From the NCBI GenBank assembly GCA_025041195.1, contig JAKCFM010000003.1:124001-188000 (forward strand): 64,000 nucleotides of DNA, read 5' to 3'. Positions 1-64,000 of this stretch are shown here, in pieces. A program made the position numbers and the translations under genes. The notes beneath the pieces are model-generated. The model worked only from the letters and a program-made list of their open reading frames with translations. It did no database searches and had not been told where the DNA came from. Positions within the stretch are counted from its first letter, which is position 1. Every line of letters begins with the position of its first letter. The DNA comes from Halobacteriales archaeon YIM A00013. GTDB lineage: Archaea > Halobacteriota > Halobacteria > Halobacteriales > Haloarculaceae.

Positions 1-713
1 TCGAATTCATCAAGTTTCTGGATCGCAGAACTCCTAGCCTGCTCAAACGAGATTATACCGAGGTTCCCACGAACCTCTTCCGGAGACATTCCCTGTGTAT
101 GCCGTTGGGCAAGCTCGAGAGAAAATATACGCCAGAACGTTACATTCACCGTCATCAATCTGGAGGGATCAGGAGAATGTGAGTGGAGCTCTCGTGTGAC
201 CGCATTATACCACTTAATTAGTGATCGATCGTCCTCCGGAAATCGATCGTTTGGAAATGATTCAAAAGTTTCGTGAACCGAACTGAGAACTGATTCTCTG
301 CTTGGATCAACCTCATAGAAATCGTGATACTCCGCATGTAACGTTCGTATTTTCTTATCCAACTCCCGAAACTCCCGCTGGACCTGATACGGCGCATCAT
401 CATACATTCTGTCTGTAAGCCATTCTAACCCGTGTTCGTAATATTCAGAGAGAACCTCGGAGACAACAGAACGCAGGCGATCTTCAAGTTCAGGCTCATT
501 AAGACCGGCTGAGGGGACAGTCGAGGGTGTGGCTGGTGAGACGGTACCAAAGAGATACCAATAATACGGGATCGAGATATCCAGATTTCGCTGGGAAGAT
601 TTGACGTCAATACGATAGAGGAGCTTGTGAAGCGACTTTTTCGGCAACGCGTCAGCGGCCCCACATTCGTGATTGAGGAGACGCAGAGTCGTTCCCAAAT
701 CCTCTCGGTTCAT
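1..713 (-). CDS. Unknown protein, 3' end beyond window edge
   Basis: An uninterrupted minus-strand reading frame of about 237 codons starts at an ATG at 711-713 (protein begins MNREDLGTTLRLLNHEC) and is still open at base 1, so the C-terminus lies outside the window. It is hydrophilic and mostly helical-looking, with no signal peptide or membrane segment and no catalytic motif I can name. Only about 110 bp separate it from the divergently transcribed nuclease-APAZ/short-Argonaute operon, so the two may share a regulatory region. Codon usage is haloarchaeal-like. I do not recognise the family, and a functional link with the Argonaute operon is only a guess from position. Confidence 0.6.
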   Translation of the reverse strand, partial: MNREDLGTTLRLLNHECGAADALPKKSLHKLLYRIDVKSSQRNLDISIPYYWYLFGTVSPATPSTVPSAGLNEPELEDRLRSVVSEVLSEYYEHGLEWLTDRMYDDAPYQVQREFRELDKKIRTLHAEYHDFYEVDPSRESVLSSVHETFESFPNDRFPEDDRSLIKWYNAVTRELHSHSPDPSRLMTVNVTFWRIFSLELAQRHTQGMSPEEVRGNLGIISFEQARSSAIQKLDEF

Positions 714-825
714 TATCACCGATATATACCGCTCGGATTATAGAAGTACCGTCGGTTCCCAGTAAACCATCCAATGACTGAGGGAAAAGTAATTCATACG
801 AGACTTCCTTGTAATAAGATACAAC

Positions 826-2247
826 GTGCCCATCTACAAACTATATAAAGAGCGGGAAGGGACGGCGCGACGCGGGGAGGACTATAAGGAAGTCGTCATT
901 GAGTACATGGAAGGGCTGAATCACATGGTCGAACGGGATTCAGCCTTTCACTCTACGCTTGATGACATCCAATTTGTGAACAAAGCTACGGGCGACAAAG
1001 TGGTCGCTGAGGCCAAAGCATATTCCACAGGTCTCAGTCCGAACGATTTTAGAGACGAACTGGCCCGATATTTCCTCGAATACATCAACCAACCCCTGCC
1101 CCATCGTTTTGATTTCTATATTTTTACTGAGACACTCTCCAATGAGCAGCTCTGGAAAGCCCTGTTCGATCGTGATGTCACCGACAACCAGAAACTGGTC
1201 GACTTCTACGAAAAACTCAAAGACAGCGTCAACGATGAGGTCGTAGATCGGCTAGATGATACTGATGTAGAAGAGTTCCAGGATTTCGCTATTGATACCC
1301 ATGTTTTCGTAGGTACATACGATGACCTCGGTCAACAAGCTCATCAACTCGAGAAAACAGAACGGTTCCAGTACGAGCCATATCTTCATGCGTATGAACC
1401 AGTTTCTGAGGAAACAGATTATGCGACGAATCTGTTTCAGGTAACCCGCTACCCAGAGACACTGTACATCATAGAGACGACGGAAGAGGCCGAATCTGCT
1501 CGCGTCTATAATTACAACAATGAAGCGTTCCCCATCAGGCTTCACAAGCGGAAATTATATTCGCTCGTTCATCCGGACCATCTTCCGGGATCTACTCGTC
1601 ATTACATACACGAGGACCGTTTCGAAACCCGAGAGTTCGAGGAGTTCCTCCGAACGCGCGCTCAAGAAAAGCATGAAAACATCGTAAGATCCCTTCTCAG
1701 GGGAATTTTCACTCTCGTTGCGAGAGATAACGATTGTCTCATCGACCGTGAGAAAGGAACAACTGTATACCCAGAACTTGACCGCAGACAGCACGGTACC
1801 GAGCGAAAACTAGGTCGATCATGGGTTGCAAAGGAGTTAGACACCTACTCGAATGTCATCCACCGAGGTGTCAAAGTACGAGTGCGACGCTATGCGGGAG
1901 AGTACTATTACGTTCTGCTACCCACACAGGTCTTCACATCAGACGGCCGTCTGCCTGTAACAGGCGAGCATAAATCTCGGCTCCAAAACGACTTCTCACC
2001 GAATCGTTTTCCCGGCCAGAATAGTAAATACGACCACCAACTGCGCGTCTGGGAAGAGCTGTTGATGTCGGATCAGACCCAGCTTGACCGGTTTATGGGT
2101 GAGTGGATACCCGTCGTAAAGGAACTCGAAGTAACTAGAGTTGATTCGATTTCCCTCGATGTCCGCCCACCCAAGGACGGAGACGAACGTGATGAGCTCA
2201 TCGAGTCAGCTCCGGATTTAGAAAACACAGGGGGATTTGAACAATGA
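826..2247 (+). CDS. Nuclease-APAZ protein, partner of short pAgo
   Basis: A 473-aa protein. The N-terminal ~120 residues have the layout of a PD-(D/E)XK restriction-endonuclease-like domain: an acidic helix around E22, acidic D46/D47, then E62-x-K64 in VVAEAKAY. The C-terminal half has no enzymatic motif and lies where an APAZ domain is expected, the module that replaces the N-PAZ half in short-Argonaute systems and holds the guide/target duplex with the pAgo. Its stop overlaps the start of the short Argonaute by 4 bp (ATGA), so the two are translationally coupled. In known systems (SPARDA-like, with a DREN or Mrr-like nuclease) target recognition releases indiscriminate nuclease activity and the cell dies or loses the plasmid. 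The nuclease class and the APAZ call rest on motif reading and gene context; the coupling is seen directly. Confidence 0.75.
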   Translation: MPIYKLYKEREGTARRGEDYKEVVIEYMEGLNHMVERDSAFHSTLDDIQFVNKATGDKVVAEAKAYSTGLSPNDFRDELARYFLEYINQPLPHRFDFYIFTETLSNEQLWKALFDRDVTDNQKLVDFYEKLKDSVNDEVVDRLDDTDVEEFQDFAIDTHVFVGTYDDLGQQAHQLEKTERFQYEPYLHAYEPVSEETDYATNLFQVTRYPETLYIIETTEEAESARVYNYNNEAFPIRLHKRKLYSLVHPDHLPGSTRHYIHEDRFETREFEEFLRTRAQEKHENIVRSLLRGIFTLVARDNDCLIDREKGTTVYPELDRRQHGTERKLGRSWVAKELDTYSNVIHRGVKVRVRRYAGEYYYVLLPTQVFTSDGRLPVTGEHKSRLQNDFSPNRFPGQNSKYDHQLRVWEELLMSDQTQLDRFMGEWIPVVKELEVTRVDSISLDVRPPKDGDERDELIESAPDLENTGGFEQ

Positions 2248-3662
2248 CGCCTGACGATTCCCCGTTCACGCTTCATCACCTCGAGGAGCCAGTAATTCAG
2301 TTTGAAGGTGGCACTGAAACCTCTCCCAAACGAGGGCTTATCAGATATGGCCCTCGGCTCTACGAGGAAGGCCACCATACAATCAAACTTGGTATTATCG
2401 GTAATCGAGATTCAATCCGCCGGTTGACCGAGCTACTTCATGATATGGAGGTCGGAATCCATCCAGGAACAAGTGATCATCCGTGGCAGGTCCCATATCC
2501 CGGCCTGGGCAAGAGTTCCCCGCTCAATCTCTCCATCAATGCAAAAAAGGGCTGGAGACGCCGAATTCGTCGACCAGACATCCAATCTGTTACGAGTAAA
2601 TCGGCCCCCAGAGATCGGATGGAGAGATTCCTGAAGCTAGTGCGGAAAGACATCGAGATTATCGAACGGGATTCAGTTCAGCCGAATGCGATCATCGTCT
2701 GTATTCCACAAGAAGTGATGGACGCGTGTACTCCTGAGAACCAGGACCATGCACGAATTCAGTCGGAAGGTTCGGACCTGCGAAATCGAATCAAGTTGAT
2801 CGGAATGAAAGCCCGAATCCCTACACAGCTGATTAAGCCATCCACACTTGCGATCCGTACTGATCGACAGCGAGCATCCCGAGCTTGGAATCTCACAGTT
2901 GGGCTTCTATACAAGTCTCAGCGAGGACATCCCTGGAAAACTCGACAGATCGAAGATGGGCACTGCTACGCAGGACTCTCGTTCTACAGAGAACGAGATG
3001 AAGGAGACGATGTAATTCGAGCTGCTCTTGCTCATGTCTTTCACGGACGGGACCATATTATCCTTCAGAGCGATCCGCTCCCGGATATCACCGAGGATCA
3101 AAATGGCTCTCCCCATCTCTCATATGAGGCGGCTAGACAGGTGGGTGAACAGATTCTGGAATACTACAAAGCTCAGAAAGGGACTTTTCCCAGCCGGTTT
3201 GTCCTACATAAGCCATCTGTCTTCTGGGAAGAAGAACGTGAAGGGTTGCTTGATGCCACTGGCGGTGTTCGTGATTTAGACCTAGTATGGGTTCGTAGGC
3301 GACCAAAGGTCAGGTTGTTCCCACCTACAGATTATCCCGCCATGCGGGGAACCCTCCTGAGCGTCCCTGATGACGACATCCACTATCTCTACACATCCGG
3401 ATATGTCCCAGAAGAGACGACCTATCAAGGAAGTGGAGTACCATCACCGATCGAGATTCGGCCTGACGAGATCTGTGAGACACCTTCGTTAGAGATTTGT
3501 AAGGAGATCCTCTTTTTCACTAAACTCGACTGGAATACATCGGACTACGCAATTCGGATGCCAGCAACTGTGAGTGTTGCAAAGCGTGTGGGTACAATCC
3601 TCTCTGAAGTAGATACTGAGTCCATTTCAGAGGTTCGACCACAATATTTCTATTATATGTGA
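2244..3662 (+). CDS. Short prokaryotic Argonaute (MID-PIWI), inactive
   Basis: A 472-aa protein with the size and order of a short pAgo. The MID-like part is followed by the boundary typical of these proteins (AWNLTVGLLYKSQRGHPW, about residues 216-233), then PIWI. The usual catalytic aspartates are replaced: the first is S246 (YAGLSF instead of GxD), and the HRD-type position reads H322-K323-P324 (LHKPSVFWEEE). It therefore should bind guide and target without cutting, as all short pAgos do. It overlaps the upstream nuclease-APAZ gene by 4 bp, and the two proteins are expected to form the functional heterodimer. The protein ends in aromatic residues (YFYYM), which fits the hydrophobic C-terminus of Argonautes in the guide 5'-end pocket. 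Family call is strong; mode of immunity is inferred. Confidence 0.85.
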   Translation: MTPDDSPFTLHHLEEPVIQFEGGTETSPKRGLIRYGPRLYEEGHHTIKLGIIGNRDSIRRLTELLHDMEVGIHPGTSDHPWQVPYPGLGKSSPLNLSINAKKGWRRRIRRPDIQSVTSKSAPRDRMERFLKLVRKDIEIIERDSVQPNAIIVCIPQEVMDACTPENQDHARIQSEGSDLRNRIKLIGMKARIPTQLIKPSTLAIRTDRQRASRAWNLTVGLLYKSQRGHPWKTRQIEDGHCYAGLSFYRERDEGDDVIRAALAHVFHGRDHIILQSDPLPDITEDQNGSPHLSYEAARQVGEQILEYYKAQKGTFPSRFVLHKPSVFWEEEREGLLDATGGVRDLDLVWVRRRPKVRLFPPTDYPAMRGTLLSVPDDDIHYLYTSGYVPEETTYQGSGVPSPIEIRPDEICETPSLEICKEILFFTKLDWNTSDYAIRMPATVSVAKRVGTILSEVDTESISEVRPQYFYYM

Positions 3663-3814
3663 GAAGCGATTAGCGTACGAGTCTGAATGGAAGACAGGTT
3701 TATTCAGATCTTGCTATGCCGTGCCTTATAGGTTGAGAATTATGTTCTGATGGTATTTCATTATAGTTCGAAGTAAATGCAGATTATCTTTGTATTATCA
3801 GACACCAATAGATA

Positions 3815-4870
3815 CGGTGGCAACACGAGACAGCACTTATAGAGTATCTCGACGATCACCCTGATCTGGTTGATGCACTCGGTTTTGAAACTACACCTGC
3901 CCAGTCGACGATTTGGCTGGCTCGCCACGAGCGATTTAGCGATGAACTGCTCCGATCGATAGAGGAGTGTGTCGCCTCCCTCTGTCTATTGCGGCAGAGA
4001 ACGGTGTGTCCGTTCCGGTGAGTAACTCCAACTCGCTTGAGACTGATCTCCCACCGTTGGAGGAGCCAGATGATGAGTCCTCCCAACGAGATATTCTTCA
4101 GCGGGCAGACGAGGTAACTGCAGAGGCCCAGCGCCGCATTTTTCCAGCGTTTTCGCGTAATCGTGCGGAACAGGCATCGATTCCGGAAGACGCGTTCTGG
4201 GAGTTACAGACGTACCTCGGCCTCGGCGAGAACTTGTGTGCGAACGAGAGAGCCCGGAATTTTCTCACTGAATCGACGCGGAGACAGACTCCCCTCGGTT
4301 ACATTCATCGCCATCACCTTCGCCGATTTTCGATCGAATCGATTCGGGAGATGTACCATGAAGCCATACAACGGTTACTTGCCGAAACAACGAGTCGATC
4401 GCACTTTCTCGGTGCTGCGTCGGTGGCGATCGATACGACGGAGGCGAGTCCGTTTACTGGTGATCGGAGGGGCCACGAGGACGAAATTCTCGGGACAAAG
4501 AAGGATAACAACGAGTACGCATACCAGTGGGCCTCGATTCAGACGGTTTGTCGAGGCCCACGGATAATGCTTGACGCTCGCCCAGTCCGGAAGGGTGATA
4601 CACTTGTGGAGATTGTCACGGACCTCCTTGAGTCAGCAGAAGATTTGATTCAGATCGAGCGGGTGCTGATGGACCGAGAATTTGACAGCCAGCCCATCCT
4701 GGAGACGATCGTCGAGCGTGGTTACGAGTACATTCTCCCGAAGCGTAAGCAGACGAGCGAGAAAGCCGTTGCAAGCCGGATGGAGAAACACGGGGTGGAG
4801 TCGATGGTTAACAGATGTCCCAAGCCATCAACATTGACAATCCACTCTTTACGATCTCCGTTCTTCAGGG
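3815..4870 (+). pseudogene. Haloarchaeal DDE transposase remnant
   Basis: The N-terminal part (…EYLDDHPDLVDALGFETT…) reads in one frame up to about 3968. It then continues in another frame (…IAAENGVSVPV…) through conserved transposase blocks such as AIDTTEASPFTG, GHEDEILGTK, EYAYQWAS, LDARPVRKGD and VLMDREFDSQ. The shift of frame at about 3965-3970 breaks the gene. The C-terminal part is also missing: after about 4815 the reading frame only mirrors the antisense of the neighbouring helicase gene. I see no terminal inverted repeats. It lies between the short Argonaute operon and the 3' end of the convergent helicase gene and marks an old insertion and recombination point. The exact IS family was not determined. 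Confidence 0.7.
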
Positions 4871-4881
4871 CAGAGAGGATG

Positions 4882-7800
4882 TTACTCAGAGGTCGTGATT
4901 GTTTGTTCTCGATTTTGTTCGAAACTATCGAACCAGGAAGTAAGCACGCTGCAGTCGATATCCTCGACGACCGTCCCATCGTCGATGAGCCGACCAAGCT
5001 CATTTTCTCGACCCCACCCACAGAGAACAGGGTTCTCTGCGATATCCTCTTTGGGCTCTGCTTGGCGAACCAAGCGCAGGGGATCTTCGCTTACGTCACG
5101 AATCACGTTGACGAGCTGAGTCAAAAGCGGATTACCTGGTGCGAGGTACTGTATAGATGGGAATTCGTCCGCACATTCTGCGGAGAATGTCACTGCGATC
5201 GCGTTATCCTCGGGTGCAATGGCCTGAGCGAGCGTCTGCTCGCCATCGGACTGTGGTAGTTCAATCAATTCTCCGTCAGTAGCAAGGCGATACGTGTTCT
5301 CCTCAAAGGCTACGTCGTTGACGGAGTCGATATTATCCATATCAAACTCCAGATCATCGATTTGCGTGAATTCGATGTCCAAGTCAGCCAGTGTCTCATT
5401 GCCGACGAAAACCGCCTGCAAGCTTTCAACTTCGAACGGTGCTGGATACTCGTATTCAGTATCACCGACATCGACGATATCCGGATGGTTGTAGGACTGC
5501 CATGCATCGAGTTTTGCCTCATCAATGACATCCTGTGCAACGAGTGAATCGACGGTGTCCAGTGATTCTCCGACATCAACCCGGTCACCTTGGTCTTGTT
5601 CTGTGATCTGCTTGGAGAGCTCACTGTCTGCCTCTTCAACAACCTGCTGGCTCTCCTCACGATCGGATTTGAGGACAGCATCTCGAATCTGGTGACTCAC
5701 CCCAGAGAGGATAGGCTGCATCTCACCAACAACGTTCTCGAACAATCCGATTCGGTCATCAAGTCGATCGTAAATGTCGGTCTCGACAGTATCCTCGTAG
5801 CTGTAGTTGAGGATGGTAACCTCATCGAACCGCTGACCAATACGATCAATTCTGCCGATTCGTTGTTCGACACGCATTGGATTCCACGGGAGATCGTAGT
5901 TGATGAGCGCACCACACTCCTGCAGGTTGAGTCCTTCACTCGCGGAGTCCGTACAAACGAGGATATCGACATGGCCCTCGTCAGATGAAAATTCACGCTT
6001 GACCCGTTCCTTCCCGACCTGTCTCCATTCACCAGATTCGCGATCGTACACCTCGCCACCGCGTCCGGAGTAGGTTGCAACTGTTTCACCGTGTATAGAG
6101 ACAAGGCTTTCGCGGATGAAGTCCATCGTGTCTGCGTACTGGGTAAACACGATTGCCCGGTTATAGCCCTCGCGATGCAGTTCGTCCAGGTCCTCGATTA
6201 GTTGCCCAATCTTCGGGTCTCGGTCGATCGCTGTGAGTTCATCCACGAACGACTCTAACTCCTCTATCTCCTGTTCCAACAGGTGAAGTCCTTCATCAGT
6301 GACGTTGGGGATAATTTCTGCCAGATCCACGTCTTCGAGATCACCTTCTAACTCGTCAAGCGCATCGGCATCATCGAGATTATACTCAGAGAGGGTTTCC
6401 ATGATGACTTGCTGGGAACCCATCGATGGACGATCCTTCGCTCGTTGCTTGCCTTTCAGGACTGTTCTTTGTCTCCGGAGCTTCCGGAGACGATTGTGAA
6501 GGCTCTGTGAAATCGCGTACACACTGCTGGTGAGGCGCTGTCGGTACGTGGTCATGACAAACCCGATTGCTCGGGACTCGGCCTCGTCCGACTGTTGGGC
6601 GAGTTTGTAGAACTTCCGTGTGAAGTCGTCGATCCGGTCGTACACCCGGCGAGTCTCATCAGTAAGTTCGATCTTGTGTTGGTCTGGATCACGGTCGGGA
6701 ACCGTCGCGTCGAGGAGCCCAACTCGTTCGTACTTCCGAAGAGTGTCACGAGTGTTCCGATGAATGAGCGCTTCAACCGGCGTCGACTCAGAGAAGACAT
6801 CTTGAATGACCTGCCAGCCCGACTCTGACAGCTCGTCAAGCGCGGCAAGCCGCTCGTTTCGCGAGAAAGTCAACCATTCTTGGTCGGCCTTCCACTCAGG
6901 ATAGAGAAGATATTTCAGCTTCTCGTCCTCTCTGGCATCGAATGGATCGACGTCGTGGACTTCCATCGAGGATTCGAACCGATCGATATATCCATCGTAG
7001 TGCTCGCCGTAATCACTGGCGAGATCACAGGCGCTCAGAACACGCTGTTTCGCGATGGATCGTGCGTGCTGTTCATCTTTCACCTCCAGTTCGGAACCGA
7101 TCGAATCGAATATCTGATCTGAAAGGCCTTGGGTTCCGGAAAGTCGGTCCTGGTAGCGCCCTTCAGAGAGTGTCGCCTGTGTGGACCACGAGTCTGTGTC
7201 TCCAGACGAATCGCTCGCTGCTACGACCTCGTCGAGCGCCTTCGTGAGTGCTCGTCGGGTTTCGAAGAACTCGACGAACTGTTCCTGGTTGTCCCATGCT
7301 CCAGGGAGATCGAGCAGAGCCATCAAGTCGTACAGTTCGCCTGCATGCAACTGCATCGGCGTCGCCGTGAGCAGGTAGTAGGTCTGTGTATGGTCGCGGA
7401 ACTGTTCGAGCATCGAGTAGAAGTTGCTCCCCTCGCGACCGTTGTGTGCCTCGTCGACGATGACCGCATCCCAGACACCTTCTCGATTGGATGAATCCCG
7501 GCCACGACAACTCGCGGGGACATCCTCCCGCGTTCGGACATCACCACCGGCTTCGGGTGCCACCTGGTTCCACCGATCCTTCAATCGTGCCGTATGCCAG
7601 GACATGATGATGATTGAGGGAGCACTGGTAGCGGTGTTGGTTCGTTGCTCGTGAAGGAACCGCCAGATAGGACTATTGACCCATGCCTGCTCGCGTTCGT
7701 CACGCTTGAGGTTGAGTTCCGATGCTGTAGGAGGAGTATGCTCGCGATCGAAGGCATCGATAAAGGCGTACTCGTAGTCGCTCCCACGCTCGTACCGATA

Positions 7801-8826
7801 CGTATTCAAGTTGAACTTCTCCCACATCTCCTCCTGCCACTGAACGGTGAGGCTCGCTGGGACGAGCAGCAGGCCAGTTTCGAGTTCGTCGGTGAGTCCA
7901 AGCCGTGAGAGTGTTAAACCTGCCTCAATGGTTTTCCCAAGTCCAACCTCGTCGCACAGCAAGAAGCTGTTCGGATAGGTATTGACGAGTGTATCAGAGA
8001 CAACCCGTTGGTGCGGCCACGGTGTGATCGTACTTCCTTTCTCTGCGAGCGCCAGCCCACCGAGAGAGAGGGGTCCGTCGGCGATGATATTGGCTTTGTC
8101 TCGGTCGGTCGGCGGCGCTTCGCCACGGGCGATCTGGATTGCTTCCTCCAGTTCCGTCTGTGAGTCCGGGTCTTTCCAGTCGATGAGTTCTTTCTTGATG
8201 GCCTCCGGTAGGTCATAGACTTCGACGTAGGGATGTTCGTCCGTCCAGAGTCGTTCGAACGTATCGATATCATCATCAACGTACATCGACTGCTGCTCAA
8301 CCCACGAGCGATGGACCTTGAACCGTTCGTAGTTATTCTTCCAGCCCCCAACGGTCTCGTTGACGCTACCTTCGAAGGAGAGGACGTTTCCATCTTCGTC
8401 GTGGAATACGCCCATCTTCGGGTGGAAGATTCGCCACGAGCCCTGACGAGAGACAGCGACTTTGATGTGGAGCCGATCCTCATGGAGGAGCCGAGCGAGA
8501 AGTTGAAGCTGGGCGTCTAACTGTTCGTCTTCGAGCTTTTCCAGCGAGTTGGCCAGCTCGTCAGTAACCGCCTCAAAAACGGGACGGTCAGTGGTGTAGA
8601 GTTCTGTCCCCACGACCAGCCGCATTTCACCGTCGTTCTCGAGAAGTGCATCGATCCCTCGGGAGGCAACTGCGAGCGCACTGCTGGAGAAATAGCCCGC
8701 GATACGATCGTAACGAATCGATCGTTCGAGTGCAGGGACGTAAAATTCGTTAACTAGATACATCCCATCGGCAGCGGGCTTGCTCTCGTAGATTGAAGAC
8801 CAGATTCGATCCGGGAATGTCGACAT
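4882..8826 (-). CDS. PLD-domain SNF2-family DNA helicase
   Basis: A 1314-aa protein. The N-terminal region (about residues 20-180) is a phospholipase-D-like domain with an HxK motif (IFHPKMGVFHD, near residue 135) followed by FEGSVNET. A SNF2 helicase core follows: Walker A in DEVGLGKTIEAGL (~295), DEAH box in VIVDEAHN (~457), and helicase C-terminal motifs SEGLNLQ and EQRIGRIDRIGQ (~950-995). It is the last gene of the minus-strand operon with the DUF1156-type methyltransferase and DUF499-type ATPase, 75 bp downstream of the methyltransferase. In DISARM and related systems a helicase and a PLD protein act as the anti-phage arm while the methyltransferase marks self DNA; here both activities sit in one chain. 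The role as defence effector is inferred from context. Confidence 0.85.
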   Translation of the reverse strand: MSTFPDRIWSSIYESKPAADGMYLVNEFYVPALERSIRYDRIAGYFSSSALAVASRGIDALLENDGEMRLVVGTELYTTDRPVFEAVTDELANSLEKLEDEQLDAQLQLLARLLHEDRLHIKVAVSRQGSWRIFHPKMGVFHDEDGNVLSFEGSVNETVGGWKNNYERFKVHRSWVEQQSMYVDDDIDTFERLWTDEHPYVEVYDLPEAIKKELIDWKDPDSQTELEEAIQIARGEAPPTDRDKANIIADGPLSLGGLALAEKGSTITPWPHQRVVSDTLVNTYPNSFLLCDEVGLGKTIEAGLTLSRLGLTDELETGLLLVPASLTVQWQEEMWEKFNLNTYRYERGSDYEYAFIDAFDREHTPPTASELNLKRDEREQAWVNSPIWRFLHEQRTNTATSAPSIIIMSWHTARLKDRWNQVAPEAGGDVRTREDVPASCRGRDSSNREGVWDAVIVDEAHNGREGSNFYSMLEQFRDHTQTYYLLTATPMQLHAGELYDLMALLDLPGAWDNQEQFVEFFETRRALTKALDEVVAASDSSGDTDSWSTQATLSEGRYQDRLSGTQGLSDQIFDSIGSELEVKDEQHARSIAKQRVLSACDLASDYGEHYDGYIDRFESSMEVHDVDPFDAREDEKLKYLLYPEWKADQEWLTFSRNERLAALDELSESGWQVIQDVFSESTPVEALIHRNTRDTLRKYERVGLLDATVPDRDPDQHKIELTDETRRVYDRIDDFTRKFYKLAQQSDEAESRAIGFVMTTYRQRLTSSVYAISQSLHNRLRKLRRQRTVLKGKQRAKDRPSMGSQQVIMETLSEYNLDDADALDELEGDLEDVDLAEIIPNVTDEGLHLLEQEIEELESFVDELTAIDRDPKIGQLIEDLDELHREGYNRAIVFTQYADTMDFIRESLVSIHGETVATYSGRGGEVYDRESGEWRQVGKERVKREFSSDEGHVDILVCTDSASEGLNLQECGALINYDLPWNPMRVEQRIGRIDRIGQRFDEVTILNYSYEDTVETDIYDRLDDRIGLFENVVGEMQPILSGVSHQIRDAVLKSDREESQQVVEEADSELSKQITEQDQGDRVDVGESLDTVDSLVAQDVIDEAKLDAWQSYNHPDIVDVGDTEYEYPAPFEVESLQAVFVGNETLADLDIEFTQIDDLEFDMDNIDSVNDVAFEENTYRLATDGELIELPQSDGEQTLAQAIAPEDNAIAVTFSAECADEFPSIQYLAPGNPLLTQLVNVIRDVSEDPLRLVRQAEPKEDIAENPVLCGWGRENELGRLIDDGTVVEDIDCSVLTSWFDSFEQNREQTITTSE

Positions 8827-8901
8827 TATAAGGACGTTATTTTCTGTTCATCTCTATCACACTTATAGTGTGTGACGAAAGAGTGCAGGTCGAGGACTGA
8901 T

Positions 8902-11784
8902 TCAGTAGTCGTCGATGCCTGCCTGATGGGTCTGATCGCTATCTTCGGCGAAGACGTTCGGACTGAACTCAAGGTCTAGCACGTCTTTCGTTCGCCCGAC
9001 AGCGAGGTCACGGGCGAGTTCCCAGTCCTCGTGGTCATGCGGGAGCACCTGCAGAAGCGCCTTGAGCGTCGCTTTGAACGTTGAGTCCGTGCCGAAGTTT
9101 CGCTCACGGAGCCAGTCACAACAGGCGCTTTCGCCTTGGACATCGTAGACGTGTATCGCGGCATGAACCTTGTCTAGTGCCAGGCCGAACGAGAGGTCGT
9201 CGGGATTCACCGGGGTGCGACTGGACCGGTTCTCGGGTTTTTCGTTGATATTCTGGACGCGGCCTGTGTGGTCGCGCAGTTTAATGTCGCCGCGACTCTT
9301 CCGCCACGTCTTGGTGCTGCGCTTGATATCGTCGATATCGACGCCGATACCGAGGCCTAACTGTCTGCCCTCGTCGTAGGAGAACGTCTCTGCCTCGTGT
9401 ACCAGCCAACAGAGAACGTACCATTCGGTAACATCATCAAGGTCGTTTATCCCCTCAACTTCAAGGTACTCGTCAACGAGAACCTGTGTCACCGCCTCGC
9501 GGGCCTCTTCGAGAGCACGTCGCGGTTTGACTTCGTTGTCCTCGTCGTCAACAACTGGGTAGGCATCAGCGAATACGCGTAGTGTCGGCCCGAACGCGCT
9601 GATGATGACATCAGTCTTCGTGAGACTCAAACCTGAGTCGATGAGGTTGCGGGCGGCTTCCTTCGCAGCGCTTCGAGTGTCTGTCTTAACGTCCGTCCAG
9701 AGGGTAGGGATTGCGTTTTCAGGATCTCGTTCCTCGTGGGGCTTTCGACCGGTCAAGAGTAGCGTGCTGTCAGCCGAGGCACTTGTCCGCATCCCGGCCC
9801 GCTGAGGCATCTCGCTCGTAATTGGGTGGGTAGATGTGATAGTGAACCCAGAGTTGATGAGCGACATAGTCAGAGTGTCCCAAGCGTCTGTTTCTTTGTG
9901 TGTAAACATCACCGTCATTACACCACCAGATTCGAGAACCCGGTAGAGTTCGGAGAAAATATCGCTCATCTTCTGCTCATAGTAATCATTAGCTAGTTTA
10001 CGCTTTGATGAACCGTTTCCTGCAACAGAGCTGAATCGATCAGGATTTGCTATAGCTTCATTTTCTTTATCTGTTAGGCTGTGTTGGAAAATATTGGGAA
10101 AAACTTCCTTCAATACTTCTCGCATCCAAACGTAGAATACATCAGATAATTCAGAATACATAATACTACTGTAGTAGGGGGGATCAATTACAACAGCATC
10201 AATACTGTCGTCATCATGTGGTAAAGATGCTGTATCACCCACACTCATATTTGCTGAATTGCTTCTTTCAGGTAAATAATTAACCAACTCTTTATAGGAA
10301 TTATATATCTTCTCAAGATATGAGAGAAAGTCAACGCCCCCTTTTGAGATATTTGTATCAACAAATATCCGCTTGAAGGCATAATTTTGGGATTTGAACA
10401 TTTGGCTGGGATATCCTTTGCTTGTATCCCAAGGAGTAAGCCGTGAATTTCGATCTACTAACTTGCTGATGGTGAGCGTTAGTAGAGTTAGAATGGCTTC
10501 GGTAGTGTTAGTATCGTATTCCTCGCTAATCTGGGGTCGATAGTAGTTAATTGCATCAATATACTCATAATTAGAGATTAATTGGCGTGGAGAGAACATA
10601 TCTCTCCATTCATTCATTCCGTAATTATGGAGTTCAGATGTTTTGTTGCCTTCTGGGATAGGCGTTGAGAGAAAGGAAGACAGAGTGAAATCAGAGTTAT
10701 TTCGATGCTGGGCTTCTTTAGCGGCTTCACGGTCTTCTACTTCCGGTGACCGAAAGCCATGGCTACCATTGCTCTTGAGATATCGAACACAGTAAATATC
10801 GTAGTTGAATTCACCTTTATTCAATCGTCTTCGAACTTCATCGTCTTCAGTGACAACATGACAGTTCAGGCACTCTGTATCCCCCCCACGAGAGACAGGA
10901 CCATTATTCGGGTCAAATCCTTCCAGATCTTCGTCATCCGGATCAACAATTACATTGTAATCAACTGACTTATCATCCTGAATCTCGGGACGAACAACTA
11001 CTCGAATGCCATCACTTCGAGTTCGTATCCACCACTTTGGTACCAATGGAATATCAGATCCACACGAGTTACACTGAATATTGTAAGTAGATACATAATT
11101 TATTGGCGTTCTATTATTTCGTTGACCTGGGAAGTACTCCTCTATATTCGACTTAGCTCGCTTGTTTACTTTTTCTGCCCAGTATCTCACTTCAGTTTCT
11201 ATATCGCCAACCTTCGGGGCATACTCCAACATTACCTTGAGGATAATAGATGGAACAGGATTTAGCTCATTTACATGAGTCGGTAGACCGTATCTGAGTG
11301 ACTCATAAGGAATGACTCCACCACCAGCAGTTGGATCCAATACCTCTGGAAGGTTTCCACCCCATTGATCTCGCAGCCTCTCTTGAATCTCTTCTATTTC
11401 ACTCTCGGTCGGAGAGAGAGTAAACGGCCGTGGGTATCCATAGTGACTTGCTAAGTTCCCACTCCGTTTGTTCTCTGTTGCTTTCTTACGTTCTACATAT
11501 TCGCTGAGACTCCCATCAATCTCTTTGTTTGGCCCAATCTGCATCCAGCGAAGTAGGTCATCGGTGTCAGTTCCTTTTGGGAGGACCGATGCAAGGATTG
11601 CTAACCTGGAAGCAGGAGTAGGTCGGCGTGCGAACCAAGGATGAAGATAACGATGAGGGGGGAGATACTGCGGATTCGCCTCTCGAAGATTTTCGATACC
11701 AACTACCTTCAGCGGAAGTTTCCCTTCAATAGCGAGTGGTTTCAAAGACTCTTTATCTGAGTTCTGAGTTGGTTGTTTACTCAT
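8902..11784 (-). CDS. DUF1156-type DNA adenine methyltransferase
   Basis: A 960-aa protein. The N-terminus has the DUF1156 signature (PLKVVGIENLREANP, HRYLHPWFARRPTPASR). The SAM-binding motif LDPTAGGGVIPYES lies near residue 150, a zinc-finger-like pair of CxxC motifs (CNSCGSD and CLNCHV) lies in the insert, and the catalytic DPPYYSS motif near residue 535 fits an N6-adenine or N4-cytosine amino-methyltransferase with the two motifs widely separated. It should modify host DNA as self-marking for the cassette. It starts 1 bp from the stop of the upstream accessory gene. About 9950-11784 (N-terminal two thirds) is clearly AT-richer, while the last ~1 kb and all the other operon genes are GC-rich, so this gene looks like a recombinant mosaic. 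Confidence 0.85.
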   Translation of the reverse strand: MSKQPTQNSDKESLKPLAIEGKLPLKVVGIENLREANPQYLPPHRYLHPWFARRPTPASRLAILASVLPKGTDTDDLLRWMQIGPNKEIDGSLSEYVERKKATENKRSGNLASHYGYPRPFTLSPTESEIEEIQERLRDQWGGNLPEVLDPTAGGGVIPYESLRYGLPTHVNELNPVPSIILKVMLEYAPKVGDIETEVRYWAEKVNKRAKSNIEEYFPGQRNNRTPINYVSTYNIQCNSCGSDIPLVPKWWIRTRSDGIRVVVRPEIQDDKSVDYNVIVDPDDEDLEGFDPNNGPVSRGGDTECLNCHVVTEDDEVRRRLNKGEFNYDIYCVRYLKSNGSHGFRSPEVEDREAAKEAQHRNNSDFTLSSFLSTPIPEGNKTSELHNYGMNEWRDMFSPRQLISNYEYIDAINYYRPQISEEYDTNTTEAILTLLTLTISKLVDRNSRLTPWDTSKGYPSQMFKSQNYAFKRIFVDTNISKGGVDFLSYLEKIYNSYKELVNYLPERSNSANMSVGDTASLPHDDDSIDAVVIDPPYYSSIMYSELSDVFYVWMREVLKEVFPNIFQHSLTDKENEAIANPDRFSSVAGNGSSKRKLANDYYEQKMSDIFSELYRVLESGGVMTVMFTHKETDAWDTLTMSLINSGFTITSTHPITSEMPQRAGMRTSASADSTLLLTGRKPHEERDPENAIPTLWTDVKTDTRSAAKEAARNLIDSGLSLTKTDVIISAFGPTLRVFADAYPVVDDEDNEVKPRRALEEAREAVTQVLVDEYLEVEGINDLDDVTEWYVLCWLVHEAETFSYDEGRQLGLGIGVDIDDIKRSTKTWRKSRGDIKLRDHTGRVQNINEKPENRSSRTPVNPDDLSFGLALDKVHAAIHVYDVQGESACCDWLRERNFGTDSTFKATLKALLQVLPHDHEDWELARDLAVGRTKDVLDLEFSPNVFAEDSDQTHQAGIDDY

Positions 11785-11785
11785 G

Positions 11786-12427
11786 TTAGATGTGGTCAGT
11801 TAGTAACGTTCGCAGCGCTTTCTTGCCGTTCGGTGAAGACGGAGATCGACACTTCGCGTGCCAGTAGTAGCACTCTTCATCACTCATCCGCGCGATACCG
11901 CGGCAGAACGCCCGCATCCGGTCGACACGCTGAATCGGCTTCACACCGAGAAACTCCAGAGCGAGACGGATACCGACCGTCTCCGGAAGGAACACCTCAG
12001 CATTGCCTGTGGTCGTGACGACCGACTCGTCGAGATCAGCGCCATGGAGTGTCTCGCGCACCGGTGGAAGAGTCGCGCGTAGGCGACTCCCGGACAAGCG
12101 AGAGATCTTCACCGCTGTCCAGTCGTCCCACTCCCATCGATCGACTTCGGGATCAGCCGACGCTCCGAACACTGTTTCGAACGATTTAGTCACGAACCCC
12201 CGGTTTGGATTCCTGCGCTGATACCGATCACGACGGGCGTCGGCCTGATCTTCCGGGAGTAGTTCGTACAGTGTTAGCGACGCACCATCGACATCGTCGC
12301 GACGTTCGAGCGCGAACGTCGGTCGACCCCCGTACACGCTGCTTCCAAAACGACCAGCAGCGAAGGCGTCACTCTTGGCTGGAGCCGACGTCACTGAATC
12401 GCCGTTGAGTGTTGGATGTGAGGTCAT
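11786..12427 (-). CDS. Small accessory protein of defence cassette
   Basis: A 213-aa hydrophilic protein sandwiched between the DUF499-type ATPase (stop of that gene overlaps this start by 4 bp) and the methyltransferase (1 bp gap), so it is certainly part of the operon. It has no membrane segment and no known catalytic motif. The C-terminal block CRGIARMSDEECYYWHAKC with clustered Cys, His and Trp is the most distinctive stretch and could be a binding module. Cassettes of this kind in haloarchaea and bacteria often contain a short uncharacterised protein at this position (DUF3780-like or DUF7680-like); I cannot decide which family it belongs to. Function unknown. Confidence 0.75.
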   Translation of the reverse strand: MTSHPTLNGDSVTSAPAKSDAFAAGRFGSSVYGGRPTFALERRDDVDGASLTLYELLPEDQADARRDRYQRRNPNRGFVTKSFETVFGASADPEVDRWEWDDWTAVKISRLSGSRLRATLPPVRETLHGADLDESVVTTTGNAEVFLPETVGIRLALEFLGVKPIQRVDRMRAFCRGIARMSDEECYYWHAKCRSPSSPNGKKALRTLLTDHI

Positions 12428-15400
12428 GAGTGGAGCTCTGCGGGAACTTCGACGGGCCCTCGACCTTGAACTTTCACGTTGATACTGGTCTGTCCGAGTT
12501 CTTCTCGGAGTTCAGCGAGTACGTCGTCTTCGGCGTCTGTAATCGGTTTTGGTTCGTCCAGATCTACTCGGAACTTGAGTTCGACCCGTGACGCGCCGTC
12601 AAACGAATCGGGTTGGTTGGTGACGCGGGAGAACTCATCAACGCCGCCTGTAAACTGCGCCTGATACGTCGCGCCGCCCGACGATTCCGTCTCGTATCGC
12701 ATTCGTACAGAGACGTTCTCAGCCAGATCCTTGAACACTTGGCGTTGAGCGATGAACGACCCCTTCGACAGTTGATCCTCGCCCCCAACTTCGATCGTAA
12801 CCCGATCGATACCGGGTGTACCCCCCGACGCAGCCTTTCCGAGTGCGTGGGTTCGTACCTCATTGAATGATCGGGAGGCGGCCATCAAGCTCGTCGCACG
12901 CTCCCAGTCGTTCGGCTGGGCACAGTCGGCACAGAGTCCACGCGGATTCAACTCGTTCTGACTCCCAACACTCGTTCCACAACTGGCACACTCATGTTCA
13001 ATATCCGGCTCGTGTTTTGAACAGAAGTCTCCTTCCTGATCGACTTCGACATCACAGCCTTCCGTTGCACACAGTATCTCCTCTGTCTCCGGCGGACGGA
13101 TGGTATCGTGATGAACATCGAGAAGAGCATTGATGTCGGTATAGACGACGTATTCGTCACCTATCTTCACGTCTGAGTCTCGAACGCTGGTTCGGACATC
13201 GATGGATTCCGAGAGCGGATTCGCCTTCCGCCAATTCTCCGGCCGATCATCCTCGTCGCCGTCCCAGTAAGCAAGTCCATCCTCACCAGCTATGCTATCC
13301 CAGTAACTGTAACCGGCGTCGTCGACCATCTTGGCCACCGTCTTACGCACCGGCTTCGTGTTGAGGAGATACGGAAGACCTGGCTTCTTCGCGAACTGCG
13401 TGACCAACTGCTCGGTGGTCATACTGTCTTGTGTCTGCTGCCAGAGCTTCTGCGTGAAGAACGCGACGCCCTTCGGGCCGGCGTCGGCACGGATCAGCCG
13501 GTCTTCGAGCGTCTCTTCGACAGCGTTGACGAGCGTCGTCCCACCGTTCGCTTCGGTGGCGTTGATCGCCAAGTGGGTTAGGCCGTCGCGATCGACGTAG
13601 TACAGGTGCCGATAGACGCCACGGACGAGCTCGCCTAGGAGTCCGTGTGTCTGGTCCCGTCGTTCGCGAAGCTCCACGATCTGTTCATCGGAGAGATCAG
13701 CTGTCTGCTGGGAATCATCTAGTAGCGCCTCGATTGCCTCAAGCTGACGTGCCTCATCGATAGTACTCTGGATGCGTTCGTGGTCGGGGGCAAGGAAGAG
13801 AACATAGTTCTTGTAGACCCGACTCTGGGTCTCACCGCCGTGCTTAGACGCAGACTTCTGATACAGCGTCTGTATTTTCTCCGGAACCTCGCTACCGCCA
13901 TCGGAGACAGGTGCGGTGTCCATGTGCATCACTGCGAGTTGTGGCTTGGACATCGTATCCCGGAGATCTGCCGGCGATTCTGGGAAAACGACGGTTTTGA
14001 AGCCACCAGTTCCGATCTCGGAATTCTCCAACCGCGATTCGAATCGATTGCGGGCACGCGCGTCAGGCGTGTTGTCTACACGCTGATCGATGATTCGGAT
14101 GAGATTTGGGTCGGACTTGAATCGAACACGCTCCTCATCGTAGAGGTAATAGCACGCAACGTTCATGTCCCCACCTGCGAGGGCTTCGAGGGTTGAGTCG
14201 TAGTTGTCGAAACGGATCTCTGGATGTCCAAGTGCAGCATTCATCTCTGCCCGTGTGAGTCCAGTAGCCTGTTCGCCGTAGGCAAGGCTGTGCCAGAGCA
14301 CAGTCGTCGTGAGGTGACTAGCCAGCGGTGGAATTCCCTTCCCAGTCCACTTGCGGTCTTCTAGCTGTGCGTGCGCGGTGTCGTCCTCGCTGTAGATGTC
14401 GGCTGACACAGCTGCACTCAGGTCAACGAACTCGAAGAGCGTCTCCCGGAGCGTCGAATCGATACTCCCATCAGGCGCGTTGTCTGCTGGAGTGAGGTCA
14501 TACAGACGAATCCAGTGCCGCTCGTAGTGAGCTGGTTGGTGATTCCAGAGGTAGTAGACGGCACGAGCGAGAAGCTTCAGCGCCCCACGGGTTCGCTGGA
14601 ACTTGGGGATTGTATCGATTTTTTCAGTGAGCGTATCGATGATCGTCGGATGGAAGGGATACTCTCGCTCCAGTCGATCGACGAAGCTTGCGTCAGTCGC
14701 TTCCTGGGGGAACTGCCGGTCGCTATCAGCATACAACTGGAAATACGATGCTGACACTGCTTCTGCCTGCTCGTGATTAATCTCCTCGAAGAGACGGTGT
14801 TGGAGAACCTGCCCCACCTCATTTTCGGATGTCGGTGTGACCGTCTTGTGTTGACGGCGGCCGATCTGATTGAGTTCGTCAATAAGCGTTCGAACCTCCT
14901 CCGCTTCCTCTTCGAAGGCAGTGTCAGCAATACTATAGACTACCGTGACGTTGTCGACATCAGACGCAGTCTCAAGAAGAGAGAGGATGAAACTCAGTGT
15001 CTGACTGGCGAGTGTTGCGGTCCCAACTTCGACGGCAGATGCTGCCTCGAGATAGGCTGCAATCTCATCGACAAGGATGAGTGCGGGATCGTCGCCGAGA
15101 TCGAAGAGACCCTTCAGCGTGTTTCCGCCAGGAGCGTTGCGCTCTTGGTCATACTCTTTGAGATATTCGTATCCATCGAGCCCGTACAATTGGTAGGCGA
15201 TTTCACCCCACATCGTGCGGGTATTCGGGGCGTTCGGATCCGTCCGATCACTCCGAGCGTTGCGAGCGTCAACATGCCCACCGACGAATACAGCAGTGTC
15301 GACTGACAATCCCTCGCGAACGGCATCCAGATATGCGTTGCCAACGGTATTCGCACTATCCACGAGATGCTGATCGAGGTTTTCGATGTCGACTGGGCTC

Positions 15401-15735
15401 GTTGCAAGATGATAGGAAGCGATAAGGTCGTGAGTCTTCCCGCCACCGAAGCGAGTATCTAAACAGAGGATACTGCTCGAGTAGCCACCATCTTCGTAGC
15501 CGCCACCAGCAAGGAATCGACCGGACAGATTAGTCAGTAGTGTTCGTAGCCCATCGGTAGGATACGTCATGTCGAAGAATTGCGTTGCGTCCCGGTAAAC
15601 TGGTGCAGCGTCATCACCCGAGTGAGCGACTGTCGCCAGGCTGGCTGCAAACTGATCCTCTTGGAGTGTACCATCGAGGACATCATCTCGGGGCGTACAC
15701 GCTTCGAATAGATTTGGGTATTCCCCGCTACTCAT
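12424..15735 (-). CDS. DUF499-type AAA+ ATPase
   Basis: About 1103 aa. I chose the start MSSGEYPNLFEACTPR at 15735 over an upstream Met at 15819 because the extension is low-complexity, shadows the preceding gene and is not typical of the family, and because 15735 gives an 8-bp overlap with the upstream regulator. Walker A is GGGKTHD (near residue 96) and Walker B is LILVDEIAAYL (near 220). Near residues 890-945 there are two zinc-binding clusters (CATEGCDVEV with FCSKH, and CASCGTS with CADCAQ). DUF499 proteins are large P-loop ATPases that accompany DUF1156 methyltransferases and helicases in predicted defence cassettes; ATP-driven sensing or DNA translocation is likely but unproven. Confidence 0.85.
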   Translation of the reverse strand: MSSGEYPNLFEACTPRDDVLDGTLQEDQFAASLATVAHSGDDAAPVYRDATQFFDMTYPTDGLRTLLTNLSGRFLAGGGYEDGGYSSSILCLDTRFGGGKTHDLIASYHLATSPVDIENLDQHLVDSANTVGNAYLDAVREGLSVDTAVFVGGHVDARNARSDRTDPNAPNTRTMWGEIAYQLYGLDGYEYLKEYDQERNAPGGNTLKGLFDLGDDPALILVDEIAAYLEAASAVEVGTATLASQTLSFILSLLETASDVDNVTVVYSIADTAFEEEAEEVRTLIDELNQIGRRQHKTVTPTSENEVGQVLQHRLFEEINHEQAEAVSASYFQLYADSDRQFPQEATDASFVDRLEREYPFHPTIIDTLTEKIDTIPKFQRTRGALKLLARAVYYLWNHQPAHYERHWIRLYDLTPADNAPDGSIDSTLRETLFEFVDLSAAVSADIYSEDDTAHAQLEDRKWTGKGIPPLASHLTTTVLWHSLAYGEQATGLTRAEMNAALGHPEIRFDNYDSTLEALAGGDMNVACYYLYDEERVRFKSDPNLIRIIDQRVDNTPDARARNRFESRLENSEIGTGGFKTVVFPESPADLRDTMSKPQLAVMHMDTAPVSDGGSEVPEKIQTLYQKSASKHGGETQSRVYKNYVLFLAPDHERIQSTIDEARQLEAIEALLDDSQQTADLSDEQIVELRERRDQTHGLLGELVRGVYRHLYYVDRDGLTHLAINATEANGGTTLVNAVEETLEDRLIRADAGPKGVAFFTQKLWQQTQDSMTTEQLVTQFAKKPGLPYLLNTKPVRKTVAKMVDDAGYSYWDSIAGEDGLAYWDGDEDDRPENWRKANPLSESIDVRTSVRDSDVKIGDEYVVYTDINALLDVHHDTIRPPETEEILCATEGCDVEVDQEGDFCSKHEPDIEHECASCGTSVGSQNELNPRGLCADCAQPNDWERATSLMAASRSFNEVRTHALGKAASGGTPGIDRVTIEVGGEDQLSKGSFIAQRQVFKDLAENVSVRMRYETESSGGATYQAQFTGGVDEFSRVTNQPDSFDGASRVELKFRVDLDEPKPITDAEDDVLAELREELGQTSINVKVQGRGPVEVPAELHS

Positions 15736-15970
15736 TGGAACCGTCCGTGTTGGAGCGGGTGGGCTTAGATACGATAACGAACTCCTCGTGCGTGCTGTTA
15801 TCAATAATCGCGTGGGCAATACCCTTGGATTCAGCGATATCGATTTTAATGGGATCTCCGACGCCAGTGTTGAACTTGTTGAGTTCGGGACCAGATAAAT
15901 TTACACGGCCGGATTTCCCAGTATTCTTTCCGATTGTTTTCCGAGTCATCTGGATAGTCTCACTATCCAA
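15728..15970 (-). CDS. AbrB/SpoVT-like regulator
   Basis: An 80-aa protein with the swapped-hairpin AbrB pattern (GKSGRVNLSGPEL, VGDPIKIDI), first gene of the methyltransferase-helicase operon and overlapping the ATPase start by 8 bp. Such proteins act as autoregulators or antitoxin-like DNA-binding proteins. An internal ATG at 15949 (MTRKTIGK) is an equally good start. With that start two palindromes (15952-15968 and 15982-15999) and a TATA-like ACTATACC would sit upstream at leaderless-promoter distance. The likely role is to keep the cassette under control, with autoregulation inferred from the palindromes. Confidence 0.6.
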   Translation of the reverse strand: MDSETIQMTRKTIGKNTGKSGRVNLSGPELNKFNTGVGDPIKIDIAESKGIAHAIIDNSTHEEFVIVSKPTRSNTDGSNE

Positions 15971-15999
15971 CCGGAATGGTATAGTCTTTACTTAGACTA
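15952..15999 (-). promoter_or_regulatory. Twin palindromes at cassette promoter
   Basis: Two perfect inverted repeats lie side by side at the 5' end of the operon: GGATAGT-CTC-ACTATCC (15952-15968) and TAGTCT-TTACTT-AGACTA (15982-15999). The second overlaps a TATA-like element (ACTATACC on the minus strand). They are plausible operators for the AbrB-like protein encoded immediately downstream. Binding is inferred, not shown. Confidence 0.45.
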
Positions 16000-16249
16000 A
16001 CTATGAGACCTCTCAATTCACGACGACCGCTGAGGGTACTGAGAACGATTATGCCACGCTCGTTACTGTGGCATCAATGATGCTAGCTACTGACACCCCA
16101 CGAGAACGGACGTGTATCTTTCCAAACTATTAAATATACATTCGGCATTTATATGAAAATTTTTTAATTTTTATATTAGGTATTGATATATAGATTATAT
16201 GATATGAAATGCTGATTGAGATTAATTCTTCCCCGATGGGAATTAGTGG

Positions 16250-16492
16250 GTGAACCCGCGCCCTCGTTCGTGACGCAATAACTTCATTCGAGGCCCGCTA
16301 CGACGACTTCACAGCGAACATGGACCCAGCGTTTACTGAGTACCGTTACGTCGTAGAGCGATCCAAGGAGGAGACAGTCGGCACAGTATGCGTCTGGGTC
16401 ACGAACGAGGTTGTACTCAGTTCTTTCCACATTGATATCTGCGGTTCTATTTTTATATATAAATGGAACATATGCTATGGTAATCTAATCAT
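16250..16492 (+). pseudogene. Fragment of an unidentified gene
   Basis: Within the 587-bp gap between the defence operon and the asparagine-synthetase-like gene one frame reads protein-like (RALVRDAITSFEARYDDF, AFTEYRYVVERSKEE, GTVCVWVTNE). It has an in-frame stop upstream and no good start, and it runs into AT-rich sequence. It resembles a decayed piece of a haloarchaeal gene. The rest of the gap (15971-16250) is AT-rich with no ORF and probably holds promoters for both flanking operons. Confidence 0.3.
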
Positions 16493-16557
16493 ATGAAATT
16501 TTGACAACGAACTCACTTTGCACTTAATTATATTATCTATTAATTCTATGTAGTATT

Positions 16558-18306
16558 GTGATATTCGCCCTTTACGACAATGCTGGTGTTGACATTGACG
16601 TATTCGATCGGTGTTTGTCGGTCCTTGACGACCGTGGACACGATGGAAAAGAAAGTATTGTCGACCGACCAATTGCAGTGGGGTACCAGCATTTCTATAC
16701 CGATACAAGAGAAGAGTGCTGTCGGCAACCCATAAGCGATACTGACACCATCATAGCCTTCGACGGCCGGATCGATAATAGACGAACACTCACTCGGAAA
16801 TTTAGCTATATCAACGACGATCTAGCTGCTGTCGAAATTTTCAAATGTCTGTTTGATTCAGTCGGCGAGCAAGCATTTCAGGAGATTGTTGGTCCGTTCT
16901 TCGCCCTCGCGTATGAAAAGGACACAGAGACGTTGGTATGTGGACGTGATACGATTGGACTCCGGCATATTTTCTATTGCTACACAGGTGAGCGATTCCT
17001 CATTGCCTCATCACCGGATGCGATTCTCAGAGCGATTGAGTCAACGCCAGATAGAGATGCTATCGCTGGCTATCTCTCCGAGAACGGGAAGTACGCTGGC
17101 TACACGTTCCACACCGAAATAGAGGCGCTCGATCGAGGTTCATTCCTCAGATATGATGGAGATACTGCTGAAGAGATCTCATACCACCAGTTCAGGTCAC
17201 AGCGCGAATACTCGCACGCACGCCCAGACCGATTTCGAGAGGCACTTGAGAGCGCTGTCTGCTCTCGAATATCACAATACAGTCGGCCAGGAGTTGCGCT
17301 AAGTGGTGGACGAGATTCGAACACCGTCGCTGCCGTGGTAGTCAACGACTGTGGCGCTACCCCCAGAACGTACTCACACGTTTCTAAAAATGAGTTTGAG
17401 TGCGAGCGCATTGAAACAGAAATGCAAAATATTGGGATTATGGATGAATTGTATTCTTTCGACTCGCACCGAATATGGATCGACGACTATGATTTCGACT
17501 ACGAGCGGTGTCTCGACTCGTACTCTTTTGGGCTTCCTGTCCTCGATCCATACCTGGCGATGCAGATCCAACTCTATGAACGCGCAGCGGAGAATGGCAA
17601 GGTTGTGCTAGATGGATTCGGGGGGAACTGTTTCGACGGAACTGGCTTGTTCTATTATGATTTGCTTCGTACCGGCCAACTCGGCCAGCTTGTCGATCGT
17701 GCCTATCGTGACGATGGAACCACGCTGGCGAATCTCTTCTCAGCCGTGCTCCCATCAATTACATCATTCACACCGAGTCCAGCTCACGAACCGTCGTGGC
17801 TTCAGTTCGATCCACCCAGCTCAGATGTTACGATGGACGTGAAATACCTTGAACAGCAGCTTATGCTGCGATTTCTGTTTAAACGGACGAAAAACCTGAT
17901 GCGCTTTCAGGCACAGCAAGCAGCTCGGAAGAATGGCATTGATCTTCGATTCCCACTGATGGATGAACGCCTCCATCGAGAGGTGCTGAAAATGCCTCCA
18001 GGTAGCCTGCGGAAGAGGGGACAGAGTAAAGGCCTATTCCTAGAAGCAGTGGATGGTCTACTCCCTCCAGAGATTGAATCGTTCGAGATCGGGATGGGTT
18101 TCGACCCGTTCCTCGAAGAAGGGCTAGAGAATTACGGGTATCCCTCTATCGAGAAAGATCTACAATCCCTTCACACAGACCGATTAGGAGTTGTGGACGG
18201 GAATGTCGTACGCTCGAAGGTCCTGAACTTAAGTACTTCACCAAGTCAATTGTGGAAACTGTTCACTATCGAGCGATGGCTTACCAAACATCAGAATGTT
18301 CCATAG
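16558..18306 (+). CDS. Asparagine-synthetase-like protein, possible RiPP cyclase
   Basis: A 582-aa protein starting with GTG. The N-terminal domain has the glutaminase-like fold order of asparagine synthetase B but lacks the catalytic Cys2 (it begins MIFALYDN), so it cannot hydrolyse glutamine in the usual way. The C-terminal ATP-pyrophosphatase domain is intact, with the P-loop LSGGRDSNTVA near residue 249. Loss of Cys2 with retention of the AMP-forming domain is typical of lasso-peptide macrolactam synthetases and other amide-forming relatives. A 42-aa ORF and an S9-family hydrolase follow on the same strand, an arrangement that fits cyclase, precursor and isopeptidase. The transglutaminase-like leader protease (B2) and RRE protein (B1) of lasso clusters are not visible here. 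It could also be an ordinary amidotransferase relative. Confidence 0.7.
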   Translation: MIFALYDNAGVDIDVFDRCLSVLDDRGHDGKESIVDRPIAVGYQHFYTDTREECCRQPISDTDTIIAFDGRIDNRRTLTRKFSYINDDLAAVEIFKCLFDSVGEQAFQEIVGPFFALAYEKDTETLVCGRDTIGLRHIFYCYTGERFLIASSPDAILRAIESTPDRDAIAGYLSENGKYAGYTFHTEIEALDRGSFLRYDGDTAEEISYHQFRSQREYSHARPDRFREALESAVCSRISQYSRPGVALSGGRDSNTVAAVVVNDCGATPRTYSHVSKNEFECERIETEMQNIGIMDELYSFDSHRIWIDDYDFDYERCLDSYSFGLPVLDPYLAMQIQLYERAAENGKVVLDGFGGNCFDGTGLFYYDLLRTGQLGQLVDRAYRDDGTTLANLFSAVLPSITSFTPSPAHEPSWLQFDPPSSDVTMDVKYLEQQLMLRFLFKRTKNLMRFQAQQAARKNGIDLRFPLMDERLHREVLKMPPGSLRKRGQSKGLFLEAVDGLLPPEIESFEIGMGFDPFLEEGLENYGYPSIEKDLQSLHTDRLGVVDGNVVRSKVLNLSTSPSQLWKLFTIERWLTKHQNVP

Positions 18307-18359
18307 CATAAAAACTTTGCTCAAATAGCTTTATTATTATGCACGTTAGATAGTGTACT

Positions 18360-18488
18360 ATGTCTGGAAAGGGCAACATTACGGAGCAAAAAGACGCCAA
18401 ACAGTACGATGAAAAGAAGAATACAACGTTCGGGCAGGTAACGGAAAAATACGGTCTGCTCAAGCGTCACCTTCCATCCTCAGATTGA
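18360..18488 (+). CDS. 42-aa peptide, candidate RiPP precursor
   Basis: A small ORF that is easily missed, 54 bp after the cyclase-like gene and 88 bp before the S9 hydrolase, all on the plus strand. The peptide is charged and hydrophilic (begins MSGKGNITEQKDAKQYDEKK; C-terminal part contains FGQVTEKYG and ends LPSSD). A TF-G boundary (T23-F24-G25) would satisfy the Thr at -2 rule of lasso leaders, but the resulting core has Glu at position 5 and no Asp/Glu at 7-9. A canonical ring would require the core to begin at T22 or T23, with E29 as acceptor. So precursor status is suggested by size and position only; it may instead be an unrelated small protein. Confidence 0.4.
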   Translation: MSGKGNITEQKDAKQYDEKKNTTFGQVTEKYGLLKRHLPSSD

Positions 18489-18576
18489 CGCTCCCTGCTA
18501 CAATCGAAACACAAGAGTAGTACTGTGTGGTAAGTTATATTACGGTCGGGAACTTGATATTTGCTCAGTTATCTAG

Positions 18577-20334
18577 ATGACGATCCCCAATAATCCCATC
18601 GAGACGTTTTTTTCAATCCCCACAGCATACTTTCCGAAGGCTTCACCAGATGGCGAGTGGGTTGCGTGCAATTGGAATACGACTGGACGCTTTGAGCTGC
18701 ACGGCACTCACCTCCCCACTGGTCGGCGTCACCAATTCACGGATGGTGAAATTCCACTGCATCCCGAGAACGTTTCGTACGTATGGGCTGCGGATAGCGA
18801 AGCTGTTCTCTATCGAGGAGCGGAAGAAAACACATCATGGGTGTATCGCTCGCCGGTAGAAGGGGAGAAAGAGCGATTGTTCTCGATTCCAGAAGATGGT
18901 CTGTTGTGGGCTGTGAACCCAGTTTCTGGGCTGATCTACTACCGTGTGGATGATACCACACTCCGCTGGCGAAATCCAACTACCGATGAATATGGCGACT
19001 TCCCCCAGTTTCCTGGGCTCGATACACAGATCGCAGCCACGTGTGCCGTTAGTCCAGACGGGGAATTTGTTGCCTACTCGTCCAATCCACCGCAGACCAA
19101 CACAGCTGAAACCACGTTTGTGAGCGGTCTCACAACCTATATAACACGAGCGGACGGGAGTGATCCTGTCCGTGTAGACGTGCCAGACCACGGTAAAAGA
19201 CTCACCCCTGTACAGTGGCATCCACACGAACACAAACTCCTCGTCGAGCGCGACGACGGGCACTGGCGGGATGGGCGGACCTGCGGGATATACGATATAA
19301 ATGATGAATCGGTTGAATGGATCGCAGACATGGGTGCAGTCGCGTTCTTACATGATGGCGATACGATTCTGTCCGGTGCTCCCCCCCGATCAGCGACTGC
19401 GGTGATCGATACGAAGGGCGATGTAACGGATATACCGTGCGAAGGGCTGTTTTTGGACTGTTCTGGTACTGAGGCAACGATTGGTGGGAACGAGTTCGTG
19501 TTGCAACGAAGCAAGGAAGATCGACCGTATGAAGCTCTCTACCATAATTTGGTGACCGAAGAAACTACTGTACTTTTCGGAGCGGGATATGAAGACCGTG
19601 AGATCGGTCCTGATGAGTTCGTCGAGCCGACGGAGATCCAGTTTCCACTCCCTGATGGAGAAACTGCTGGAGGCCTACTTTACCGACCATCAGAGAGAGA
19701 CGGTGAGACACCAGCGATTGTGTTCTTTTATGGGATGTCAAATACGTGGTCTCGATCATTCCGACCAGAAGTGCAGTTGCTTGTTCACCTAGGCTACACA
19801 GTATTGCTGGCGAATTGTCCCGTCCCCGGATGGACACCCGAAGAACACGATATCTTCAACGCCGCTGGAAGCTGGCTTCGAGATCAAGAGGGTATCGCGT
19901 CCGACTCCGTAGCTGCGTATGGTCACTCGCATGGAGGATACAATGTCTATATGCAGGCGGTTTTGCACCCCAACACGTGGGATGCATTCGTAGCAGACAC
20001 AGGAGTCGTAGATCTTCGACAGATTACACTGGGAAACCTCCGTCGACAGCTCGGTGATCCGGACGAAAATAGAGCAGAGTACGAAGCGATGAGTCCGATA
20101 ACGCATATGGACGGAGAGGTTGGTTCACCACTGCTCATGATCCACGGCGAAGAAGATTCAAACGCAGAGCAACCACGAATCTTCGAGCGAGCACTCCAGA
20201 ACAGGGGATGGTCTAAGGGAGACGAGTATGACTATATCGAGGTACAGGGGATGGGCCATAAACCCAAATCGCGGGTGAAGCAGACCGTGTGCTGGAAAGC
20301 AATTATCGAATTCCTCGATTATCACTTCGCGTAA
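18577..20334 (+). CDS. S9 prolyl-oligopeptidase-family hydrolase
   Basis: A 585-aa protein: an N-terminal beta-propeller-like region with repeated blade motifs (SPDGEWVACN, SPDGEFVAYS) and a C-terminal alpha/beta hydrolase. The nucleophile elbow is GHSHGG (S451), with a likely Asp near 527 (HGEEDSN) and His near 561 (GMGHKP) completing the triad. No signal peptide, so it is cytoplasmic. Family members cleave short peptides; a specialised branch linearises lasso peptides (isopeptidases such as AtxE2, which have the same propeller-hydrolase layout). Its position behind a cyclase-like gene and a 42-aa ORF makes isopeptidase or maturation protease a reasonable hypothesis, while a general dipeptidyl peptidase is the conservative call. 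Confidence 0.75.
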   Translation: MTIPNNPIETFFSIPTAYFPKASPDGEWVACNWNTTGRFELHGTHLPTGRRHQFTDGEIPLHPENVSYVWAADSEAVLYRGAEENTSWVYRSPVEGEKERLFSIPEDGLLWAVNPVSGLIYYRVDDTTLRWRNPTTDEYGDFPQFPGLDTQIAATCAVSPDGEFVAYSSNPPQTNTAETTFVSGLTTYITRADGSDPVRVDVPDHGKRLTPVQWHPHEHKLLVERDDGHWRDGRTCGIYDINDESVEWIADMGAVAFLHDGDTILSGAPPRSATAVIDTKGDVTDIPCEGLFLDCSGTEATIGGNEFVLQRSKEDRPYEALYHNLVTEETTVLFGAGYEDREIGPDEFVEPTEIQFPLPDGETAGGLLYRPSERDGETPAIVFFYGMSNTWSRSFRPEVQLLVHLGYTVLLANCPVPGWTPEEHDIFNAAGSWLRDQEGIASDSVAAYGHSHGGYNVYMQAVLHPNTWDAFVADTGVVDLRQITLGNLRRQLGDPDENRAEYEAMSPITHMDGEVGSPLLMIHGEEDSNAEQPRIFERALQNRGWSKGDEYDYIEVQGMGHKPKSRVKQTVCWKAIIEFLDYHFA

Positions 20335-20344
20335 TTTGCTTCTT

Positions 20345-20650
20345 CACTCAGTAAGTGGTGGCAGCGACTTCTTACCGGTTGAGACCTTGGCTCGTTCGCG
20401 TCGCCACCGATCGTTATCGAACGAAATATCGTAGTTCGCTTCTGCACGTTCGAGGATGCTGCGCTGTTCCGATTGTGGGATCTCGAAGAAGTTTCGACGG
20501 TATAGCCGAACGGTAGCCGTCCGACTCGTTTACCGTTCTCGGTGGTAGTGTCGATTCCTTCTTGACCCGTGAGTGAATCATCTTGCGCTCGGCATCAGCG
20601 AAGACCATCATCATGTGCAGTATCATCTCGATATCCAGTCGTCCTCCCCA
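20345..20650 (-). pseudogene. Serine recombinase C-terminal remnant
   Basis: Reading the minus strand gives HMMMVFADAERKMIHSRVK, then after frame changes GIDTTTENGKRVGRLPFGY and finally IPQSEQRSILERAEANYD. These are typical blocks of the C-terminal half of a haloarchaeal resolvase/invertase. At least two frameshifts are needed to read it through, and the N-terminal catalytic domain is missing. Other fragments of the same kind of recombinase occur at about 25157-25402, 30465-30758 and 36070-36275. Confidence 0.6.
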
Positions 20651-20870
20651 GCGGTGTCGATCGACGTCTCGTCAAGCACGAGGCCACAGTCCTCACAGCT
20701 CGTCTCGACCGTGTTAGTTCGCACCCGTCCACCGCACTCTGGGCAGCTGCTGGTCGTCCCACCCGGTACGTCCTCGTCGAACCACCGCTCGTGAATATCA
20801 CAGGTCGCAATCTGAATCCCCGGAGTTGCGAGGAGCTCAGTTCACCACGAGCCCCTCCCCATCGAGGGGC
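20640..20870 (-). pseudogene. TFIIB-type zinc-ribbon fragment
   Basis: The minus strand encodes SCPECGGRVRTNTVETSCED followed by CGLVLDE and a stop. This is the CPxC…CxxC zinc ribbon plus the start of the B-finger of an archaeal transcription factor B. No cyclin domains follow; the frame stops and runs into the recombinase remnant. Upstream the frame stays open (CDIHERWFDED) without a clear start. It lies downstream of an operon whose TFB-like protein has cyclin folds but no zinc ribbon, which may be coincidence or a trace of rearrangement. Confidence 0.55.
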
Positions 20871-20974
20871 AGAAAAGTCGAACGTGCGGTAACAAACCAG
20901 AACAAGCGGTCAGACTGTCTTGGAGTAGAAAATAGCGGAAGAAGCGATACACTCGCGCTGGAACAGGCTATCGT

Positions 20975-22261
20975 TCAGAGTTTCGAGATCTCCTCATTTT
21001 GATACTCAAGGAACTCCTCGCAGATGCTGTGGTCGTTCGTTAAAAGGAGTTCCTGACCAGAGACAGTCTCATCGGTCGCATGGGTGACTTCGAGTGTTTC
21101 TGGATCGACATGCACGAGTCCGTGATCGAGATCCGCGTGGTGATTTGGACAGAGAACGAGCATGTTCGTCTTCACGTCAGGTCCCTCGTGAGGCCGCCCG
21201 AGCGGCTTGACGTGGTGGACCTCCGCGTAGTGCTCTAGAGGCGCTCTGTGCCTCGTTTCTCCGCAGAGCTGGCAGTGGTACTGATACTGCTCTTTCAGAC
21301 CCTTCGCGAGCTCAGTGTCTCGGACGATCCGCGAAGTTGTCGTCTCTACACGCTCTGCATCCGGCTGTGCCAGGTCCGCCACAGCCTCTGTCTCGTCAGG
21401 GTCGTGAACACCAGTTTCAGCTGCTATGTTAGCATAATCAGTGTCTGCTTCCAGTTCCTCTTCGAGTATCTCCTCCTCATCAGGCACTGGAGGTTCATCA
21501 ATCTGCTCAAGAGTGCCATCCTCAGTGATCAGGTCCTGCCAGCCATCTACCTGGTCCAGCAGTGTCGACTTGGGGTCGTGGAGACATCGGAATCGAATGT
21601 GGCGTTGAATGCTTCCGGCCGAAGCTTCGTAATCTTCGGCGAGAGGTTCGAGCTTCGAAAGCGTAAGATCGCGGGTTTCCCTGTACCTTTCGCGAAACTC
21701 CCTGCACAGATCTTCGGAGATGTGAGCTCGTTTTCCGACGACCCGTGCCGGAACATCTACCTCGTGATTGCACTCTCCGTTGACGTGCCGTAACACGGTC
21801 TGGTACGTCCAGGGGACGCTTTGGGAAATTTCAAGGAGATCCGCATTGTCCTCTTCGTTATACGACCTCCTCAGGGATGTACAGTCCTGCTCTCCAACAG
21901 GCATCCGCTGGAGGATCTCGCGTTTTTCAACAACAATATCGTCTTCCTCGTGGGTACACTCCCCCGAAAGGTGCCGGACTGTTGTCTTCCAAGTGTGACC
22001 CAGTTCTTCTGAAATGTCGTTGACGTCTTCGCCGGAAGCGTACTTCGTCCGGATTTCACGGCACTCAGATTCCGGGAGCCCAACTGGAGGCGGGCTCAGT
22101 GCTTCCAGTTCGACCTCATGGCCACACTCTCCGTAGATGTGGTACCGAATGGTTCCGACGCTGAGGTCGTATTCCTCGGCAAGTTCGGTCGACCCATCAC
22201 CATGCTCTGTGCGGTTTCTAAGAGTCCTGCACAGCAACCCCGAAACTCTCGTCGATGCCAT
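20975..22261 (-). CDS. HNH endonuclease with four HTH-like repeats
   Basis: A 428-aa protein. The C-terminal HNH domain (about residues 325-380) shows two CxxC pairs or their equivalents (CQLCGE and LCPNHH) and the core HHVKPLG and NHHADLDHG, so it should cut DNA with a metal bound. The N-terminal ~240 residues hold four repeats of about 60 aa, each helix-turn-helix-like and ending in a similar block (HIYGECGHE, HLSGECTHE, HVNGECNHE, HIRFRCLHD), with His/Cys that could bind zinc. An acidic linker (EEEILEEELEAD) joins the two parts. The start ATG overlaps the TFB-like stop (TGATG). It is the last gene of a PLD/TFB-like/HNH operon. Confidence 0.8.
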   Translation of the reverse strand: MASTRVSGLLCRTLRNRTEHGDGSTELAEEYDLSVGTIRYHIYGECGHEVELEALSPPPVGLPESECREIRTKYASGEDVNDISEELGHTWKTTVRHLSGECTHEEDDIVVEKREILQRMPVGEQDCTSLRRSYNEEDNADLLEISQSVPWTYQTVLRHVNGECNHEVDVPARVVGKRAHISEDLCREFRERYRETRDLTLSKLEPLAEDYEASAGSIQRHIRFRCLHDPKSTLLDQVDGWQDLITEDGTLEQIDEPPVPDEEEILEEELEADTDYANIAAETGVHDPDETEAVADLAQPDAERVETTTSRIVRDTELAKGLKEQYQYHCQLCGETRHRAPLEHYAEVHHVKPLGRPHEGPDVKTNMLVLCPNHHADLDHGLVHVDPETLEVTHATDETVSGQELLLTNDHSICEEFLEYQNEEISKL

Positions 22262-23124
22262 CAAATAATCTCCGTGTACTTGGCCACGGTCTGTGGACTA
22301 ATTCCGGTGATTTCAGCGAGGTGGGATTGCTCAAGATGTATGCCGTGTTCCTCACCCGTTACAAGATACGCTGCTGAGGCAATGCCGGCCTTGCTCTGGC
22401 CGCGAGTAATTTCTGTATCGTCGATATTACGCGCTCGTTCTCTTGCCTCCTCGCAAACGTCGTCCGGAAAGTCCGTGGAATCCTCGATCACTTGAAATGC
22501 TATATCGAAGTCCCTCGAAGTGAGATCAACCGGTTCGATGTCTGGCGCGTGCTGCATGATCTCAGGGTAAATCTTCCGGATGGTAACCGTCGTGGTATCA
22601 GCGACGTTCGAGAGTTCGGCCTGGGTGTAGCCAAGGTCACCAAGTTCGGACTGTGCGTAGAGTACAGCAGCGGCGAATCCGGACGGAGAACGACCGCTAT
22701 GTAGATTTACACCCTTCGCGATTTTACAGAGGCTTTCAGCGCGTTCGATCGCGTCATACTCCCAGTTCAGCTCGTTCCCGAATTCCTCAATGAAGTCAAT
22801 GGGATCTTCGGGCTCTACCTGCATTCCGATGGCTTCGGAGAGGTTGCTTGACTCGTGATATATATTCTTGGCCTCGCGACGACTGACGTCTGCAACGTCG
22901 TCGATCGTTACGGGTTCGTCGCGAAGTCGAGCAGCAAAGTAGAGACAAGTCGCAGTCGCGCGATCGATCGTACTGGGCCGATATTCGCTCTTGACCGCTT
23001 GAACGTACAGTTGGAGTCCAAACTCTATCACGTCGTCTGCCAGCGAAAGTTCCTCGCCCATCCGCTCGATTTCGCTCGCGACGTACAGGAGATTTGCCTC
23101 CGTTGCATCCCGCATCGATGTCAT
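22261..23124 (-). CDS. TFB-like cyclin-fold protein lacking zinc ribbon
   Basis: A 287-aa protein beginning directly with the first cyclin-like repeat (SEIERMGEELSLADDVIEFG) and continuing through a second (WEYDAIERAESLCKIAKG) and apparently a partial third HTH-like unit near the C-terminus (LAEITGISPQTVAKYTEII). Archaeal TFB recruits RNA polymerase through an N-terminal zinc ribbon and B-finger, which are absent here. It may bind TBP-DNA or a BRE-like sequence without recruiting polymerase, acting as a repressor, a specificity factor or a DNA-targeting subunit for the nucleases encoded on either side. It is coupled to the HNH gene by TGATG and follows the PLD gene after 62 bp. Confidence 0.75.
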   Translation of the reverse strand: MTSMRDATEANLLYVASEIERMGEELSLADDVIEFGLQLYVQAVKSEYRPSTIDRATATCLYFAARLRDEPVTIDDVADVSRREAKNIYHESSNLSEAIGMQVEPEDPIDFIEEFGNELNWEYDAIERAESLCKIAKGVNLHSGRSPSGFAAAVLYAQSELGDLGYTQAELSNVADTTTVTIRKIYPEIMQHAPDIEPVDLTSRDFDIAFQVIEDSTDFPDDVCEEARERARNIDDTEITRGQSKAGIASAAYLVTGEEHGIHLEQSHLAEITGISPQTVAKYTEII

Positions 23125-23186
23125 TTCAATACCACCGAATCGAGCAACTCTAAAAAATATACTGCACCCGTGATCGCGAAACTGGG

Positions 23187-24290
23187 TCAGTCGCTTCGAG
23201 CGGAAAACGCCCTATCTAAGACATTCTCGCGGTATTGCTCGTCGACAGCGACTCTGTACGCTGCTGGTTCGTGGTAGTGACGATATTCAGATCGTTCACC
23301 CCGCTGGGCTTCATTACGAACGATCTCTCGCCAGTCCGCTTTGATATCCTTGGAGATAAATTCAGCAGGATCACCTGGAAACTTGAACCAGTACGGATCC
23401 TCGTCCGAGTTCGTCGAGAAGGGGCCGAAGTCGCTGACGAACTTCTCGAGTTCGTCCAGTGCCTTGCTGTCGTTCGGGAGGATTATCCCGATTTGCTCCT
23501 GCTGGGGGAATGCTGCAAGTACGTATCTGTGATTCACATTAACGGGCAGTCGTGGCGACGAAGCAGGAACTGTCGTCGCGATTCGCTTGTCCGACTCGTC
23601 GAGTCCGGTGCACTCGATCACTTCCGCGACCCAGTCGAAGTAGGCCTCCATCCAATCTCTGTTCGGGGCCTGACTAACGGTATCCACGAGTCGGCTGTGA
23701 GCGGTCTCGTCGACCTCAATCGTAGACTCACCGAGTCGTTGGAGTGACGCTTCGATTGACGGTCCGGTATCAGGCAACACTGGCCTCGATCGCTCCTCGG
23801 GTTCGAGCCATTCGGTTTCGGTTAGATAGGCGTCCAGGTCATCGAAATCGGGTGCTCTAGTGCGTCTCCAAAGGTCCTCGAACCACGTAGCAAGTTCGTC
23901 CACCTCGCCAGTATCCTCGAACAGCACAGCCATCTCAGGGTTCCTCACGAGACCGCTGTATGTGACGTTTGCCGAACCAACCAGCCCAGTGCCGTTTCCG
24001 ACGAGGACCTTCGCGTGCAGGCCCCGACAGTCGTGGATCGATCCGCTGTTCGACCGTACGAACTCCAGCAACTCTTTGCGTTCTCCCGAGTGAGAGCGAA
24101 ACCACTCCTGGACGTCGGTTACGAGGCGCCACGTTTGGGTACGGTCGGTGATGGATTGAAGAACGTCGAGTCCCAGATACGGACACGCGATGTCGAGTGT
24201 GGCGTCGTCCGAAAGTCTGACGAGCGCGTCTTCGAACGGGGACTTTGGAGTTTTGTCGTCGAAATCGTGGTAGATCAGTTCGATACCCAT
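23187..24290 (-). CDS. PLD-family nuclease-like protein
   Basis: About 367 aa using the start MGIELIYHDFDD at 24290; a Met 36 codons upstream gives a poorly conserved-looking extension. It has one HxK motif in LHAKVLVGNGTG (near residue 92) followed by GSANVTYSG, the layout of phospholipase-D-superfamily nucleases that act as dimers. The C-terminal ~200 residues are uncharacterised (WMEAYFDWVAEVIECTG, YWFKFPGDPAEF). It is the first gene of the minus-strand operon with the TFB-like and HNH proteins. A single-HKD PLD protein beside an HNH nuclease suggests DNA restriction; substrate unknown. Confidence 0.75.
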   Translation of the reverse strand: MGIELIYHDFDDKTPKSPFEDALVRLSDDATLDIACPYLGLDVLQSITDRTQTWRLVTDVQEWFRSHSGERKELLEFVRSNSGSIHDCRGLHAKVLVGNGTGLVGSANVTYSGLVRNPEMAVLFEDTGEVDELATWFEDLWRRTRAPDFDDLDAYLTETEWLEPEERSRPVLPDTGPSIEASLQRLGESTIEVDETAHSRLVDTVSQAPNRDWMEAYFDWVAEVIECTGLDESDKRIATTVPASSPRLPVNVNHRYVLAAFPQQEQIGIILPNDSKALDELEKFVSDFGPFSTNSDEDPYWFKFPGDPAEFISKDIKADWREIVRNEAQRGERSEYRHYHEPAAYRVAVDEQYRENVLDRAFSARSD

Positions 24291-24427
24291 TGACCGTCCC
24301 GAGGAAATGGATCGCTTCCTATAGAACCCACGTGTCTCATTCAACTCCGAACGAGAGAAACGCGGACAGCTGTCAAACATCGTTATTTCCAGGCTCACCC
24401 AAGCTATATCCCGCCATCAGGACAACG

Positions 24428-24943
24428 TCACGCATCGACAGTGTAGATCTCGAACGGGATATCTAGGTCGTAGGTCACGTCGGTCTCCGATTCGATGATC
24501 TGCCACAGATACTCCACATGACCAGTGCTCGGGACCGGCAGCCGAGCTTCAACGAGTAGCGGATCTCCGTGCTCAACAACAGGATCGCCCAACTTAAAGA
24601 CCGCCTGACGAACCACTTCGCCGTTGACGGAAAGCCAAAACCCGAAAATATCCGTAATGCTCGAGAATATCACCCCCAGTACAGTCGTGTTCATCAGAAA
24701 CTCGGAACCAACTTTGGTCACGATCATGTCCGGATCCAGGGCGAAGTGCTGATTGGGATCCCACATCTGACACCACGTGCCCGTCTTGGCGAGATAGAGC
24801 CGACCTCCCGGGTGATGACTCGTCGCCTGATCAGCAAACACGGAGCAGCCGGTCGGCTCGTCGGCGACGATGTCCGGCAGCAAGCTGACGACCTCATCGA
24901 CCGATCGGTTCTTGATGAAAAGCGCTGAGGTGTTCCAACCCAT
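24428..24943 (-). CDS. Hypothetical protein
   Basis: A 171-aa protein (begins MGWNTSALFIKNRSVDEVV), predicted soluble, with a mixed alpha/beta composition and no catalytic motif that I recognise. It lies 137 bp upstream of the PLD gene start on the same strand, so it could be a separate transcription unit or a loosely linked gene. Similar short soluble proteins beginning MGWNTSAL are, as far as I recall, more common in actinobacteria, but this is not checked. Function unknown. Confidence 0.6.
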   Translation of the reverse strand: MGWNTSALFIKNRSVDEVVSLLPDIVADEPTGCSVFADQATSHHPGGRLYLAKTGTWCQMWDPNQHFALDPDMIVTKVGSEFLMNTTVLGVIFSSITDIFGFWLSVNGEVVRQAVFKLGDPVVEHGDPLLVEARLPVPSTGHVEYLWQIIESETDVTYDLDIPFEIYTVDA

Positions 24944-24974
24944 TGTCTAAGAGAATATCACTACTTCAGAACTT

Positions 24975-25175
24975 GTAATAACTGTTCTCGATCGCTCCAG
25001 TGCCTTGAACAACACCAAGAGATGCATACCACCCACTTCTGTTGTATAGGGCTAAGAGAATCCAGGAGTCGGCCTTGCCGATGTACTCGGTGACGACGGT
25101 TCCCTTCTTGTTCCAATACGCTCAATATTTGTACGGGCCGTGTTTCTCGCCGCCATTCAAACAGTGACACGTGTC
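24975..25175 (-). pseudogene. Relic with in-frame stop
   Basis: The minus strand reads HCLNGGEKHGPYKY, a stop, then AYWNKKGTVVTEYIGKADSW. This looks like the GxxHGPYxYxYW-type module found in small haloarchaeal and bacterial proteins of mobile elements (DUF6788-like). The stop within the conserved block and the absence of a complete domain mark it as decayed. It abuts the recombinase remnant on the same strand. Confidence 0.35.
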
Positions 25176-25402
25176 GTCCTCGCATCCTCACACGTTTCGA
25201 AAAAGCACTGGTAGATGCCCACGAGGCGAGCCAGCAGGGAGAGCATCCACACCACCACGTACTCGTACTGGCCGGGCTCGATCGAGTCGATCAGCTCCCG
25301 GAATTGCTCGCGATCGGGATCGGGCACGGAGTGACCGAGGTCTACGTAGTGGTCAACATTTTCAGCATCAATCTCACGCTCGTCGAGCCCAGTACCTATC
25401 AT
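25157..25402 (-). pseudogene. Serine recombinase N-terminal remnant
   Basis: The frame encodes DREQFRELIDSIEPGQYEYV and VWMLSLLARLVGIYQCFFET, the part of a resolvase catalytic domain normally containing VWxLSRLaR before the E-helix. The conserved Arg of that motif is changed (LSLLAR), the catalytic Ser region is missing, and the protein ends soon after. It is a broken copy related to the other recombinase fragments in the window. Between 25403 and 25830 I see no gene; that stretch contains a motif shared with 49885-49910. Confidence 0.55.
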
Positions 25403-25830
25403 GGTTAATGCAAGTATTGCTTCTATGGCTGATCGGTAAAATCACATGACGGTACTGGCGCATCCAGGATAAGCCGCGAAATCCGACTAGTATATAGTGT
25501 AGAAGTCGAGTGTAGGACTTTCTCGATCGGATGGAAGACTGTAATATGGATATGTCTGGTTTCTGTATTATTGGGTTGGCCTCATGCCGCTCGATTGAGC
25601 CATGGTGGCGAGCCATCTTCTCCGATATCAGGCAGTATCTCCAGAATTCGAGATATGGTTCAGAATCACCGATATGTTCGCCCCGATCAAAGTGTGTCTC
25701 AAGAGCATCGTCGGTGTTATCCATCCGGATCAGATTCTACTCCAATCCCCCCTAATTTTGTGTAATTATTGAAAATTGCTGATTAATAAACCATCCGTGG
25801 ATTTTTCTTCCGCAGGATAGACGAATATGA

Positions 25831-26511
25831 ATGGTGGATAGAACCATACTTCCAGGCGTCAACTCTTCGCAAAGTAAGATAAAGCAGGCACTAATTATGC
25901 TTGTATACTGTATTGGAATTTTCCTACTCTCTCCATTTCTGATAGCAGCTTTGCTCATAGGACTTCTTATTTCTCCATTGATAGTACCATTCGTCATCGG
26001 ATTCAATATCCGTGGAGCGCACGATCGATTGAAGGGAGTCAAAGGCATTGATGATCGTCGACTCCGATCAGCACTGATCGGTGGAGGGTATGCGTTATTG
26101 GTAATGGTCATTACGTTAGTGGCATTGGGAGCAGTACCTCAAGAAGAAGATCCACAAGATGGGTCATACACTGCTCCGAATACAGACACGCCAACGAATG
26201 CTCAAACAGAGACATCAACTCCAACACCTGAGACAGATACTCAAACAGAGACATCAACTCCAACACCTGAGACAGATACTCAAACAGAGACATCAACTCC
26301 AACGCCTGAACCAGATACCCCAACAGAGACACCAACTCCAACGCCTACACCTGATGAAGATACACCTCGTGATCCAGATGGTGATCTTGACTGCGATGAT
26401 TTCGATACACACCAAGAAGCACAAGAGTTCTTTGAACGGAATAATCCATCTGAAGACCCCCATGGACTTGATGGTGACAATGACGGAGAGGCCTGCGAAT
26501 CGCTTCCCTGA
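25831..26511 (+). CDS. Membrane-anchored Excalibur-domain protein
   Basis: A 226-aa protein. Two hydrophobic segments (about residues 18-55 and 85-102) form the membrane anchor. A long Thr/Pro-rich linker follows, encoded by a 39-bp tandem repeat, then a C-terminal Excalibur calcium-binding domain ([17 protein letters not shown], then [14 protein letters not shown]) with the DxDxDGxxCE loop and paired cysteines. Excalibur domains are extracellular and often linked to DNA-entry or cell-surface nucleases. The protein is probably displayed on the outer face of the membrane. No operon partner is evident on the same strand. Confidence 0.75.
26203..26341 (+). repeat. 39-bp tandem repeat in Thr/Pro linker
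   Basis: Three copies of a 39-bp unit start at 26203, 26242 and 26281, the first two identical and the third nearly so, followed by a diverged fourth copy. Each encodes a 13-residue [17 protein letters not shown] unit in the linker of the Excalibur protein. Copy number could vary by slippage. Confidence 0.85.
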
Positions 26512-26673
26512 GGAATGGATCTTTTGCTCCTCGATGTACGCTTGTGCATTTCCCTATTGACTATAGCCATTCCTTTAGGGAATGCTATAGGCTCATGCCG
26601 TTCGATCGACTCACTTGCAAAACTCGTGGAAGTCGTCGGCCCCAGCCTGCTCAGCGATGCTGTAAGGGGTGAA

Positions 26674-26960
26674 TCAGTCGTCAGCGGTATACGCTCCGCT
26701 TCGGTGTTTGATTCTAGCGATAACCATCTCGTTGTCGGTGCGATCGAACGTAACCGAGAGTCGAAACTGGCCAATGAGGACCTTCTTGTAGGGGCTGTTC
26801 TGGAGCGGTTCCCCTAGTCGGGCGGATCCCGCCAGGGAGACTCGACGATGTCGGTGGGTTTGTTCTGGAGTTGGTCTTGGTCATCCGCGTCAAGCGCTAG
26901 GAAATCTGCTTTGCCAGTGTCTGAGAAGCGAATCGACCACTCCTCACCGTCCGCTATCAC
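26674..26960 (-). pseudogene. RelE/ParE-type toxin, inactivated
   Basis: A GTG start overlaps the antitoxin stop (GTGA). The first part reads EEWSIRFSDTGKADFLALDA to WRDPPD and then meets TAG. After a one-base shift the family-typical C-terminal half continues: PLQNSPYKKVLIGQFRLSVT, MVIARIKHRSGAY. The stop falls where the family usually has Trp (DPPDW), and one base is missing, so the toxin is split. Its antitoxin is intact. This locus is flanked by palindromes at 26561-26590 and 27320-27357. Confidence 0.65.
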
Positions 26961-27244
26961 TCGTCTGCATCGCGCTCCGACTGATCGAGCACGTCCTCGA
27001 ATGAATGGGTCGTTCCCTCCCGCAGCTGCCGTTCTGCCTGTGCGAGTGCAAGCAGTTCGTCCCGATCAAACGTCTGGTGGTCAGCCGCATCATGGAGTAC
27101 ATATCGAATGTATTCCGACCGGGAATTGAAGCCTCTCCCCTGCCAGATCTCGTCGATACGGTCGAGGAATCGCTGGGTCACGCGGACATTCAGCTGGACA
27201 CGAGTATCGCTGGGATCTTCCTCGGGTGATGACGCGTCTGACAT
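26957..27244 (-). CDS. RHH (CopG/ParD-like) antitoxin
   Basis: About 95 aa with start MSDASSPEEDPSDT at 27244. An upstream Met at 27286 would add a stretch rich in promoter-like sequence. The ribbon-helix-helix pattern is clear: RVQLNVRVTQRFLDRIDEIW followed by SRSEYIRYVLHDA. The acidic C-terminal tail (ELLALAQAERQLREG) should wrap the cognate toxin. It overlaps the start of the broken RelE-like toxin. With the toxin dead it may persist as a stand-alone repressor or as protection against homologous toxins. Confidence 0.75.
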   Translation of the reverse strand: MSDASSPEEDPSDTRVQLNVRVTQRFLDRIDEIWQGRGFNSRSEYIRYVLHDAADHQTFDRDELLALAQAERQLREGTTHSFEDVLDQSERDADE

Positions 27245-27593
27245 ACATGTGTGGTACATGCGCTGTACGTATAGTGGTGTCGTCAAGTTGCTGTTACTCT
27301 CGGCGTAGAGTGCTCCAGTCTGGCTATAGGATTCACTATAGGGAAGGCTATAGCCAGGCAGAGCGACTGTTCAATGCTTCACCTCTGATCAGCGCCAATA
27401 TGAGCGTCGGAAAAATCGCCATTCATCAGAATGCCCTGAGAAGTCCACATTTACCTCTCAAGCGATTCGAATTTTCTCAGATGAAATGCCCCCGAGATGG
27501 AGTTCAAATGGATTCTAGAAGGAGGGATTTCGGGAGGATCAGTGAGAATCCATCAAGCTAACCCATACAGATAGGCGATTCTGATGGTCAGTA

Positions 27594-27652
27594 CACGTAA
27601 CGTACCCATGTAACTCACTCACGTAACCCCTCACGCAACTCACTTACGTAAG
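27594..27652. repeat. Five 8-bp iterons at 12-13 bp spacing
   Basis: The core CACGTAAC or a close variant (CATGTAAC, CACGCAAC, TACGTAAG) starts at 27594, 27607, 27620, 27632 and 27645, so about one and a quarter helical turns apart. They lie in a stretch of about 850 bp (27245-28099) without a convincing gene. Such arrays usually bind a plasmid partition, replication or regulator protein. No partner gene is obvious nearby. The rest of the stretch holds only the palindrome at 27320-27357. Confidence 0.6.
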
Positions 27653-28036
27653 TCACAAACCGGCATTAGAGGCCCTCATTCCGGAGTTTTTGGTATTTGA
27701 GACAAGGGCACTTTTGTAGGAGTGACTTTATGTGACAGAAGCCGCAAACGAGAGCTTCGCTTCCCCAAGCGTACTACCACGTAGTACAATAGACACTTAA
27801 TCCCTTCCGAATCTTCAGACAGTCTATTGACGTTGTATCGAAATCCTATTCCTTTGATCCCCACAGCCACACGCCCCGCTGGATAAAGAGAGACTGTCGG
27901 AGAGTTTCTCCGACATGCTCAGTCCATGCTATCCCTGCATTGCATATGATAGCAAATTCACACACTGGTCCATTGCGCCTAGCCATTGCGGCAAGGGGAA
28001 ATGGACTATTTAAGTGTCTGACCAAATAACGTCCAA

Positions 28037-28088
28037 TTGGAGTGGAACAGCGCCCATACACTTCCAAAATGGTGTCGTTCCACTCCAA
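28037..28088. promoter_or_regulatory. 12-bp inverted repeat before small membrane ORF
   Basis: TTGGAGTGGAAC (28037-28048) and GTTCCACTCCAA (28077-28088) are a perfect inverted repeat separated by 28 bp. The loop contains AGCGCCCATACACTTCCAA, which recurs downstream of the small ORF at 28235-28253. It is either an operator or an RNA hairpin just upstream of the 38-aa ORF. Confidence 0.5.
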
Positions 28089-28099
28089 GAGTGACAACT

Positions 28100-28216
28100 A
28101 TGCAAAGTATACTCGACCTCGCGACAGTGAGGCTGGTGCTGGAGTTACTTACCGTCGTTCTCACAGCGGTGAGCGTGGCAATGAAATGGTCGACACTACG
28201 GGGTGGTAAGGAGTAG
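28100..28216 (+). CDS. 38-aa single-span membrane peptide
   Basis: ATG at 28100, stop at 28214-28216. The peptide (begins MQSILDLATVRLVLELLT) is a single hydrophobic helix with a short basic C-terminus (KWSTLRGGKE), as in small haloarchaeal membrane peptides or type I toxin-like peptides. It lies directly after a perfect 12-bp inverted repeat and is bracketed by a 19-bp direct repeat (28049-28067 and 28235-28253). This self-contained unit suggests a mobile or regulated small-protein gene. Function unknown. Confidence 0.5.
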   Translation: MQSILDLATVRLVLELLTVVLTAVSVAMKWSTLRGGKE

Positions 28217-28453
28217 ACGCTCGGAACAACACTGAGCGCCCATACACTTCCAAGTGTACTTCGAAGGTACAGTAGGCGCATTTAAAAAACCACTGGGTGG
28301 ATATCAACATATATTGTTGCTCCTATATGAATTTGGGTTTTTATTCGCAGTGCAAGAAATGCAAAATTTCAACTGGCCGATTCACCTCATATATTAAACT
28401 TTGCATCCCACTCGTGATGCCATTCAGTCATTTCTATGCGGCGAATTTCTGGA

Positions 28454-28591
28454 TCAATGCATGAAGAGATAGTCGATGATGCGACAATCTGGGCAGGTGA
28501 TCTCCTGGCCATCGCCCTTTGCGTTCTTGATCATCACTTCGTCCAGCTGCCAGCCGCCGGTGTCGCATCGATCGCAGGTGTACCCACCCAT
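28454..28591 (-). CDS. 45-aa zinc-finger microprotein
   Basis: The minus-strand ORF begins MGGYTCDRCDTGGWQLDEVM and ends with CPDCRIIDYLFMH. The two CxxC pairs (C6/C9 and C33/C36) form a likely single zinc site, like the many two-CxxC zinc-finger microproteins of haloarchaea. Such proteins are often regulatory or RNA-associated. It is too short for most gene finders, and its intact motif spacing argues that it is real. Nothing nearby is obviously linked to it. Confidence 0.5.
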   Translation of the reverse strand: MGGYTCDRCDTGGWQLDEVMIKNAKGDGQEITCPDCRIIDYLFMH

Positions 28592-28867
28592 GGAGTGATT
28601 GTCCACAGCCCCTGCCAAGATCTTTGCGCTGATCGGATGGAAGCACTGGAACCGGTGGTGAGCAGAAGAAGTGCCGGTGGGGATTCACCGAGAATGGTTT
28701 CTAACGGTATTTGCCGCCCTTGCCGTCCCACACACGCATGCCGGAGGGAGTGTCCACGAAGTGGAGAAATTCAGCTGGGGATAAACATGTGCAACCAGAT
28801 AATAATCATAACTCATATGTAAGAAAATGAAAGGTCAATATATCATATGAGGATATAAAAACATATA

Positions 28868-29644
28868 GTGATGGCAGGTGGAAAATATACAAGGTGGAGA
28901 AAAGTTCTGAAAACCACTGGGATGGGTCTCGCATCGATCTGCGGGTTCTCATCAACAGTCTCTGCAGCGGATGGCCAGGTTAATCAAAACGGATCTGGTC
29001 AGACGGAATTCGAAACAGTACTTGTCGAAGAAACAGATGAATATAAGCTAACCAAAGTCACTGAGGCCAACCGCTCAACAAACACTATTCAAAAGAAATT
29101 CTTGTTCAAATTGGGGTAGGAAAAAGGGTCTGTGTCATTAATAGACACTGCTGGCCAGGATGAAAAACTTGACCAAAACATCGTCAGTACGCAGAATCAT
29201 ACTCAATTTATAGAGAGATCTAACATTGACGCCAATAAAATTGGAAATTGTGGCGGATGGGCTTTTGATAACCACTACAGAGTGGGTGTCGCTATTGAAA
29301 CTGGACAAAGTGTTGAAACGTACGACTCAGAACTAGCTGCCGCCTTTGGTGCGATAGTTGGTGGGGGTATTGGTGGGAGTATTGGTGGGGGTGTTGGTGG
29401 TGCCATTGGAGGTGCACTTGGAATTCTAATAGGCGTCGCTGTGGATGCAGCATTCTTGAGCCATTACGATCTATCTGGCCGACAATTTACACATCTTGCT
29501 TGGGACGTCCACCCAGGTATTGAAGAGGTGAAAATCGGTGGAATGCCTTTGTACTATGCTAGCTTCCCACACAGTTGGTCCGAATACATGCAAAAATATC
29601 CTGGGCATCTTGAAGCAGGGAAAGATATTTCAGACTATCTATAA
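28868..29644 (+). pseudogene. Secreted glycine-zipper protein split by amber codon
   Basis: A single frame runs from the ATG at 28868 to the stop at 29644 with one in-frame TAG at 29117-29119. Part 1 (83 aa) has a signal-peptide-like start (TRWRKVLKTTGMGLASICGF, a near-Tat motif with RW-R in place of RR). Part 2 (170 aa from a GTG at 29132 if started separately) contains a glycine zipper (AAFGAIVGGGIGGSIGGGVG and following) ending in a hydrophobic helix. The composition recalls pore-forming bacteriocin-like or halocin-like proteins. The frame is otherwise intact, so the stop may be recent, sequencing error, or bypassed. A two-span membrane protein follows and could be its immunity protein. 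Confidence 0.55.
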
Positions 29645-29735
29645 CTAAAACAACATACCTCATTGTATTATAAACTCAACTTTCAGCAGATGGCTTGTCA
29701 AACCATTTATTAGGAAGGGAAACAATAATTAGATT

Positions 29736-29981
29736 ATGGCAGACATATCGCATAAAATCAAAAAGCGTCTCTTAACTCCTAGCATAAAAGTATGGAATCA
29801 CAAGCTGCGTTTTGTTATATCCTGTGGAATACTTGCAGCTTTGGGCACCCTATTAGGGATCTATATTGCTGAACCGTATTATATATTCGATCCATCCAAC
29901 CCAATCAGTGTTGTTATAGTAGCGTTATCAACGGGGGCAACGATATTTATAGGGTCGATATTTCTCGCGATTATTGACTGA
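29736..29981 (+). CDS. Two-span small membrane protein
   Basis: An 81-aa protein with a basic N-terminus (SHKIKKRLLTPSIKVWNHKL) and two transmembrane helices (about residues 25-46 and 58-79) joined by a short outside loop (EPYYIFDPSNP). It sits 91 bp after the amber-split glycine-zipper protein on the same strand. Small two-helix proteins beside bacteriocin-like genes are often immunity proteins, so this is a plausible but unproven assignment. Confidence 0.55.
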   Translation: MADISHKIKKRLLTPSIKVWNHKLRFVISCGILAALGTLLGIYIAEPYYIFDPSNPISVVIVALSTGATIFIGSIFLAIID

Positions 29982-30464
29982 TTCATGCTAAACTACACTC
30001 AGGTGGTGCTGGGATAACTTTCCTCGCGACCTGTTGACATAATCACGTTGAAACCCACATCATATGGCTCTCTTTCGATAGGGTGTGGTGACTCTCCCAT
30101 AGCATATGGGCATACACGCTGGCAAGCGAACCCGTGCTGATTCGTGTTGCGGGAGGTAAGCCTTAGTCAACAGTCGGTAGGTGTATGTGCTGCAGTAAAA
30201 TTCTCTTTTCTAATGAAACACCTCGTAGTACTTCAAAGTCGAGAGCAGTTTCTTTGAGGAATCCTCGCAGGAGTTCGGACTGGTCGTTCTTGGTAGCAAT
30301 CGGGGGATCGATACTGCTTCGAGGGCGTCAATATCTTCTGGGACATAGGGAGGTGGATATGCCACCCCAACCAATGCTCCCCGCCGATCGAACGGACACC
30401 ACCGTCGAAAACGGTGCTGAAGATTCCCTTTTGCACATACCGTGCAAAGGCCTCGGGGAAAAGT
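29982..30464. other. Gene-poor stretch with a possible relic
   Basis: No complete gene. On the minus strand a short frame reads RRGALVGVAYPPPYVPED and on to a stop near 30220, which has protein-like composition but no start and no family I recognise. The remainder appears to be decayed mobile-element sequence next to the recombinase fragment. Confidence 0.3.
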
Positions 30465-30770
30465 TTAATAGGCTGTGTATCGACCGCGGTGCTCGGCAAT
30501 ATTGCGTATCGTAGACCGAGCCACTCCAAGCGACCGCGCTAGCGATCGTTTGCTGGTTCCCTTGTCGAGTTCATCGAGAGCGACGACAGCCTTCTCGTAG
30601 TCATCGTTGGGAACGAGGTAGCCCTCAACCCCAACATCGAATCCGAACGGAGGACGGCCGTGCCACTTGCCCTGTTCGCGGGCGGCCGCGATTCCTTCCC
30701 GAACGTTCTCTCGTTTGATCTCGGCCTCCAGCTCGGCGAACGTTGCAGCCACAGTCAAGAACGCGCGCGT
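30465..30770 (-). pseudogene. Serine recombinase C-terminal fragment, left copy
   Basis: The frame encodes AATFAELEAEIKRENVREGI, HGRPPFGFDVG and the HTH region SKRSLARSLGVARSTIRNI, that is, the E-helix and DNA-binding part of a resolvase/invertase without its catalytic N-terminus. The nucleotide sequence is closely similar to the plus-strand fragment at about 36062-36275, so the two form an inverted repeat around the long Argonaute gene. Confidence 0.7.
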
Positions 30771-30985
30771 GTAGGGATCGGAAAAAGTGGTGGTGGATGT
30801 CGTGCTTGACCGGAATCTCCGACACTGTCCCCCCGATTGGTCTCCTTCGAGCGCTCAGAATGGTCAATATCGGCACCCACCCAGGGCATTACAGCTCAGA
30901 ATGTCGAATTACCTGGCTAAGACGATATGATGCGGAGTCACAACTCGATTGTGTACTCCTCGATCAGTCCAGTGAGCAGACGGTG

Positions 30986-31310
30986 TCAGGGGTAATGAAC
31001 CCGCGGACCTACCTTCTCGGTGACCTCGAGATACGCATCGACCTCCTTGACAACCTCTCCAATCCGTTTTCCATCTTGTTGGACGAAGATGATGCCGGTA
31101 TGATCGAGCCCCTATCGCTCGACTAACGACAAGATATCGTCGTCGAAGGTCATGAGCAGCCAGGCGCGGTCCGTGGCGTACTGCAATTGTTCACGATCGG
31201 GATCGCCGAGCGTTCCTTCTTCGGCAGCAGTGTAGATCCCAGCCGCGTTGGGCCAGCCCGTCAGCAACAGGTCCCCAGATACTCTCTTCACAGTAGATTG
31301 GCCGCGTCAT
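30986..31310 (-). pseudogene. DUF5615 PIN-like toxin, inactivated
   Basis: Starts MTRPIYCEESIWGPVADGLA at 31310. A frameshift near 31215-31225 (in the RGWD…TAAEEGTLG block) and an in-frame TAG after DDILSLVER break the protein. Downstream the family motif resumes (GLDHTGIIFVQQDGKRIGE) to a stop at 30986. The conserved DREQLQYATDRAWLLMTFDD core of the PIN-like fold is still readable. It is paired with the intact DUF433 antitoxin through an ATGA overlap. Confidence 0.6.
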
Positions 31311-31534
31311 GCGCTGGCGGGTTCACTCGGGGACCGGAAGTCCTGGATATGATCGTAGTAGTAGGCCAACGCTCGGTGGACATCGCCGAGCGAGAGCGCA
31401 GGGTAGAGCTGCGTGATCTCATCGGGCTCGTAACCACTGTGCTCGTAGGCACTCGCAATGTCTTTCACCCGGATCCCAGTCCCATCAATAGTCGGTGCTC
31501 CCTGACTGTGGTCGTCGTCGTGTACGATATCCAT
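31307..31534 (-). CDS. DUF433 antitoxin
   Basis: A 75-aa protein with the DUF433 pattern (GAPTIDGTGIRVKDIASAYE, then GYEPDEITQLYPALSLGDVHR), a helix-turn-helix antitoxin usually paired with a DUF5615 PIN-like toxin. The next gene is exactly such a toxin, overlapping by 4 bp, but carries a frameshift and a stop. It binds DNA and toxin in the family model; here it may be a surviving repressor only. The RSPSEPASA tail is complete. Confidence 0.7.
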   Translation of the reverse strand: MDIVHDDDHSQGAPTIDGTGIRVKDIASAYEHSGYEPDEITQLYPALSLGDVHRALAYYYDHIQDFRSPSEPASA

Positions 31535-31559
31535 ATGCAGTATTAGTATTCCAGGAGTA

Positions 31560-31990
31560 TCAATGTGCCACGGTGCTCATCGACTCGATGATATTCTCCT
31601 CGGTCGGTGCAGCGAGATAGGGCTCGATCGCGTCGAAGTTTGCTCCAGTGATGATTGTCATTACGATGTGGGGTGGTGCAAAACTATAGTTTCCGCCAGG
31701 CTGGCGAAAAATGCCCATCGTTTATCGTGCGGTCTGGCGGCCAAGAACGAACACGAACAGCGCCACGAGCAATGCACCAGTAATGGATTCGATGATGTTC
31801 TCCTCAGTCGGTGCTGCGAGATAACGGTCGACAACATCATCACTCACGGTGATACGGCAGCTGTGAACGGTGTCATAACCGCCGACAGTGGAGATATCCA
31901 CGCATTTTGCGAAGTGTTAAAATTCGAGGAACACTCGAAGGACGCAACCATCAAGTCTATCGACGCATCCGTAATCGAAATGGTCTGAGA
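31560..31990 (-). pseudogene. Duplicated membrane-anchor relics
   Basis: Two minus-strand segments encode the same block, YLAAPTEENIIES. One (near 31780-31830) continues into a transmembrane helix (ITGALLVALFVFVLGRQTAR, stop) and the other (near 31570-31620) ends MSTVAH. The longer one has an open frame back to a GTG near 31900 (VDISTVGGYDTVHSC), about 50 aa. They look like a partial tandem duplication of a small membrane protein gene, now decayed. No family recognised. Confidence 0.3.
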
Positions 31991-32017
31991 GACTGAATCT
32001 AATCGTCCGTCACCGAG

Positions 32018-32599
32018 TTATTGTCGTTTGAGGTCCGGAAACTCTACTGGAAGTTGTCCCTCGAGTGTGTAGCTTTTGCCGGCCCATCCGCTACTCGTGA
32101 GTTCAATCGTACAGTCGATCCTGAGCGTGGTCGCCGTTTTCGAACGAGGGTTGATCATGAAGTCGAGCGTACTGATCGTCTCATTTTTGAGGTCGCCCAG
32201 ATGCGTTACCTCGATTATGGTGCCTTGACGACGAGACGGAGTAGAAAGGTGAATTCGCGGTGGCGGGCCATCACCTTCTACCGGAGAAATGATGGCAATG
32301 TCCGCGGCAGAGTCAGTCTGCGGTGACGGCATCCACATTCTGAGTTTAATCGATTGTACGTGCGTTCCCTTCCGATGCCAGATGTCAGTATGGAGTGTGA
32401 TTGTCTCGGAACCTACATTCCCTGTGACACCGATTGACCCGATATCTTCACCGTTTGATGTGAACGTGAGCGCGTGACGCCCTTCTCCCGTGTGGAAAAC
32501 CGGATCTGCAATCGTCGTCTCCGAACGTAACATCCCACACCCAGCAATTCCACCGATCCCAGCGGTACAAAGGGTTGTAAGAATCGTTCGCCTGTGCAT
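32018..32599 (-). CDS. Tat-exported lipoprotein, unknown function
   Basis: About 193 aa from the start MHRRTILTTLCTAGIGGIAG at 32599, which places the RR pair and the lipobox (IAGCG) at the right distance; a Met 34 codons upstream would bury the signal. The mature part is beta-rich (FTSNGEDIGSIGVTGN, TTLRIDCTIELTS) like many haloarchaeal surface lipoproteins. It is a solitary gene beside the Argonaute region with no evident partner. Cell-surface role presumed. Confidence 0.7.
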   Translation of the reverse strand: MHRRTILTTLCTAGIGGIAGCGMLRSETTIADPVFHTGEGRHALTFTSNGEDIGSIGVTGNVGSETITLHTDIWHRKGTHVQSIKLRMWMPSPQTDSAADIAIISPVEGDGPPPRIHLSTPSRRQGTIIEVTHLGDLKNETISTLDFMINPRSKTATTLRIDCTIELTSSGWAGKSYTLEGQLPVEFPDLKRQ

Positions 32600-32878
32600 A
32601 GGTTCAGATCGTTCTATATGGTATACTATTTTTGGTATTGTTGATTTCCTCGACAAATGAGCAATTCGCTCAACAGCGCCAGAGATTATGTGTCGGAACA
32701 CTTCGATAGACGTCGTCTATTTGGGTCAGCAGCATGTTCGGTCTGGACGGCTTTTCGACGAACAGCTTAACGGCTGGTCAGCCAGACGGCATCTGGCAGC
32801 CCGCCAGATGGTAATCCGGCGAAATCGGTTGGCTACTCCTAGAATCAGTGTAACTCCGCGGGATCAACAGCACAGCAT

Positions 32879-33088
32879 CTATCGGGGGGCTCGATTTCCC
32901 TCTATGGATATATCCTCGATTTGGTCGGTGAATTTCCGCATGCAACTCTCACAGAGGCGGAGAATGACCAGCTCTCCATTCTTTTCGAGGCGCATATCAC
33001 CATCAGCCTGCGCCCCACAGTCTTTGCACGAGTCGATAATCTGTTCATCGTCTCCCCACAGTCCGACTCCAAGAATGGTTGATGCCAT
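32879..33088 (-). CDS. Small zinc-binding protein
   Basis: A 69-aa protein (begins MASTILGVGLWGDDEQIIDS) with two CxxC motifs (CKDCGA and CESCMRK) and a mixed-charge C-terminus. It is typical of haloarchaeal HVO_2753-like two-knuckle proteins in layout, but not identifiable further. It is divergently oriented to the long Argonaute gene, whose start lies 268 bp away; the interval 33089-33355 shows no other gene and should hold the Argonaute promoter. Confidence 0.55.
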   Translation of the reverse strand: MASTILGVGLWGDDEQIIDSCKDCGAQADGDMRLEKNGELVILRLCESCMRKFTDQIEDISIEGNRAPR

Positions 33089-33355
33089 AATTTAGGTTCT
33101 ATTTGGATTTATATCGATTTTACTGTCCAATACTTTCAGCGGAACGTGAGCCCAATTGTCTCGATCACAGTATTTCCCAGTCGGCAGTGAAAGGCACAAA
33201 GGGAAATACAATCAATGAATTAACATTATACCTCGTGATCGAAGTAGCAAGAACGCTTTGCGTTCTGAAGACGTGGAAGCAAGAATCCCCAATCCTTAAA
33301 ATCGAGAAAATTCACTAGAAGATTATTTGTCAAAGGTATCCGTTGGTCGTCGTAG

Positions 33356-36001
33356 ATGGCAACAAAGAACGATATTGAGGATGGAAAGCAAATCGACATC
33401 TCCCTACAGGTCACTGGGTTCGAGGAGTGGAATCATGACACCATCGCTCGGAAGATTCAGTTAGAGGATATCAACGAGGAAGAAATAAAGCTGACAATAT
33501 TTCACAACAACAAAATCACGGGCTTCGACTGGCAAGTCGGGAAATGGTACGTACTCGAAAACGCGGTCGGGAACGAATTTCGTGGGAGGATGCAACTCAA
33601 CCCGAGTTATGACCTAGCTGTCACACCACTCGATGAGCCACCTACTGCAGTCGAGGATAAGGAGACCGAGCTATCTGCCGAAAGTCAAACTCGGGAGTCT
33701 CCAACGGAAACTAATCCAAGTGAGAAGGCAGAATTCGATAGTGGGAAAAATCACGGACGATCACACCCGACAGCAAATGAGGGAGAGGAACTCCTACACC
33801 AGCAGCCCTTATCGGAAGGGAACTACCTGTTGCAGTTCGAACTTGGGAAACTACCCGAACTCACTGTCCACGAGTATGAACTCCGTGCAGTGAGGAATGG
33901 TGGGATCAACCCTGACGACTTCACGAATGGAATTGAGGGATTCACAGCGAAAGCGGCAAACTACTACCAGTCCCGCATCAAAAGCCCTGTCTCGACAGCT
34001 GACGCCTCCCGACGACGTATCTACACGACCGAAAAGCTCCACAACCCAATTTCCGTCCACGAGTACACTATCAAACCAGTTCACCACGGAAAGACGACGC
34101 TCGAAGCGCGCTCGTACACGGACGACGGTCCACTCCAGAAATTCGTCAAGCAAGATGTGAAAAGGGCAGTCACCGGACACTTCGAAGTTTCTGGCATCGA
34201 CTCAATCATCGAGCCCACACCACAACAAACCGCGGATAGCGGATTGTTCGAGGCGTATCGGAAGTACAAATGCCGCATCCGCGTCGATGCTAATGGGACC
34301 GTAATTTGCGGAGTAAATGTTGCGTATCATCTGGAATCGACGTTCTCAGCCGCTGAATGGATTCAGCGTGGACACGACATTGCCGGCGTTGAGGTCAAGC
34401 ACAACACCGACCTGTACAATAGTCCCCGTACAGCGACAGTTGTAGAACTCATCGACATGGATTACGACGACATCCTGGATGGTCCAGGTGTGCGGATGTC
34501 GGAGTATCACGAAAAGTACGTTGAGCAAGACGTCATCGAATCGATGCGAGCAGGTGACCCAGTAATCGCCGATATGCAGTACGGAAGTAATGAAGACTCA
34601 ATCTTCCCGCAGCTCCTGGAATACTGCAAGGTCATCCCGACGTTCGATTATTTGGGGCGTATTGATGACACGTTTTTGAACGTAATACACAACCAGAGTC
34701 GGATGAAACCAGAGGAACGGTTCAACGTCGTCACGTCGTTCGTTGACCTACTCGGCCCGACACCATACTTCAACTTCGATCCAGTGCCGAAACCCACAAA
34801 CACCGGATATCGGGAACACGAGATTCAGAACCGCAAGAACCTTCGATTCGGTGATGGAAAGACCGGATACTATGGTACTGGTGGGCTCGAACGGAAAGGT
34901 TATGGCATCTACAAGGCACCAAGATCATTCGATATCATCGCTCTCTACCCAGAGAACAAGGAAGACGAAGCACGACCATACATTCTCACACTTCTCAACA
35001 AACTCGCAGACTACGACGCGAATCCGACTGCGTTCGATCAGGAGACCTACGAGCTTGGATCGGAGTTTCACTACTCGCAACACGCCCAGCAAGCGAGCGA
35101 CTACGATGCCGCACTGATTGTTGTACCGGATAAAGACAAGGCGAAAGCTGCGGAATACGACGATCCGTATCCCGAGTTCAAGCGGCGTCTTGGGCAACTC
35201 GGCGTTCCGAGTCAGATGATCTCCACCGACAATCTCGGCAACGACAGCTACCGTGGCAACATCTGTTCCTCACTGATCGGAAAGGCCGGCGGTGTTCCGT
35301 GGCGTATCGACGACATCCCAGGCAATGTCGACGCATTCGTCGGGCTCGACGTGACGTACGATCACACAACCAAGCAGCACCTCGGCGCGGCCGCAAACGT
35401 CATTATGGCCGACGGGACGATCCTCGCGTCCGAAGCCGTGACAAAGCAATCAGGGGAGACGTTCGACGAAGACGACGTAGCAAACGTCATCAAGCATGTG
35501 CTCCAAATTTTTGTTGAGGAGAAAGGCCAGCCACCACGGCACATAGTCATCCATCGTGACGGAAAATTCTACCTTGATGTCGAGAGTCTTATTGGTCGTC
35601 TCGACAAGGCACGTGACCTCATTCAGCGATTTGACCTGGTCGAGATCCGAAAGTCCGGGAATCCACGTATTGCTGTCTACAATGGGTCGCAATTCGATGT
35701 TACAGACAAAGGCGTAGCCTTCCACGTCCACAACGGCGAGCACTCATATCTCACAACCACAGGCGGAAAAGAACGCATCCCAGGCACTCCGCGACCGCTG
35801 CAGATCGTGAAGAGGCACGGATCAACGGACCTGGACACACTTGCAGAGCAGGCCTACTGGCTGTCTGAAGCACACATTGGCTCGTTAAGTCGATCAACCC
35901 GACTCCCCATCACCACGTACTACGCAGACAAGTGCGCTGACTTCGCCATGGATGGTTATCTCACAAAAGGCAGCGTCATTCACGGAGTTCCGTACATCTA
36001 A
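33356..36001 (+). CDS. Long prokaryotic Argonaute (NgAgo-like)
   Basis: An 881-aa protein with the size and domain order of the Natronobacterium gregoryi Argonaute. An N-terminal OB-fold-like domain (about residues 12-90, SLQVTGFEEWNHDT, then WQVGKWYVLENAVG) is followed by an acidic linker, N/PAZ-like and MID regions, and a complete PIWI domain. The catalytic tetrad can be read: D665 (FVGLDVTYD), E701 as candidate glutamate finger (SGETFDE), D735 (VIHRDG) and D858 (YADK). So, unlike the short pAgo at 2244, it should be able to cleave. NgAgo itself is known for guided DNA nicking. It has no co-oriented partner gene, is flanked by inverted recombinase fragments, and lies 1.6 kb from a CRISPR array. 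Family certain; guide type and role in defence are inferred. Confidence 0.92.
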   Translation: MATKNDIEDGKQIDISLQVTGFEEWNHDTIARKIQLEDINEEEIKLTIFHNNKITGFDWQVGKWYVLENAVGNEFRGRMQLNPSYDLAVTPLDEPPTAVEDKETELSAESQTRESPTETNPSEKAEFDSGKNHGRSHPTANEGEELLHQQPLSEGNYLLQFELGKLPELTVHEYELRAVRNGGINPDDFTNGIEGFTAKAANYYQSRIKSPVSTADASRRRIYTTEKLHNPISVHEYTIKPVHHGKTTLEARSYTDDGPLQKFVKQDVKRAVTGHFEVSGIDSIIEPTPQQTADSGLFEAYRKYKCRIRVDANGTVICGVNVAYHLESTFSAAEWIQRGHDIAGVEVKHNTDLYNSPRTATVVELIDMDYDDILDGPGVRMSEYHEKYVEQDVIESMRAGDPVIADMQYGSNEDSIFPQLLEYCKVIPTFDYLGRIDDTFLNVIHNQSRMKPEERFNVVTSFVDLLGPTPYFNFDPVPKPTNTGYREHEIQNRKNLRFGDGKTGYYGTGGLERKGYGIYKAPRSFDIIALYPENKEDEARPYILTLLNKLADYDANPTAFDQETYELGSEFHYSQHAQQASDYDAALIVVPDKDKAKAAEYDDPYPEFKRRLGQLGVPSQMISTDNLGNDSYRGNICSSLIGKAGGVPWRIDDIPGNVDAFVGLDVTYDHTTKQHLGAAANVIMADGTILASEAVTKQSGETFDEDDVANVIKHVLQIFVEEKGQPPRHIVIHRDGKFYLDVESLIGRLDKARDLIQRFDLVEIRKSGNPRIAVYNGSQFDVTDKGVAFHVHNGEHSYLTTTGGKERIPGTPRPLQIVKRHGSTDLDTLAEQAYWLSEAHIGSLSRSTRLPITTYYADKCADFAMDGYLTKGSVIHGVPYI

Positions 36002-36061
36002 CATTCCTCAAGAAAGCGAACTGCTGGAAACTGTGGAACTCGTGTGTGAGAACGACCCCGT

Positions 36062-36275
36062 ATCGCTACACGCGCGCGTTTCTAACTGTTGCTGCGACGT
36101 TCGCTGAGCTGGAAGCGGAGATCAAGCGGGAGAACGTCCGGGAAGGCATCACAGCCGCTTGCGACCAGGGCAAATGGCACGGTCGGCCACCATTCGGATT
36201 CGATGTTGGTACAGAGGGCTACCTAGTTCCGAACGATGACTACGAGAAGGCTGTTGTTGCCCTCGACACCAGCTC
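36062..36275 (+). pseudogene. Serine recombinase C-terminal fragment, right copy
   Basis: Plus-strand counterpart of the fragment at 30465-30770. It reads TVAATFAELEAEIKRENVRE and HGRPPFGFDVGTEGYLVPND and then loses the frame and homology before the HTH. It begins just 61 bp after the Argonaute stop. It runs in the same reading frame into the fragment downstream, but that is accidental. Confidence 0.7.
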
Positions 36276-36330
36276 TCGTCGGCGAGACACTGTATACGGT
36301 TGGAAATGGCCATCTCTACGCCCTGGAGGA
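36276..36330 (+). pseudogene. Tail of a beta-propeller (PQQ-like) protein
   Basis: One frame reads ETLYTVGNGHLYALEEQ followed by stop, the classic last blade of a PQQ-like beta-propeller protein. Only this tail remains, fused to the recombinase fragment. It marks a recombination junction right before the next gene. Confidence 0.4.
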
Positions 36331-36333
36331 ACA

Positions 36334-36912
36334 ATGACTCGGAGCGATCCACACGGCTCCCCCTCTCAGACCAATTCCGATCCAAATGACATTTCTAGGA
36401 CTGATGAGGCTCTATCGGCAATCCCGATCATGATAGGAGCATATCGTCGCCTCCGTACAATCCCGCGTGTGCTCGCTGTGCTCGTCCTTGCTGGGCTCGT
36501 CATGACTGGCATCGGGTGGCTGCGCCTCTATGATCCAATTCCAACTGGCGGCTACGTCGGGATACAGGGTGGGCGATTCTCTGTGCTGTTCAATCCACCC
36601 GTGATGATGTACACTCACACGAATACACTGTTCTCGTCGCTTGTGGGGCTGAAACCGCAGTGGTTTGCGTGGGCAATTGGGCTGGAACTGTTGGAAGTGA
36701 TCGTTGTTGCGTGGTCCAGTGCCTACGTCCTCGCTCGTCTCCTGCAGAAACCCCTCACGACGGCAGCCGCCGTGCGCTATACTGGACTGGTAGCAGTCTT
36801 CCACTTCGGGTTGGGAATTCACATTGAGGGTGCTGGACTCCTGGTGGCAATCCCAGCATTCCTCATCTGGATGTTCGTGCTCGTTCGTCTGTTTGCCTCC
36901 CAGGGCTCTTGA
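36334..36912 (+). CDS. Multi-span membrane protein, hypothetical
   Basis: A 192-aa protein from the ATG at 36334 (MTRSDPHGSPSQTNSDPND), chosen because the frame upstream belongs to recombinase and propeller relics. Four to five hydrophobic segments follow (VLAVLVLAGLVMTGIGW, WFAWAIGLELLEVIVVAW, GLVAVFHFGLGIHIEGAGLL, FLIWMFVLVRLF). A haloarchaeal membrane protein of unknown function. Its stop overlaps the TTG start of a second small membrane protein, so they form a pair. Confidence 0.65.
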   Translation: MTRSDPHGSPSQTNSDPNDISRTDEALSAIPIMIGAYRRLRTIPRVLAVLVLAGLVMTGIGWLRLYDPIPTGGYVGIQGGRFSVLFNPPVMMYTHTNTLFSSLVGLKPQWFAWAIGLELLEVIVVAWSSAYVLARLLQKPLTTAAAVRYTGLVAVFHFGLGIHIEGAGLLVAIPAFLIWMFVLVRLFASQGS

Positions 36913-37127
36913 TCGCCGGAAAATCCGTCCGCATTGCTCTCCGGCACAGTTGGCGGCAGACCACTGGCCATGGCTGGTCGCTTGTGGTGGTTGTCGGTCT
37001 CTTGGGGCTGATGTTCCATCTCGGGATGAGTGTGCCACTGGTCGGTCCCCTGGGAACTGCGCTCGTTGCCAGCCTCCACGCAGGGGCTGTCGTCGTCTTA
37101 CTTGATCGAAGCGGACGTGTGAGCTGA
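36909..37127 (+). CDS. Small membrane protein paired with upstream gene
   Basis: A 72-aa protein from a TTG start overlapping the upstream stop. Two hydrophobic helices (SLVVVVGLLGLMFHLGMSVP and GTALVASLHAGAVVVLL) with a basic first part (RIALRHSWRQT). It may be the second half of what was one longer membrane protein. No function can be given. Confidence 0.5.
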   Translation: MIAGKSVRIALRHSWRQTTGHGWSLVVVVGLLGLMFHLGMSVPLVGPLGTALVASLHAGAVVVLLDRSGRVS

Positions 37128-37470
37128 TTTCGGCCAGTTGTGAGTCTCGGTATCGGGATAGAGAGGTGTTGGTTCTGTTCCGAAAGTGGTCCACAGTGAG
37201 GATGCAGTCGATATTGATTCGTTGACACTTGCTTCAGGGGATTGTTCATCGTAATTCGAGAGCCAAACACAGCCAACCTCCGAATCAGACGTACTTCCAC
37301 CGATGAAATTATCTGGCCATCGAAATACAATCCAACCCGCGTACCAGTCGGCCCCGATTGTGTGGTGACTACGAGACGATACGCGAGTTCCCCACTGCAG
37401 GACTGAGATGCGTTAGTAATCCCTTCGAACACGAATCTCCCATCCATTGATTGAGCGAGCGATTGATTCG
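37128..37470. other. Intergenic stretch before CRISPR leader
   Basis: No complete gene. A minus-strand frame beginning at 37447 (MDGRFVFEGITNASQSCSGE, LVVTTQSGPTGTRVGLYFDG) has beta-rich, protein-like composition in its first ~75 codons and may be a surviving fragment of a surface protein, but it then runs antisense through the membrane genes and is not a believable full gene. Confidence 0.3.
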
Positions 37471-37574
37471 AGACTTACCATCGACCCCCTTAACTGAGTC
37501 ATCTATTGAGGGTCGATGGAAATACGTGGTGCAATCGCAGGGGTTTAGTGCTCATAGCTGGTGAATCTGCATGG
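37470..37574 (+). promoter_or_regulatory. CRISPR leader of array 1
   Basis: The ~105 bp before the first repeat contain a 10-bp inverted repeat, CCATCGACCC (37478-37487) and GGGTCGATGG (37510-37519), then ATACGTGGTGCAATCGCAGG, TTTAGTGCTCATAGC and GCATGG at the repeat border. The same sequence, mostly identical, precedes array 2 in the opposite orientation, so this is the conserved leader with promoter and adaptation signals. Confidence 0.8.
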
Positions 37575-38868
37575 GTTTCAGAAGTACCAAGCTGGTGTTG
37601 AAGCTATTCAAAACAAGACTTAGCAGAAGCCACCCGAGAGTTTCAGAAGTACCAAGCTGGTGTTGAAGCATTGGCTTCGCATCGTCGTCGAGTTCAAAGC
37701 TATCGTTTCAGAAGTACCAAGCTGGTGTTGAAGCCCGTCCATTCATCAAGCGGAATGAAGACTCGTTTGTGGTTTCAGAAGTACCAAGCTGGTGTTGAAG
37801 CGACGATACTCGGGTCGAGCACGTCGAAGCCGCACGGGTTTCAGAAGTACCAAGCTGGTGTTGAAGCGATGCCGGTCGTCTCGGCCGAAGACCCCAACGC
37901 GATCGTTTCAGAAGTACCAAGCTGGTGTTGAAGCGATGCCGGTCGTCTCGGCCGAAGACCCCAACGCGATCGTTTCAGAAGTACCAAGCTGGTGTTGAAG
38001 CGAGCTTGTCTCACGACTCACCCATCCAGACCAGCCAGGTTTCAGAAGTACCAAGCTGGTGTTGAAGCGCTTTACTGACGCCGTGAATACGGAGGTGGCC
38101 TGAGATGGTTTCAGAAGTACCAAGCTGGTGTTGAAGCCCAGTTGACAACGATGAACCGACGTTTTGGGGAAGCGTTTCAGAAGTACCAAGCTGGTGTTGA
38201 AGCTCCGCCAGGGGAAAGAATGGGTCGTTCGTGACTGCTGGTCGTTTCAGAAGTACCAAGCTGGTGTTGAAGCAACCGAGAGATGGACGTCGATGACATC
38301 CTCTCGAACGGTTTCAGAAGTACCAAGCTGGTGTTGAAGCTGCGAGCGTGCGTCGCGATGGGGCCTCGAACGCGCGTTTCAGAAGTACCAAGCTGGTGTT
38401 GAAGCATCGGCGGATCCGCCGGCGAGCACACATACGGCGGGTTTCAGAAGTACCAAGCTGGTGTTGAAGCGACCTCGCTGCTCAATCCGCGGAGGATACG
38501 AGCCGTGTTTCAGAAGTACCAAGCTGGTGTTGAAGCTGTGATTGCATTTGATGCATTTTCGGATATGCAGACGGTTTCAGAAGTACCAAGCTGGTGTTGA
38601 AGCATCGACAGACGTGAGATTGTCGCCCACAGTCACGCGGGTTTCAGAAGTACCAAGCTGGTGTTGAAGCCTCAAGCCGTCGGATAAGTGGCCCCAATTC
38701 GACTTGTTTCAGAAGTACCAAGCTGGTGTTGAAGCATCCGATTCGCGCGTCCGTTCGAGCGCGCTGGTCACCGGTTTCAGAAGTACCAAGCTGGTGTTGA
38801 AGCGTTGCGACCTGTACGTGGACATTGGCGGTCCACGTGTTTCAGAAGTACCAAGCTGGTGTTGAAGC
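37575..38868 (+). CRISPR. CRISPR array 1, 20 repeats
   Basis: Twenty 30-bp repeats beginning GTTTCAGAAGTACC and ending GCTGGTGTTGAAGC, starting at 37575 and ending at 38868, with spacers of about 34-40 bp. All 20 copies read identical. Orientation is plus, judged from the conserved leader on the left and from the GTTGAAGC 3' end typical of haloarchaeal type I-B repeats. Two neighbouring spacers (37868-37904 and 37935-37971) are identical. A single diverged repeat lies 238 bp beyond the end at 39107. No cas genes occur in this window, so processing and interference must rely on cas genes elsewhere. Confidence 0.98.
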
Positions 38869-39106
38869 GGTACAAAATCGATGATGACGAGCAGATCATC
38901 AGGTAACCCTTAAACAACAAGAGGTCGTAGCCGCTAGTGCCGGGATTGAGGTCGCATGTCACACTGATCCCCTCCCGGTTTCTTAGCCATCACAGGTGGG
39001 GTACCTTCGGGTTCGAGTCCCGTCAATGGCAATGGCAGTTCACGAAGGGAAAACCCGACGAGGCGTCGCTGTATTTCGAGCTCGGTCCGATCTTCGAATA
39101 GGTCTA

Positions 39107-39136
39107 GTTTCAGAAGTACCAAGTTGGTGTTGAAGC
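39107..39136 (+). repeat. Detached CRISPR repeat, one mismatch
   Basis: The 30 bp match the array 1 repeat except for one C-to-T change (AAGTTGG instead of AAGCTGG), as expected of a terminal repeat. The 238 bp separating it from the last array repeat (38869-39106) are far longer than a spacer and contain a tRNA T-arm-like GGGTTCGAGTCCC (about 39009-39021), so a sequence seems to have been inserted at the distal end of the array. Confidence 0.8.
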
Positions 39137-39519
39137 AAACAGACCTTCATCAAGATGAACCTCACAGTGATTTAGTGAATATCCGAATCTTGAGAACGTC
39201 GCCGGAACGCTTCACATTCCGGTTGCTAACCAGAAATATCTTATTTATAGTTATGTATTTATTCAGAACGAGGATAGTGAACCCCACCCTACTCACTCGC
39301 TTCGCTCGATCGTTGAGGAAGAGGCCTTAGCGCCTCAATTCAGGTAAATTCGCTCGATCAATAGATAAATGCTATACAATTGATTGAAAGTCCACAGCAG
39401 GGCGCGTGCGTTACGGACGGCCTGGACCGTCCGTTCGCGTGCGAGGGACTCGGCTTCGGCGCCGAAGGCGACGGAGCTGAGAAGGCTGGGGAGGGTGAGG
39501 ACGCGGTAGCGATACGCTT
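39137..39519. other. Inter-array spacer region
   Basis: No gene. The first half is AT-rich; the second half (about 39395-39510) is GC-rich and resembles the block at 42850-42910 (shared elements: GCGAGGGACTCGG, GGCTGGGGAGG, then GCGGT). It includes the hairpin-forming GGACGG…CCGTCC at 39415-39434. Confidence 0.4.
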
Positions 39520-39947
39520 GCTTCAATACCATCTTGGTACGTCTGAAACGAGATCATCGACCAACGGCGTGGACTGGACGCCCGTGCTTCAACACCATCT
39601 TGGTACGTCTGAAACTCGGACACCCCCAACGCCGAGTGAACTGTCTCGTAGCTTCAACACCATCTTGGTACGTCTGAAACGCGACTCGCGCCCATTGGCG
39701 ATCGGGTGGGTCGATGGGCTTCAACACCATCTTGGTACGTCTGAAACGCGTCGATATTGTCGAACGATGCCGTCGTTGATTCAAGCTTCAACACCATCTT
39801 GGTACGTCTGAAACCTGTCCGAGAATTGAGCCTTCGTGATATTGCAAATAAGGCTTCAACACCATCTTGGTACGTCTGAAACTTCGGTTTGGCTCTTCTC
39901 ATCCCACTCAATAACTTGCTTCAACACCATCTTGGTACGTCTGAAAC
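39520..39947 (-). CRISPR. CRISPR array 2, 7 repeats
   Basis: Seven 30-bp repeats on the minus strand (GTTTCAGACGTACC… ending …GTGTTGAAGC), at 39520, 39586, 39651, 39718, 39785, 39853 and 39918, with spacers of 35-38 bp. The repeat differs from array 1 at two positions. The copy at 39520 carries an extra change (CAATACC for CAACACC) and is the distal end, and the leader is at 39948-40055, so the array points towards array 1. The close repeat and leader similarity suggests both use the same type I-B-like machinery, which is not encoded in the window. Confidence 0.97.
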
Positions 39948-40055
39948 CCATGCGAAATCACTGGCTATGAGTACTAAATCCCTGTGATTGCACCTCGTAT
40001 TACCATCGACCCTCAGTAGCCTACTCAGTTAAGGGGGTCGATGGTAATTCGAACA
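39948..40055 (-). promoter_or_regulatory. CRISPR leader of array 2
   Basis: Reverse-complement counterpart of the array 1 leader, with the same inverted repeat CCATCGACCC (40003-40012) / GGGTCGATGG (40035-40044), the GTGCAATCACAGGG block and GCATGG at the repeat border. The conservation between the two leaders extends over about 105 bp and stops beyond. Confidence 0.8.
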
Positions 40056-40177
40056 GCTTCTCACCATGAGATACCCCACGAAGGTAATACACATGGGTTC
40101 ATTCTTTCAACACCTGACGAACAGTTGATGACGTGTCTGAGCAACTGGCTACGCCAAAAAAAGCGGCCTAAAGACAG

Positions 40178-41764
40178 TCAACGAGGAATCTGTTCATCTG
40201 AGTGTCCCGGCCACGGGAGGTCCCAATCGAGCAGTCCCCAACCTTGGCCTGCGAACAGATACTGTCTGTTGATATAGTTCTCATCATCTACCCGCCGGAT
40301 TCGCTCGTGCCACGTGGGTTCATAGCTAATGCTCTTCCACCGTTGACGAGATCGTTCTTTTCGTTCCTTGTCTTTTGCCTTCCCAGGACTGTAGTTCGGA
40401 AAACGCCGTCGAGTAGTGATCGCATACGCCTTCTCACCCGAATTAGTGCGAACGGTGCCGACATCCGGACGGTCATGTGCCCAATCATGGAATTTCTCAG
40501 GTACCAACTCAGCGGTGTAGATAGTTCTTTCAAATTGTTGATGACGAACTGCTGCAGGCCGTGGGACTGGCTCTCCGATCCCACCCGTTCGCTTTCGATC
40601 GACATTTTGTGGCGTGGGGTTACACTCACCAGGACGGCATCCACTCTTCGCTGGTCCATCCCCAGCTTTTCTGACGATAATCAGGGTATCATGACGTACT
40701 GCCAGCGTCTTTTGTCCTCGATACACTCCGGGGGAAGCTCTCTTGATAGCGACCTGATCTCCCTCTCGGAGCGTCACTCGAGGATCTGATCTCCGCCAGA
40801 TAGTAACCTTCGCTGCACTGGTATCATCTTCTATAATCCCCACCTGGTACTGTGTCTGGGAGTGTGGATAATACAGTGTCGTGATTCTACCAGCAACACT
40901 AACGCGATCAGCCGCTGGATCAACCTCTGCAATAGGACGGATGACCGTTTCATCCTCAAGGAGTTCATCTTTGACACCGAACAGGGCGCTGATGACGTCT
41001 CCACTTGGAAGAACTCGTGAGGCTATCTCACGAGCGATCCAGGACCGAGAGACGTCGTATTTCTCGGCCAATTTTTGGGCAGATCGATTCACCTCGCCTA
41101 GTAGTCCTGGATTAGCTTCACCCAACTGTTGCCGTGGATCATCCACCTCACAGTATGAACCAACCACCCGCTGCTCTCGTTCCTTCTTCTGCTCTCGACG
41201 TCGGGAAACAACCTTGCCCCTTGTTCGCTGGGGTCGGTCACCTTGCCCGAATCCGGCTGTCGTCTGATCCCGTATCTTTTGAAGCTCCTTTTCTCGAGCT
41301 GCGATTCGTTCTTGCGTTTCGAGCGCTTTTCCCTCGGGCACAGTTCCTACCTGGCCGCCCCACGCTCCATTGATGAGTCTAGGAGTCTCCCTGGTGATCC
41401 ATCCCTCTCGTTCCATACAGTGCATCTCCGCCTTCTTCTGCGCGATCTGAGCCGATGGAACACCCATGAGACTACGATCATACTTCACACCACGAGCGAT
41501 CTGGGTCTCACTTCGGTGAGAAGCCGTTGCCCCTCCAAGCTGTTCGAACACCTTGTCGTAAACATCCTCAGCTGTCTCGACATCCGCGTTTACTTCAACA
41601 AGGGCCAGTCCCTCCTGATTAGCCGCCACTCGACGATAGGCATATCCGTCTTCGGGGAAGTCTGCCGAGCATTCGTCGACCGTAGCAGACTCAACTGCCG
41701 TTTCGATTTTATTCACATCCTGTTCGACCGAAACGCCTTTCTTGGTAGAATACGTTGCTGACAT
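40178..41764 (-). CDS. Plasmid-type protein with RPA-like OB fold
   Basis: A 528-aa protein, highly charged. The central part (about residues 285-365) reads like an OB-fold single-strand-binding module of the RPA type (VSVAGRITTLYYPHSQTQYQ, VGIIEDDTSAAKVTIW, GDQVAIKRASPGVYRG). The region before it contains an HTH-like block (SAQKLAEKYDVSRSWIAREI) and an Arg/Lys-rich stretch (RGKVVSRRREQKKERE). The C-terminus is Trp-rich and specific. It is transcribed away from the GC-rich region. A role in replication or repair of a plasmid or integrated element is likely but unproven. Confidence 0.65.
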   Translation of the reverse strand: MSATYSTKKGVSVEQDVNKIETAVESATVDECSADFPEDGYAYRRVAANQEGLALVEVNADVETAEDVYDKVFEQLGGATASHRSETQIARGVKYDRSLMGVPSAQIAQKKAEMHCMEREGWITRETPRLINGAWGGQVGTVPEGKALETQERIAAREKELQKIRDQTTAGFGQGDRPQRTRGKVVSRRREQKKEREQRVVGSYCEVDDPRQQLGEANPGLLGEVNRSAQKLAEKYDVSRSWIAREIASRVLPSGDVISALFGVKDELLEDETVIRPIAEVDPAADRVSVAGRITTLYYPHSQTQYQVGIIEDDTSAAKVTIWRRSDPRVTLREGDQVAIKRASPGVYRGQKTLAVRHDTLIIVRKAGDGPAKSGCRPGECNPTPQNVDRKRTGGIGEPVPRPAAVRHQQFERTIYTAELVPEKFHDWAHDRPDVGTVRTNSGEKAYAITTRRRFPNYSPGKAKDKERKERSRQRWKSISYEPTWHERIRRVDDENYINRQYLFAGQGWGLLDWDLPWPGHSDEQIPR

Positions 41765-41769
41765 TGTTC

Positions 41770-42925
41770 TAGGGTTTGGGGCGCTTCACCGCGTCTCGCC
41801 TTTCAGACCGACCAGCGACGCCTCTTCTCAGCACCCCTTGCACCCCTCCAGGGGACAAAAACGCCACTGTAACACACCGTGATGACGACCCGCGACTGCA
41901 GCCGAACAGCCGCCACCTCGCCACACACCGACATTGCGATGGAACCACACGACCCTGAGCAACCACCGCTGCGGTCACTCGCTCGCGAAAGTTCACCCCA
42001 TCCTATGATTTCTCGCCCCTTGATGGTGCCCGTCGCCAAGTACCCGAGACGCGCGGCCTGCTTAGTGGCCGCGCGGATCGGGTTGCGATGCGATCGTGCC
42101 ATAGTGATCGCCGATAGGCGATCATCCGGCTCGAGTCTGCGGAGTCCGTCGCGATAAGCTGGACCGAGTCCAATCTGACGATCGTCGCGACCGGCGAGCC
42201 GGCGGAGGGCTCGCCGCACGCGTGACGGTCTAAAAGATTGGAACGCGAAAGCCAGTGAGCGACGCAACGAGCACGACCGGCTCCTTCAAGGGGCGAGAAA
42301 TTACTCGCTAGCCGGCCCGGCCAGGGCCGTGGCTCACCCCAACGGGGCGCACAGACTCACCAGTGATAGCCGAGCCCGGAATGGCGGGCAGCACTGGTGC
42401 CCGCCACACGCCCGGTTGGATCATCACTGGTGTGGTCGAGCGGCACTGGCGCGCATGCAGGTCTCGTGCCTGGAATGGCGGGCGGCCCTGACGCCCGCCA
42501 CACGCCTGGCCGAGAACAAAGGCGCGCCGAGTGCTGAGTGGTGGAGGTGGGACGGTGGCTGGCACCGTCGCTCAGCGTTCGCCAGCGTTACCAGCGGCCC
42601 GAATGGGCCGTACAGACCGTCTTCGCGCGCGCAAGAAATGCGTGTGTGTCCCCGTGGCCAGCGCTGCCGGACGGCTGAGTCTGGGCTCGCACGGCGCGAC
42701 GCGGGTAGGGCCCGAATGGGACATTGTCCCATATCCGTGCGCGCGACCGACGCGTGCGCGTCAATCCCCGCGAGCGAGCAATCTTGCATTGCGAGCGGTC
42801 GTCGTGTGCGAGGAAACGGTGGTCTGCGGGTGGCGTGTGCGAGAAACGCGCGCGAGGGACTCGGTTCCGGTGACGGAACCGAGGAGGCTGGGGAGGAAGT
42901 GGTTGCGGTTTGAAAAAACAACAAG
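41770..42925. other. GC-rich non-coding block with inverted and direct repeats
   Basis: Many overlapping frames are open only because of high GC; none looks like a protein. Structure seen: an inverted repeat ATTTCTCGCCCCTTGA (about 42008-42022) / TCAAGGGGCGAGAAAT (about 42286-42301) enclosing ~265 bp; and a direct repeat of GGAATGGCGGGC…GCCCGCCACACGCC at about 42378-42411 and 42473-42505, each a strong hairpin. It may be an origin or structured-RNA region of a replicon, or remnants of an rRNA-like or mobile sequence. Confidence 0.45.
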
Positions 42926-42927
42926 TG

Positions 42928-43092
42928 CTATCTAATTGAACTTGTCTTTCTTTTATCGCCGACATAGATTAGCAATAGCCACGCGATAAACACTAGATAT
43001 TTACCCTCCACTAACAGGAGCAATGGAATTACGAATCTGTACACTATTACAACAGCCGCTGTCGCCCACAGTATGATTTTGGACTTTCGCAT
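42928..43092 (-). CDS. 54-aa two-span membrane protein
   Basis: The ATG at 43092 gives MRKSKIILWATAAVVIVYRF, a second helix (LLLVEGKYLVFIAWLLLIYV) and a basic tail. It is an AT-richer island in a GC-rich non-coding block, and its hydrophobicity pattern is coherent, which supports a real small gene. The larger open frame upstream to 43437 is GC-driven and rejected as an N-terminal extension. The stretch 43093-43515 has no gene. Confidence 0.45.
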   Translation of the reverse strand: MRKSKIILWATAAVVIVYRFVIPLLLLVEGKYLVFIAWLLLIYVGDKRKTSSIR

Positions 43093-43515
43093 CTTGGATC
43101 TTGCCCGCGTTCCGCGAGCACACCGCGACCCTCCGGGTCGCGGAACGCGGGCAAAAATAATCGACAATTTCCAGCCACGCGCGTCTCCAGCAGGGAAGTA
43201 AACGGCCAGCTTTAAGCCCGTTTCTGGTCCGGTCCGAAGGACCGCAACCGAAACGGCGCTTAATGCTGGCGGCCCAAAAGGGCCGAGTGTAGATTCCCGT
43301 CCGCGGGAGACGAGCGTGCGGTAGGGAGGGGTGGGACTGAAGGGGGCCGGTCTCGGTCGTCGAGCCCCGACCCCGTAAGCACCGCGGGAACGAGGAGCGC
43401 AGTGCGGGGCGTAGCCACGGTCGGGCAGGGCTTTCAAGGTGTGCTCAATGTCTGCTTACTACCTATATTCACCACGTCACACCCTATAGGGCGAGATCCA
43501 TTTCGAGATGAACAG

Positions 43516-43842
43516 CTATCTAACCCACCTTCGAAGCCGGCGAAGCAAACGAAGTGCGTACTGACCAAACCGGGGAGTCACAGCAGACATGCGTTGGTAC
43601 ATCCAAACGGACAGGGAAGCCCGTGCTATCCGTGGATCAGGGAGTTCTGCTGGATTTCTCCCAAACTCTCTCGAATATTGATGCACGAACGAAACGACAA
43701 CTGCCATCCGTCGAAAGCAATCCCATCTATCTACCGTCGCAATACCATTCATCTCCAGCTCCGCCTCAACAGCGTGGACCACACGTTCGGGGACAGCTCC
43801 CTCCAACCGACATAGGTGCTGACCCGTCACGCTAAATCGCAA
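43516..43842 (-). CDS. Hypothetical protein, possibly frameshifted
   Basis: 108 aa (begins MRFSVTGQHLCRLEGAVPER). The middle part (AELEMNGIATVDRWDCFRRM, then SREFGRNPAELPDPRI) has good protein-like composition, while the last 30 residues are Arg-rich and look like the wrong frame, suggesting a lost 3' end. No family recognised. It lies beside the decayed tRNA. Confidence 0.35.
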   Translation of the reverse strand: MRFSVTGQHLCRLEGAVPERVVHAVEAELEMNGIATVDRWDCFRRMAVVVSFVHQYSREFGRNPAELPDPRIARASLSVWMYQRMSAVTPRFGQYALRLLRRLRRWVR

Positions 43843-43952
43843 GGCTGAGCATCATTTTCTGTTTTGTGATCACAGAACCAGTCGATTAGAACAGTAAACA
43901 GTTGTCTGACGTGTACTGTCGGTCGCGTACGACGCTGTCTGTTCGGTGTCCC

Positions 43953-44028
43953 GGATGCTCCTGGTGGATTCGAACCCTTAACGTCCGTGTTAAAAGCCCG
44001 ATGCTCTCTCTGATTGAGCCACCGGCCC
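43953..44028 (-). pseudogene. tRNA-Lys(UUU)-like remnant
   Basis: On the minus strand from 44028: GGGCCGGTGGCTCAAT (acceptor and D-arm), the anticodon loop CTTTTAA, and the T-loop GGTTCGAATCC are all recognisable as a haloarchaeal tRNA-Lys. The anticodon stem (TCGGG against CACGG), the T-stem and the 3' acceptor strand no longer pair, so it is not a functional tRNA. It could be the scar of a tRNA-targeted integration or a decayed tRNA copy on a mobile element. Confidence 0.55.
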
Positions 44029-44084
44029 GAACAATCAAGTATCCGAAGAAAAGTTGAGAAAGGAGACGTGCCACCTACAAACAG

Positions 44085-47000
44085 CTAATATAGACGGTCT
44101 AATAACCGATCGTCGACATTCGTATCGACATGGGAGATGACCTGCATATCATTCTCATTTAACTCGTTTGCACAGCCAACACGAACAAGGATATCTATAG
44201 CATTGTCGATACGATCATGGATTCGAGAGCCAATCCGCTGATACTCGAACAGGCGAGCCGTCTCAAGAACAAGATCCTCACGTTCCATTTCATTGCCCGC
44301 TTCAAGAAGCACCTCGGCACTGCGAGCTAATTCTTCCAACGGAATTTCATCGACTGTTCGTGATGCATCTCCATCATTGACGCGAACAGGAATCGAATCT
44401 GGGCGTTCGCCTGGCCAAAAGAAACCATCAGACTGCACCAGATGATCCCGGTTGTGGAGCCAGACTGCAATATCTCCCATTGTGCTTCGAATATTCTTTC
44501 CAAGCCGAGTAATTTTCCACACACTGATAGTCAATTTGAATGCTATATCTCGTTCGATGGGGCCGTAATTCTCAATGAGGGTCTTAAGTTGTCCTGCTAG
44601 TCTCCCATTATCGATGTCATCGAACGACCGGTCTCCCAACCGTCGTACTTTTGGTTCCTGCCACGTGGAAACGTACTCATCAATACCGCCACGCTGTCCT
44701 TTGGGAATCGGATCAACCGTAACGGGCTCTATTGAAATTTCAGTCGTACCCCCGTCTGTGGAGATATTCTCATCGGTCAATTTATTTACTCTTGAGACGA
44801 TCTCATCGACCTCTCGCTGCTTGTTCGTCGCCCAATCAGGCGACCAGATGCGATGGATCGTCCACCCGAGGCCCTCCAACACCGACTGCCGGGTCCGATC
44901 GCGATCTCGGGCAGTCTGTGAGGAGTGATACGCCGCGCCGTCACACTCGACACCCAACACGTATTTGCCTGGTTGTTCCGGATGCTTGATGGCAAGATCA
45001 ATACTGTATCCGGAGCTGCTGACCTGCGTTGCGACATCTAATCCTTCTTTCTCAAGGGCTGTATATACTGATTCCTCGAATTCCGAGTCAAAATGCAGGA
45101 ACTGTGGTTCAGAGTCTTCGCGATCTAGTATTCTATCCCCGTGTTTTGCATACTCAAGATAATGTTTGAAATCCTCTACTCCACGGGCTCCAGTCCGGCC
45201 GAGATCAATCTCACCCGGCTGAATCGACGAGACGATCTGAATGAGTTCCTTGGCACGCGTGACAGCAACATTGAGACGTCGCTCTCCACCAGTTTTGTTG
45301 AGAGGACCAAAGTTCATCGACATTTTGCCTGCACTATCTGGTCCGTACCCAACACTGAAGATGAGGGCATCTCGTTCGTCCCCTTGAACATTTTCCAGGC
45401 TCTTAACGAAGAAGCCCTCAAGTGCGTCATCCTCCGCGACGAATGCATCTAGCGTGGGATCATCGTCACAAGCGTGCTCAATTGTATCCCGGATAGCTTG
45501 TGCTTGCGCAGAGCTAAACGCGACAACACCGAGGCTTTTATCCGGTCGATTTTCAATATGCTCCTGGATAAGCTCTAGGACACGCTGGGCTTCAGGTTCG
45601 TTTATGCTGGAACCGCCGCGGTCATACAAGCCGTTTTCGACGTATTCGAACTGGACGCCCATCTCTTCTTCTGGATTATTGTCAGGGAACGTCCTCAGGG
45701 TCCCGTTGTAGTACTTGACGTTTGAGAACTCAATGAGTTCGTTTGTCCGACTTCGGTAGTGCCACAGGAGTCGCTTCTCGGATAGGACCGTCGACATCTC
45801 ATCAAGAATGCTCTCAAGATCTTCCCGGACATCGTCAGCAGCTTCCGTATCTGACTGGAAGAACGTGGTCGGTGGAAGTTGTTTGCTGTCACCTGCAATA
45901 ATCACCTGTGAGCCTCGGATAATGCTACTAATCGCATCCTGTGGCATGATTTGTGAAGCTTCATCAAAGACGACAGTATCAAATTCGATGCTGTCGTGGC
46001 GTAAATACTGCGCCACAGATACTGGGCTCATCATGAACACTGGTTTTAGATCTGTGATGAGCGACGCCGTTTCGTCAAAGAGTTCCCGGAGAGGAATCTG
46101 ACGCCGGCTTTTTTGAATTTCCCGGCGCAGTTTGGATTGGCCAGCACTACTCGCGTGCTGGAGTTCTGTCTTCGGCCGGCGACTGGTCACTCTGTGTTGA
46201 ATCTCTCCCTTGGCATACTCCCGCTGCTGTTGATCAAGACGGCGGAACTCAGACAAGAGTGTGTTGAACTCGGTGGCGCTGAACTGATCGAGATTCGTGT
46301 CCGAATAGACTGCCTTGAGCCACTGCTCATAGAAATTCCGCTTGAACGTAGGCATGAGGTGTTCCGGTTGGCCATTCTGGTCAACGAATTCCATGAGGAA
46401 TTCGCCAGCAGGACCAGATAACACAGTTGCCCGCTGCTGCTTGTATTGGACCCACTCTTGCAGTTGATCGAGTGTATCAAGGCGAGTCGATATCCACTTC
46501 TCGACTGCTGCAAGTGGTGCCTCCCTGAATGGCGTGCCATCAATCGTTACCGACTTGAGATCGATGATTTCACTCAACTCGTCGCACGCTGATTGCCACG
46601 TTTCGAAAGCGCGTGTGACTTCTTTGTACGTCTCTTCAGGAGAAGCTGGATTGGTATCTCGGAGAAGAAGTGTTTTATCAATATATTCAGACTCAAGCGC
46701 CGTCTCAATCCATTCTTTCTGTCGGAAGACTGCCTCCCAGTCAGTATCAGTCTCGGTATACAGCGGCCCCATCTGTTCCCGCAGTTGTTGGTAATCATCG
46801 AGATTATTTTCGATAGCCTGGATCTGCAGTAACTGCTGCGCATCCTCTTTGAGACCATTGAGACCAGGTGCATACTCATCAGTTGCGTGTGCAAGGATGC
46901 GAGATTTGAACCTGAAATAAGAGGGACTCACGTAGCGCAAGATGCCGTATGTATTCAATTTGCCGTGGAGATCAACACCGCGTTCCTCAAAGATGGTCCG

Positions 47001-49010
47001 ATCATATTGGGTGAGAAGTTGACTGCGTTTTTCTTCGAGATCAGTCGTTAATTCTTTGAGTTCTGTGAGTTGCGTCGACTGCTGATAAAATTCTTCCTCA
47101 AGATGGGCTGCGGTAAGTTGGGTTTCTGGCTGATTTCGGAGATGAGACAATGAGTCAACGGCCTCACGAATTGCTGCAGATGCGGTGAAATCAGTCTCGA
47201 AATAGGTCTCAAGCGCGTTCGTTTGTTCCTGTAGAGATCTCACAGCAGATTGTACGTCCTGGAGGATTGTTTGGACTTGATCGTGGGTGTCGATTTGCCA
47301 ACCGTCGAGCGTCGTATGCTGCCACGGATGTGATCCGTCACGCGAAAGTTGATCTTCATACGCAGTAAGGGCCTTCAAATTAGAACGAATAGTATCAAGT
47401 TGTGACTGGCTATACTCCGTTGGATCTTCAAAACTGGCACTGAGTCGAGAGTGGGTATCTTGATTTGCCACGATACCGAACGCCTGGTACGGAGTAATAT
47501 CCTGCCCCGCTGGCGTGTAGAAGAGACGTTCCTTGTACTGATTCAGGGTTGAACGAACCTCCTGTAGCTCCGAGACAATTCTATTACGGTCGGTTGGATG
47601 TGCGAGTGGCTCCGATTGCAACTCCCGTCCTAAATCCTCAAGCACCTCTTTTTTACTGGCTTTTTCACCATGTGCTTCGAGACAGAAGCGTCCAAGCCCG
47701 ACATCATTGAGCCGATCTTTGACGACTTGTAGCGCGGCCTGCTTTTCACTGACGAACAGTACCGTCTCACCGGTAGCCATCTTCTCGGCGAGGATATTTG
47801 CAATTGTCTGACTTTTTCCAGTTCCGGGCGGACCCTGCAAAACGAAGCTCACACCGCGTTTGGCAGCCTCAATCGCCTCTTGTTGACTCGAGTCTGCATC
47901 CAACACTTGGTAGGTGTCTGCAGGAGAAACCGTCTCGTCTAATTGCTCTGCAGAGGGTGCTTCAGGCGGCGTCCGAAGTGCGCTTGGGTCTCCATTGATC
48001 GCTTGGACGAACGCATTGTCTTTAATCGCCTGTCGGTTCTCTTCAAGGTCGGTATACAAGCTGAATTTCGAAAAGTCAAAGATACCAAGGATGACTTCCG
48101 GAACAATTCGCCAGCGATCGAATCCACTGATGATCTCCGATACAAAGGCAAACGCCGTCTCAAGATCATTCAGATGGAACGCCTCATCTGGCGGGAGAGT
48201 AATTCCGCGCTCGGAGAGCAAGAGTTTTCGAAGGGCAGGATTAATCTGTAGATCTGAGTCTTCACTGGAGATTTCGTAATTGTGCCGGTTCGAATCTCGG
48301 TTCGGTTCCTCAGAAAGGGTCGCTTGGACTAGAAATAGTGGTGTTCGGAGTTCAGAATCGCTATGATCAACATCGTACCACCGAAGTGTTCCGATTGCGA
48401 TAAACAATGAATCAACTCCACGCTCCCGTCGAAGTTGTTTCTGTTTGAGCTGTAGATTGCTGAGTGAATTCTGGGTATCTTCCAATAGTCGGATTGATGC
48501 AACTTCATTATCGGCGAGAGGTTCGACATCAGGCAAGGAACCACTCTCCTCTTCGGACTCAGAACGATGGACATACAATGGTTGTTGTTCGAAAAGTTGT
48601 TCAGCAATCGTAAGTGGATCTGCACGGTGGAACGGGAGCGACTTTGTCTTCGTTACGGTGAAGTTGACGAGATTGCTCCCCCGAGTAAGATCTAGAAGTT
48701 GTTCCTTCCAACTATCGATTTTCCGATCAAGTGGGTCACCAGATTTAGGCGATTCCCCGCGTCGCTGAGTTTGCGCTTTGTCCGTTGCCTTCTCAAGCGC
48801 GGCCGTATCTATGTCGTTATCCCAGAATGGAGCTATAGAATGTAATCCAGTCGTATCATCTGTCTCCTCCTTAGAGCTGCGTTGCTGTGACTCAGCTGTA
48901 CCATCAACCGTCGGATCTTCCTTAACCGTTAATTCGTCCGCATTAGATTCAACTGATTCATCAAATTTCTCGACAGTCGGGGAAGAACCTTCCCCCTCTC
49001 CATTAGTCAT
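44085..49010 (-). CDS. DUF4011-type SF1 helicase with C-terminal nuclease domain
   Basis: A 1641-aa protein. The order is an acidic N-terminus, a DUF4011-like region (SWKEQLLDLTRGSNLVNF near residue 105), a superfamily 1 helicase split by a long coiled-coil insert (Walker A VLQGPPGTGKSQT near 395; Walker B VFDEASQIMPQDA near 1020; motifs RSRTNELIEFSN, VQGDERDALIFSVGYG, NVAVTRAK), then an MTES_1575-type restriction-endonuclease-like domain (GVECDGAAYHSS near 1355, RDRDRTRQSVLEGLGW, RIWSPDW) and a DUF3320-like C-terminus. Such proteins are single-gene or near-single-gene candidates for anti-phage defence. It is monocistronic here. The long insert and nuclease suggest DNA unwinding followed by cutting; the trigger is unknown. 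Confidence 0.85.
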   Translation of the reverse strand: MTNGEGEGSSPTVEKFDESVESNADELTVKEDPTVDGTAESQQRSSKEETDDTTGLHSIAPFWDNDIDTAALEKATDKAQTQRRGESPKSGDPLDRKIDSWKEQLLDLTRGSNLVNFTVTKTKSLPFHRADPLTIAEQLFEQQPLYVHRSESEEESGSLPDVEPLADNEVASIRLLEDTQNSLSNLQLKQKQLRRERGVDSLFIAIGTLRWYDVDHSDSELRTPLFLVQATLSEEPNRDSNRHNYEISSEDSDLQINPALRKLLLSERGITLPPDEAFHLNDLETAFAFVSEIISGFDRWRIVPEVILGIFDFSKFSLYTDLEENRQAIKDNAFVQAINGDPSALRTPPEAPSAEQLDETVSPADTYQVLDADSSQQEAIEAAKRGVSFVLQGPPGTGKSQTIANILAEKMATGETVLFVSEKQAALQVVKDRLNDVGLGRFCLEAHGEKASKKEVLEDLGRELQSEPLAHPTDRNRIVSELQEVRSTLNQYKERLFYTPAGQDITPYQAFGIVANQDTHSRLSASFEDPTEYSQSQLDTIRSNLKALTAYEDQLSRDGSHPWQHTTLDGWQIDTHDQVQTILQDVQSAVRSLQEQTNALETYFETDFTASAAIREAVDSLSHLRNQPETQLTAAHLEEEFYQQSTQLTELKELTTDLEEKRSQLLTQYDRTIFEERGVDLHGKLNTYGILRYVSPSYFRFKSRILAHATDEYAPGLNGLKEDAQQLLQIQAIENNLDDYQQLREQMGPLYTETDTDWEAVFRQKEWIETALESEYIDKTLLLRDTNPASPEETYKEVTRAFETWQSACDELSEIIDLKSVTIDGTPFREAPLAAVEKWISTRLDTLDQLQEWVQYKQQRATVLSGPAGEFLMEFVDQNGQPEHLMPTFKRNFYEQWLKAVYSDTNLDQFSATEFNTLLSEFRRLDQQQREYAKGEIQHRVTSRRPKTELQHASSAGQSKLRREIQKSRRQIPLRELFDETASLITDLKPVFMMSPVSVAQYLRHDSIEFDTVVFDEASQIMPQDAISSIIRGSQVIIAGDSKQLPPTTFFQSDTEAADDVREDLESILDEMSTVLSEKRLLWHYRSRTNELIEFSNVKYYNGTLRTFPDNNPEEEMGVQFEYVENGLYDRGGSSINEPEAQRVLELIQEHIENRPDKSLGVVAFSSAQAQAIRDTIEHACDDDPTLDAFVAEDDALEGFFVKSLENVQGDERDALIFSVGYGPDSAGKMSMNFGPLNKTGGERRLNVAVTRAKELIQIVSSIQPGEIDLGRTGARGVEDFKHYLEYAKHGDRILDREDSEPQFLHFDSEFEESVYTALEKEGLDVATQVSSSGYSIDLAIKHPEQPGKYVLGVECDGAAYHSSQTARDRDRTRQSVLEGLGWTIHRIWSPDWATNKQREVDEIVSRVNKLTDENISTDGGTTEISIEPVTVDPIPKGQRGGIDEYVSTWQEPKVRRLGDRSFDDIDNGRLAGQLKTLIENYGPIERDIAFKLTISVWKITRLGKNIRSTMGDIAVWLHNRDHLVQSDGFFWPGERPDSIPVRVNDGDASRTVDEIPLEELARSAEVLLEAGNEMEREDLVLETARLFEYQRIGSRIHDRIDNAIDILVRVGCANELNENDMQVISHVDTNVDDRLLDRLY

Positions 49011-49900
49011 TTGACAGCCCTTGATTCATTTGTAGTACAGTTGTTATACGGTCCTTCGTCAGATTCCATCCGGTTTATTAAAATCTGATTGTATTTGCTC
49101 CAAATAAATATCTGATTTCCACTCATTCGAAGTATCAGTAGGTATTCCTTGAGTACTATAAATGTTTGTTTAGCACTCAGATCTGATTTTGAGTCAAACT
49201 GCGCTACTAGATGAGCATCGCTTCAACGAGAGTAGAGTTATTTCACGTCTGATTCGGTCGATTGACTGACTGGCCGTACGTATTCGACGATACTGTTGAT
49301 CCCAACTGGAATCTGTTCATGGCAAAATGACTCCAAGATGGAATGCCAAACAGGATGTGGTGAATTGTGAAGATCAGAAAACGAGCTCGTAATCGGTGGA
49401 AGCGAATATCCGACCCTGTCCTATGCCAACGAACAGACTGCGATCGCAGCACAGCCAGCGCCCAATGCTCCAAGAGCCACATCTTCTAATCCCAAGAAAA
49501 TACTTTCTGTATCACGTGATTCTCAATCCTCACACAACACATCCAGTGGTTATCCATATTAGTTACCAGAAAAATACAATTTTCATATATTTTATGATGT
49601 CGAATCGTTAATGGCAATGGTTTGTGCCGTTCGCGACATCTCACCACTCCCAGGGACAGAAACCCTGAGGAAATCTCCAGTCAGCATCAATATCGAACCT
49701 GCTCTGCCCACTGCAATACAACAGCTGAAACGAACTGGCGATCACAAATACATCATATTATCAAAATATCTAAAAGCGGGGATTGCAACTCATAGAATCC
49801 CACCCAACAATTCCCTCTGAAAACATATATGTCGTTACTACAATACGTGGTCGCTCACGCAAAATCCGACACCCGGCTTCTTCTCTATATACTAGTCGGA
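49011..49900. other. Gene-free AT-rich stretch
   Basis: No convincing ORF. It lies between the helicase-nuclease gene (transcribed leftwards, so its promoter is near 49011-49100) and the iteron-like array. It ends with TATATACTAGTCGGATTT at about 49887-49904, a motif also present inverted near 25480-25500. Confidence 0.4.
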
Positions 49901-49904
49901 TTTT

Positions 49905-50105
49905 TCGGCCAACCTTGGACCACCCTACGCCGTATTGCGGTTATTTCGAGCCAACCCTGGACCAGGGGATTGTACCTTGGACCATCCCTTGATACCTTGG
50001 ACCGGCTACGCCATCTTGCGATTTTCAGAAAATAGCATCCACAATCTGCTGCACCTTGGACCACACCCTGGACCGGCTACGCCTGCTTGTGATTTTCGGA
50101 AATAA
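49905..50105. repeat. Six-copy ACC(T/C)TGGACC iteron-like array
   Basis: The decamer ACCTTGGACC or ACCCTGGACC starts at 49912, 49954, 49974, 49994, 50053 and 50065. Three copies extend into a ~40-bp unit (…GGCTACGCC…CTTG(T/C)GATTTTC(A/G)GAAA). It lies just past the 3' end of the coupling-protein gene of the conjugation module. It could be an origin of transfer, a replication or partition site, or a repeat-type regulatory element. Confidence 0.65.
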
Positions 50106-50130
50106 TGATGGTGAGAGATAATTTACTTAT

Positions 50131-53100
50131 CTATGAGTCTAAAGCGTCTATACCGGATTGGGTGAGCCCAAGATCCAAATAGCATCGGGGACGATTTTCA
50201 TCAATCCAATCAACTCTTCGACGAGTTTCAGTGAGTGGAGATTCACACTCATCTACGCTTTCCCAATCGAAGTTCAAGCTTGAGGATAACACATCATAAG
50301 TGATTATTTGTCTGCTAAACTTCATTCGAGAAACAGACTCACCATAGTGGAGTTCGTACCAATTCGAAAAGGCAGTCCATAGCCAAGTTCGGGGAAGAAC
50401 TAGATCTCCTTTATCGAATCGACCTGTGGATGCAAGGGAGGGATCGTTATCCAAATCCAAGACTGTGAATACACAGCTCTCAAAAAACTCAGGGGCGGCC
50501 TCTTTCGGTGTCAGTGTTTCATCCGCGCTACTAACAAGGGATGAAGAGGGAGAAATCTTTGTTGGATCAGATCCGCCACTGGTACTGATAGCATCCAAGA
50601 GCGAATCTAGAGGAAGTGTTGCACCTTCAGCTGAATTGAACACTACAGGGTCATTGAGATCAGGCGTATCTTCGGTCGGGAGAATTATGATCACATAGTC
50701 ATCGCGATCGTACTCGGGATTCGGGAGCTCGCGAACCGGATCGAAGGGCCACCGGACTTCGGCCCAGTGTGCGTGATAGTGCTCTTCAGAAACGTATCGG
50801 AATTCATCAGACGCTGTCTGAACAACGATCTCACTTGTCCGCTTATCCTTCCACGAGAAAGCAGGGAAATCCGATATCTCCACCTCATCAAGGTCGTCAA
50901 CACGAAGATGCTCAGTGCTCTCTCGATCTAGCAACACATATTCTCCACCGTCGTGTTGCCATACGCTCTGATGGGAATCATCAGCTCCGGCTGTCGGACG
51001 AAGCGCCCGGACGGCTCGATCATCGTGATTGAATACAATCGGTCGATCTGTTGTGTAGTACCGATACTCACCACCAGACGAACCACCCTTGATCGGCCTG
51101 TGAAGTACACCATCAACTGTCCGAGCCCAATAAGCTAGTTCGTCGGGATCGGCCTGCACGACAAACACCGGAAACGCATCCTTGTGCTGTGCCTTTCGTA
51201 AATTCTCAAGGATCTTTGCAGGTTTATTCGTCGTCGAGAGTTCTAGTTCGATGTGGATAGGAACATCAAGAGATGGATGAACTCCACGGGCGTCCGGCAG
51301 ATCGCTTCCATCCTGGTCGACAATCGTCACCGTCCAGCCCTCCGGTTCAAGAGCTGATTGGATCCGCTCAAGCCCGACAATATGATCTTCACTACCTTCG
51401 GTTTGATGCAGTTGAGCCGATGCTGAAGGAGACAGAGTCTCGGCCATGAATTTCTCACCTGTATCACTCAAACGGATCTGAAGCGACTCAACTTCATCAC
51501 CCTCAGAACGACTATCTATGGCTACATCATCTGCGTGCGTTTCAAACAGGTGGGAACGCTGTTCGATCGTCAACAGTTCTGCTTCCTCGGGCAGTTCATC
51601 AGTGCAGGCAACACTCTCGTAGCTCGTGGTGAGTGTCTTGTTGACCTCCGCAAGTTCAACCCAGCCGTTTCTCTCACGAACGCTATCGCGTCGTTGCACT
51701 GCCGCAATCACGGGGACGAGAACTCTATCAAGATCTCCCGATTCAACGTCAACGATCTCCTGCACCGCTGGTGGGACCTCAGTTAACAAGGACAGTTCTT
51801 CCTCAACAATACCGTACTCTTCGTCGGTTCGAGTCTTAATATGATCAAGGGCCTGCTGAAAGTCACGTTCCTCGGCAACGGTAAGTGATGTCTCGCTTTT
51901 CGGATGACCCTCTGGAATGGACATCGGACAGACCGTGAACGGCGTCGGGCCGGTCTCACCAAACACTGAGCTGGGCATCGATACAAAGAATTCTCCACGC
52001 GGCATCGCCCGAAAGAGATTTTTCACCGCTGCAGGGGGTAAGTCCTCGGTGGCTAAGGCTTCGGCTAGGTCGTCGTCAATTGCTACCTTGCCGATGATTT
52101 TCGTCCCAATGTTGTTCAGCGCATTCAGATATACGCTCTCATTCCCCTCTAAGCGGAGTTGTTCGGGAAATTGGGTTGCGAGTCCAATGCTAATCCGGAA
52201 CTCACGTCCCTCTTTCAATAGCGTCGTCATCGTATCAGAGATTGTCACCGAGGCGGCTTCGTCAATCAAAAAATTGACGACGTATTCATCAGGTTTGGCC
52301 TTGAGCTTCGGCTTTTGTCGTTTGAGATCGTCGTAGAGAGCGGTGAGGAGTACACCAGCCATGAGGCGAGAAGGCTCTGTCCGTAGCTCACCAAGATCAA
52401 AGAGAATCTTCTTGTCGGTATCCAGGATCTCCTCAAAGCTGAATGTTCGGACTGTGTTATTGAAGAGCGGTCGAAGATCTGAATCCTCAGAGATCTTCCC
52501 CGTCCGGGTTGTCACTCCCGTCAGGATATTTCGAACGGTACGTTCATTGTATCCCGATCGACGACGTAATGCCCGGACGACGTGATCTTTCGTCGAATCA
52601 GGGAGGGAACCACCAGTTGCATCAGCTGAAACCATCCGTTCGAACTCATCGATCACGTGATCCAGCTGGTCATGCCGAAAGTAATCGGGAGATGCTCGAT
52701 ACCGACCATTCTCACACCCATATTCGTGATCGAACAACGCTTCGATCAATGCTCGGATGAATTGGGGGGCGTTTTTCGCATCTCCGTAGTCGTCAGCTCC
52801 CATTACGAGCTTCAACACCTCTTCGTAATAGGCTGCTCGCTCACGCACCGCCTGGTCTCGCTTGTTCGCAGGGACATCTCTGACGTCAAATATGGTGAGA
52901 CCAGGCAGGATTTCAGGAACCGGAAAGTACAGTACATCCTCTTTGAGCCGATCCATACCGTACTTCTTCCCATACGCTCGCATGAAATTCTCCAACATGT
53001 CGCCACCCTTCGCGTCAACCATGATCATCGGACCCTCAGTATCCTCTGATACAGACAGTCCATCGTTTTGCACACCGATCGACTTGCCTGATCCAGACAC

Positions 53101-54759
53101 GGCTGCACGGAGATAGTGATAGGACAGCAGAGATGGAGAAACATGGATTGGCGACCAAGAATCTACGGGGCTATCCGCAGTTGGTGCTTGCGTTGGCGTT
53201 CCAAGGGCTAATCCCTCGGTTAATCGCTCCATGTGCTTTGGTTCGGGCGCGAGTTCTGGTGTACGGGCAACTTGACGGGCTTGCACACTTCGCGCAGCAC
53301 GATCTGATAACTGATCTGCAGAGGGTACGAGGAGGAAGAGCGCAAGTTCCCCTGGACTCAATATGAACTCGGGACGAGGATGACGATGTCGCCCAAAGCG
53401 GATGCGTCCCATCCGTACGTACGGGTCGACGAACTGTTGGATAAGATCAGGAACAGGCGATCGCCATCCCCCATCAGTATGCCCAGCAGTTCGCATCGAG
53501 TAGAACGGACTACCCAACGGATCTAGCGTCGACTGGAGACGATCGAGAGTCTGCGCTAGCTTTCGACTCGATGTTTCATCACATCGATCCCGAGGAATCA
53601 ATCCAATCGCACTCAGGTTCACTGCGAACGACAACGAGGGATCACTGTCGTTTAGCCGTTCAAGACGCTCGGCATTATCTGATCCTTCTTTGGGCCCACT
53701 ATCGCGTTCGCGAATCCGACGACGTGCCGAGCGCTCGCGTACTTCTCTTGGCGGTGGACCAAAGACTTCCTCACCAATGCTTTTGATTACCTTTCCGAGC
53801 AATCCTATATTCTCTCCTTCGTGAATGTCAAGACGACGCTGTTCGGCTTCAGTTGTCCAGTCGGGGTACTGCTGGAATACGACGCGGAACCCAACGGGAT
53901 GCTCAGAGTCGGTTAGCGTCTCGATCAGGGCACTCAAGGGAGCATCTGCAACGGTCTCCTCATCCTCTTCATAGATAGAAAACCATTCCTCAAGCGTCTG
54001 CATCGTTGTCATCCAGTCTTTGTGCTGCTTGGGTGTATCTGCCGTCCAGGTCACAGCATGGCGTTCCACCGTTTCATCGAACACAGCAGGTCGGGCGAGG
54101 ATCGTCCCGTCGGGAGTGAGCGTTGGTTGGGAAAGAGCTGTTTCTGGAGCAGATGATGGTGGGAGAGTTGATGATGGAGCAACCGTAACATTTCCATCAC
54201 GGAACTCGAACTGCCGACCTGCACTGTCAGTATGGACGGGTGAATTCATACTACCAGTCTCACCGGTTGCCGTCCCACCGTCGGAGACAGGTAATGGCTC
54301 AGCATTAGAGGAGCTGGAAGTATCGGATTTGATGGTTGCAGGATCAACATATAGTCGTCCGTCGACAAGTCGCTCTTGAAACTCCTCATGTGTGTATTCG
54401 ACTGGTGGCAACAGACGTTGCAGTAAATCGCACTCTACGCGCTCAATCTCGAACGATTGGGGATAGATGGCCCGAAGCCGATCGGCTAGCGCCGCAAGAT
54501 TCGCATCAGATCCCAGATAGAATTCTACTGGCGCGTCTTCGCCGCTTGTCAAGACTGTAAAAGTGAATGTTGCTGGAGTCTGTCGATTTCTAAGTCGTTC
54601 AAGGATCCCATGCTCGGTGCCAACTGGCTCGAGTGCATGCAAGCTCGCAAGTAGATCCGAGACGGACTCTGTGGGATAAGACATCCGGCTTGGTGTGAGC
54701 TTGAGGTACTCGCGTGATTCAGGGGATAATGAATCGGAAGTCGAGAGAAAATCAGTCAC
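50131..54759 (-). CDS. VirD4/TraG-like coupling ATPase
   Basis: A 1542-aa protein. Walker A lies in AAVSGSGKSIGVQND (near residue 555) and Walker B in YVVNFLIDEAAS (near 830), followed by a FRISIGLATQFPEQL segment, the layout of HerA/VirD4-family pumps that feed DNA into a type IV secretion channel. The long N-terminal part (~500 aa) and C-terminal ~550 aa are specific and soluble; unlike bacterial VirD4 no clear N-terminal membrane anchor is visible. It is the last gene of a minus-strand module with VirB4-, VirB6- and pilin-like genes, separated from VirB4 by 229 bp. It should couple the transferred DNA to the channel. Confidence 0.8.
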   Translation of the reverse strand: MTDFLSTSDSLSPESREYLKLTPSRMSYPTESVSDLLASLHALEPVGTEHGILERLRNRQTPATFTFTVLTSGEDAPVEFYLGSDANLAALADRLRAIYPQSFEIERVECDLLQRLLPPVEYTHEEFQERLVDGRLYVDPATIKSDTSSSSNAEPLPVSDGGTATGETGSMNSPVHTDSAGRQFEFRDGNVTVAPSSTLPPSSAPETALSQPTLTPDGTILARPAVFDETVERHAVTWTADTPKQHKDWMTTMQTLEEWFSIYEEDEETVADAPLSALIETLTDSEHPVGFRVVFQQYPDWTTEAEQRRLDIHEGENIGLLGKVIKSIGEEVFGPPPREVRERSARRRIRERDSGPKEGSDNAERLERLNDSDPSLSFAVNLSAIGLIPRDRCDETSSRKLAQTLDRLQSTLDPLGSPFYSMRTAGHTDGGWRSPVPDLIQQFVDPYVRMGRIRFGRHRHPRPEFILSPGELALFLLVPSADQLSDRAARSVQARQVARTPELAPEPKHMERLTEGLALGTPTQAPTADSPVDSWSPIHVSPSLLSYHYLRAAVSGSGKSIGVQNDGLSVSEDTEGPMIMVDAKGGDMLENFMRAYGKKYGMDRLKEDVLYFPVPEILPGLTIFDVRDVPANKRDQAVRERAAYYEEVLKLVMGADDYGDAKNAPQFIRALIEALFDHEYGCENGRYRASPDYFRHDQLDHVIDEFERMVSADATGGSLPDSTKDHVVRALRRRSGYNERTVRNILTGVTTRTGKISEDSDLRPLFNNTVRTFSFEEILDTDKKILFDLGELRTEPSRLMAGVLLTALYDDLKRQKPKLKAKPDEYVVNFLIDEAASVTISDTMTTLLKEGREFRISIGLATQFPEQLRLEGNESVYLNALNNIGTKIIGKVAIDDDLAEALATEDLPPAAVKNLFRAMPRGEFFVSMPSSVFGETGPTPFTVCPMSIPEGHPKSETSLTVAEERDFQQALDHIKTRTDEEYGIVEEELSLLTEVPPAVQEIVDVESGDLDRVLVPVIAAVQRRDSVRERNGWVELAEVNKTLTTSYESVACTDELPEEAELLTIEQRSHLFETHADDVAIDSRSEGDEVESLQIRLSDTGEKFMAETLSPSASAQLHQTEGSEDHIVGLERIQSALEPEGWTVTIVDQDGSDLPDARGVHPSLDVPIHIELELSTTNKPAKILENLRKAQHKDAFPVFVVQADPDELAYWARTVDGVLHRPIKGGSSGGEYRYYTTDRPIVFNHDDRAVRALRPTAGADDSHQSVWQHDGGEYVLLDRESTEHLRVDDLDEVEISDFPAFSWKDKRTSEIVVQTASDEFRYVSEEHYHAHWAEVRWPFDPVRELPNPEYDRDDYVIIILPTEDTPDLNDPVVFNSAEGATLPLDSLLDAISTSGGSDPTKISPSSSLVSSADETLTPKEAAPEFFESCVFTVLDLDNDPSLASTGRFDKGDLVLPRTWLWTAFSNWYELHYGESVSRMKFSRQIITYDVLSSSLNFDWESVDECESPLTETRRRVDWIDENRPRCYLDLGLTQSGIDALDS

Positions 54760-54988
54760 GTATTATCACGCTCCTCTGGTACTGATTGTTCCGGAGAGTT
54801 CGAATTCATCGAACCCCTGATTGTCGGCTGTCCATCCATCCGTCTGGAATTGAACCGGTTATTCATTGACATCTGTGAGATTCATCTTGATCAGTATGTG
54901 ATGCCACCAATCCGTGTTCCACGACAGAGTTGAGGAATCCAGAGACCGCAAAGGATCGTCCAAATTCCATCATGGAGCATCGAAAATA

Positions 54989-57259
54989 CTAGACATGTTC
55001 GATAGCACTTGGGTCAATCAACGGAACCTCTTCTGGTAGGGCTTCAACACGCAATGGATAATGGCCCTCACCAGAGACGGCTAAGAGCCCATCAGTGTAT
55101 CCAGCACCAGCATTACCAGGGGTCACACTCTTGATATAGTCGACCTCGTAGGCAGTGAGATCGAGATGATCACGGGCATCTTCGTTGATGTCATCTAACC
55201 GGTGATATATCTGAATATCTGTATTATCGCCAATAACCTTCGCAGCATCTTGTGTAAGTAAATCGTCTGGATGCTGTGTCATCAGCTGGATCGACAGATC
55301 ATGATGGCGACTATGTCGGGTCGAGCGCTCAAGCCAGTTGAGACTTCTCTTGTCCTGGATAAGCATGTGCGCTTCGTCAATGGCCAGTATCGTCTTTTTA
55401 TCCGTTCGTTTGGTTCGCTCGTAGATAAGCCGGTACATGAGCTTCATCATAAGTGATTTTTCTTGCTCTGTTTCGGACTCTTCGAGATCAAGATAGAGCA
55501 GATCAGATCCAGTCAGATCAATATCAGTCGGTTGGGCAAGATGATGGTACTGATGGCCTGGACGGAACGGAATGAGCGTCATTCGCAGCGAACGGGAGAG
55601 ATCGCGATATTCACGAAGATCGGCCTCAACCAATCCAAATTCTTCAGGAGGCATTGTCTCGAACGGTTCAGACAAATTCCCATCTACTGGAGCAGAAAGT
55701 TGCTGACGTGCAGCATCTATCCACTCACCACCTATTGATTCGTCTACCTGAGCAATGACTGCAATAGTCCTTGGATCGGCCCGTGCCACATCATCAATTG
55801 TCTCGATTCCTCCCGCCCGAAGTCGATCTGCCGCTGACGAGTCAATGCCGACAAGAGATTCCGTTGTCGAGGTTCCTCCCATCTTATCGCTACTTTGCTG
55901 CCCTCGGAGAATCGTTTTATTTGGTGTTTGCACAGTGAGGGGCTCTGCAATCCCATAGTTTTCTAGTGCGTTCGGTGTGATGCCCTCATTACCAAACTCG
56001 GCAACAACCCTGAATGGAAGCGGATATCGGGATACCTCATGCAGAATCTCGATGAGATCGGTAATCGTTGGACTCTCGTTCCCATGTGTTCTCGGATCGG
56101 CTGTGATACCTTTTCGAGCGTACGCGATGTTGATCACAACTTCCAGAAAGGCACGCTCTTCTTTCGTGAGCCCAGTCTCACCTTGCATCAGCATAAACAT
56201 GTTTAGCAGATCCAGAGCTGACGATTTTGCCTGCTTGAATGGATCATGATCTCGATCGTCAATTCTGGCGAGAACTCGATCAGGAACTTCCTGTATTTCG
56301 AGCGCGTTTAACGCTCTCTGACCATTGATTGGAATATGCTCGCCATTGAGAGCATCCGTGAATTGCTTGAATTCACCCATTGGATCCATAATAATCACCA
56401 CGACATTGGGGTCCATTGCGTACCTTCGTAGGAGATTCAATTTCGCTGTGAAGGATTTTCCAGCACCTATCTTGCCGATGATCAACGCGTTATATCCATT
56501 TTCTCGATCGAACCGATCAACGACAACGGGACTTCGATTCATCGCGTGATACCCCAGCAGAACACCTTCCACTTCGATAAGCGATGACGAACTGAATGGT
56601 GTTAGAGTTCCGACCGCACTTCCAAGCATCTTAGTAGAATACTCAAGCATGTCCTTCGCGATTGGACTGCCCGTGATGAGACCATTCTCTTGCCGGAACG
56701 CGACATCTTTAGCGGTCAGACGTTGTCGACCGAGAAGCTCCCGAATTTCATCAGCGGCATCGATTACTCGGTCGTGACTTTCTGCCCGGATAGTGATGTA
56801 GACGCCTACATCATGGAGTTCGTCGGCACTAGAGGTAAGCCGGTCATAGACGGCCTCGGTAGCAGCCAAACGACGAGTGCTTCGTCGAGAACTAACATCT
56901 CCACTATCTTGTTTCTGAGCAATCGCAACTTCAAGTTCATGCATGGCCTTTTCCACACCGTCGATGGCCGTGGAACTATCAATTGGATCGATATGAAACG
57001 ACACATCGATATTCGTTCCCGTTTGGGCGTAGAGAGCACGGAGCATACGGAGCTGTCCCTGATCGGGGAATCCCGCAATAAATAGCGTTGTCGTCCAGAG
57101 GTTATTCGTTTGAACGGCGTCCGATTCAAGAACAACACCACTTGGAGAGACGAGATTTGCATGCTGGGCTGGTGGCCATACCCCAGCCGTCTCCTTCTCA
57201 GGCGATCCACCGAACAGCAGATGAGCAATTTTTCCATCCCAGCCGAGCCATTGTCCCAT
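54989..57259 (-). CDS. VirB4/TraC-like conjugation ATPase
   Basis: A 756-aa protein with Walker A in IIGKIGAGKSFTAKLNLL (near residue 264) and Walker B in TILAIDEAHMLI (near 626), and the VirB4-type block RSTRHSRHHDLSIQLMTQHP between Walker B and the C-terminus. It powers assembly and transport of type IV secretion or conjugation systems. The N-terminal domain of ordinary VirB4 is partly missing and supplied by the preceding gene, which overlaps it by one base. A helix-hairpin-helix-like insert (DSSAADRLRAGGIETIDDVA, near 480) is unusual for VirB4 and may be a haloarchaeal feature. Confidence 0.85.
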   Translation of the reverse strand: MGQWLGWDGKIAHLLFGGSPEKETAGVWPPAQHANLVSPSGVVLESDAVQTNNLWTTTLFIAGFPDQGQLRMLRALYAQTGTNIDVSFHIDPIDSSTAIDGVEKAMHELEVAIAQKQDSGDVSSRRSTRRLAATEAVYDRLTSSADELHDVGVYITIRAESHDRVIDAADEIRELLGRQRLTAKDVAFRQENGLITGSPIAKDMLEYSTKMLGSAVGTLTPFSSSSLIEVEGVLLGYHAMNRSPVVVDRFDRENGYNALIIGKIGAGKSFTAKLNLLRRYAMDPNVVVIIMDPMGEFKQFTDALNGEHIPINGQRALNALEIQEVPDRVLARIDDRDHDPFKQAKSSALDLLNMFMLMQGETGLTKEERAFLEVVINIAYARKGITADPRTHGNESPTITDLIEILHEVSRYPLPFRVVAEFGNEGITPNALENYGIAEPLTVQTPNKTILRGQQSSDKMGGTSTTESLVGIDSSAADRLRAGGIETIDDVARADPRTIAVIAQVDESIGGEWIDAARQQLSAPVDGNLSEPFETMPPEEFGLVEADLREYRDLSRSLRMTLIPFRPGHQYHHLAQPTDIDLTGSDLLYLDLEESETEQEKSLMMKLMYRLIYERTKRTDKKTILAIDEAHMLIQDKRSLNWLERSTRHSRHHDLSIQLMTQHPDDLLTQDAAKVIGDNTDIQIYHRLDDINEDARDHLDLTAYEVDYIKSVTPGNAGAGYTDGLLAVSGEGHYPLRVEALPEEVPLIDPSAIEHV

Positions 57260-58326
57260 CAGCCATCCACCTCCGTTGCAGCCATATCTGAAGGAGTTAC
57301 GATCGGAATTGTCTGTATCCGATCATCGGAACGTGGATAATCGATCCGCGTGCCGGTCCAATACTCCTCAAGTAACGTACAGAGCTTTCCCACATCCACT
57401 TCATTCGACGAACAGCCAATGAGATGTTCTTGGATGCCTGCATCAATGGCTGCAAGCCGAGCATTGAGTTCGCGCTTTTGATGATACTCTATCTCCCGAG
57501 ACGAAAGACTGCTCGATTGAGAACTGATGGTACGGAATAGCGACCCGATGAATGGCAGCTCACTTAACTGTGACATGGAATCCTGATCTTGTAAATGTAT
57601 TTCTATTTCTCGAACAGGAATGAGAATATAGAACTCACGAACTCGTGTCCCTCGTTGTTCGAACTCCAGTGGGAGTCGATCACGATACGTTTCGAGTAGA
57701 CCGCGTAGCTGATCGTTCGTTTTGACTTTCTGATCTGGTTCAGCCAGTCGTTCACGATACTGTCGTGTAAGCTGCTCAACCTCAACATCCCGAGCTGTGG
57801 AATAAATTTGTATAGAGAACGACTGGCTATTAACAAACTGTTCAAACGACTGTGCTGCAATTTGCCACCGTGAGTGGTCGGCCAACTCCAGCGGAGGGGC
57901 TGTGATTTCGAGCGCAGCAACCAGTGCGCCATCGGTTCGTTTTACGGCACCGTGATTTCCACGGAGTTCGGTTCCATGAAGGAACCGATCCACTTGGGTA
58001 AGCGTCTGTGCATCGTCGATTGTGGTTGGATCATGGGGGAGCATTATATCAGGTCGTTGTGCGTACTGAATCTGGTCGTTAATCCATTCGTGAGCGGGCC
58101 GGTGCGAAGGTGAAAGGTAGATTAACAGCAGTGTGAAGGTGACTAACCCACCAGCAATGATTGTACCGAAGAGCCAGAAATCACTTGGTGTCTTGCTCAG
58201 AATCAGCAGTGCAATGATTGCTGCTGGTAGGAGTAACCGGAAATCGGACAGAGTGTAATCTGTTGGTCCGATAGTTTCGTCCTCTCCGAATTCGTTGAGG
58301 ATCATCCGTGATCCGTCGTTACTCAT
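57259..58326 (-). CDS. Membrane protein with VirB4 N-domain-like region
   Basis: A 355-aa protein with two transmembrane helices (about residues 27-75) and a cytoplasmic part of about 270 aa (VDRFLHGTELRGNHGAVKRT, YRERLAEPDQKVKTNDQLRG) that resembles the N-terminal half of VirB3-VirB4 fusions or PrgI-type anchors. Its stop meets the start of the VirB4-like ATPase, so the pair likely forms a split VirB3/VirB4. The start overlaps the stop of the TrbL-like gene by 4 bp. Confidence 0.75.
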   Translation of the reverse strand: MSNDGSRMILNEFGEDETIGPTDYTLSDFRLLLPAAIIALLILSKTPSDFWLFGTIIAGGLVTFTLLLIYLSPSHRPAHEWINDQIQYAQRPDIMLPHDPTTIDDAQTLTQVDRFLHGTELRGNHGAVKRTDGALVAALEITAPPLELADHSRWQIAAQSFEQFVNSQSFSIQIYSTARDVEVEQLTRQYRERLAEPDQKVKTNDQLRGLLETYRDRLPLEFEQRGTRVREFYILIPVREIEIHLQDQDSMSQLSELPFIGSLFRTISSQSSSLSSREIEYHQKRELNARLAAIDAGIQEHLIGCSSNEVDVGKLCTLLEEYWTGTRIDYPRSDDRIQTIPIVTPSDMAATEVDG

Positions 58327-60422
58327 CGTCGCCTCCGTCGATCTCTTTCATCAAGATCATTAAATTGCTCTTGCGTGCGCCGAGCAGAGGATCCGTTAGC
58401 TGAGCCTCGACTGGTGATCCGATCCAAACTATAGTAGCGATCTGTGTCTGGATCTTTGATAACAACTAGTTCATCAGAATCCTGTTCTACACCTCTGTAT
58501 CGATTATAATGGTTGTTACCTACCAACGATTGTTTGGTGAGGTGCCCTTCCTCCGTTTCAAACGGAGTGAATTTTCCATCGTCATGAAGAACCCCTGCAG
58601 AGTATTTTTTATCGGGAAGATCTGTATATCGAATTACTTCAGTGACACTCTTACCTCGTCTAGCTGCTTCACGAACTTTCGGGGTTCGTATCGTACGTTT
58701 CGAAGAACCCGTGTAACTATTTGACGACGACCTTGAGTTCTGTGTTGAATTATTCTTGGACCCATTAGATGCGGACGTTGTCTCGTCAGGGTTGATATCG
58801 GTCACAACCATTTCATCAGTATCGAATCCAGCATAGCCAATTGGGATCTGGGAATCCACGTAAGATTCTGGCATATTTTGCGGATTGGTAGTAGTGGCTG
58901 GCTTAACCTGATCAAATACTGCCGGTTGATTGCCTTGTTTAGGAGGATCTAGCGGGGGATAATCTGGACCACTCGGACGTGCAATCCATGGTGATTCTAA
59001 GGCGCCACCAAATCGTGAGTCAAAATTGGCTTCATACTGATATGGCGAACCCTCAAGGATGTCGTCGGATCGATATCGTCCGACTCCGTGATCTACGTCC
59101 TTATCCCCTGTAGTACTCTCAAGATCAGGGATCTCAGTACCACCCAGCACCCCACTTACGAATCCATGAATGGCACGTCCTTTCCAATAAAAGACCAAAA
59201 ATGGCATAATCGCCGCTAATGTCCAAAATGCGAAAAGGATGAATGCAGGAATCGCGATGGCACCCATCGACGCCGACGGCCCTGTAAACGGCACAAGCAC
59301 TGTCTGCCACATAGTTTGGTTGACCACCGACTGTTCATAGGCATTCACGACGAGCATACCAACGGTTACTGACATCCCCATTGGAACTGGAATAAGTGCG
59401 AATGTAGCAAACATGGAGAACAGTCCACGTATCGGCTCTGTGATATATTTTACCGGACCAACATCAATGATAGCAAGTGGAAGAAGAATTGGTAGGAACG
59501 CACCAAACACGAGCAATAGTGCCCACCGAATCAACAAAATCACAATCATCACAATAAAAAGAATACTTTCAAAAAGCCATGATAGGACAATTGCGAGACC
59601 TACAGAACCCATCTGGCTGAAAAATCGCTGAAGGGTTTCGCCTGCTAGTCCGCCACTAGGTCGCACAAGATGGAGCAATGCATCGACGAAATTCAAAAAT
59701 AGGGAAGCCACAGTCGGAGCGATCACGATTAGTGGAAAGGCTATCAACATTCGCTGACGCAGTTGCCGCAACTCGAAGTTTCGCTCAACACTCATCGGCA
59801 AGAACGTGTCGGTAACCAGCAAACAGAGCATCATAAATGCCCACAAGGCTCCTCCTGCCATCCGCGCATATGGAAACCAATCCGCGTAGATCGTTTTCCA
59901 CGGCCAATTGTTCGCTTGCTCAAGGATTGCAGGATTTCCATTCGCATCTTTGGGTGCCGGTGTAGCGAACAAGAACGCATACGTTCCTTCCATTGTCCAC
60001 TGCAGTGCGTCAATGATTGCCCCATAGATGGCCTCGAAAAAGCCATCCCGAGCCTGGCACGCGTAATCGCCGGGATTCCACCAATCACCCGTGCAGTCAT
60101 CTTTGATTTCCGTATTATTACTCCACCGACCATGATCACTGGACGTTCCACTCGACGTATTACGCTGTGAAGGCGTGAAAAGCGGATTATCAACAACATC
60201 ACCAGGATCCCTATAGTCAGAGGGATTTTCTTCTGCAATCTTAGATGGATCTTTGAAATCAGTTTCAGACTGGCTAGTTGTATTCCCGCTACCGGAATTA
60301 TCGCCACTATCATCAACTGTGAAAGGACGCTCATTTATTGCATTTGGGGCTCCGCTAACGACTATCGAACACACAAGAAGGAGGGAAAGTCCGATGATGA
60401 GGGAGCTTGAACATCTCGGCAT
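58323..60422 (-). CDS. VirB6/TrbL-like polytopic membrane protein
   Basis: About 699 aa from the start MPRCSSSLIIGLSLLLVCSI at 60422, which gives a normal signal peptide; the ORF extends 10 codons further upstream without sense. After an exposed Ser/Thr/Asn-rich stretch there are 5-7 transmembrane helices (about residues 200-440), then a long disordered, charged tail (RSSSNSYTGSSKRTIRTPKV) on the other side. This is the usual architecture of the inner-membrane channel component of archaeal conjugation modules. It overlaps the next gene by 4 bp. Confidence 0.75.
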   Translation of the reverse strand: MPRCSSSLIIGLSLLLVCSIVVSGAPNAINERPFTVDDSGDNSGSGNTTSQSETDFKDPSKIAEENPSDYRDPGDVVDNPLFTPSQRNTSSGTSSDHGRWSNNTEIKDDCTGDWWNPGDYACQARDGFFEAIYGAIIDALQWTMEGTYAFLFATPAPKDANGNPAILEQANNWPWKTIYADWFPYARMAGGALWAFMMLCLLVTDTFLPMSVERNFELRQLRQRMLIAFPLIVIAPTVASLFLNFVDALLHLVRPSGGLAGETLQRFFSQMGSVGLAIVLSWLFESILFIVMIVILLIRWALLLVFGAFLPILLPLAIIDVGPVKYITEPIRGLFSMFATFALIPVPMGMSVTVGMLVVNAYEQSVVNQTMWQTVLVPFTGPSASMGAIAIPAFILFAFWTLAAIMPFLVFYWKGRAIHGFVSGVLGGTEIPDLESTTGDKDVDHGVGRYRSDDILEGSPYQYEANFDSRFGGALESPWIARPSGPDYPPLDPPKQGNQPAVFDQVKPATTTNPQNMPESYVDSQIPIGYAGFDTDEMVVTDINPDETTSASNGSKNNSTQNSRSSSNSYTGSSKRTIRTPKVREAARRGKSVTEVIRYTDLPDKKYSAGVLHDDGKFTPFETEEGHLTKQSLVGNNHYNRYRGVEQDSDELVVIKDPDTDRYYSLDRITSRGSANGSSARRTQEQFNDLDERDRRRRR

Positions 60423-60424
60423 TA

Positions 60425-60823
60425 CTATAAGAAAGGAACAATATCTATACAACTATCCACATTGAGTCCCAGATATCCTAGCATTACTTCAAGAAAATAT
60501 CCTAGTATGGGCGCACCAAGGACACCCTTAACAGAGCGAGTTCGCCACTTTCGATAGTGACGTACTTCCTCTGGATCACGGAGCAAGCCCGCAGAGCCGT
60601 GTAATACCATTGAAAACAATGTGCCGCCAAGCATTACGATGCTGACGACTAACGGTCCAGCTTCGTTAAGCAATCGTGAAATCGGTGTTCCACACAGTCC
60701 GCTACCGACTGCAGCGGCAGCTGTTCCAGAAATTAGTATCAAACCCAGCACACTACCAATACATCGATGGGACCAGCGAACAAGCCACTCGCGATCGCTA
60801 CGGGGACCAGCTTCAGACAACAT
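60425..60823 (-). CDS. VirB2-like pilin or small T4SS membrane protein
   Basis: About 132 aa from the start MLSEAGPRSDREWLVRWSHR at 60823; the longer frame to 60925 adds a non-conserved hydrophobic lead. Two long hydrophobic helices (CIGSVLGLILISGTAAAAVG and GPLVVSIVMLGGTLFSMVL) plus a third near the C-terminus (VLGAPILGYFLEVMLGYLG) resemble small VirB2-type proteins placed before VirB6/VirB4 genes. It is 2 bp upstream of the TrbL-like gene. Pilin status is inferred from position. Confidence 0.6.
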   Translation of the reverse strand: MLSEAGPRSDREWLVRWSHRCIGSVLGLILISGTAAAAVGSGLCGTPISRLLNEAGPLVVSIVMLGGTLFSMVLHGSAGLLRDPEEVRHYRKWRTRSVKGVLGAPILGYFLEVMLGYLGLNVDSCIDIVPFL

Positions 60824-61197
60824 ACACTGACAGACATAGGAACCTGTAGTTAATGTTTCCCTAAAGCGTGTATAAACTACAAGTGCATACAATAATATAT
60901 TTGTCAAAGAGTGACTTCCACCCATTACACCAGTACGTTTGTTCGTCAGCGTACGAAATGATAAGGGTAGTTCAATGCTACCCAGATATTAATAGATATA
61001 TGTCCAATTGGAGTATAATAGGTGTTACTAGTAAAGAACAAAGAATATTAATTGTTTTAATATAGAATTCAATCTGGATTGGTCACTAACAATCCCCACA
61101 TCAAAAATGGAAATCCACTCAACGCCATTGCTGATCGCTTAGGAAGAAATGATACAGGGACACAAGATGAGTGTCTCAAAGATTTACCATGGGCAGT

Positions 61198-62463
61198 TCA
61201 AAACAACGTCGATAAATCGCTAGCCGTCTCCGAGTTATTCCCTTCGGTCGATCCCGATAATTTCCGAGCCTGACCAACAAGCCATTGCCGACCTTGTTCC
61301 ACTGCCTTTGGACCGAATTTATTCTGTTCAATTGTGAAATTTGGCCCACTAGTTGTCCGAACTGGCCCAGATGGTTTGGACCAATTATACGCTTGTTGTA
61401 CAATATGTTTCTTCCCACCCACCTCTGAAGGATCTGCTGCACACCAATTATTCTTGAAAAAGGACTGCTGCTTCGAAATTCCTTGAATCGAGAATGCCAA
61501 GTTATCAGTCAAAGTAAATACATTATGATGGACGCGTGCGTATTGTCCGGCCTTGTTGTTATTCGAGTTGCCGAGATTCTCACCAAGGTTATGCATATCA
61601 AAGGAGAATAGAACAGCGTCTGGACCAATAATGTTATAGCGAGCTTCATACCCATTGGTCGGATATCCAAATGCCGCAATTGAGTGTCTATTTGCGTTAA
61701 AATAATTCCATTCAACGATATGCTCACCATTATATAGTTCAAGTCCATAACCCAAATGATTCATCTGGTTGTGATGCAATTGATTGTGGTGAATCCATCC
61801 CGACGTCGGCGATGATTGAGAACCAAGGAGAATAGCTGCATTTGTCCACCCGAAGATCTCACAGTGGTCGACATAGGCTCGATTACCTTCCAATCGGAAT
61901 GGTGCAGACCCAAACTGATTTGCCATAAAACCTGGTCCTGGTGGATCCCAATACGACATTCGAGGGCCCTTTACCCGCAATCCAGTTATCCGGATATCTC
62001 CTTCGCTGTGTTTGAATACTCCATTGAAAAAGAGATCACAGGTGATCAAGGCACCTTCCCCATTACCAAGGGCTCGGTTACTCGCGAGCGTTACCCCCGG
62101 TGCAATCTCCACTGGATCTTCAATGAGTCCACGATTGAGAGACTCAGGAACTGTTATTGTCGTTCCGCCAGGGATCCACACGATCATATTGGGGATACTA
62201 ACCGCGTCGACAAGCTGTTCAAACGTCTTCACCACACGGGTTGCATCACTGGGCCGAACCCGCTTGCTAGCATCTGAAAATTGGATCGGTCGACCAGCAC
62301 CAGTTCCTGGATTTGAGCGACTTCCACTGAGGAGATTCGGCGGTGTGAAGCAACCCGCAAGTGCTGCACTCACGCCTCCGCTAGCTGCCGCTACCACAGA
62401 ACGCAGCACGCGGCGGCGGGTGACGCTGCGGTTATGTCGATTATAGGGAGGGGAACCAGACAT
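61198..62463 (-). CDS. Exported beta-helix protein (pectate-lyase-like)
   Basis: A 421-aa protein with a Tat signal and lipobox (SVTRRRVLRSVVAAASGGVS, then LAGCFTPP). The mature part is a right-handed parallel beta-helix of pectate-lyase type (IVWIPGGTTITVPESLNRGL, then the repeated ITGLRVKG, YVDHCEIFGWTNAA, HHNQLHHNQMNHLG, VEWNYFNANRHS). Members cleave polysaccharides or mediate attachment; the catalytic residues of PL1 were not identified, so enzyme activity is unsure. A surface or adhesion function beside a conjugation module is plausible. Confidence 0.75.
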   Translation of the reverse strand: MSGSPPYNRHNRSVTRRRVLRSVVAAASGGVSAALAGCFTPPNLLSGSRSNPGTGAGRPIQFSDASKRVRPSDATRVVKTFEQLVDAVSIPNMIVWIPGGTTITVPESLNRGLIEDPVEIAPGVTLASNRALGNGEGALITCDLFFNGVFKHSEGDIRITGLRVKGPRMSYWDPPGPGFMANQFGSAPFRLEGNRAYVDHCEIFGWTNAAILLGSQSSPTSGWIHHNQLHHNQMNHLGYGLELYNGEHIVEWNYFNANRHSIAAFGYPTNGYEARYNIIGPDAVLFSFDMHNLGENLGNSNNNKAGQYARVHHNVFTLTDNLAFSIQGISKQQSFFKNNWCAADPSEVGGKKHIVQQAYNWSKPSGPVRTTSGPNFTIEQNKFGPKAVEQGRQWLVGQARKLSGSTEGNNSETASDLSTLF

Positions 62464-62710
62464 TGAATTCTACGGATGCCGTTTGGGCTAGCCTACGAAC
62501 GATGGCTTAGCAGTCGTCTAGAAGCTATGCTTTCGCGAGTTCGATTGTTAGCTCTTGAATTACTCTGATTAAATATCCGTAGTAACCACTCAAACATCCA
62601 ATAGCATTTGCACAAATATGTAGCATACAAGCGTGAAGATGCCAATGTTGACATATTTGCTCGGTACTCAATCAAATCTCAAAAGAATTGCGGCAAATGA
62701 GAATTCATTG

Positions 62711-63841
62711 TCAATTCATCCAGCGCAGGAATCGAACACCTCCAAGTGCCATGGCGATACTACCAACGAGCGTAAGCGCTAGTTGGGAGAGGGCAAACCC
62801 ACCGATGCCACCAGATTGACCGCTGTCCCGAACCCGAATGGTCTGTTCAAGAGTCCCGACCTTGATGGTGTAGTTACCAGGGGAGTCAAACGTATGAGTA
62901 AACGAGATGGATTGCCAATCATCTGCAAAGAGAGCAACATCTCTAGATCGTACAACAGTTCCTTCTGCCCCCAGTCGAACCGGGGCAGAGACACGGTTCG
63001 GATGATCATTTTGCACCCGCACGGAGATAACGACAGGTTCACCGACTACGGCGTTGCTATTGCTCATTTGAAGGTTAGATATTGTGAAGGGTGTATTCCC
63101 GATATTGATAGGAGTAGACGTTGCCATTGGATCCGATGAGGTATTAGTTTGATCGGTGGATACTTGCTGCCCGTTGATAAAGACACGACCACTGCCAGAG
63201 AACTCGGAGGATTCAATTTCTCCGCTGTAATAGAAAGAATCCGTCTCACCGTTCTTCGCCAAAGTGCCAGTGGCTGATGAGTTTATGACAGAATCTTCCG
63301 ATTCAACCGATCGTGTCGGACTGATTGTCCCATCCACAGTAAATTCGTACGCTCCTTTCTTGGATTCGCGGAGATTGGTAAAACGGATATGGGATCCATT
63401 CAACGCCGCTGGAGCAACAGATTGCCCGTCAAGGTTTACGGACACGTTGTGTGTAGCTTGAAATCCAACAATATACCCAGTGAAGACGATTGTATCCTGA
63501 CGATCAACACCATCGGGGTTCTCTGTACCAATTGAACCCTGTATTTCTTGCTGTCGAACAGAGTCTTCTGCTTCTTTTGTATTATCCGTGAGACCCACAT
63601 CCTTAGTTGCAATAACCGCATATCGCCCAGGGGTCTTGGCGGTGATTGACAGCGTGTGCGTATTATTTGATGATGCTGTAGTGGACGACATTGCCGGCGG
63701 ATTGGGAAATGGCTGTGATTCCACGGATTGAGCGTGGATACCAGCACCTGTCGGGACAATGGTCATCAAAAGAACAACGAGAACGCAGGTAGTAATGGTG
63801 CGACGGCTATACAGACGCCAAACTGGGTGCGGGGAATTCAT
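62711..63841 (-). CDS. Cell-surface protein with CARDB-like domain
   Basis: A 376-aa protein: signal peptide (TITTCVLVVLLMTIVPTGAG), several beta-sandwich segments, a CARDB-like adhesion domain (about residues 255-345, PVVISVRVQNDHPNRVSAPV, then SPGNYTIKVGTLEQTIRV) and a C-terminal membrane helix (LALTLVGSIAMALGGVRFLR). It is anchored in the membrane facing outwards. It lies upstream of the beta-helix gene and may accompany the conjugation module in cell-cell contact. Binding partner unknown. Confidence 0.75.
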   Translation of the reverse strand: MNSPHPVWRLYSRRTITTCVLVVLLMTIVPTGAGIHAQSVESQPFPNPPAMSSTTASSNNTHTLSITAKTPGRYAVIATKDVGLTDNTKEAEDSVRQQEIQGSIGTENPDGVDRQDTIVFTGYIVGFQATHNVSVNLDGQSVAPAALNGSHIRFTNLRESKKGAYEFTVDGTISPTRSVESEDSVINSSATGTLAKNGETDSFYYSGEIESSEFSGSGRVFINGQQVSTDQTNTSSDPMATSTPINIGNTPFTISNLQMSNSNAVVGEPVVISVRVQNDHPNRVSAPVRLGAEGTVVRSRDVALFADDWQSISFTHTFDSPGNYTIKVGTLEQTIRVRDSGQSGGIGGFALSQLALTLVGSIAMALGGVRFLRWMN

Positions 63842-64000
63842 GGGTGTATGTGTAGTGTTCGATGTAGGGATATTTACTTTATTTCGGGTGCTCTGAATAT
63901 ATCAGCTTGATATCGACTATATTGTACAACTCGATCGCGCTTGGGGGAATTAGGTTCGTTCTTTCAGGTCGTTGGGCTGTTTCTCCTTTCTGCAGACTTG

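Follow-up and report, generated by a model that had tools for sequence, protein, structure and literature searches.

A SPARDA-like short Argonaute system of haloarchaea, encoded in a conserved four-gene unit with a toxin-antitoxin-like pair

Short Argonaute (pAgo) systems have been studied in bacteria as two-gene systems. In SPARDA, known from Nba, Xau and Tmu, a DREN/DUF4365 nuclease fused to an APAZ domain is encoded with a short pAgo, and in its strict sense the name stands for this nuclease family together with RNA-guided DNA recognition that leads to filament formation and collateral nuclease activity. A further system, present in the PDB as 9om4, joins a short pAgo to an HNH-APAZ protein. 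In archaea, an APAZ group III has been described that comprises 18 proteins encoded in pAgo operons, without any other recognised domain (Ryazansky et al., 2018; PMC6299218), and PADLOC-DB (2023) holds a pair of families, Aga_REase_Archaea and its pAgo (PDLC02417 and PDLC02392). The locus presented here lies in a window of 64,000 nucleotides from Halobacteriales archaeon YIM A00013 (contig JAKCFM010000003.1, positions 124,001 to 188,000), a haloarchaeon, as an earlier note made from the sequence alone had supposed.

Two intact open reading frames encode an effector and a short pAgo at the positions that the note had given, with the ATGA overlap that it had taken as translational coupling (Table 1). 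They belong to the same families as the PADLOC pair over nearly their full length (profile positions 1-415 of 416 for the effector), pAgo genes adjoin nearly every effector relative found when genome contigs were searched with the single effector protein as query, and omega against relatives is 0.04-0.10 for both, indicating purifying selection. Both ORFs are therefore genes, and the two-gene effector-pAgo system is of an already known kind. The GTG start of the effector is kept in near relatives. Single-protein scans of the two proteins against Pfam and NCBIfam gave no match, and the pAgo similarity, claimed earlier, is borne out by the PADLOC profile. The closest solved relative of the pAgo is 9om4_B, from the HNH-APAZ system (E=7.6e-55), while SPARDA pAgos match at E=1e-52 to 1e-46 and those of SPARTA and SPARSA are more remote. 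S246, H322 and K323 stand where the catalytic aspartates would be and are invariant in 17 aligned pAgos; the protein is thus catalytically dead by its residues, as had been read from the single sequence, and the loss of the aspartates characterises the whole family, just as it does other short pAgos.

Table 1. Coordinates of the features discussed. Positions are those of the window unless another locus or contig is named; negative positions lie to its left.
Feature	Position	Strand	Details
PIN-domain gene	G000:C3:123074-123868, outside the window, ending at -929	-	PF01850, E=1.4e-4
282-284-aa gene, Panacea-like antitoxin candidate	1..719 in the window, ORF on to -135	-	probable ATG at 713; hhalign to PF13274 proteins
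Divergent intergenic region, 112 bp	714..825		gene geometry; presumed bidirectional promoter
Nuclease-APAZ effector gene	826..2247	+	473 aa, GTG start; PADLOC PDLC02417, E=1e-163
Predicted N-terminal PD-(D/E)XK-type nuclease domain of effector	826..1365	+	about residues 1-180; invariant columns in 20 sequences
Codons of invariant effector residues	E11 856-858, D47 964-966, E62 1009-1011, K64 1015-1017	+	20-sequence alignment
APAZ domain of effector	1393..2205	+	about residues 190-460; profile search of PDB and hhalign
ATGA start/stop overlap, effector-pAgo	2244..2247	+	sequence
Short pAgo gene, MID-PIWI only, catalytically inactive by residues	2244..3662	+	472 aa; PADLOC PDLC02392, E=1.5e-214
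Five-gene operons with split pAgo	L100 3941-9391; L149 2120-7509		two haloarchaea

A profile built from 20 effectors retrieved from the PDB the APAZ chains of SPARDA (9qbl_A, E=1.6e-14; 9jsb_D, 3e-13) and the HNH-APAZ chain 9om4_A (1.2e-10), all hmmsearch matches being confined to the APAZ part (profile positions 195-459), and hhalign aligned the C-terminal part of the effector with seven bacterial DUF4365-APAZ proteins at a probability of 99.3% (E=4.7e-20). By these comparisons the C-terminus, earlier called APAZ-like, is homologous to the APAZ of bacterial SPARDA. The N-terminus is supported as a nuclease domain of PD-(D/E)XK type by its conserved residues and its predicted fold. E11, D47, E62 and K64 are invariant among the 20 aligned effectors (mean column identity 38%), and E18 is almost invariant; of the four active-site residues proposed in the earlier note, D47, E62 and K64 stand, and E22, which is not conserved in these proteins, is out as a candidate, the invariant upstream glutamate being E11. 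The AlphaFold model (mean pLDDT 70, pTM 0.54, with low confidence at residues 1-15 and 38-45) begins with a helix, three strands, a helix and a strand (alpha-beta3-alpha-beta), a topology also reported for the DREN domain with its catalytic D41/Q60/K62 (PMC12205087). When this model was compared to the PDB with Foldseek, SPARDA chains ranked first (9qcc_A, E=4.9e-13), followed by SPARTA and SPARSA. The alignments to SPARDA chains cover nearly the whole effector, but the score is carried mainly by APAZ: matches of 266 columns restricted to that domain score nearly as high, and the nuclease part adds little. That the domain is DUF4365/DREN itself is ruled out at the level of sequence profiles, since PF14280 (DUF4365) is absent from all 20 effector members searched and hhalign of the N-terminal 180 residues against seven bacterial DREN domains gave no significant match (probability 0.2%, E=0.34). 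We consider the predicted nuclease domain to be weakly tied to DREN.

Judged from these sequence comparisons, the system is SPARDA-like by design, as the earlier note had proposed, and not a DUF4365-SPARDA in the strict sense. It shares with SPARDA the order of effector and pAgo, the dead PIWI domain, the homologous APAZ, the PD-(D/E)XK topology and the best structural matches, as well as a gene overlap that several of the fetched bacterial loci also show. It differs in a nuclease that is not detectable as DUF4365 and that carries ExK instead of the QxK of SPARDA, in its haloarchaeal host and in being part of a four-gene unit. The HNH-APAZ system has the closest solved pAgo and a homologous APAZ, but its nuclease is HNH where ours would be PD-(D/E)XK. 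As for APAZ group III, it is archaeal, remote from groups I and II and found in pAgo operons, like the family here, which probably corresponds to it as matched by description, although group III was described with no domain besides APAZ (PMC6299218) whereas our effectors have an N-terminal nuclease-type domain. The suggestion of a new APAZ fusion type is accordingly not supported, given the PADLOC family and group III; what speaks for it is a nuclease domain that sequence profiles do not detect as DUF4365/DREN.

Extending the window leftward (L056, G000:C3:108001-124800) revealed that the conserved unit does not start with the effector. In most copies, a block conserved at the DNA level (around 90% identity, in relatives from about ten genera, including Halorhabdus, Haloarcula, Halosimplex, Natrinema, Natrialba and Halorarius) runs from -929 to exactly 3662, and its two ends coincide with the end of a PIN-domain gene and the stop of the pAgo gene. 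The interval of 826-3662 first assigned to the operon is thus exact on its right and too short on its left, where the window edge cuts through the unit and where two divergent genes, encoding the PIN protein and a Panacea-like protein of 282-284 aa, had been missed. These two genes overlap by ATGA, and the 282-284-aa gene is divergent from the effector; in our reading, a TATA-like sequence may lie on each side of the intergenic region that separates this gene from the effector gene. The unit is often plasmid-borne.

The association of the four genes is very constant. Among 194 haloarchaeal genomes, the PIN and 284-aa genes were found in 18-19, including all 17 genomes with an effector, at adjacent coordinates, and in a sample of 381 genomes the 284-aa gene stood beside the effector in 33 of 33 effector genomes. 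In this larger sample the 284-aa profile splits the genomes cleanly, with 35 above 160 bits and the remainder below 90, and the 35 are the 33 effector genomes plus two, G138 and G312, to which we return below. A 34th effector genome, fetched separately (G404, locus L164), also contains both genes. The haloarchaeal loci fetched keep the same divergent four-gene order even for distant effectors at 19-25% identity, the exceptions being loci truncated at contig ends, disrupted by insertions or decayed (e.g. L112 and L117). The four proteins have correlated pairwise distances (Mantel r=0.86-0.95, 12 loci after removal of near-duplicates, p<=0.0002), hence the four genes diverged together, and omega is 0.04-0.14 across all four, again indicating purifying selection. 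In haloarchaea, the conserved unit is of four genes, not two.

Around the unit, a DDE transposase gene (PF01609; window 3967-5259, + strand) lies between the pAgo and helicase genes, overlapping the helicase end. The region at 4882-15819 on the - strand encodes a PLD/SNF2 helicase, a DUF1156 methylase and DUF7680 and DUF499 proteins (PADLOC PbeA/HmaB-like) and probably makes up a further defence system; in L049, L053, L054 and L055, a related helicase region adjoins the pAgo unit. L054 and L055 are loci of a Halosimplex aquaticum plasmid, where an insertion of some 1.05 kb, annotated in the record with an IS630 family transposase, breaks both effector copies at an identical site.

Outside haloarchaea, methanogen-type and other relatives have the effector and the pAgo, but the flanks fetched for them contain no PIN/284 pair, and the pair is therefore not needed everywhere for the core mechanism. 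One non-haloarchaeal relative (L104 2755-4182, G640:C159) encodes a Schlafen AlbA_2 domain (PF04326, E=1.4e-11) followed by an APAZ-like C-terminus, with a short pAgo at 4148-5704; we did not find this effector type listed for APAZ proteins without SIR2 in the literature searched.

The PIN protein adopts, by its sequence, a PIN fold with conserved acidic residues and is a candidate ribonuclease or toxin. PF01850 matches 8 of 15 members at E values around 1e-4, the host's own protein falling just below the curated cut-off; E44, D208 and D225 are invariant in the family and position 7 is D or E. The 284-aa protein is more elusive. No PADLOC model matched it or the PIN protein, no homologue was present in the phage collection, PF13274 (Panacea) was not significant for the family in Pfam, and a Pfam match to Nlig-Ia (E=0.2) was discarded as noise. 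A known fold was likewise sought by Foldseek of its model against the PDB, with nothing significant. When the family was compared with Panacea proteins by hhalign, however, probabilities reached 79-94% (E=1.7e-5 to 1.5e-7), against 0.1-8% for four unrelated families used as null controls, and the alignment pairs the K..KL.Y and WY.yG motifs. The 284-aa protein is thus a candidate remote homologue of the antitoxin Panacea, and the simplest reading of the pair is a toxin-antitoxin-like module. Panacea (PanA) toxin-antitoxin pairs are likewise overlapping two-gene units, in which a toxin-like gene comes after the Panacea homologue, and PIN/VapC-like toxins occur in their network (PMC10440598); here, the protein is divergent from PF13274 and linked to pAgo operons. 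Elsewhere in haloarchaea there are 284-like/PIN-like pairs that are more distant and free-standing, without pAgo, some of them beside helicase or methylase genes (L150-L161), and these possibly form a wider haloarchaeal toxin-antitoxin family.

The same pair recurs with a second class of pAgo. Both G138 and G312 carry a co-directional five-gene operon that opens with the 284-aa and PIN genes and also encodes a protein of 331-332 aa and a PIWI protein of 436 aa, which in G138 match the N-terminal and C-terminal parts of the class II pAgo model, respectively, and a putative membrane protein of 432-438 aa with transmembrane helices apparent by eye. We take this operon to resemble pAgo systems of the split or pseudo-short kind that have a membrane effector. 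That the pair recurs with two pAgo classes speaks for a role connected with pAgo function.

We consider it likely that the locus encodes a SPARDA-like immune system and, coupled to it, a conserved toxin-antitoxin-like pair. The dead short pAgo would be in complex with the PD-(D/E)XK-APAZ nuclease and, by analogy with SPARDA, would carry a small guide and recognise invading DNA; recognition would lead the complexes to assemble and activate the nuclease, whose indiscriminate cleavage would shut down the invader and probably the cell. The PIN protein could then act as a second strike that cuts RNA, set free once the nuclease has destroyed the locus or brought expression to a halt. Alternatively, the pair could be a guard by which loss of the pAgo system is punished. 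A possible analogy is CreTA, the toxin-antitoxin guard of CRISPR-Cas, also coupled to guided immunity and known in haloarchaea, though CreTA, which Cascade represses, is RNA-based (PMC9458426, PMC8501985) whereas both partners here are proteins. It seems to us about as likely as not that PIN and its Panacea-like partner take part in haloarchaeal pAgo immunity across both pAgo classes, be it as second effector, guard or maker of guide RNAs. Among these roles, we place guide making below a second strike or a guard, because relatives outside haloarchaea do without PIN and its partner is antitoxin-like.

The most serious alternative, which we find appreciably less probable than coupling, is that the system is a two-gene SPARDA-like one and that the pair is an independent addiction module, stabilising only the plasmid or the locus. 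It agrees with the frequent plasmid location, with the absence of the pair from non-haloarchaeal relatives and with the pairs that exist without pAgo, so that it may be a self-standing hitchhiker. An unlinked stabiliser should nonetheless come and go, while the pair is found at every sampled haloarchaeal effector locus in constant order and orientation, has diverged together with effectors down to 19-25% identity, and belongs to the same PIN/284 clade that recurs beside the second pAgo class. Recurrence with two classes, together with the conserved active-site residues of PIN and its co-divergence with pAgo (r around 0.86-0.90), would also suit a PIN protein that cuts RNAs to make or trim pAgo guides under regulation by the 284-aa protein; we deem this specific role unlikely, as work on bacterial SPARDA has dealt with a system of two genes (PMC10810196, PMC12205087), the non-haloarchaeal relatives have no PIN and the Panacea-like partner points to a toxin-antitoxin. 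Finally, the lack of a Pfam nuclease match or a significant DREN profile match and the low model confidence near the N-terminus might suggest an inactive, structural domain in a system that acts by binding alone, a very improbable reading given four invariant residues in such divergent effectors and a family that PADLOC names REase.

In the literature searched (published papers, mostly open-access) we found no description of the PIN/284 pair or of a link between PIN, Argonaute and APAZ. If the coupling that we favour is true, the PIN/284 pair would be a third and fourth component of pAgo immunity, offering a handle on the role of a ribonuclease in it, whether in guide making, in a second strike or in guarding. 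A close copy of the unit, with all its genes annotated as hypothetical, is present on pNG600 of Haloarcula marismortui, a culturable and sequenced strain in which these possibilities are testable.

Follow-up and report, generated by a model that had tools for sequence, protein, structure and literature searches.

TFBL, a TFB-like gene, and the gene of an HNH nuclease form a two-gene unit in haloarchaea. In a sample of 391 genomes of the class Halobacteria, a TFBL profile found its matches in the identical nine genomes in which a profile of the N-terminal half of the HNH protein gave strong matches, and the two genes were adjacent every time. This pairing (9/9 in both directions) is far beyond chance. 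We tentatively interpret the unit, at a little below an even chance, as a horizontally moving nuclease module in which TFBL and the zinc-HTH HNH protein would act jointly on DNA, likely in defence.

Organization of the TFBL-HNH locus

The locus is located in a window of 64,000 nucleotides, which denotes here the whole stretch of DNA that was analysed, on a 256-kb contig of a 3.7-Mb genome (G000). ORF calling together with Pfam confirmed the three genes that the first-pass annotation had placed there, encoding a PLD-type, a TFB-like and an HNH protein (Table 1). TFBL precedes HNH and is the first gene of the pair. The stop codon of TFBL overlaps the HNH start codon in the sequence TTGATG, and the two genes, as had been proposed, are translationally coupled judging by this TGATG arrangement. 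Since a gap of 62 nt separates the PLD gene from TFBL and contains a TATA-like box about 30 nt before the TFBL start, TFBL-HNH probably has a promoter of its own. A BRE/TATA-like sequence is also found upstream of TFBL in the relatives, canonical-looking in several loci.

Table 1. Positions of the features at the TFBL-HNH locus, and of a second HNH-HTH family at related loci (window positions unless a locus is named)
Feature	Position	Strand	Remarks
HNH nuclease gene	20975..22261	-	428 aa, ATG at 22261; Pfam HNH_2/HNH
TagI/McrA-type HNH catalytic domain (residues ~300-428)	20978..21364	-	match to 6GHS
Zn-HTH repeat 4 (residues 186-228)	21578..21706	-	
Zn-HTH repeat 3 (residues 127-166)	21764..21883	-	
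Zn-HTH repeat 2 (residues 67-104)	21950..22063	-	
Zn-HTH repeat 1 (residues 11-48)	22118..22231	-	C-x3-R...H-x4-C-x-H
TFBL (TFB-like gene)	22261..23124	-	287 aa; Pfam TFIIB 2.1e-28, three stretches; zinc-ribbon-less
TFBL cyclin repeat 3 (residues ~205-287)	22264..22512	-	duplicated from repeat 2 and diverged
TFBL cyclin repeat 2 (residues ~104-192)	22549..22815	-	with BRE-reading helix
V180-T-I-R183	22576..22587	-	human TFIIB V283/R286 positions; invariant in 9/9 TFBL
TFBL cyclin repeat 1 (residues ~4-99)	22828..23115	-	human TFIIB G153-R154 loop lost
TATA-like box, TATATTTTTTA	23151..23161	-	candidate promoter of the pair
PLD-type protein	23187..24290	-	ATG, 367 aa; Pfam PLDc_2; neighbour, judged outside the unit
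Second HNH-HTH family, L041	4188-5249		
Second HNH-HTH family, L043	4806-5981		
Second HNH-HTH family, L046	6515-7504		
Second HNH-HTH family, L050	3845-4879		

Elsewhere in the window we noticed an asparagine-synthetase-like protein (16558-18306) followed by a prolyl-oligopeptidase of family S9 (18577-20334), a combination that recalls clusters for peptide natural products; C2, another contig of the same genome, carries the peptidase a second time. On the other side lies a Thr/Pro-repeat membrane protein with an Excalibur calcium-binding domain (25831-26508).

The neighbouring PLD gene is judged to lie outside the unit

The first-pass annotation had described the PLD gene as a member of one operon with TFBL and HNH. 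This part of the claim was not upheld, given the 62-nt gap, the TATA-like box before TFBL and the absence of PLD from the other pairs: elsewhere the TFBL-HNH pair is strictly conserved and PLD drops out of the triad, whose lack of conservation the first-pass annotation had named as a ground for refutation. A three-gene system, in which PLD nuclease, TFBL and HNH work together, would account for the adjacency and common orientation of the genes in the window. It would also agree with contig C2, which carries a second, intact copy of the PLD gene and of a 171-aa gene (94% identical at the amino acid level), the PLD copy adjoining a TFBL fragment that bears a stop codon. However, no PLD gene was found beside the other TFBL-HNH pairs, no TFBL was found beside PLD homologues in the four other genomes whose neighbourhoods were inspected, and on C2 it is TFBL that has decayed while PLD is intact. 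The neighbourhood comparison thus largely refutes a three-gene system, which we consider extremely improbable.

The possibility that C2 represents an empty site was rejected, as the TFBL remnant marks a decayed copy. Segments of the window (18553-25132) recur on C2 in permuted order (L091, 4384-8450), as TFBL remnant, PLD, 171-aa gene and then peptidase. Two segments are joined there end to start, overlapping by ~12 nt, which is suggestive of a mobile segment that has been circularised or rearranged. The PLD protein itself resembles DrmC and DpdK, the PLD proteins of DISARM and Dpd; unlike in those systems, PLD lies outside the pair, and none of the neighbours examined was a DISARM or Dpd core gene.

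The pair is rare, conserved and spread apart from its flanks

Searching the 391 genomes with the HNH protein yielded full-length homologues in six genomes other than G000, and in all six loci TFBL is located directly upstream. A scan of genome contigs added Halarchaeum acidiphilum alone, which likewise has the pair, the HNH gene of the draft being frameshifted. The pair is rare (~2% of genomes) and within one family it was found in only two of 125 genomes, while close copies occur in different families (88% at the amino acid level between members of two families). Horizontal transfer would best explain this patchy distribution combined with close copies in different families. Relatives of TFBL and of the zinc-HTH domain were absent from the viral contigs and the phage collection searched, and a virus origin of the pair was therefore rejected.

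DNA similarity between loci, including those from different families, begins ~0-42 nt before TFBL and stops at the end of HNH or ~20 nt beyond. Alignments of L046 with L050, L041 with L045 and L043 with L044 comprise the pair alone, the flanks being unrelated. Several loci have neighbours, recognised defence genes among them, that would fit a defence-island setting: a CARF-PIN protein and a KAP NTPase at L042, an AspBHI-type restriction enzyme at L045, a PbeC-like ATPase at L050 and an HSDR_N protein at L041.

In addition, a second, unrelated HNH-HTH family occurs within ~5 kb of the pair in 4/8 loci (Table 1), although only about a fifth of the sampled genomes have full-length copies of it. 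We also noticed tyrosine recombinase genes next to the pair in L043 (11316-11939) and L046 (11026-11640), on different sides of it; their products are 93% alike at the amino acid level and come from genomes of two families.

A selfish nuclease module of the homing or transposon type, spreading by its own cutting, could be expected to form such a compact two-gene unit and to appear in distant families with close sequence, and the recombinase genes adjoining two of the pairs would suit it. Yet closely related copies have unrelated flanks, unlike the outcome of allelic homing, which was rejected on the differing flanks of the three locus pairs above. Moreover, neither terminal repeats nor a shared insertion site were seen at the pair loci, and the integrases are confined to two loci and differ in relative position, so that we regard a selfish module as improbable. 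A comparison of empty sites among genus relatives of G007 did not find a syntenic site.

The ratios of dN/dS are 0.04-0.19 per domain for all domains of both genes, although for some pairs synonymous sites approach saturation; by this measure, purifying selection on the two genes is strong. Some copies are decaying. Of the nine genomes, G079 has neither gene intact, and G367 has lost the HNH domain but kept TFBL and the N-terminal repeats; a further decaying copy is the remnant on C2.

The HNH protein combines a TagI-like catalytic domain with four C-H-C-H repeats

The C-terminal 130 residues of the HNH protein match the HNH domain of TagI (PDB 6GHS; E 1.6e-26). Residues H350, N366, H375 and D379 are invariant in the full-length proteins (7/7), with a spacing identical to that of H229, N245, H254 and D258 of TagI. 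In TagI, the HNH histidines, Asn245, His254 and an aspartate serve structure and metal binding, and the HNH domains dimerise (PMC6212794).

The N-terminal part, whose repeats were absent from the first-pass annotation, carries four C-H-C-H units, all of them present in 8/8 intact repeat proteins; shuffled sequences gave ~0.001 per shuffle. An AF2 model of the protein, poor outside the repeats and for that reason left aside for the nuclease domain, shows three helices per unit, and zinc-stabilised HTH units would therefore be the natural reading of the repeats. The fold matches of the model all had Z < 7, a level that means no more than 'HTH-like'. As far as our searches show, the four-repeat array appears to be an undescribed DNA-binding architecture. 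In L112 (frame -, 1462-2118), a single C-H-C-H zinc-HTH unit adjoins an HNH domain that is restriction-type but differs from the one described here, and further small haloarchaeal proteins (L113, L114, L115 and L121) also carry single units.

The same HNH domain is found on other N-termini in many haloarchaeal proteins, which look SRA- or EVE-like by reading of their sequences, and in a Janthinobacterium match it is fused to an annotated YDG/SRA domain. Pfam gave no match to an SRA/PUA-type modified-base sensor in the HNH protein of the pair.

We considered whether TFBL and the zinc-HTH protein form a gene-regulatory pair that controls transcription, with an incidental HNH domain. Both proteins look DNA-binding, and the version without the HNH domain in G367 would suit such a pair. 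On the other hand, the catalytic residues are invariant in every full-length protein and dN/dS of the HNH domain is about 0.05-0.12, and a regulatory pair is in our judgement quite improbable. The G367 version, in keeping TFBL together with the repeats, would link TFBL to the DNA-binding part of its partner.

TFBL is a distinct, three-repeat TFB derivative without a zinc ribbon

TFBL matches the TFB core of P. woesei (1D3U; E 3e-36). The first-pass annotation had described it as consisting of cyclin folds only; the lack of a zinc ribbon is borne out by Pfam. The number of repeats is three, not two, all three Pfam TFIIB repeats scoring above the cut-off. Repeat 3 aligns with repeat 2 in hhalign with a probability of 96.4% (E 1e-9). 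The AF2 model (pLDDT 84) consists of fifteen helices arranged as 3 x 5, and its residues 2-198 align with 1D3U_B with Z 19.7.

In TFB, recruitment of RNA polymerase is the task of the zinc ribbon and recognition of the BRE that of the second cyclin fold (PMC7289017). A CxxC...CxxC ribbon within the first 80 residues is present in 22/23 other TFBs compared and in 0/9 TFBL, and by this sequence comparison RNA polymerase recruitment would be gone. Human TFIIB V283 and R286, which contact the upstream BRE, correspond to V in 9/9 TFBL vs 12/23 host-type TFBs and to R in 9/9 vs 17/23, and upstream DNA reading seems preserved. G153 and R154, the downstream-BRE loop of human TFIIB, are both found in 23/23 ordinary haloarchaeal TFBs; in TFBL, G is found in 0/9 and R is deleted in 9/9. 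The equivalent of R169, the TBP-contact arginine, is kept in 4/9 TFBL and that of R175 is lost in 9/9. Because G153/R154 and R175 are lost throughout and R169 in 5/9, docking of TFBL on TBP-TATA may be weakened.

In a tree of the nine TFBLs, 23 haloarchaeal TFBs, P. woesei TFB and human TFIIB, the TFBLs form one monophyletic clade outside all others (support 99/100). Identity with an ordinary chromosomal TFB, which the first-pass annotation had named as a ground for refutation, was rejected on the separate clade and the absent zinc ribbon. G000, whose genus appears to be Halocatena, has ~19 TFB-family genes, several of them on the contig that bears the window. In common with the archaeal TFB/TFIIB core (1D3U, 1AIS), TFBL has two cyclin repeats, a BRE-reading HTH and the BRE contact positions; it differs in lacking the zinc ribbon, reader or linker and the downstream-BRE loop, and in having a third cyclin repeat, a clade of its own and a nuclease partner in all cases.

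Relation to known systems

The C-terminal HNH domain is shared with TagI (SRA-HNH, PDB 6GHS; PMC6212794) and with the haloarchaeal PUA-wH-HNH and wH-HNH enzymes (PMC11037411, PMC10101028), the likeness extending to the catalytic residues, their spacing and a modular N-terminal DNA reader. In contrast to those enzymes, the HNH protein has four C-H-C-H zinc-HTH repeats with no SRA, PUA or EVE sensor found, and an obligatory TFB-derived partner gene. The type IV enzymes EcoKMcrA and ScoMcrA (6GHC, 5ZMM) likewise have an McrA-type HNH (E 2e-6 and 0.02), but they use other reader domains and are single-gene systems. Judged by its catalytic domain, the nuclease falls among the McrA/TagI-type modular enzymes, but their kind of sensor was not found in it. 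PADLOC 2.0.0 left TFBL unmatched and gave weak matches for the HNH protein, to the HNH domain only. In line with the first-pass annotation, which knew of no such system, we found no description of a TFB/HNH combination in PADLOC, NCBIfam or the literature searched; absence there is not proof, and the pair is probably previously undescribed.

A possible mode of action

In the module that we tentatively favour, the HNH protein would be a restriction-type nuclease with a TagI-like domain, which in known relatives acts as a dimer making double-strand breaks, and the four tandem zinc-HTH repeats would aim it in place of a modified-base sensor. TFBL, which keeps the BRE-reading second cyclin repeat and its duplicate, the third, and has lost the zinc ribbon and linker for RNA polymerase, would mark a promoter-like site, that is a BRE, perhaps bound by TBP. 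The nuclease would bind beside the marked site, presumably in a physical complex with TFBL, and then cut. The long composite site read by both proteins would spare the host, and the likely purpose would be defence against foreign genetic elements.

In favour of the joint module are the strict pairing, the confinement of similarity between loci to the pair, the purifying selection, the conserved catalytic and BRE positions, the repeat array and the defence genes beside several loci. The BRE residues conserved in 9/9 TFBL, the absent zinc ribbon and the intact catalytic site lend some support to cutting aimed by TFB and BRE. A further-reaching form of this proposal, a transcription-factor-guided defence in which a polymerase-less TFB recognises promoter architecture on incoming DNA (the BRE, perhaps with TBP) and the zinc-HTH HNH nuclease cuts foreign promoters, is in our estimate on the unlikely side. 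Several points speak against the joint module: BREs are also present in the promoters of the host itself, neither an immunity gene nor a methyltransferase was seen with the pair, docking on TBP-TATA may be weakened, the AF2 model of the HNH protein is poor outside the repeats, the pair is rare and some copies are decaying.

In the main and serious rival, the HNH protein would be a stand-alone restriction nuclease, led to its target by its four zinc-HTH repeats and no partner, and TFBL would serve as its dedicated repressor or as an antitoxin-like controller. TFBL would occupy the BRE/TATA of the module's promoter without recruiting RNA polymerase, by analogy with the C protein of R-M systems. 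We consider this unlikely. In its favour, the regulator comes first in the gene order with a start/stop overlap, a competitive repressor would be expected to resemble a TFB core stripped of its zinc ribbon, and the BRE/TATA upstream of the pair is canonical-looking in several loci. Such a role, however, does not need a third cyclin repeat, TFBL persists in G367 despite loss of the nuclease domain, and homologous core-promoter DNA reaches only ~10-40 nt upstream of TFBL. The G367 version and the third cyclin repeat favour, though not decisively, a joint role of the two proteins in DNA reading.

General transcription factors are viewed as promoter machinery. TFBL appears to be a TFB cut loose from RNA polymerase, and in the sample searched it is tied to a restriction-type nuclease without exception. 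Should TFBL target the cut, the cell would be able to direct a nuclease to promoters, and the cyclin/TFIIB fold would have gained a new use. Should TFBL act as a repressor, the pair would show a TFB core that has become the dominant-negative regulator of a nuclease.
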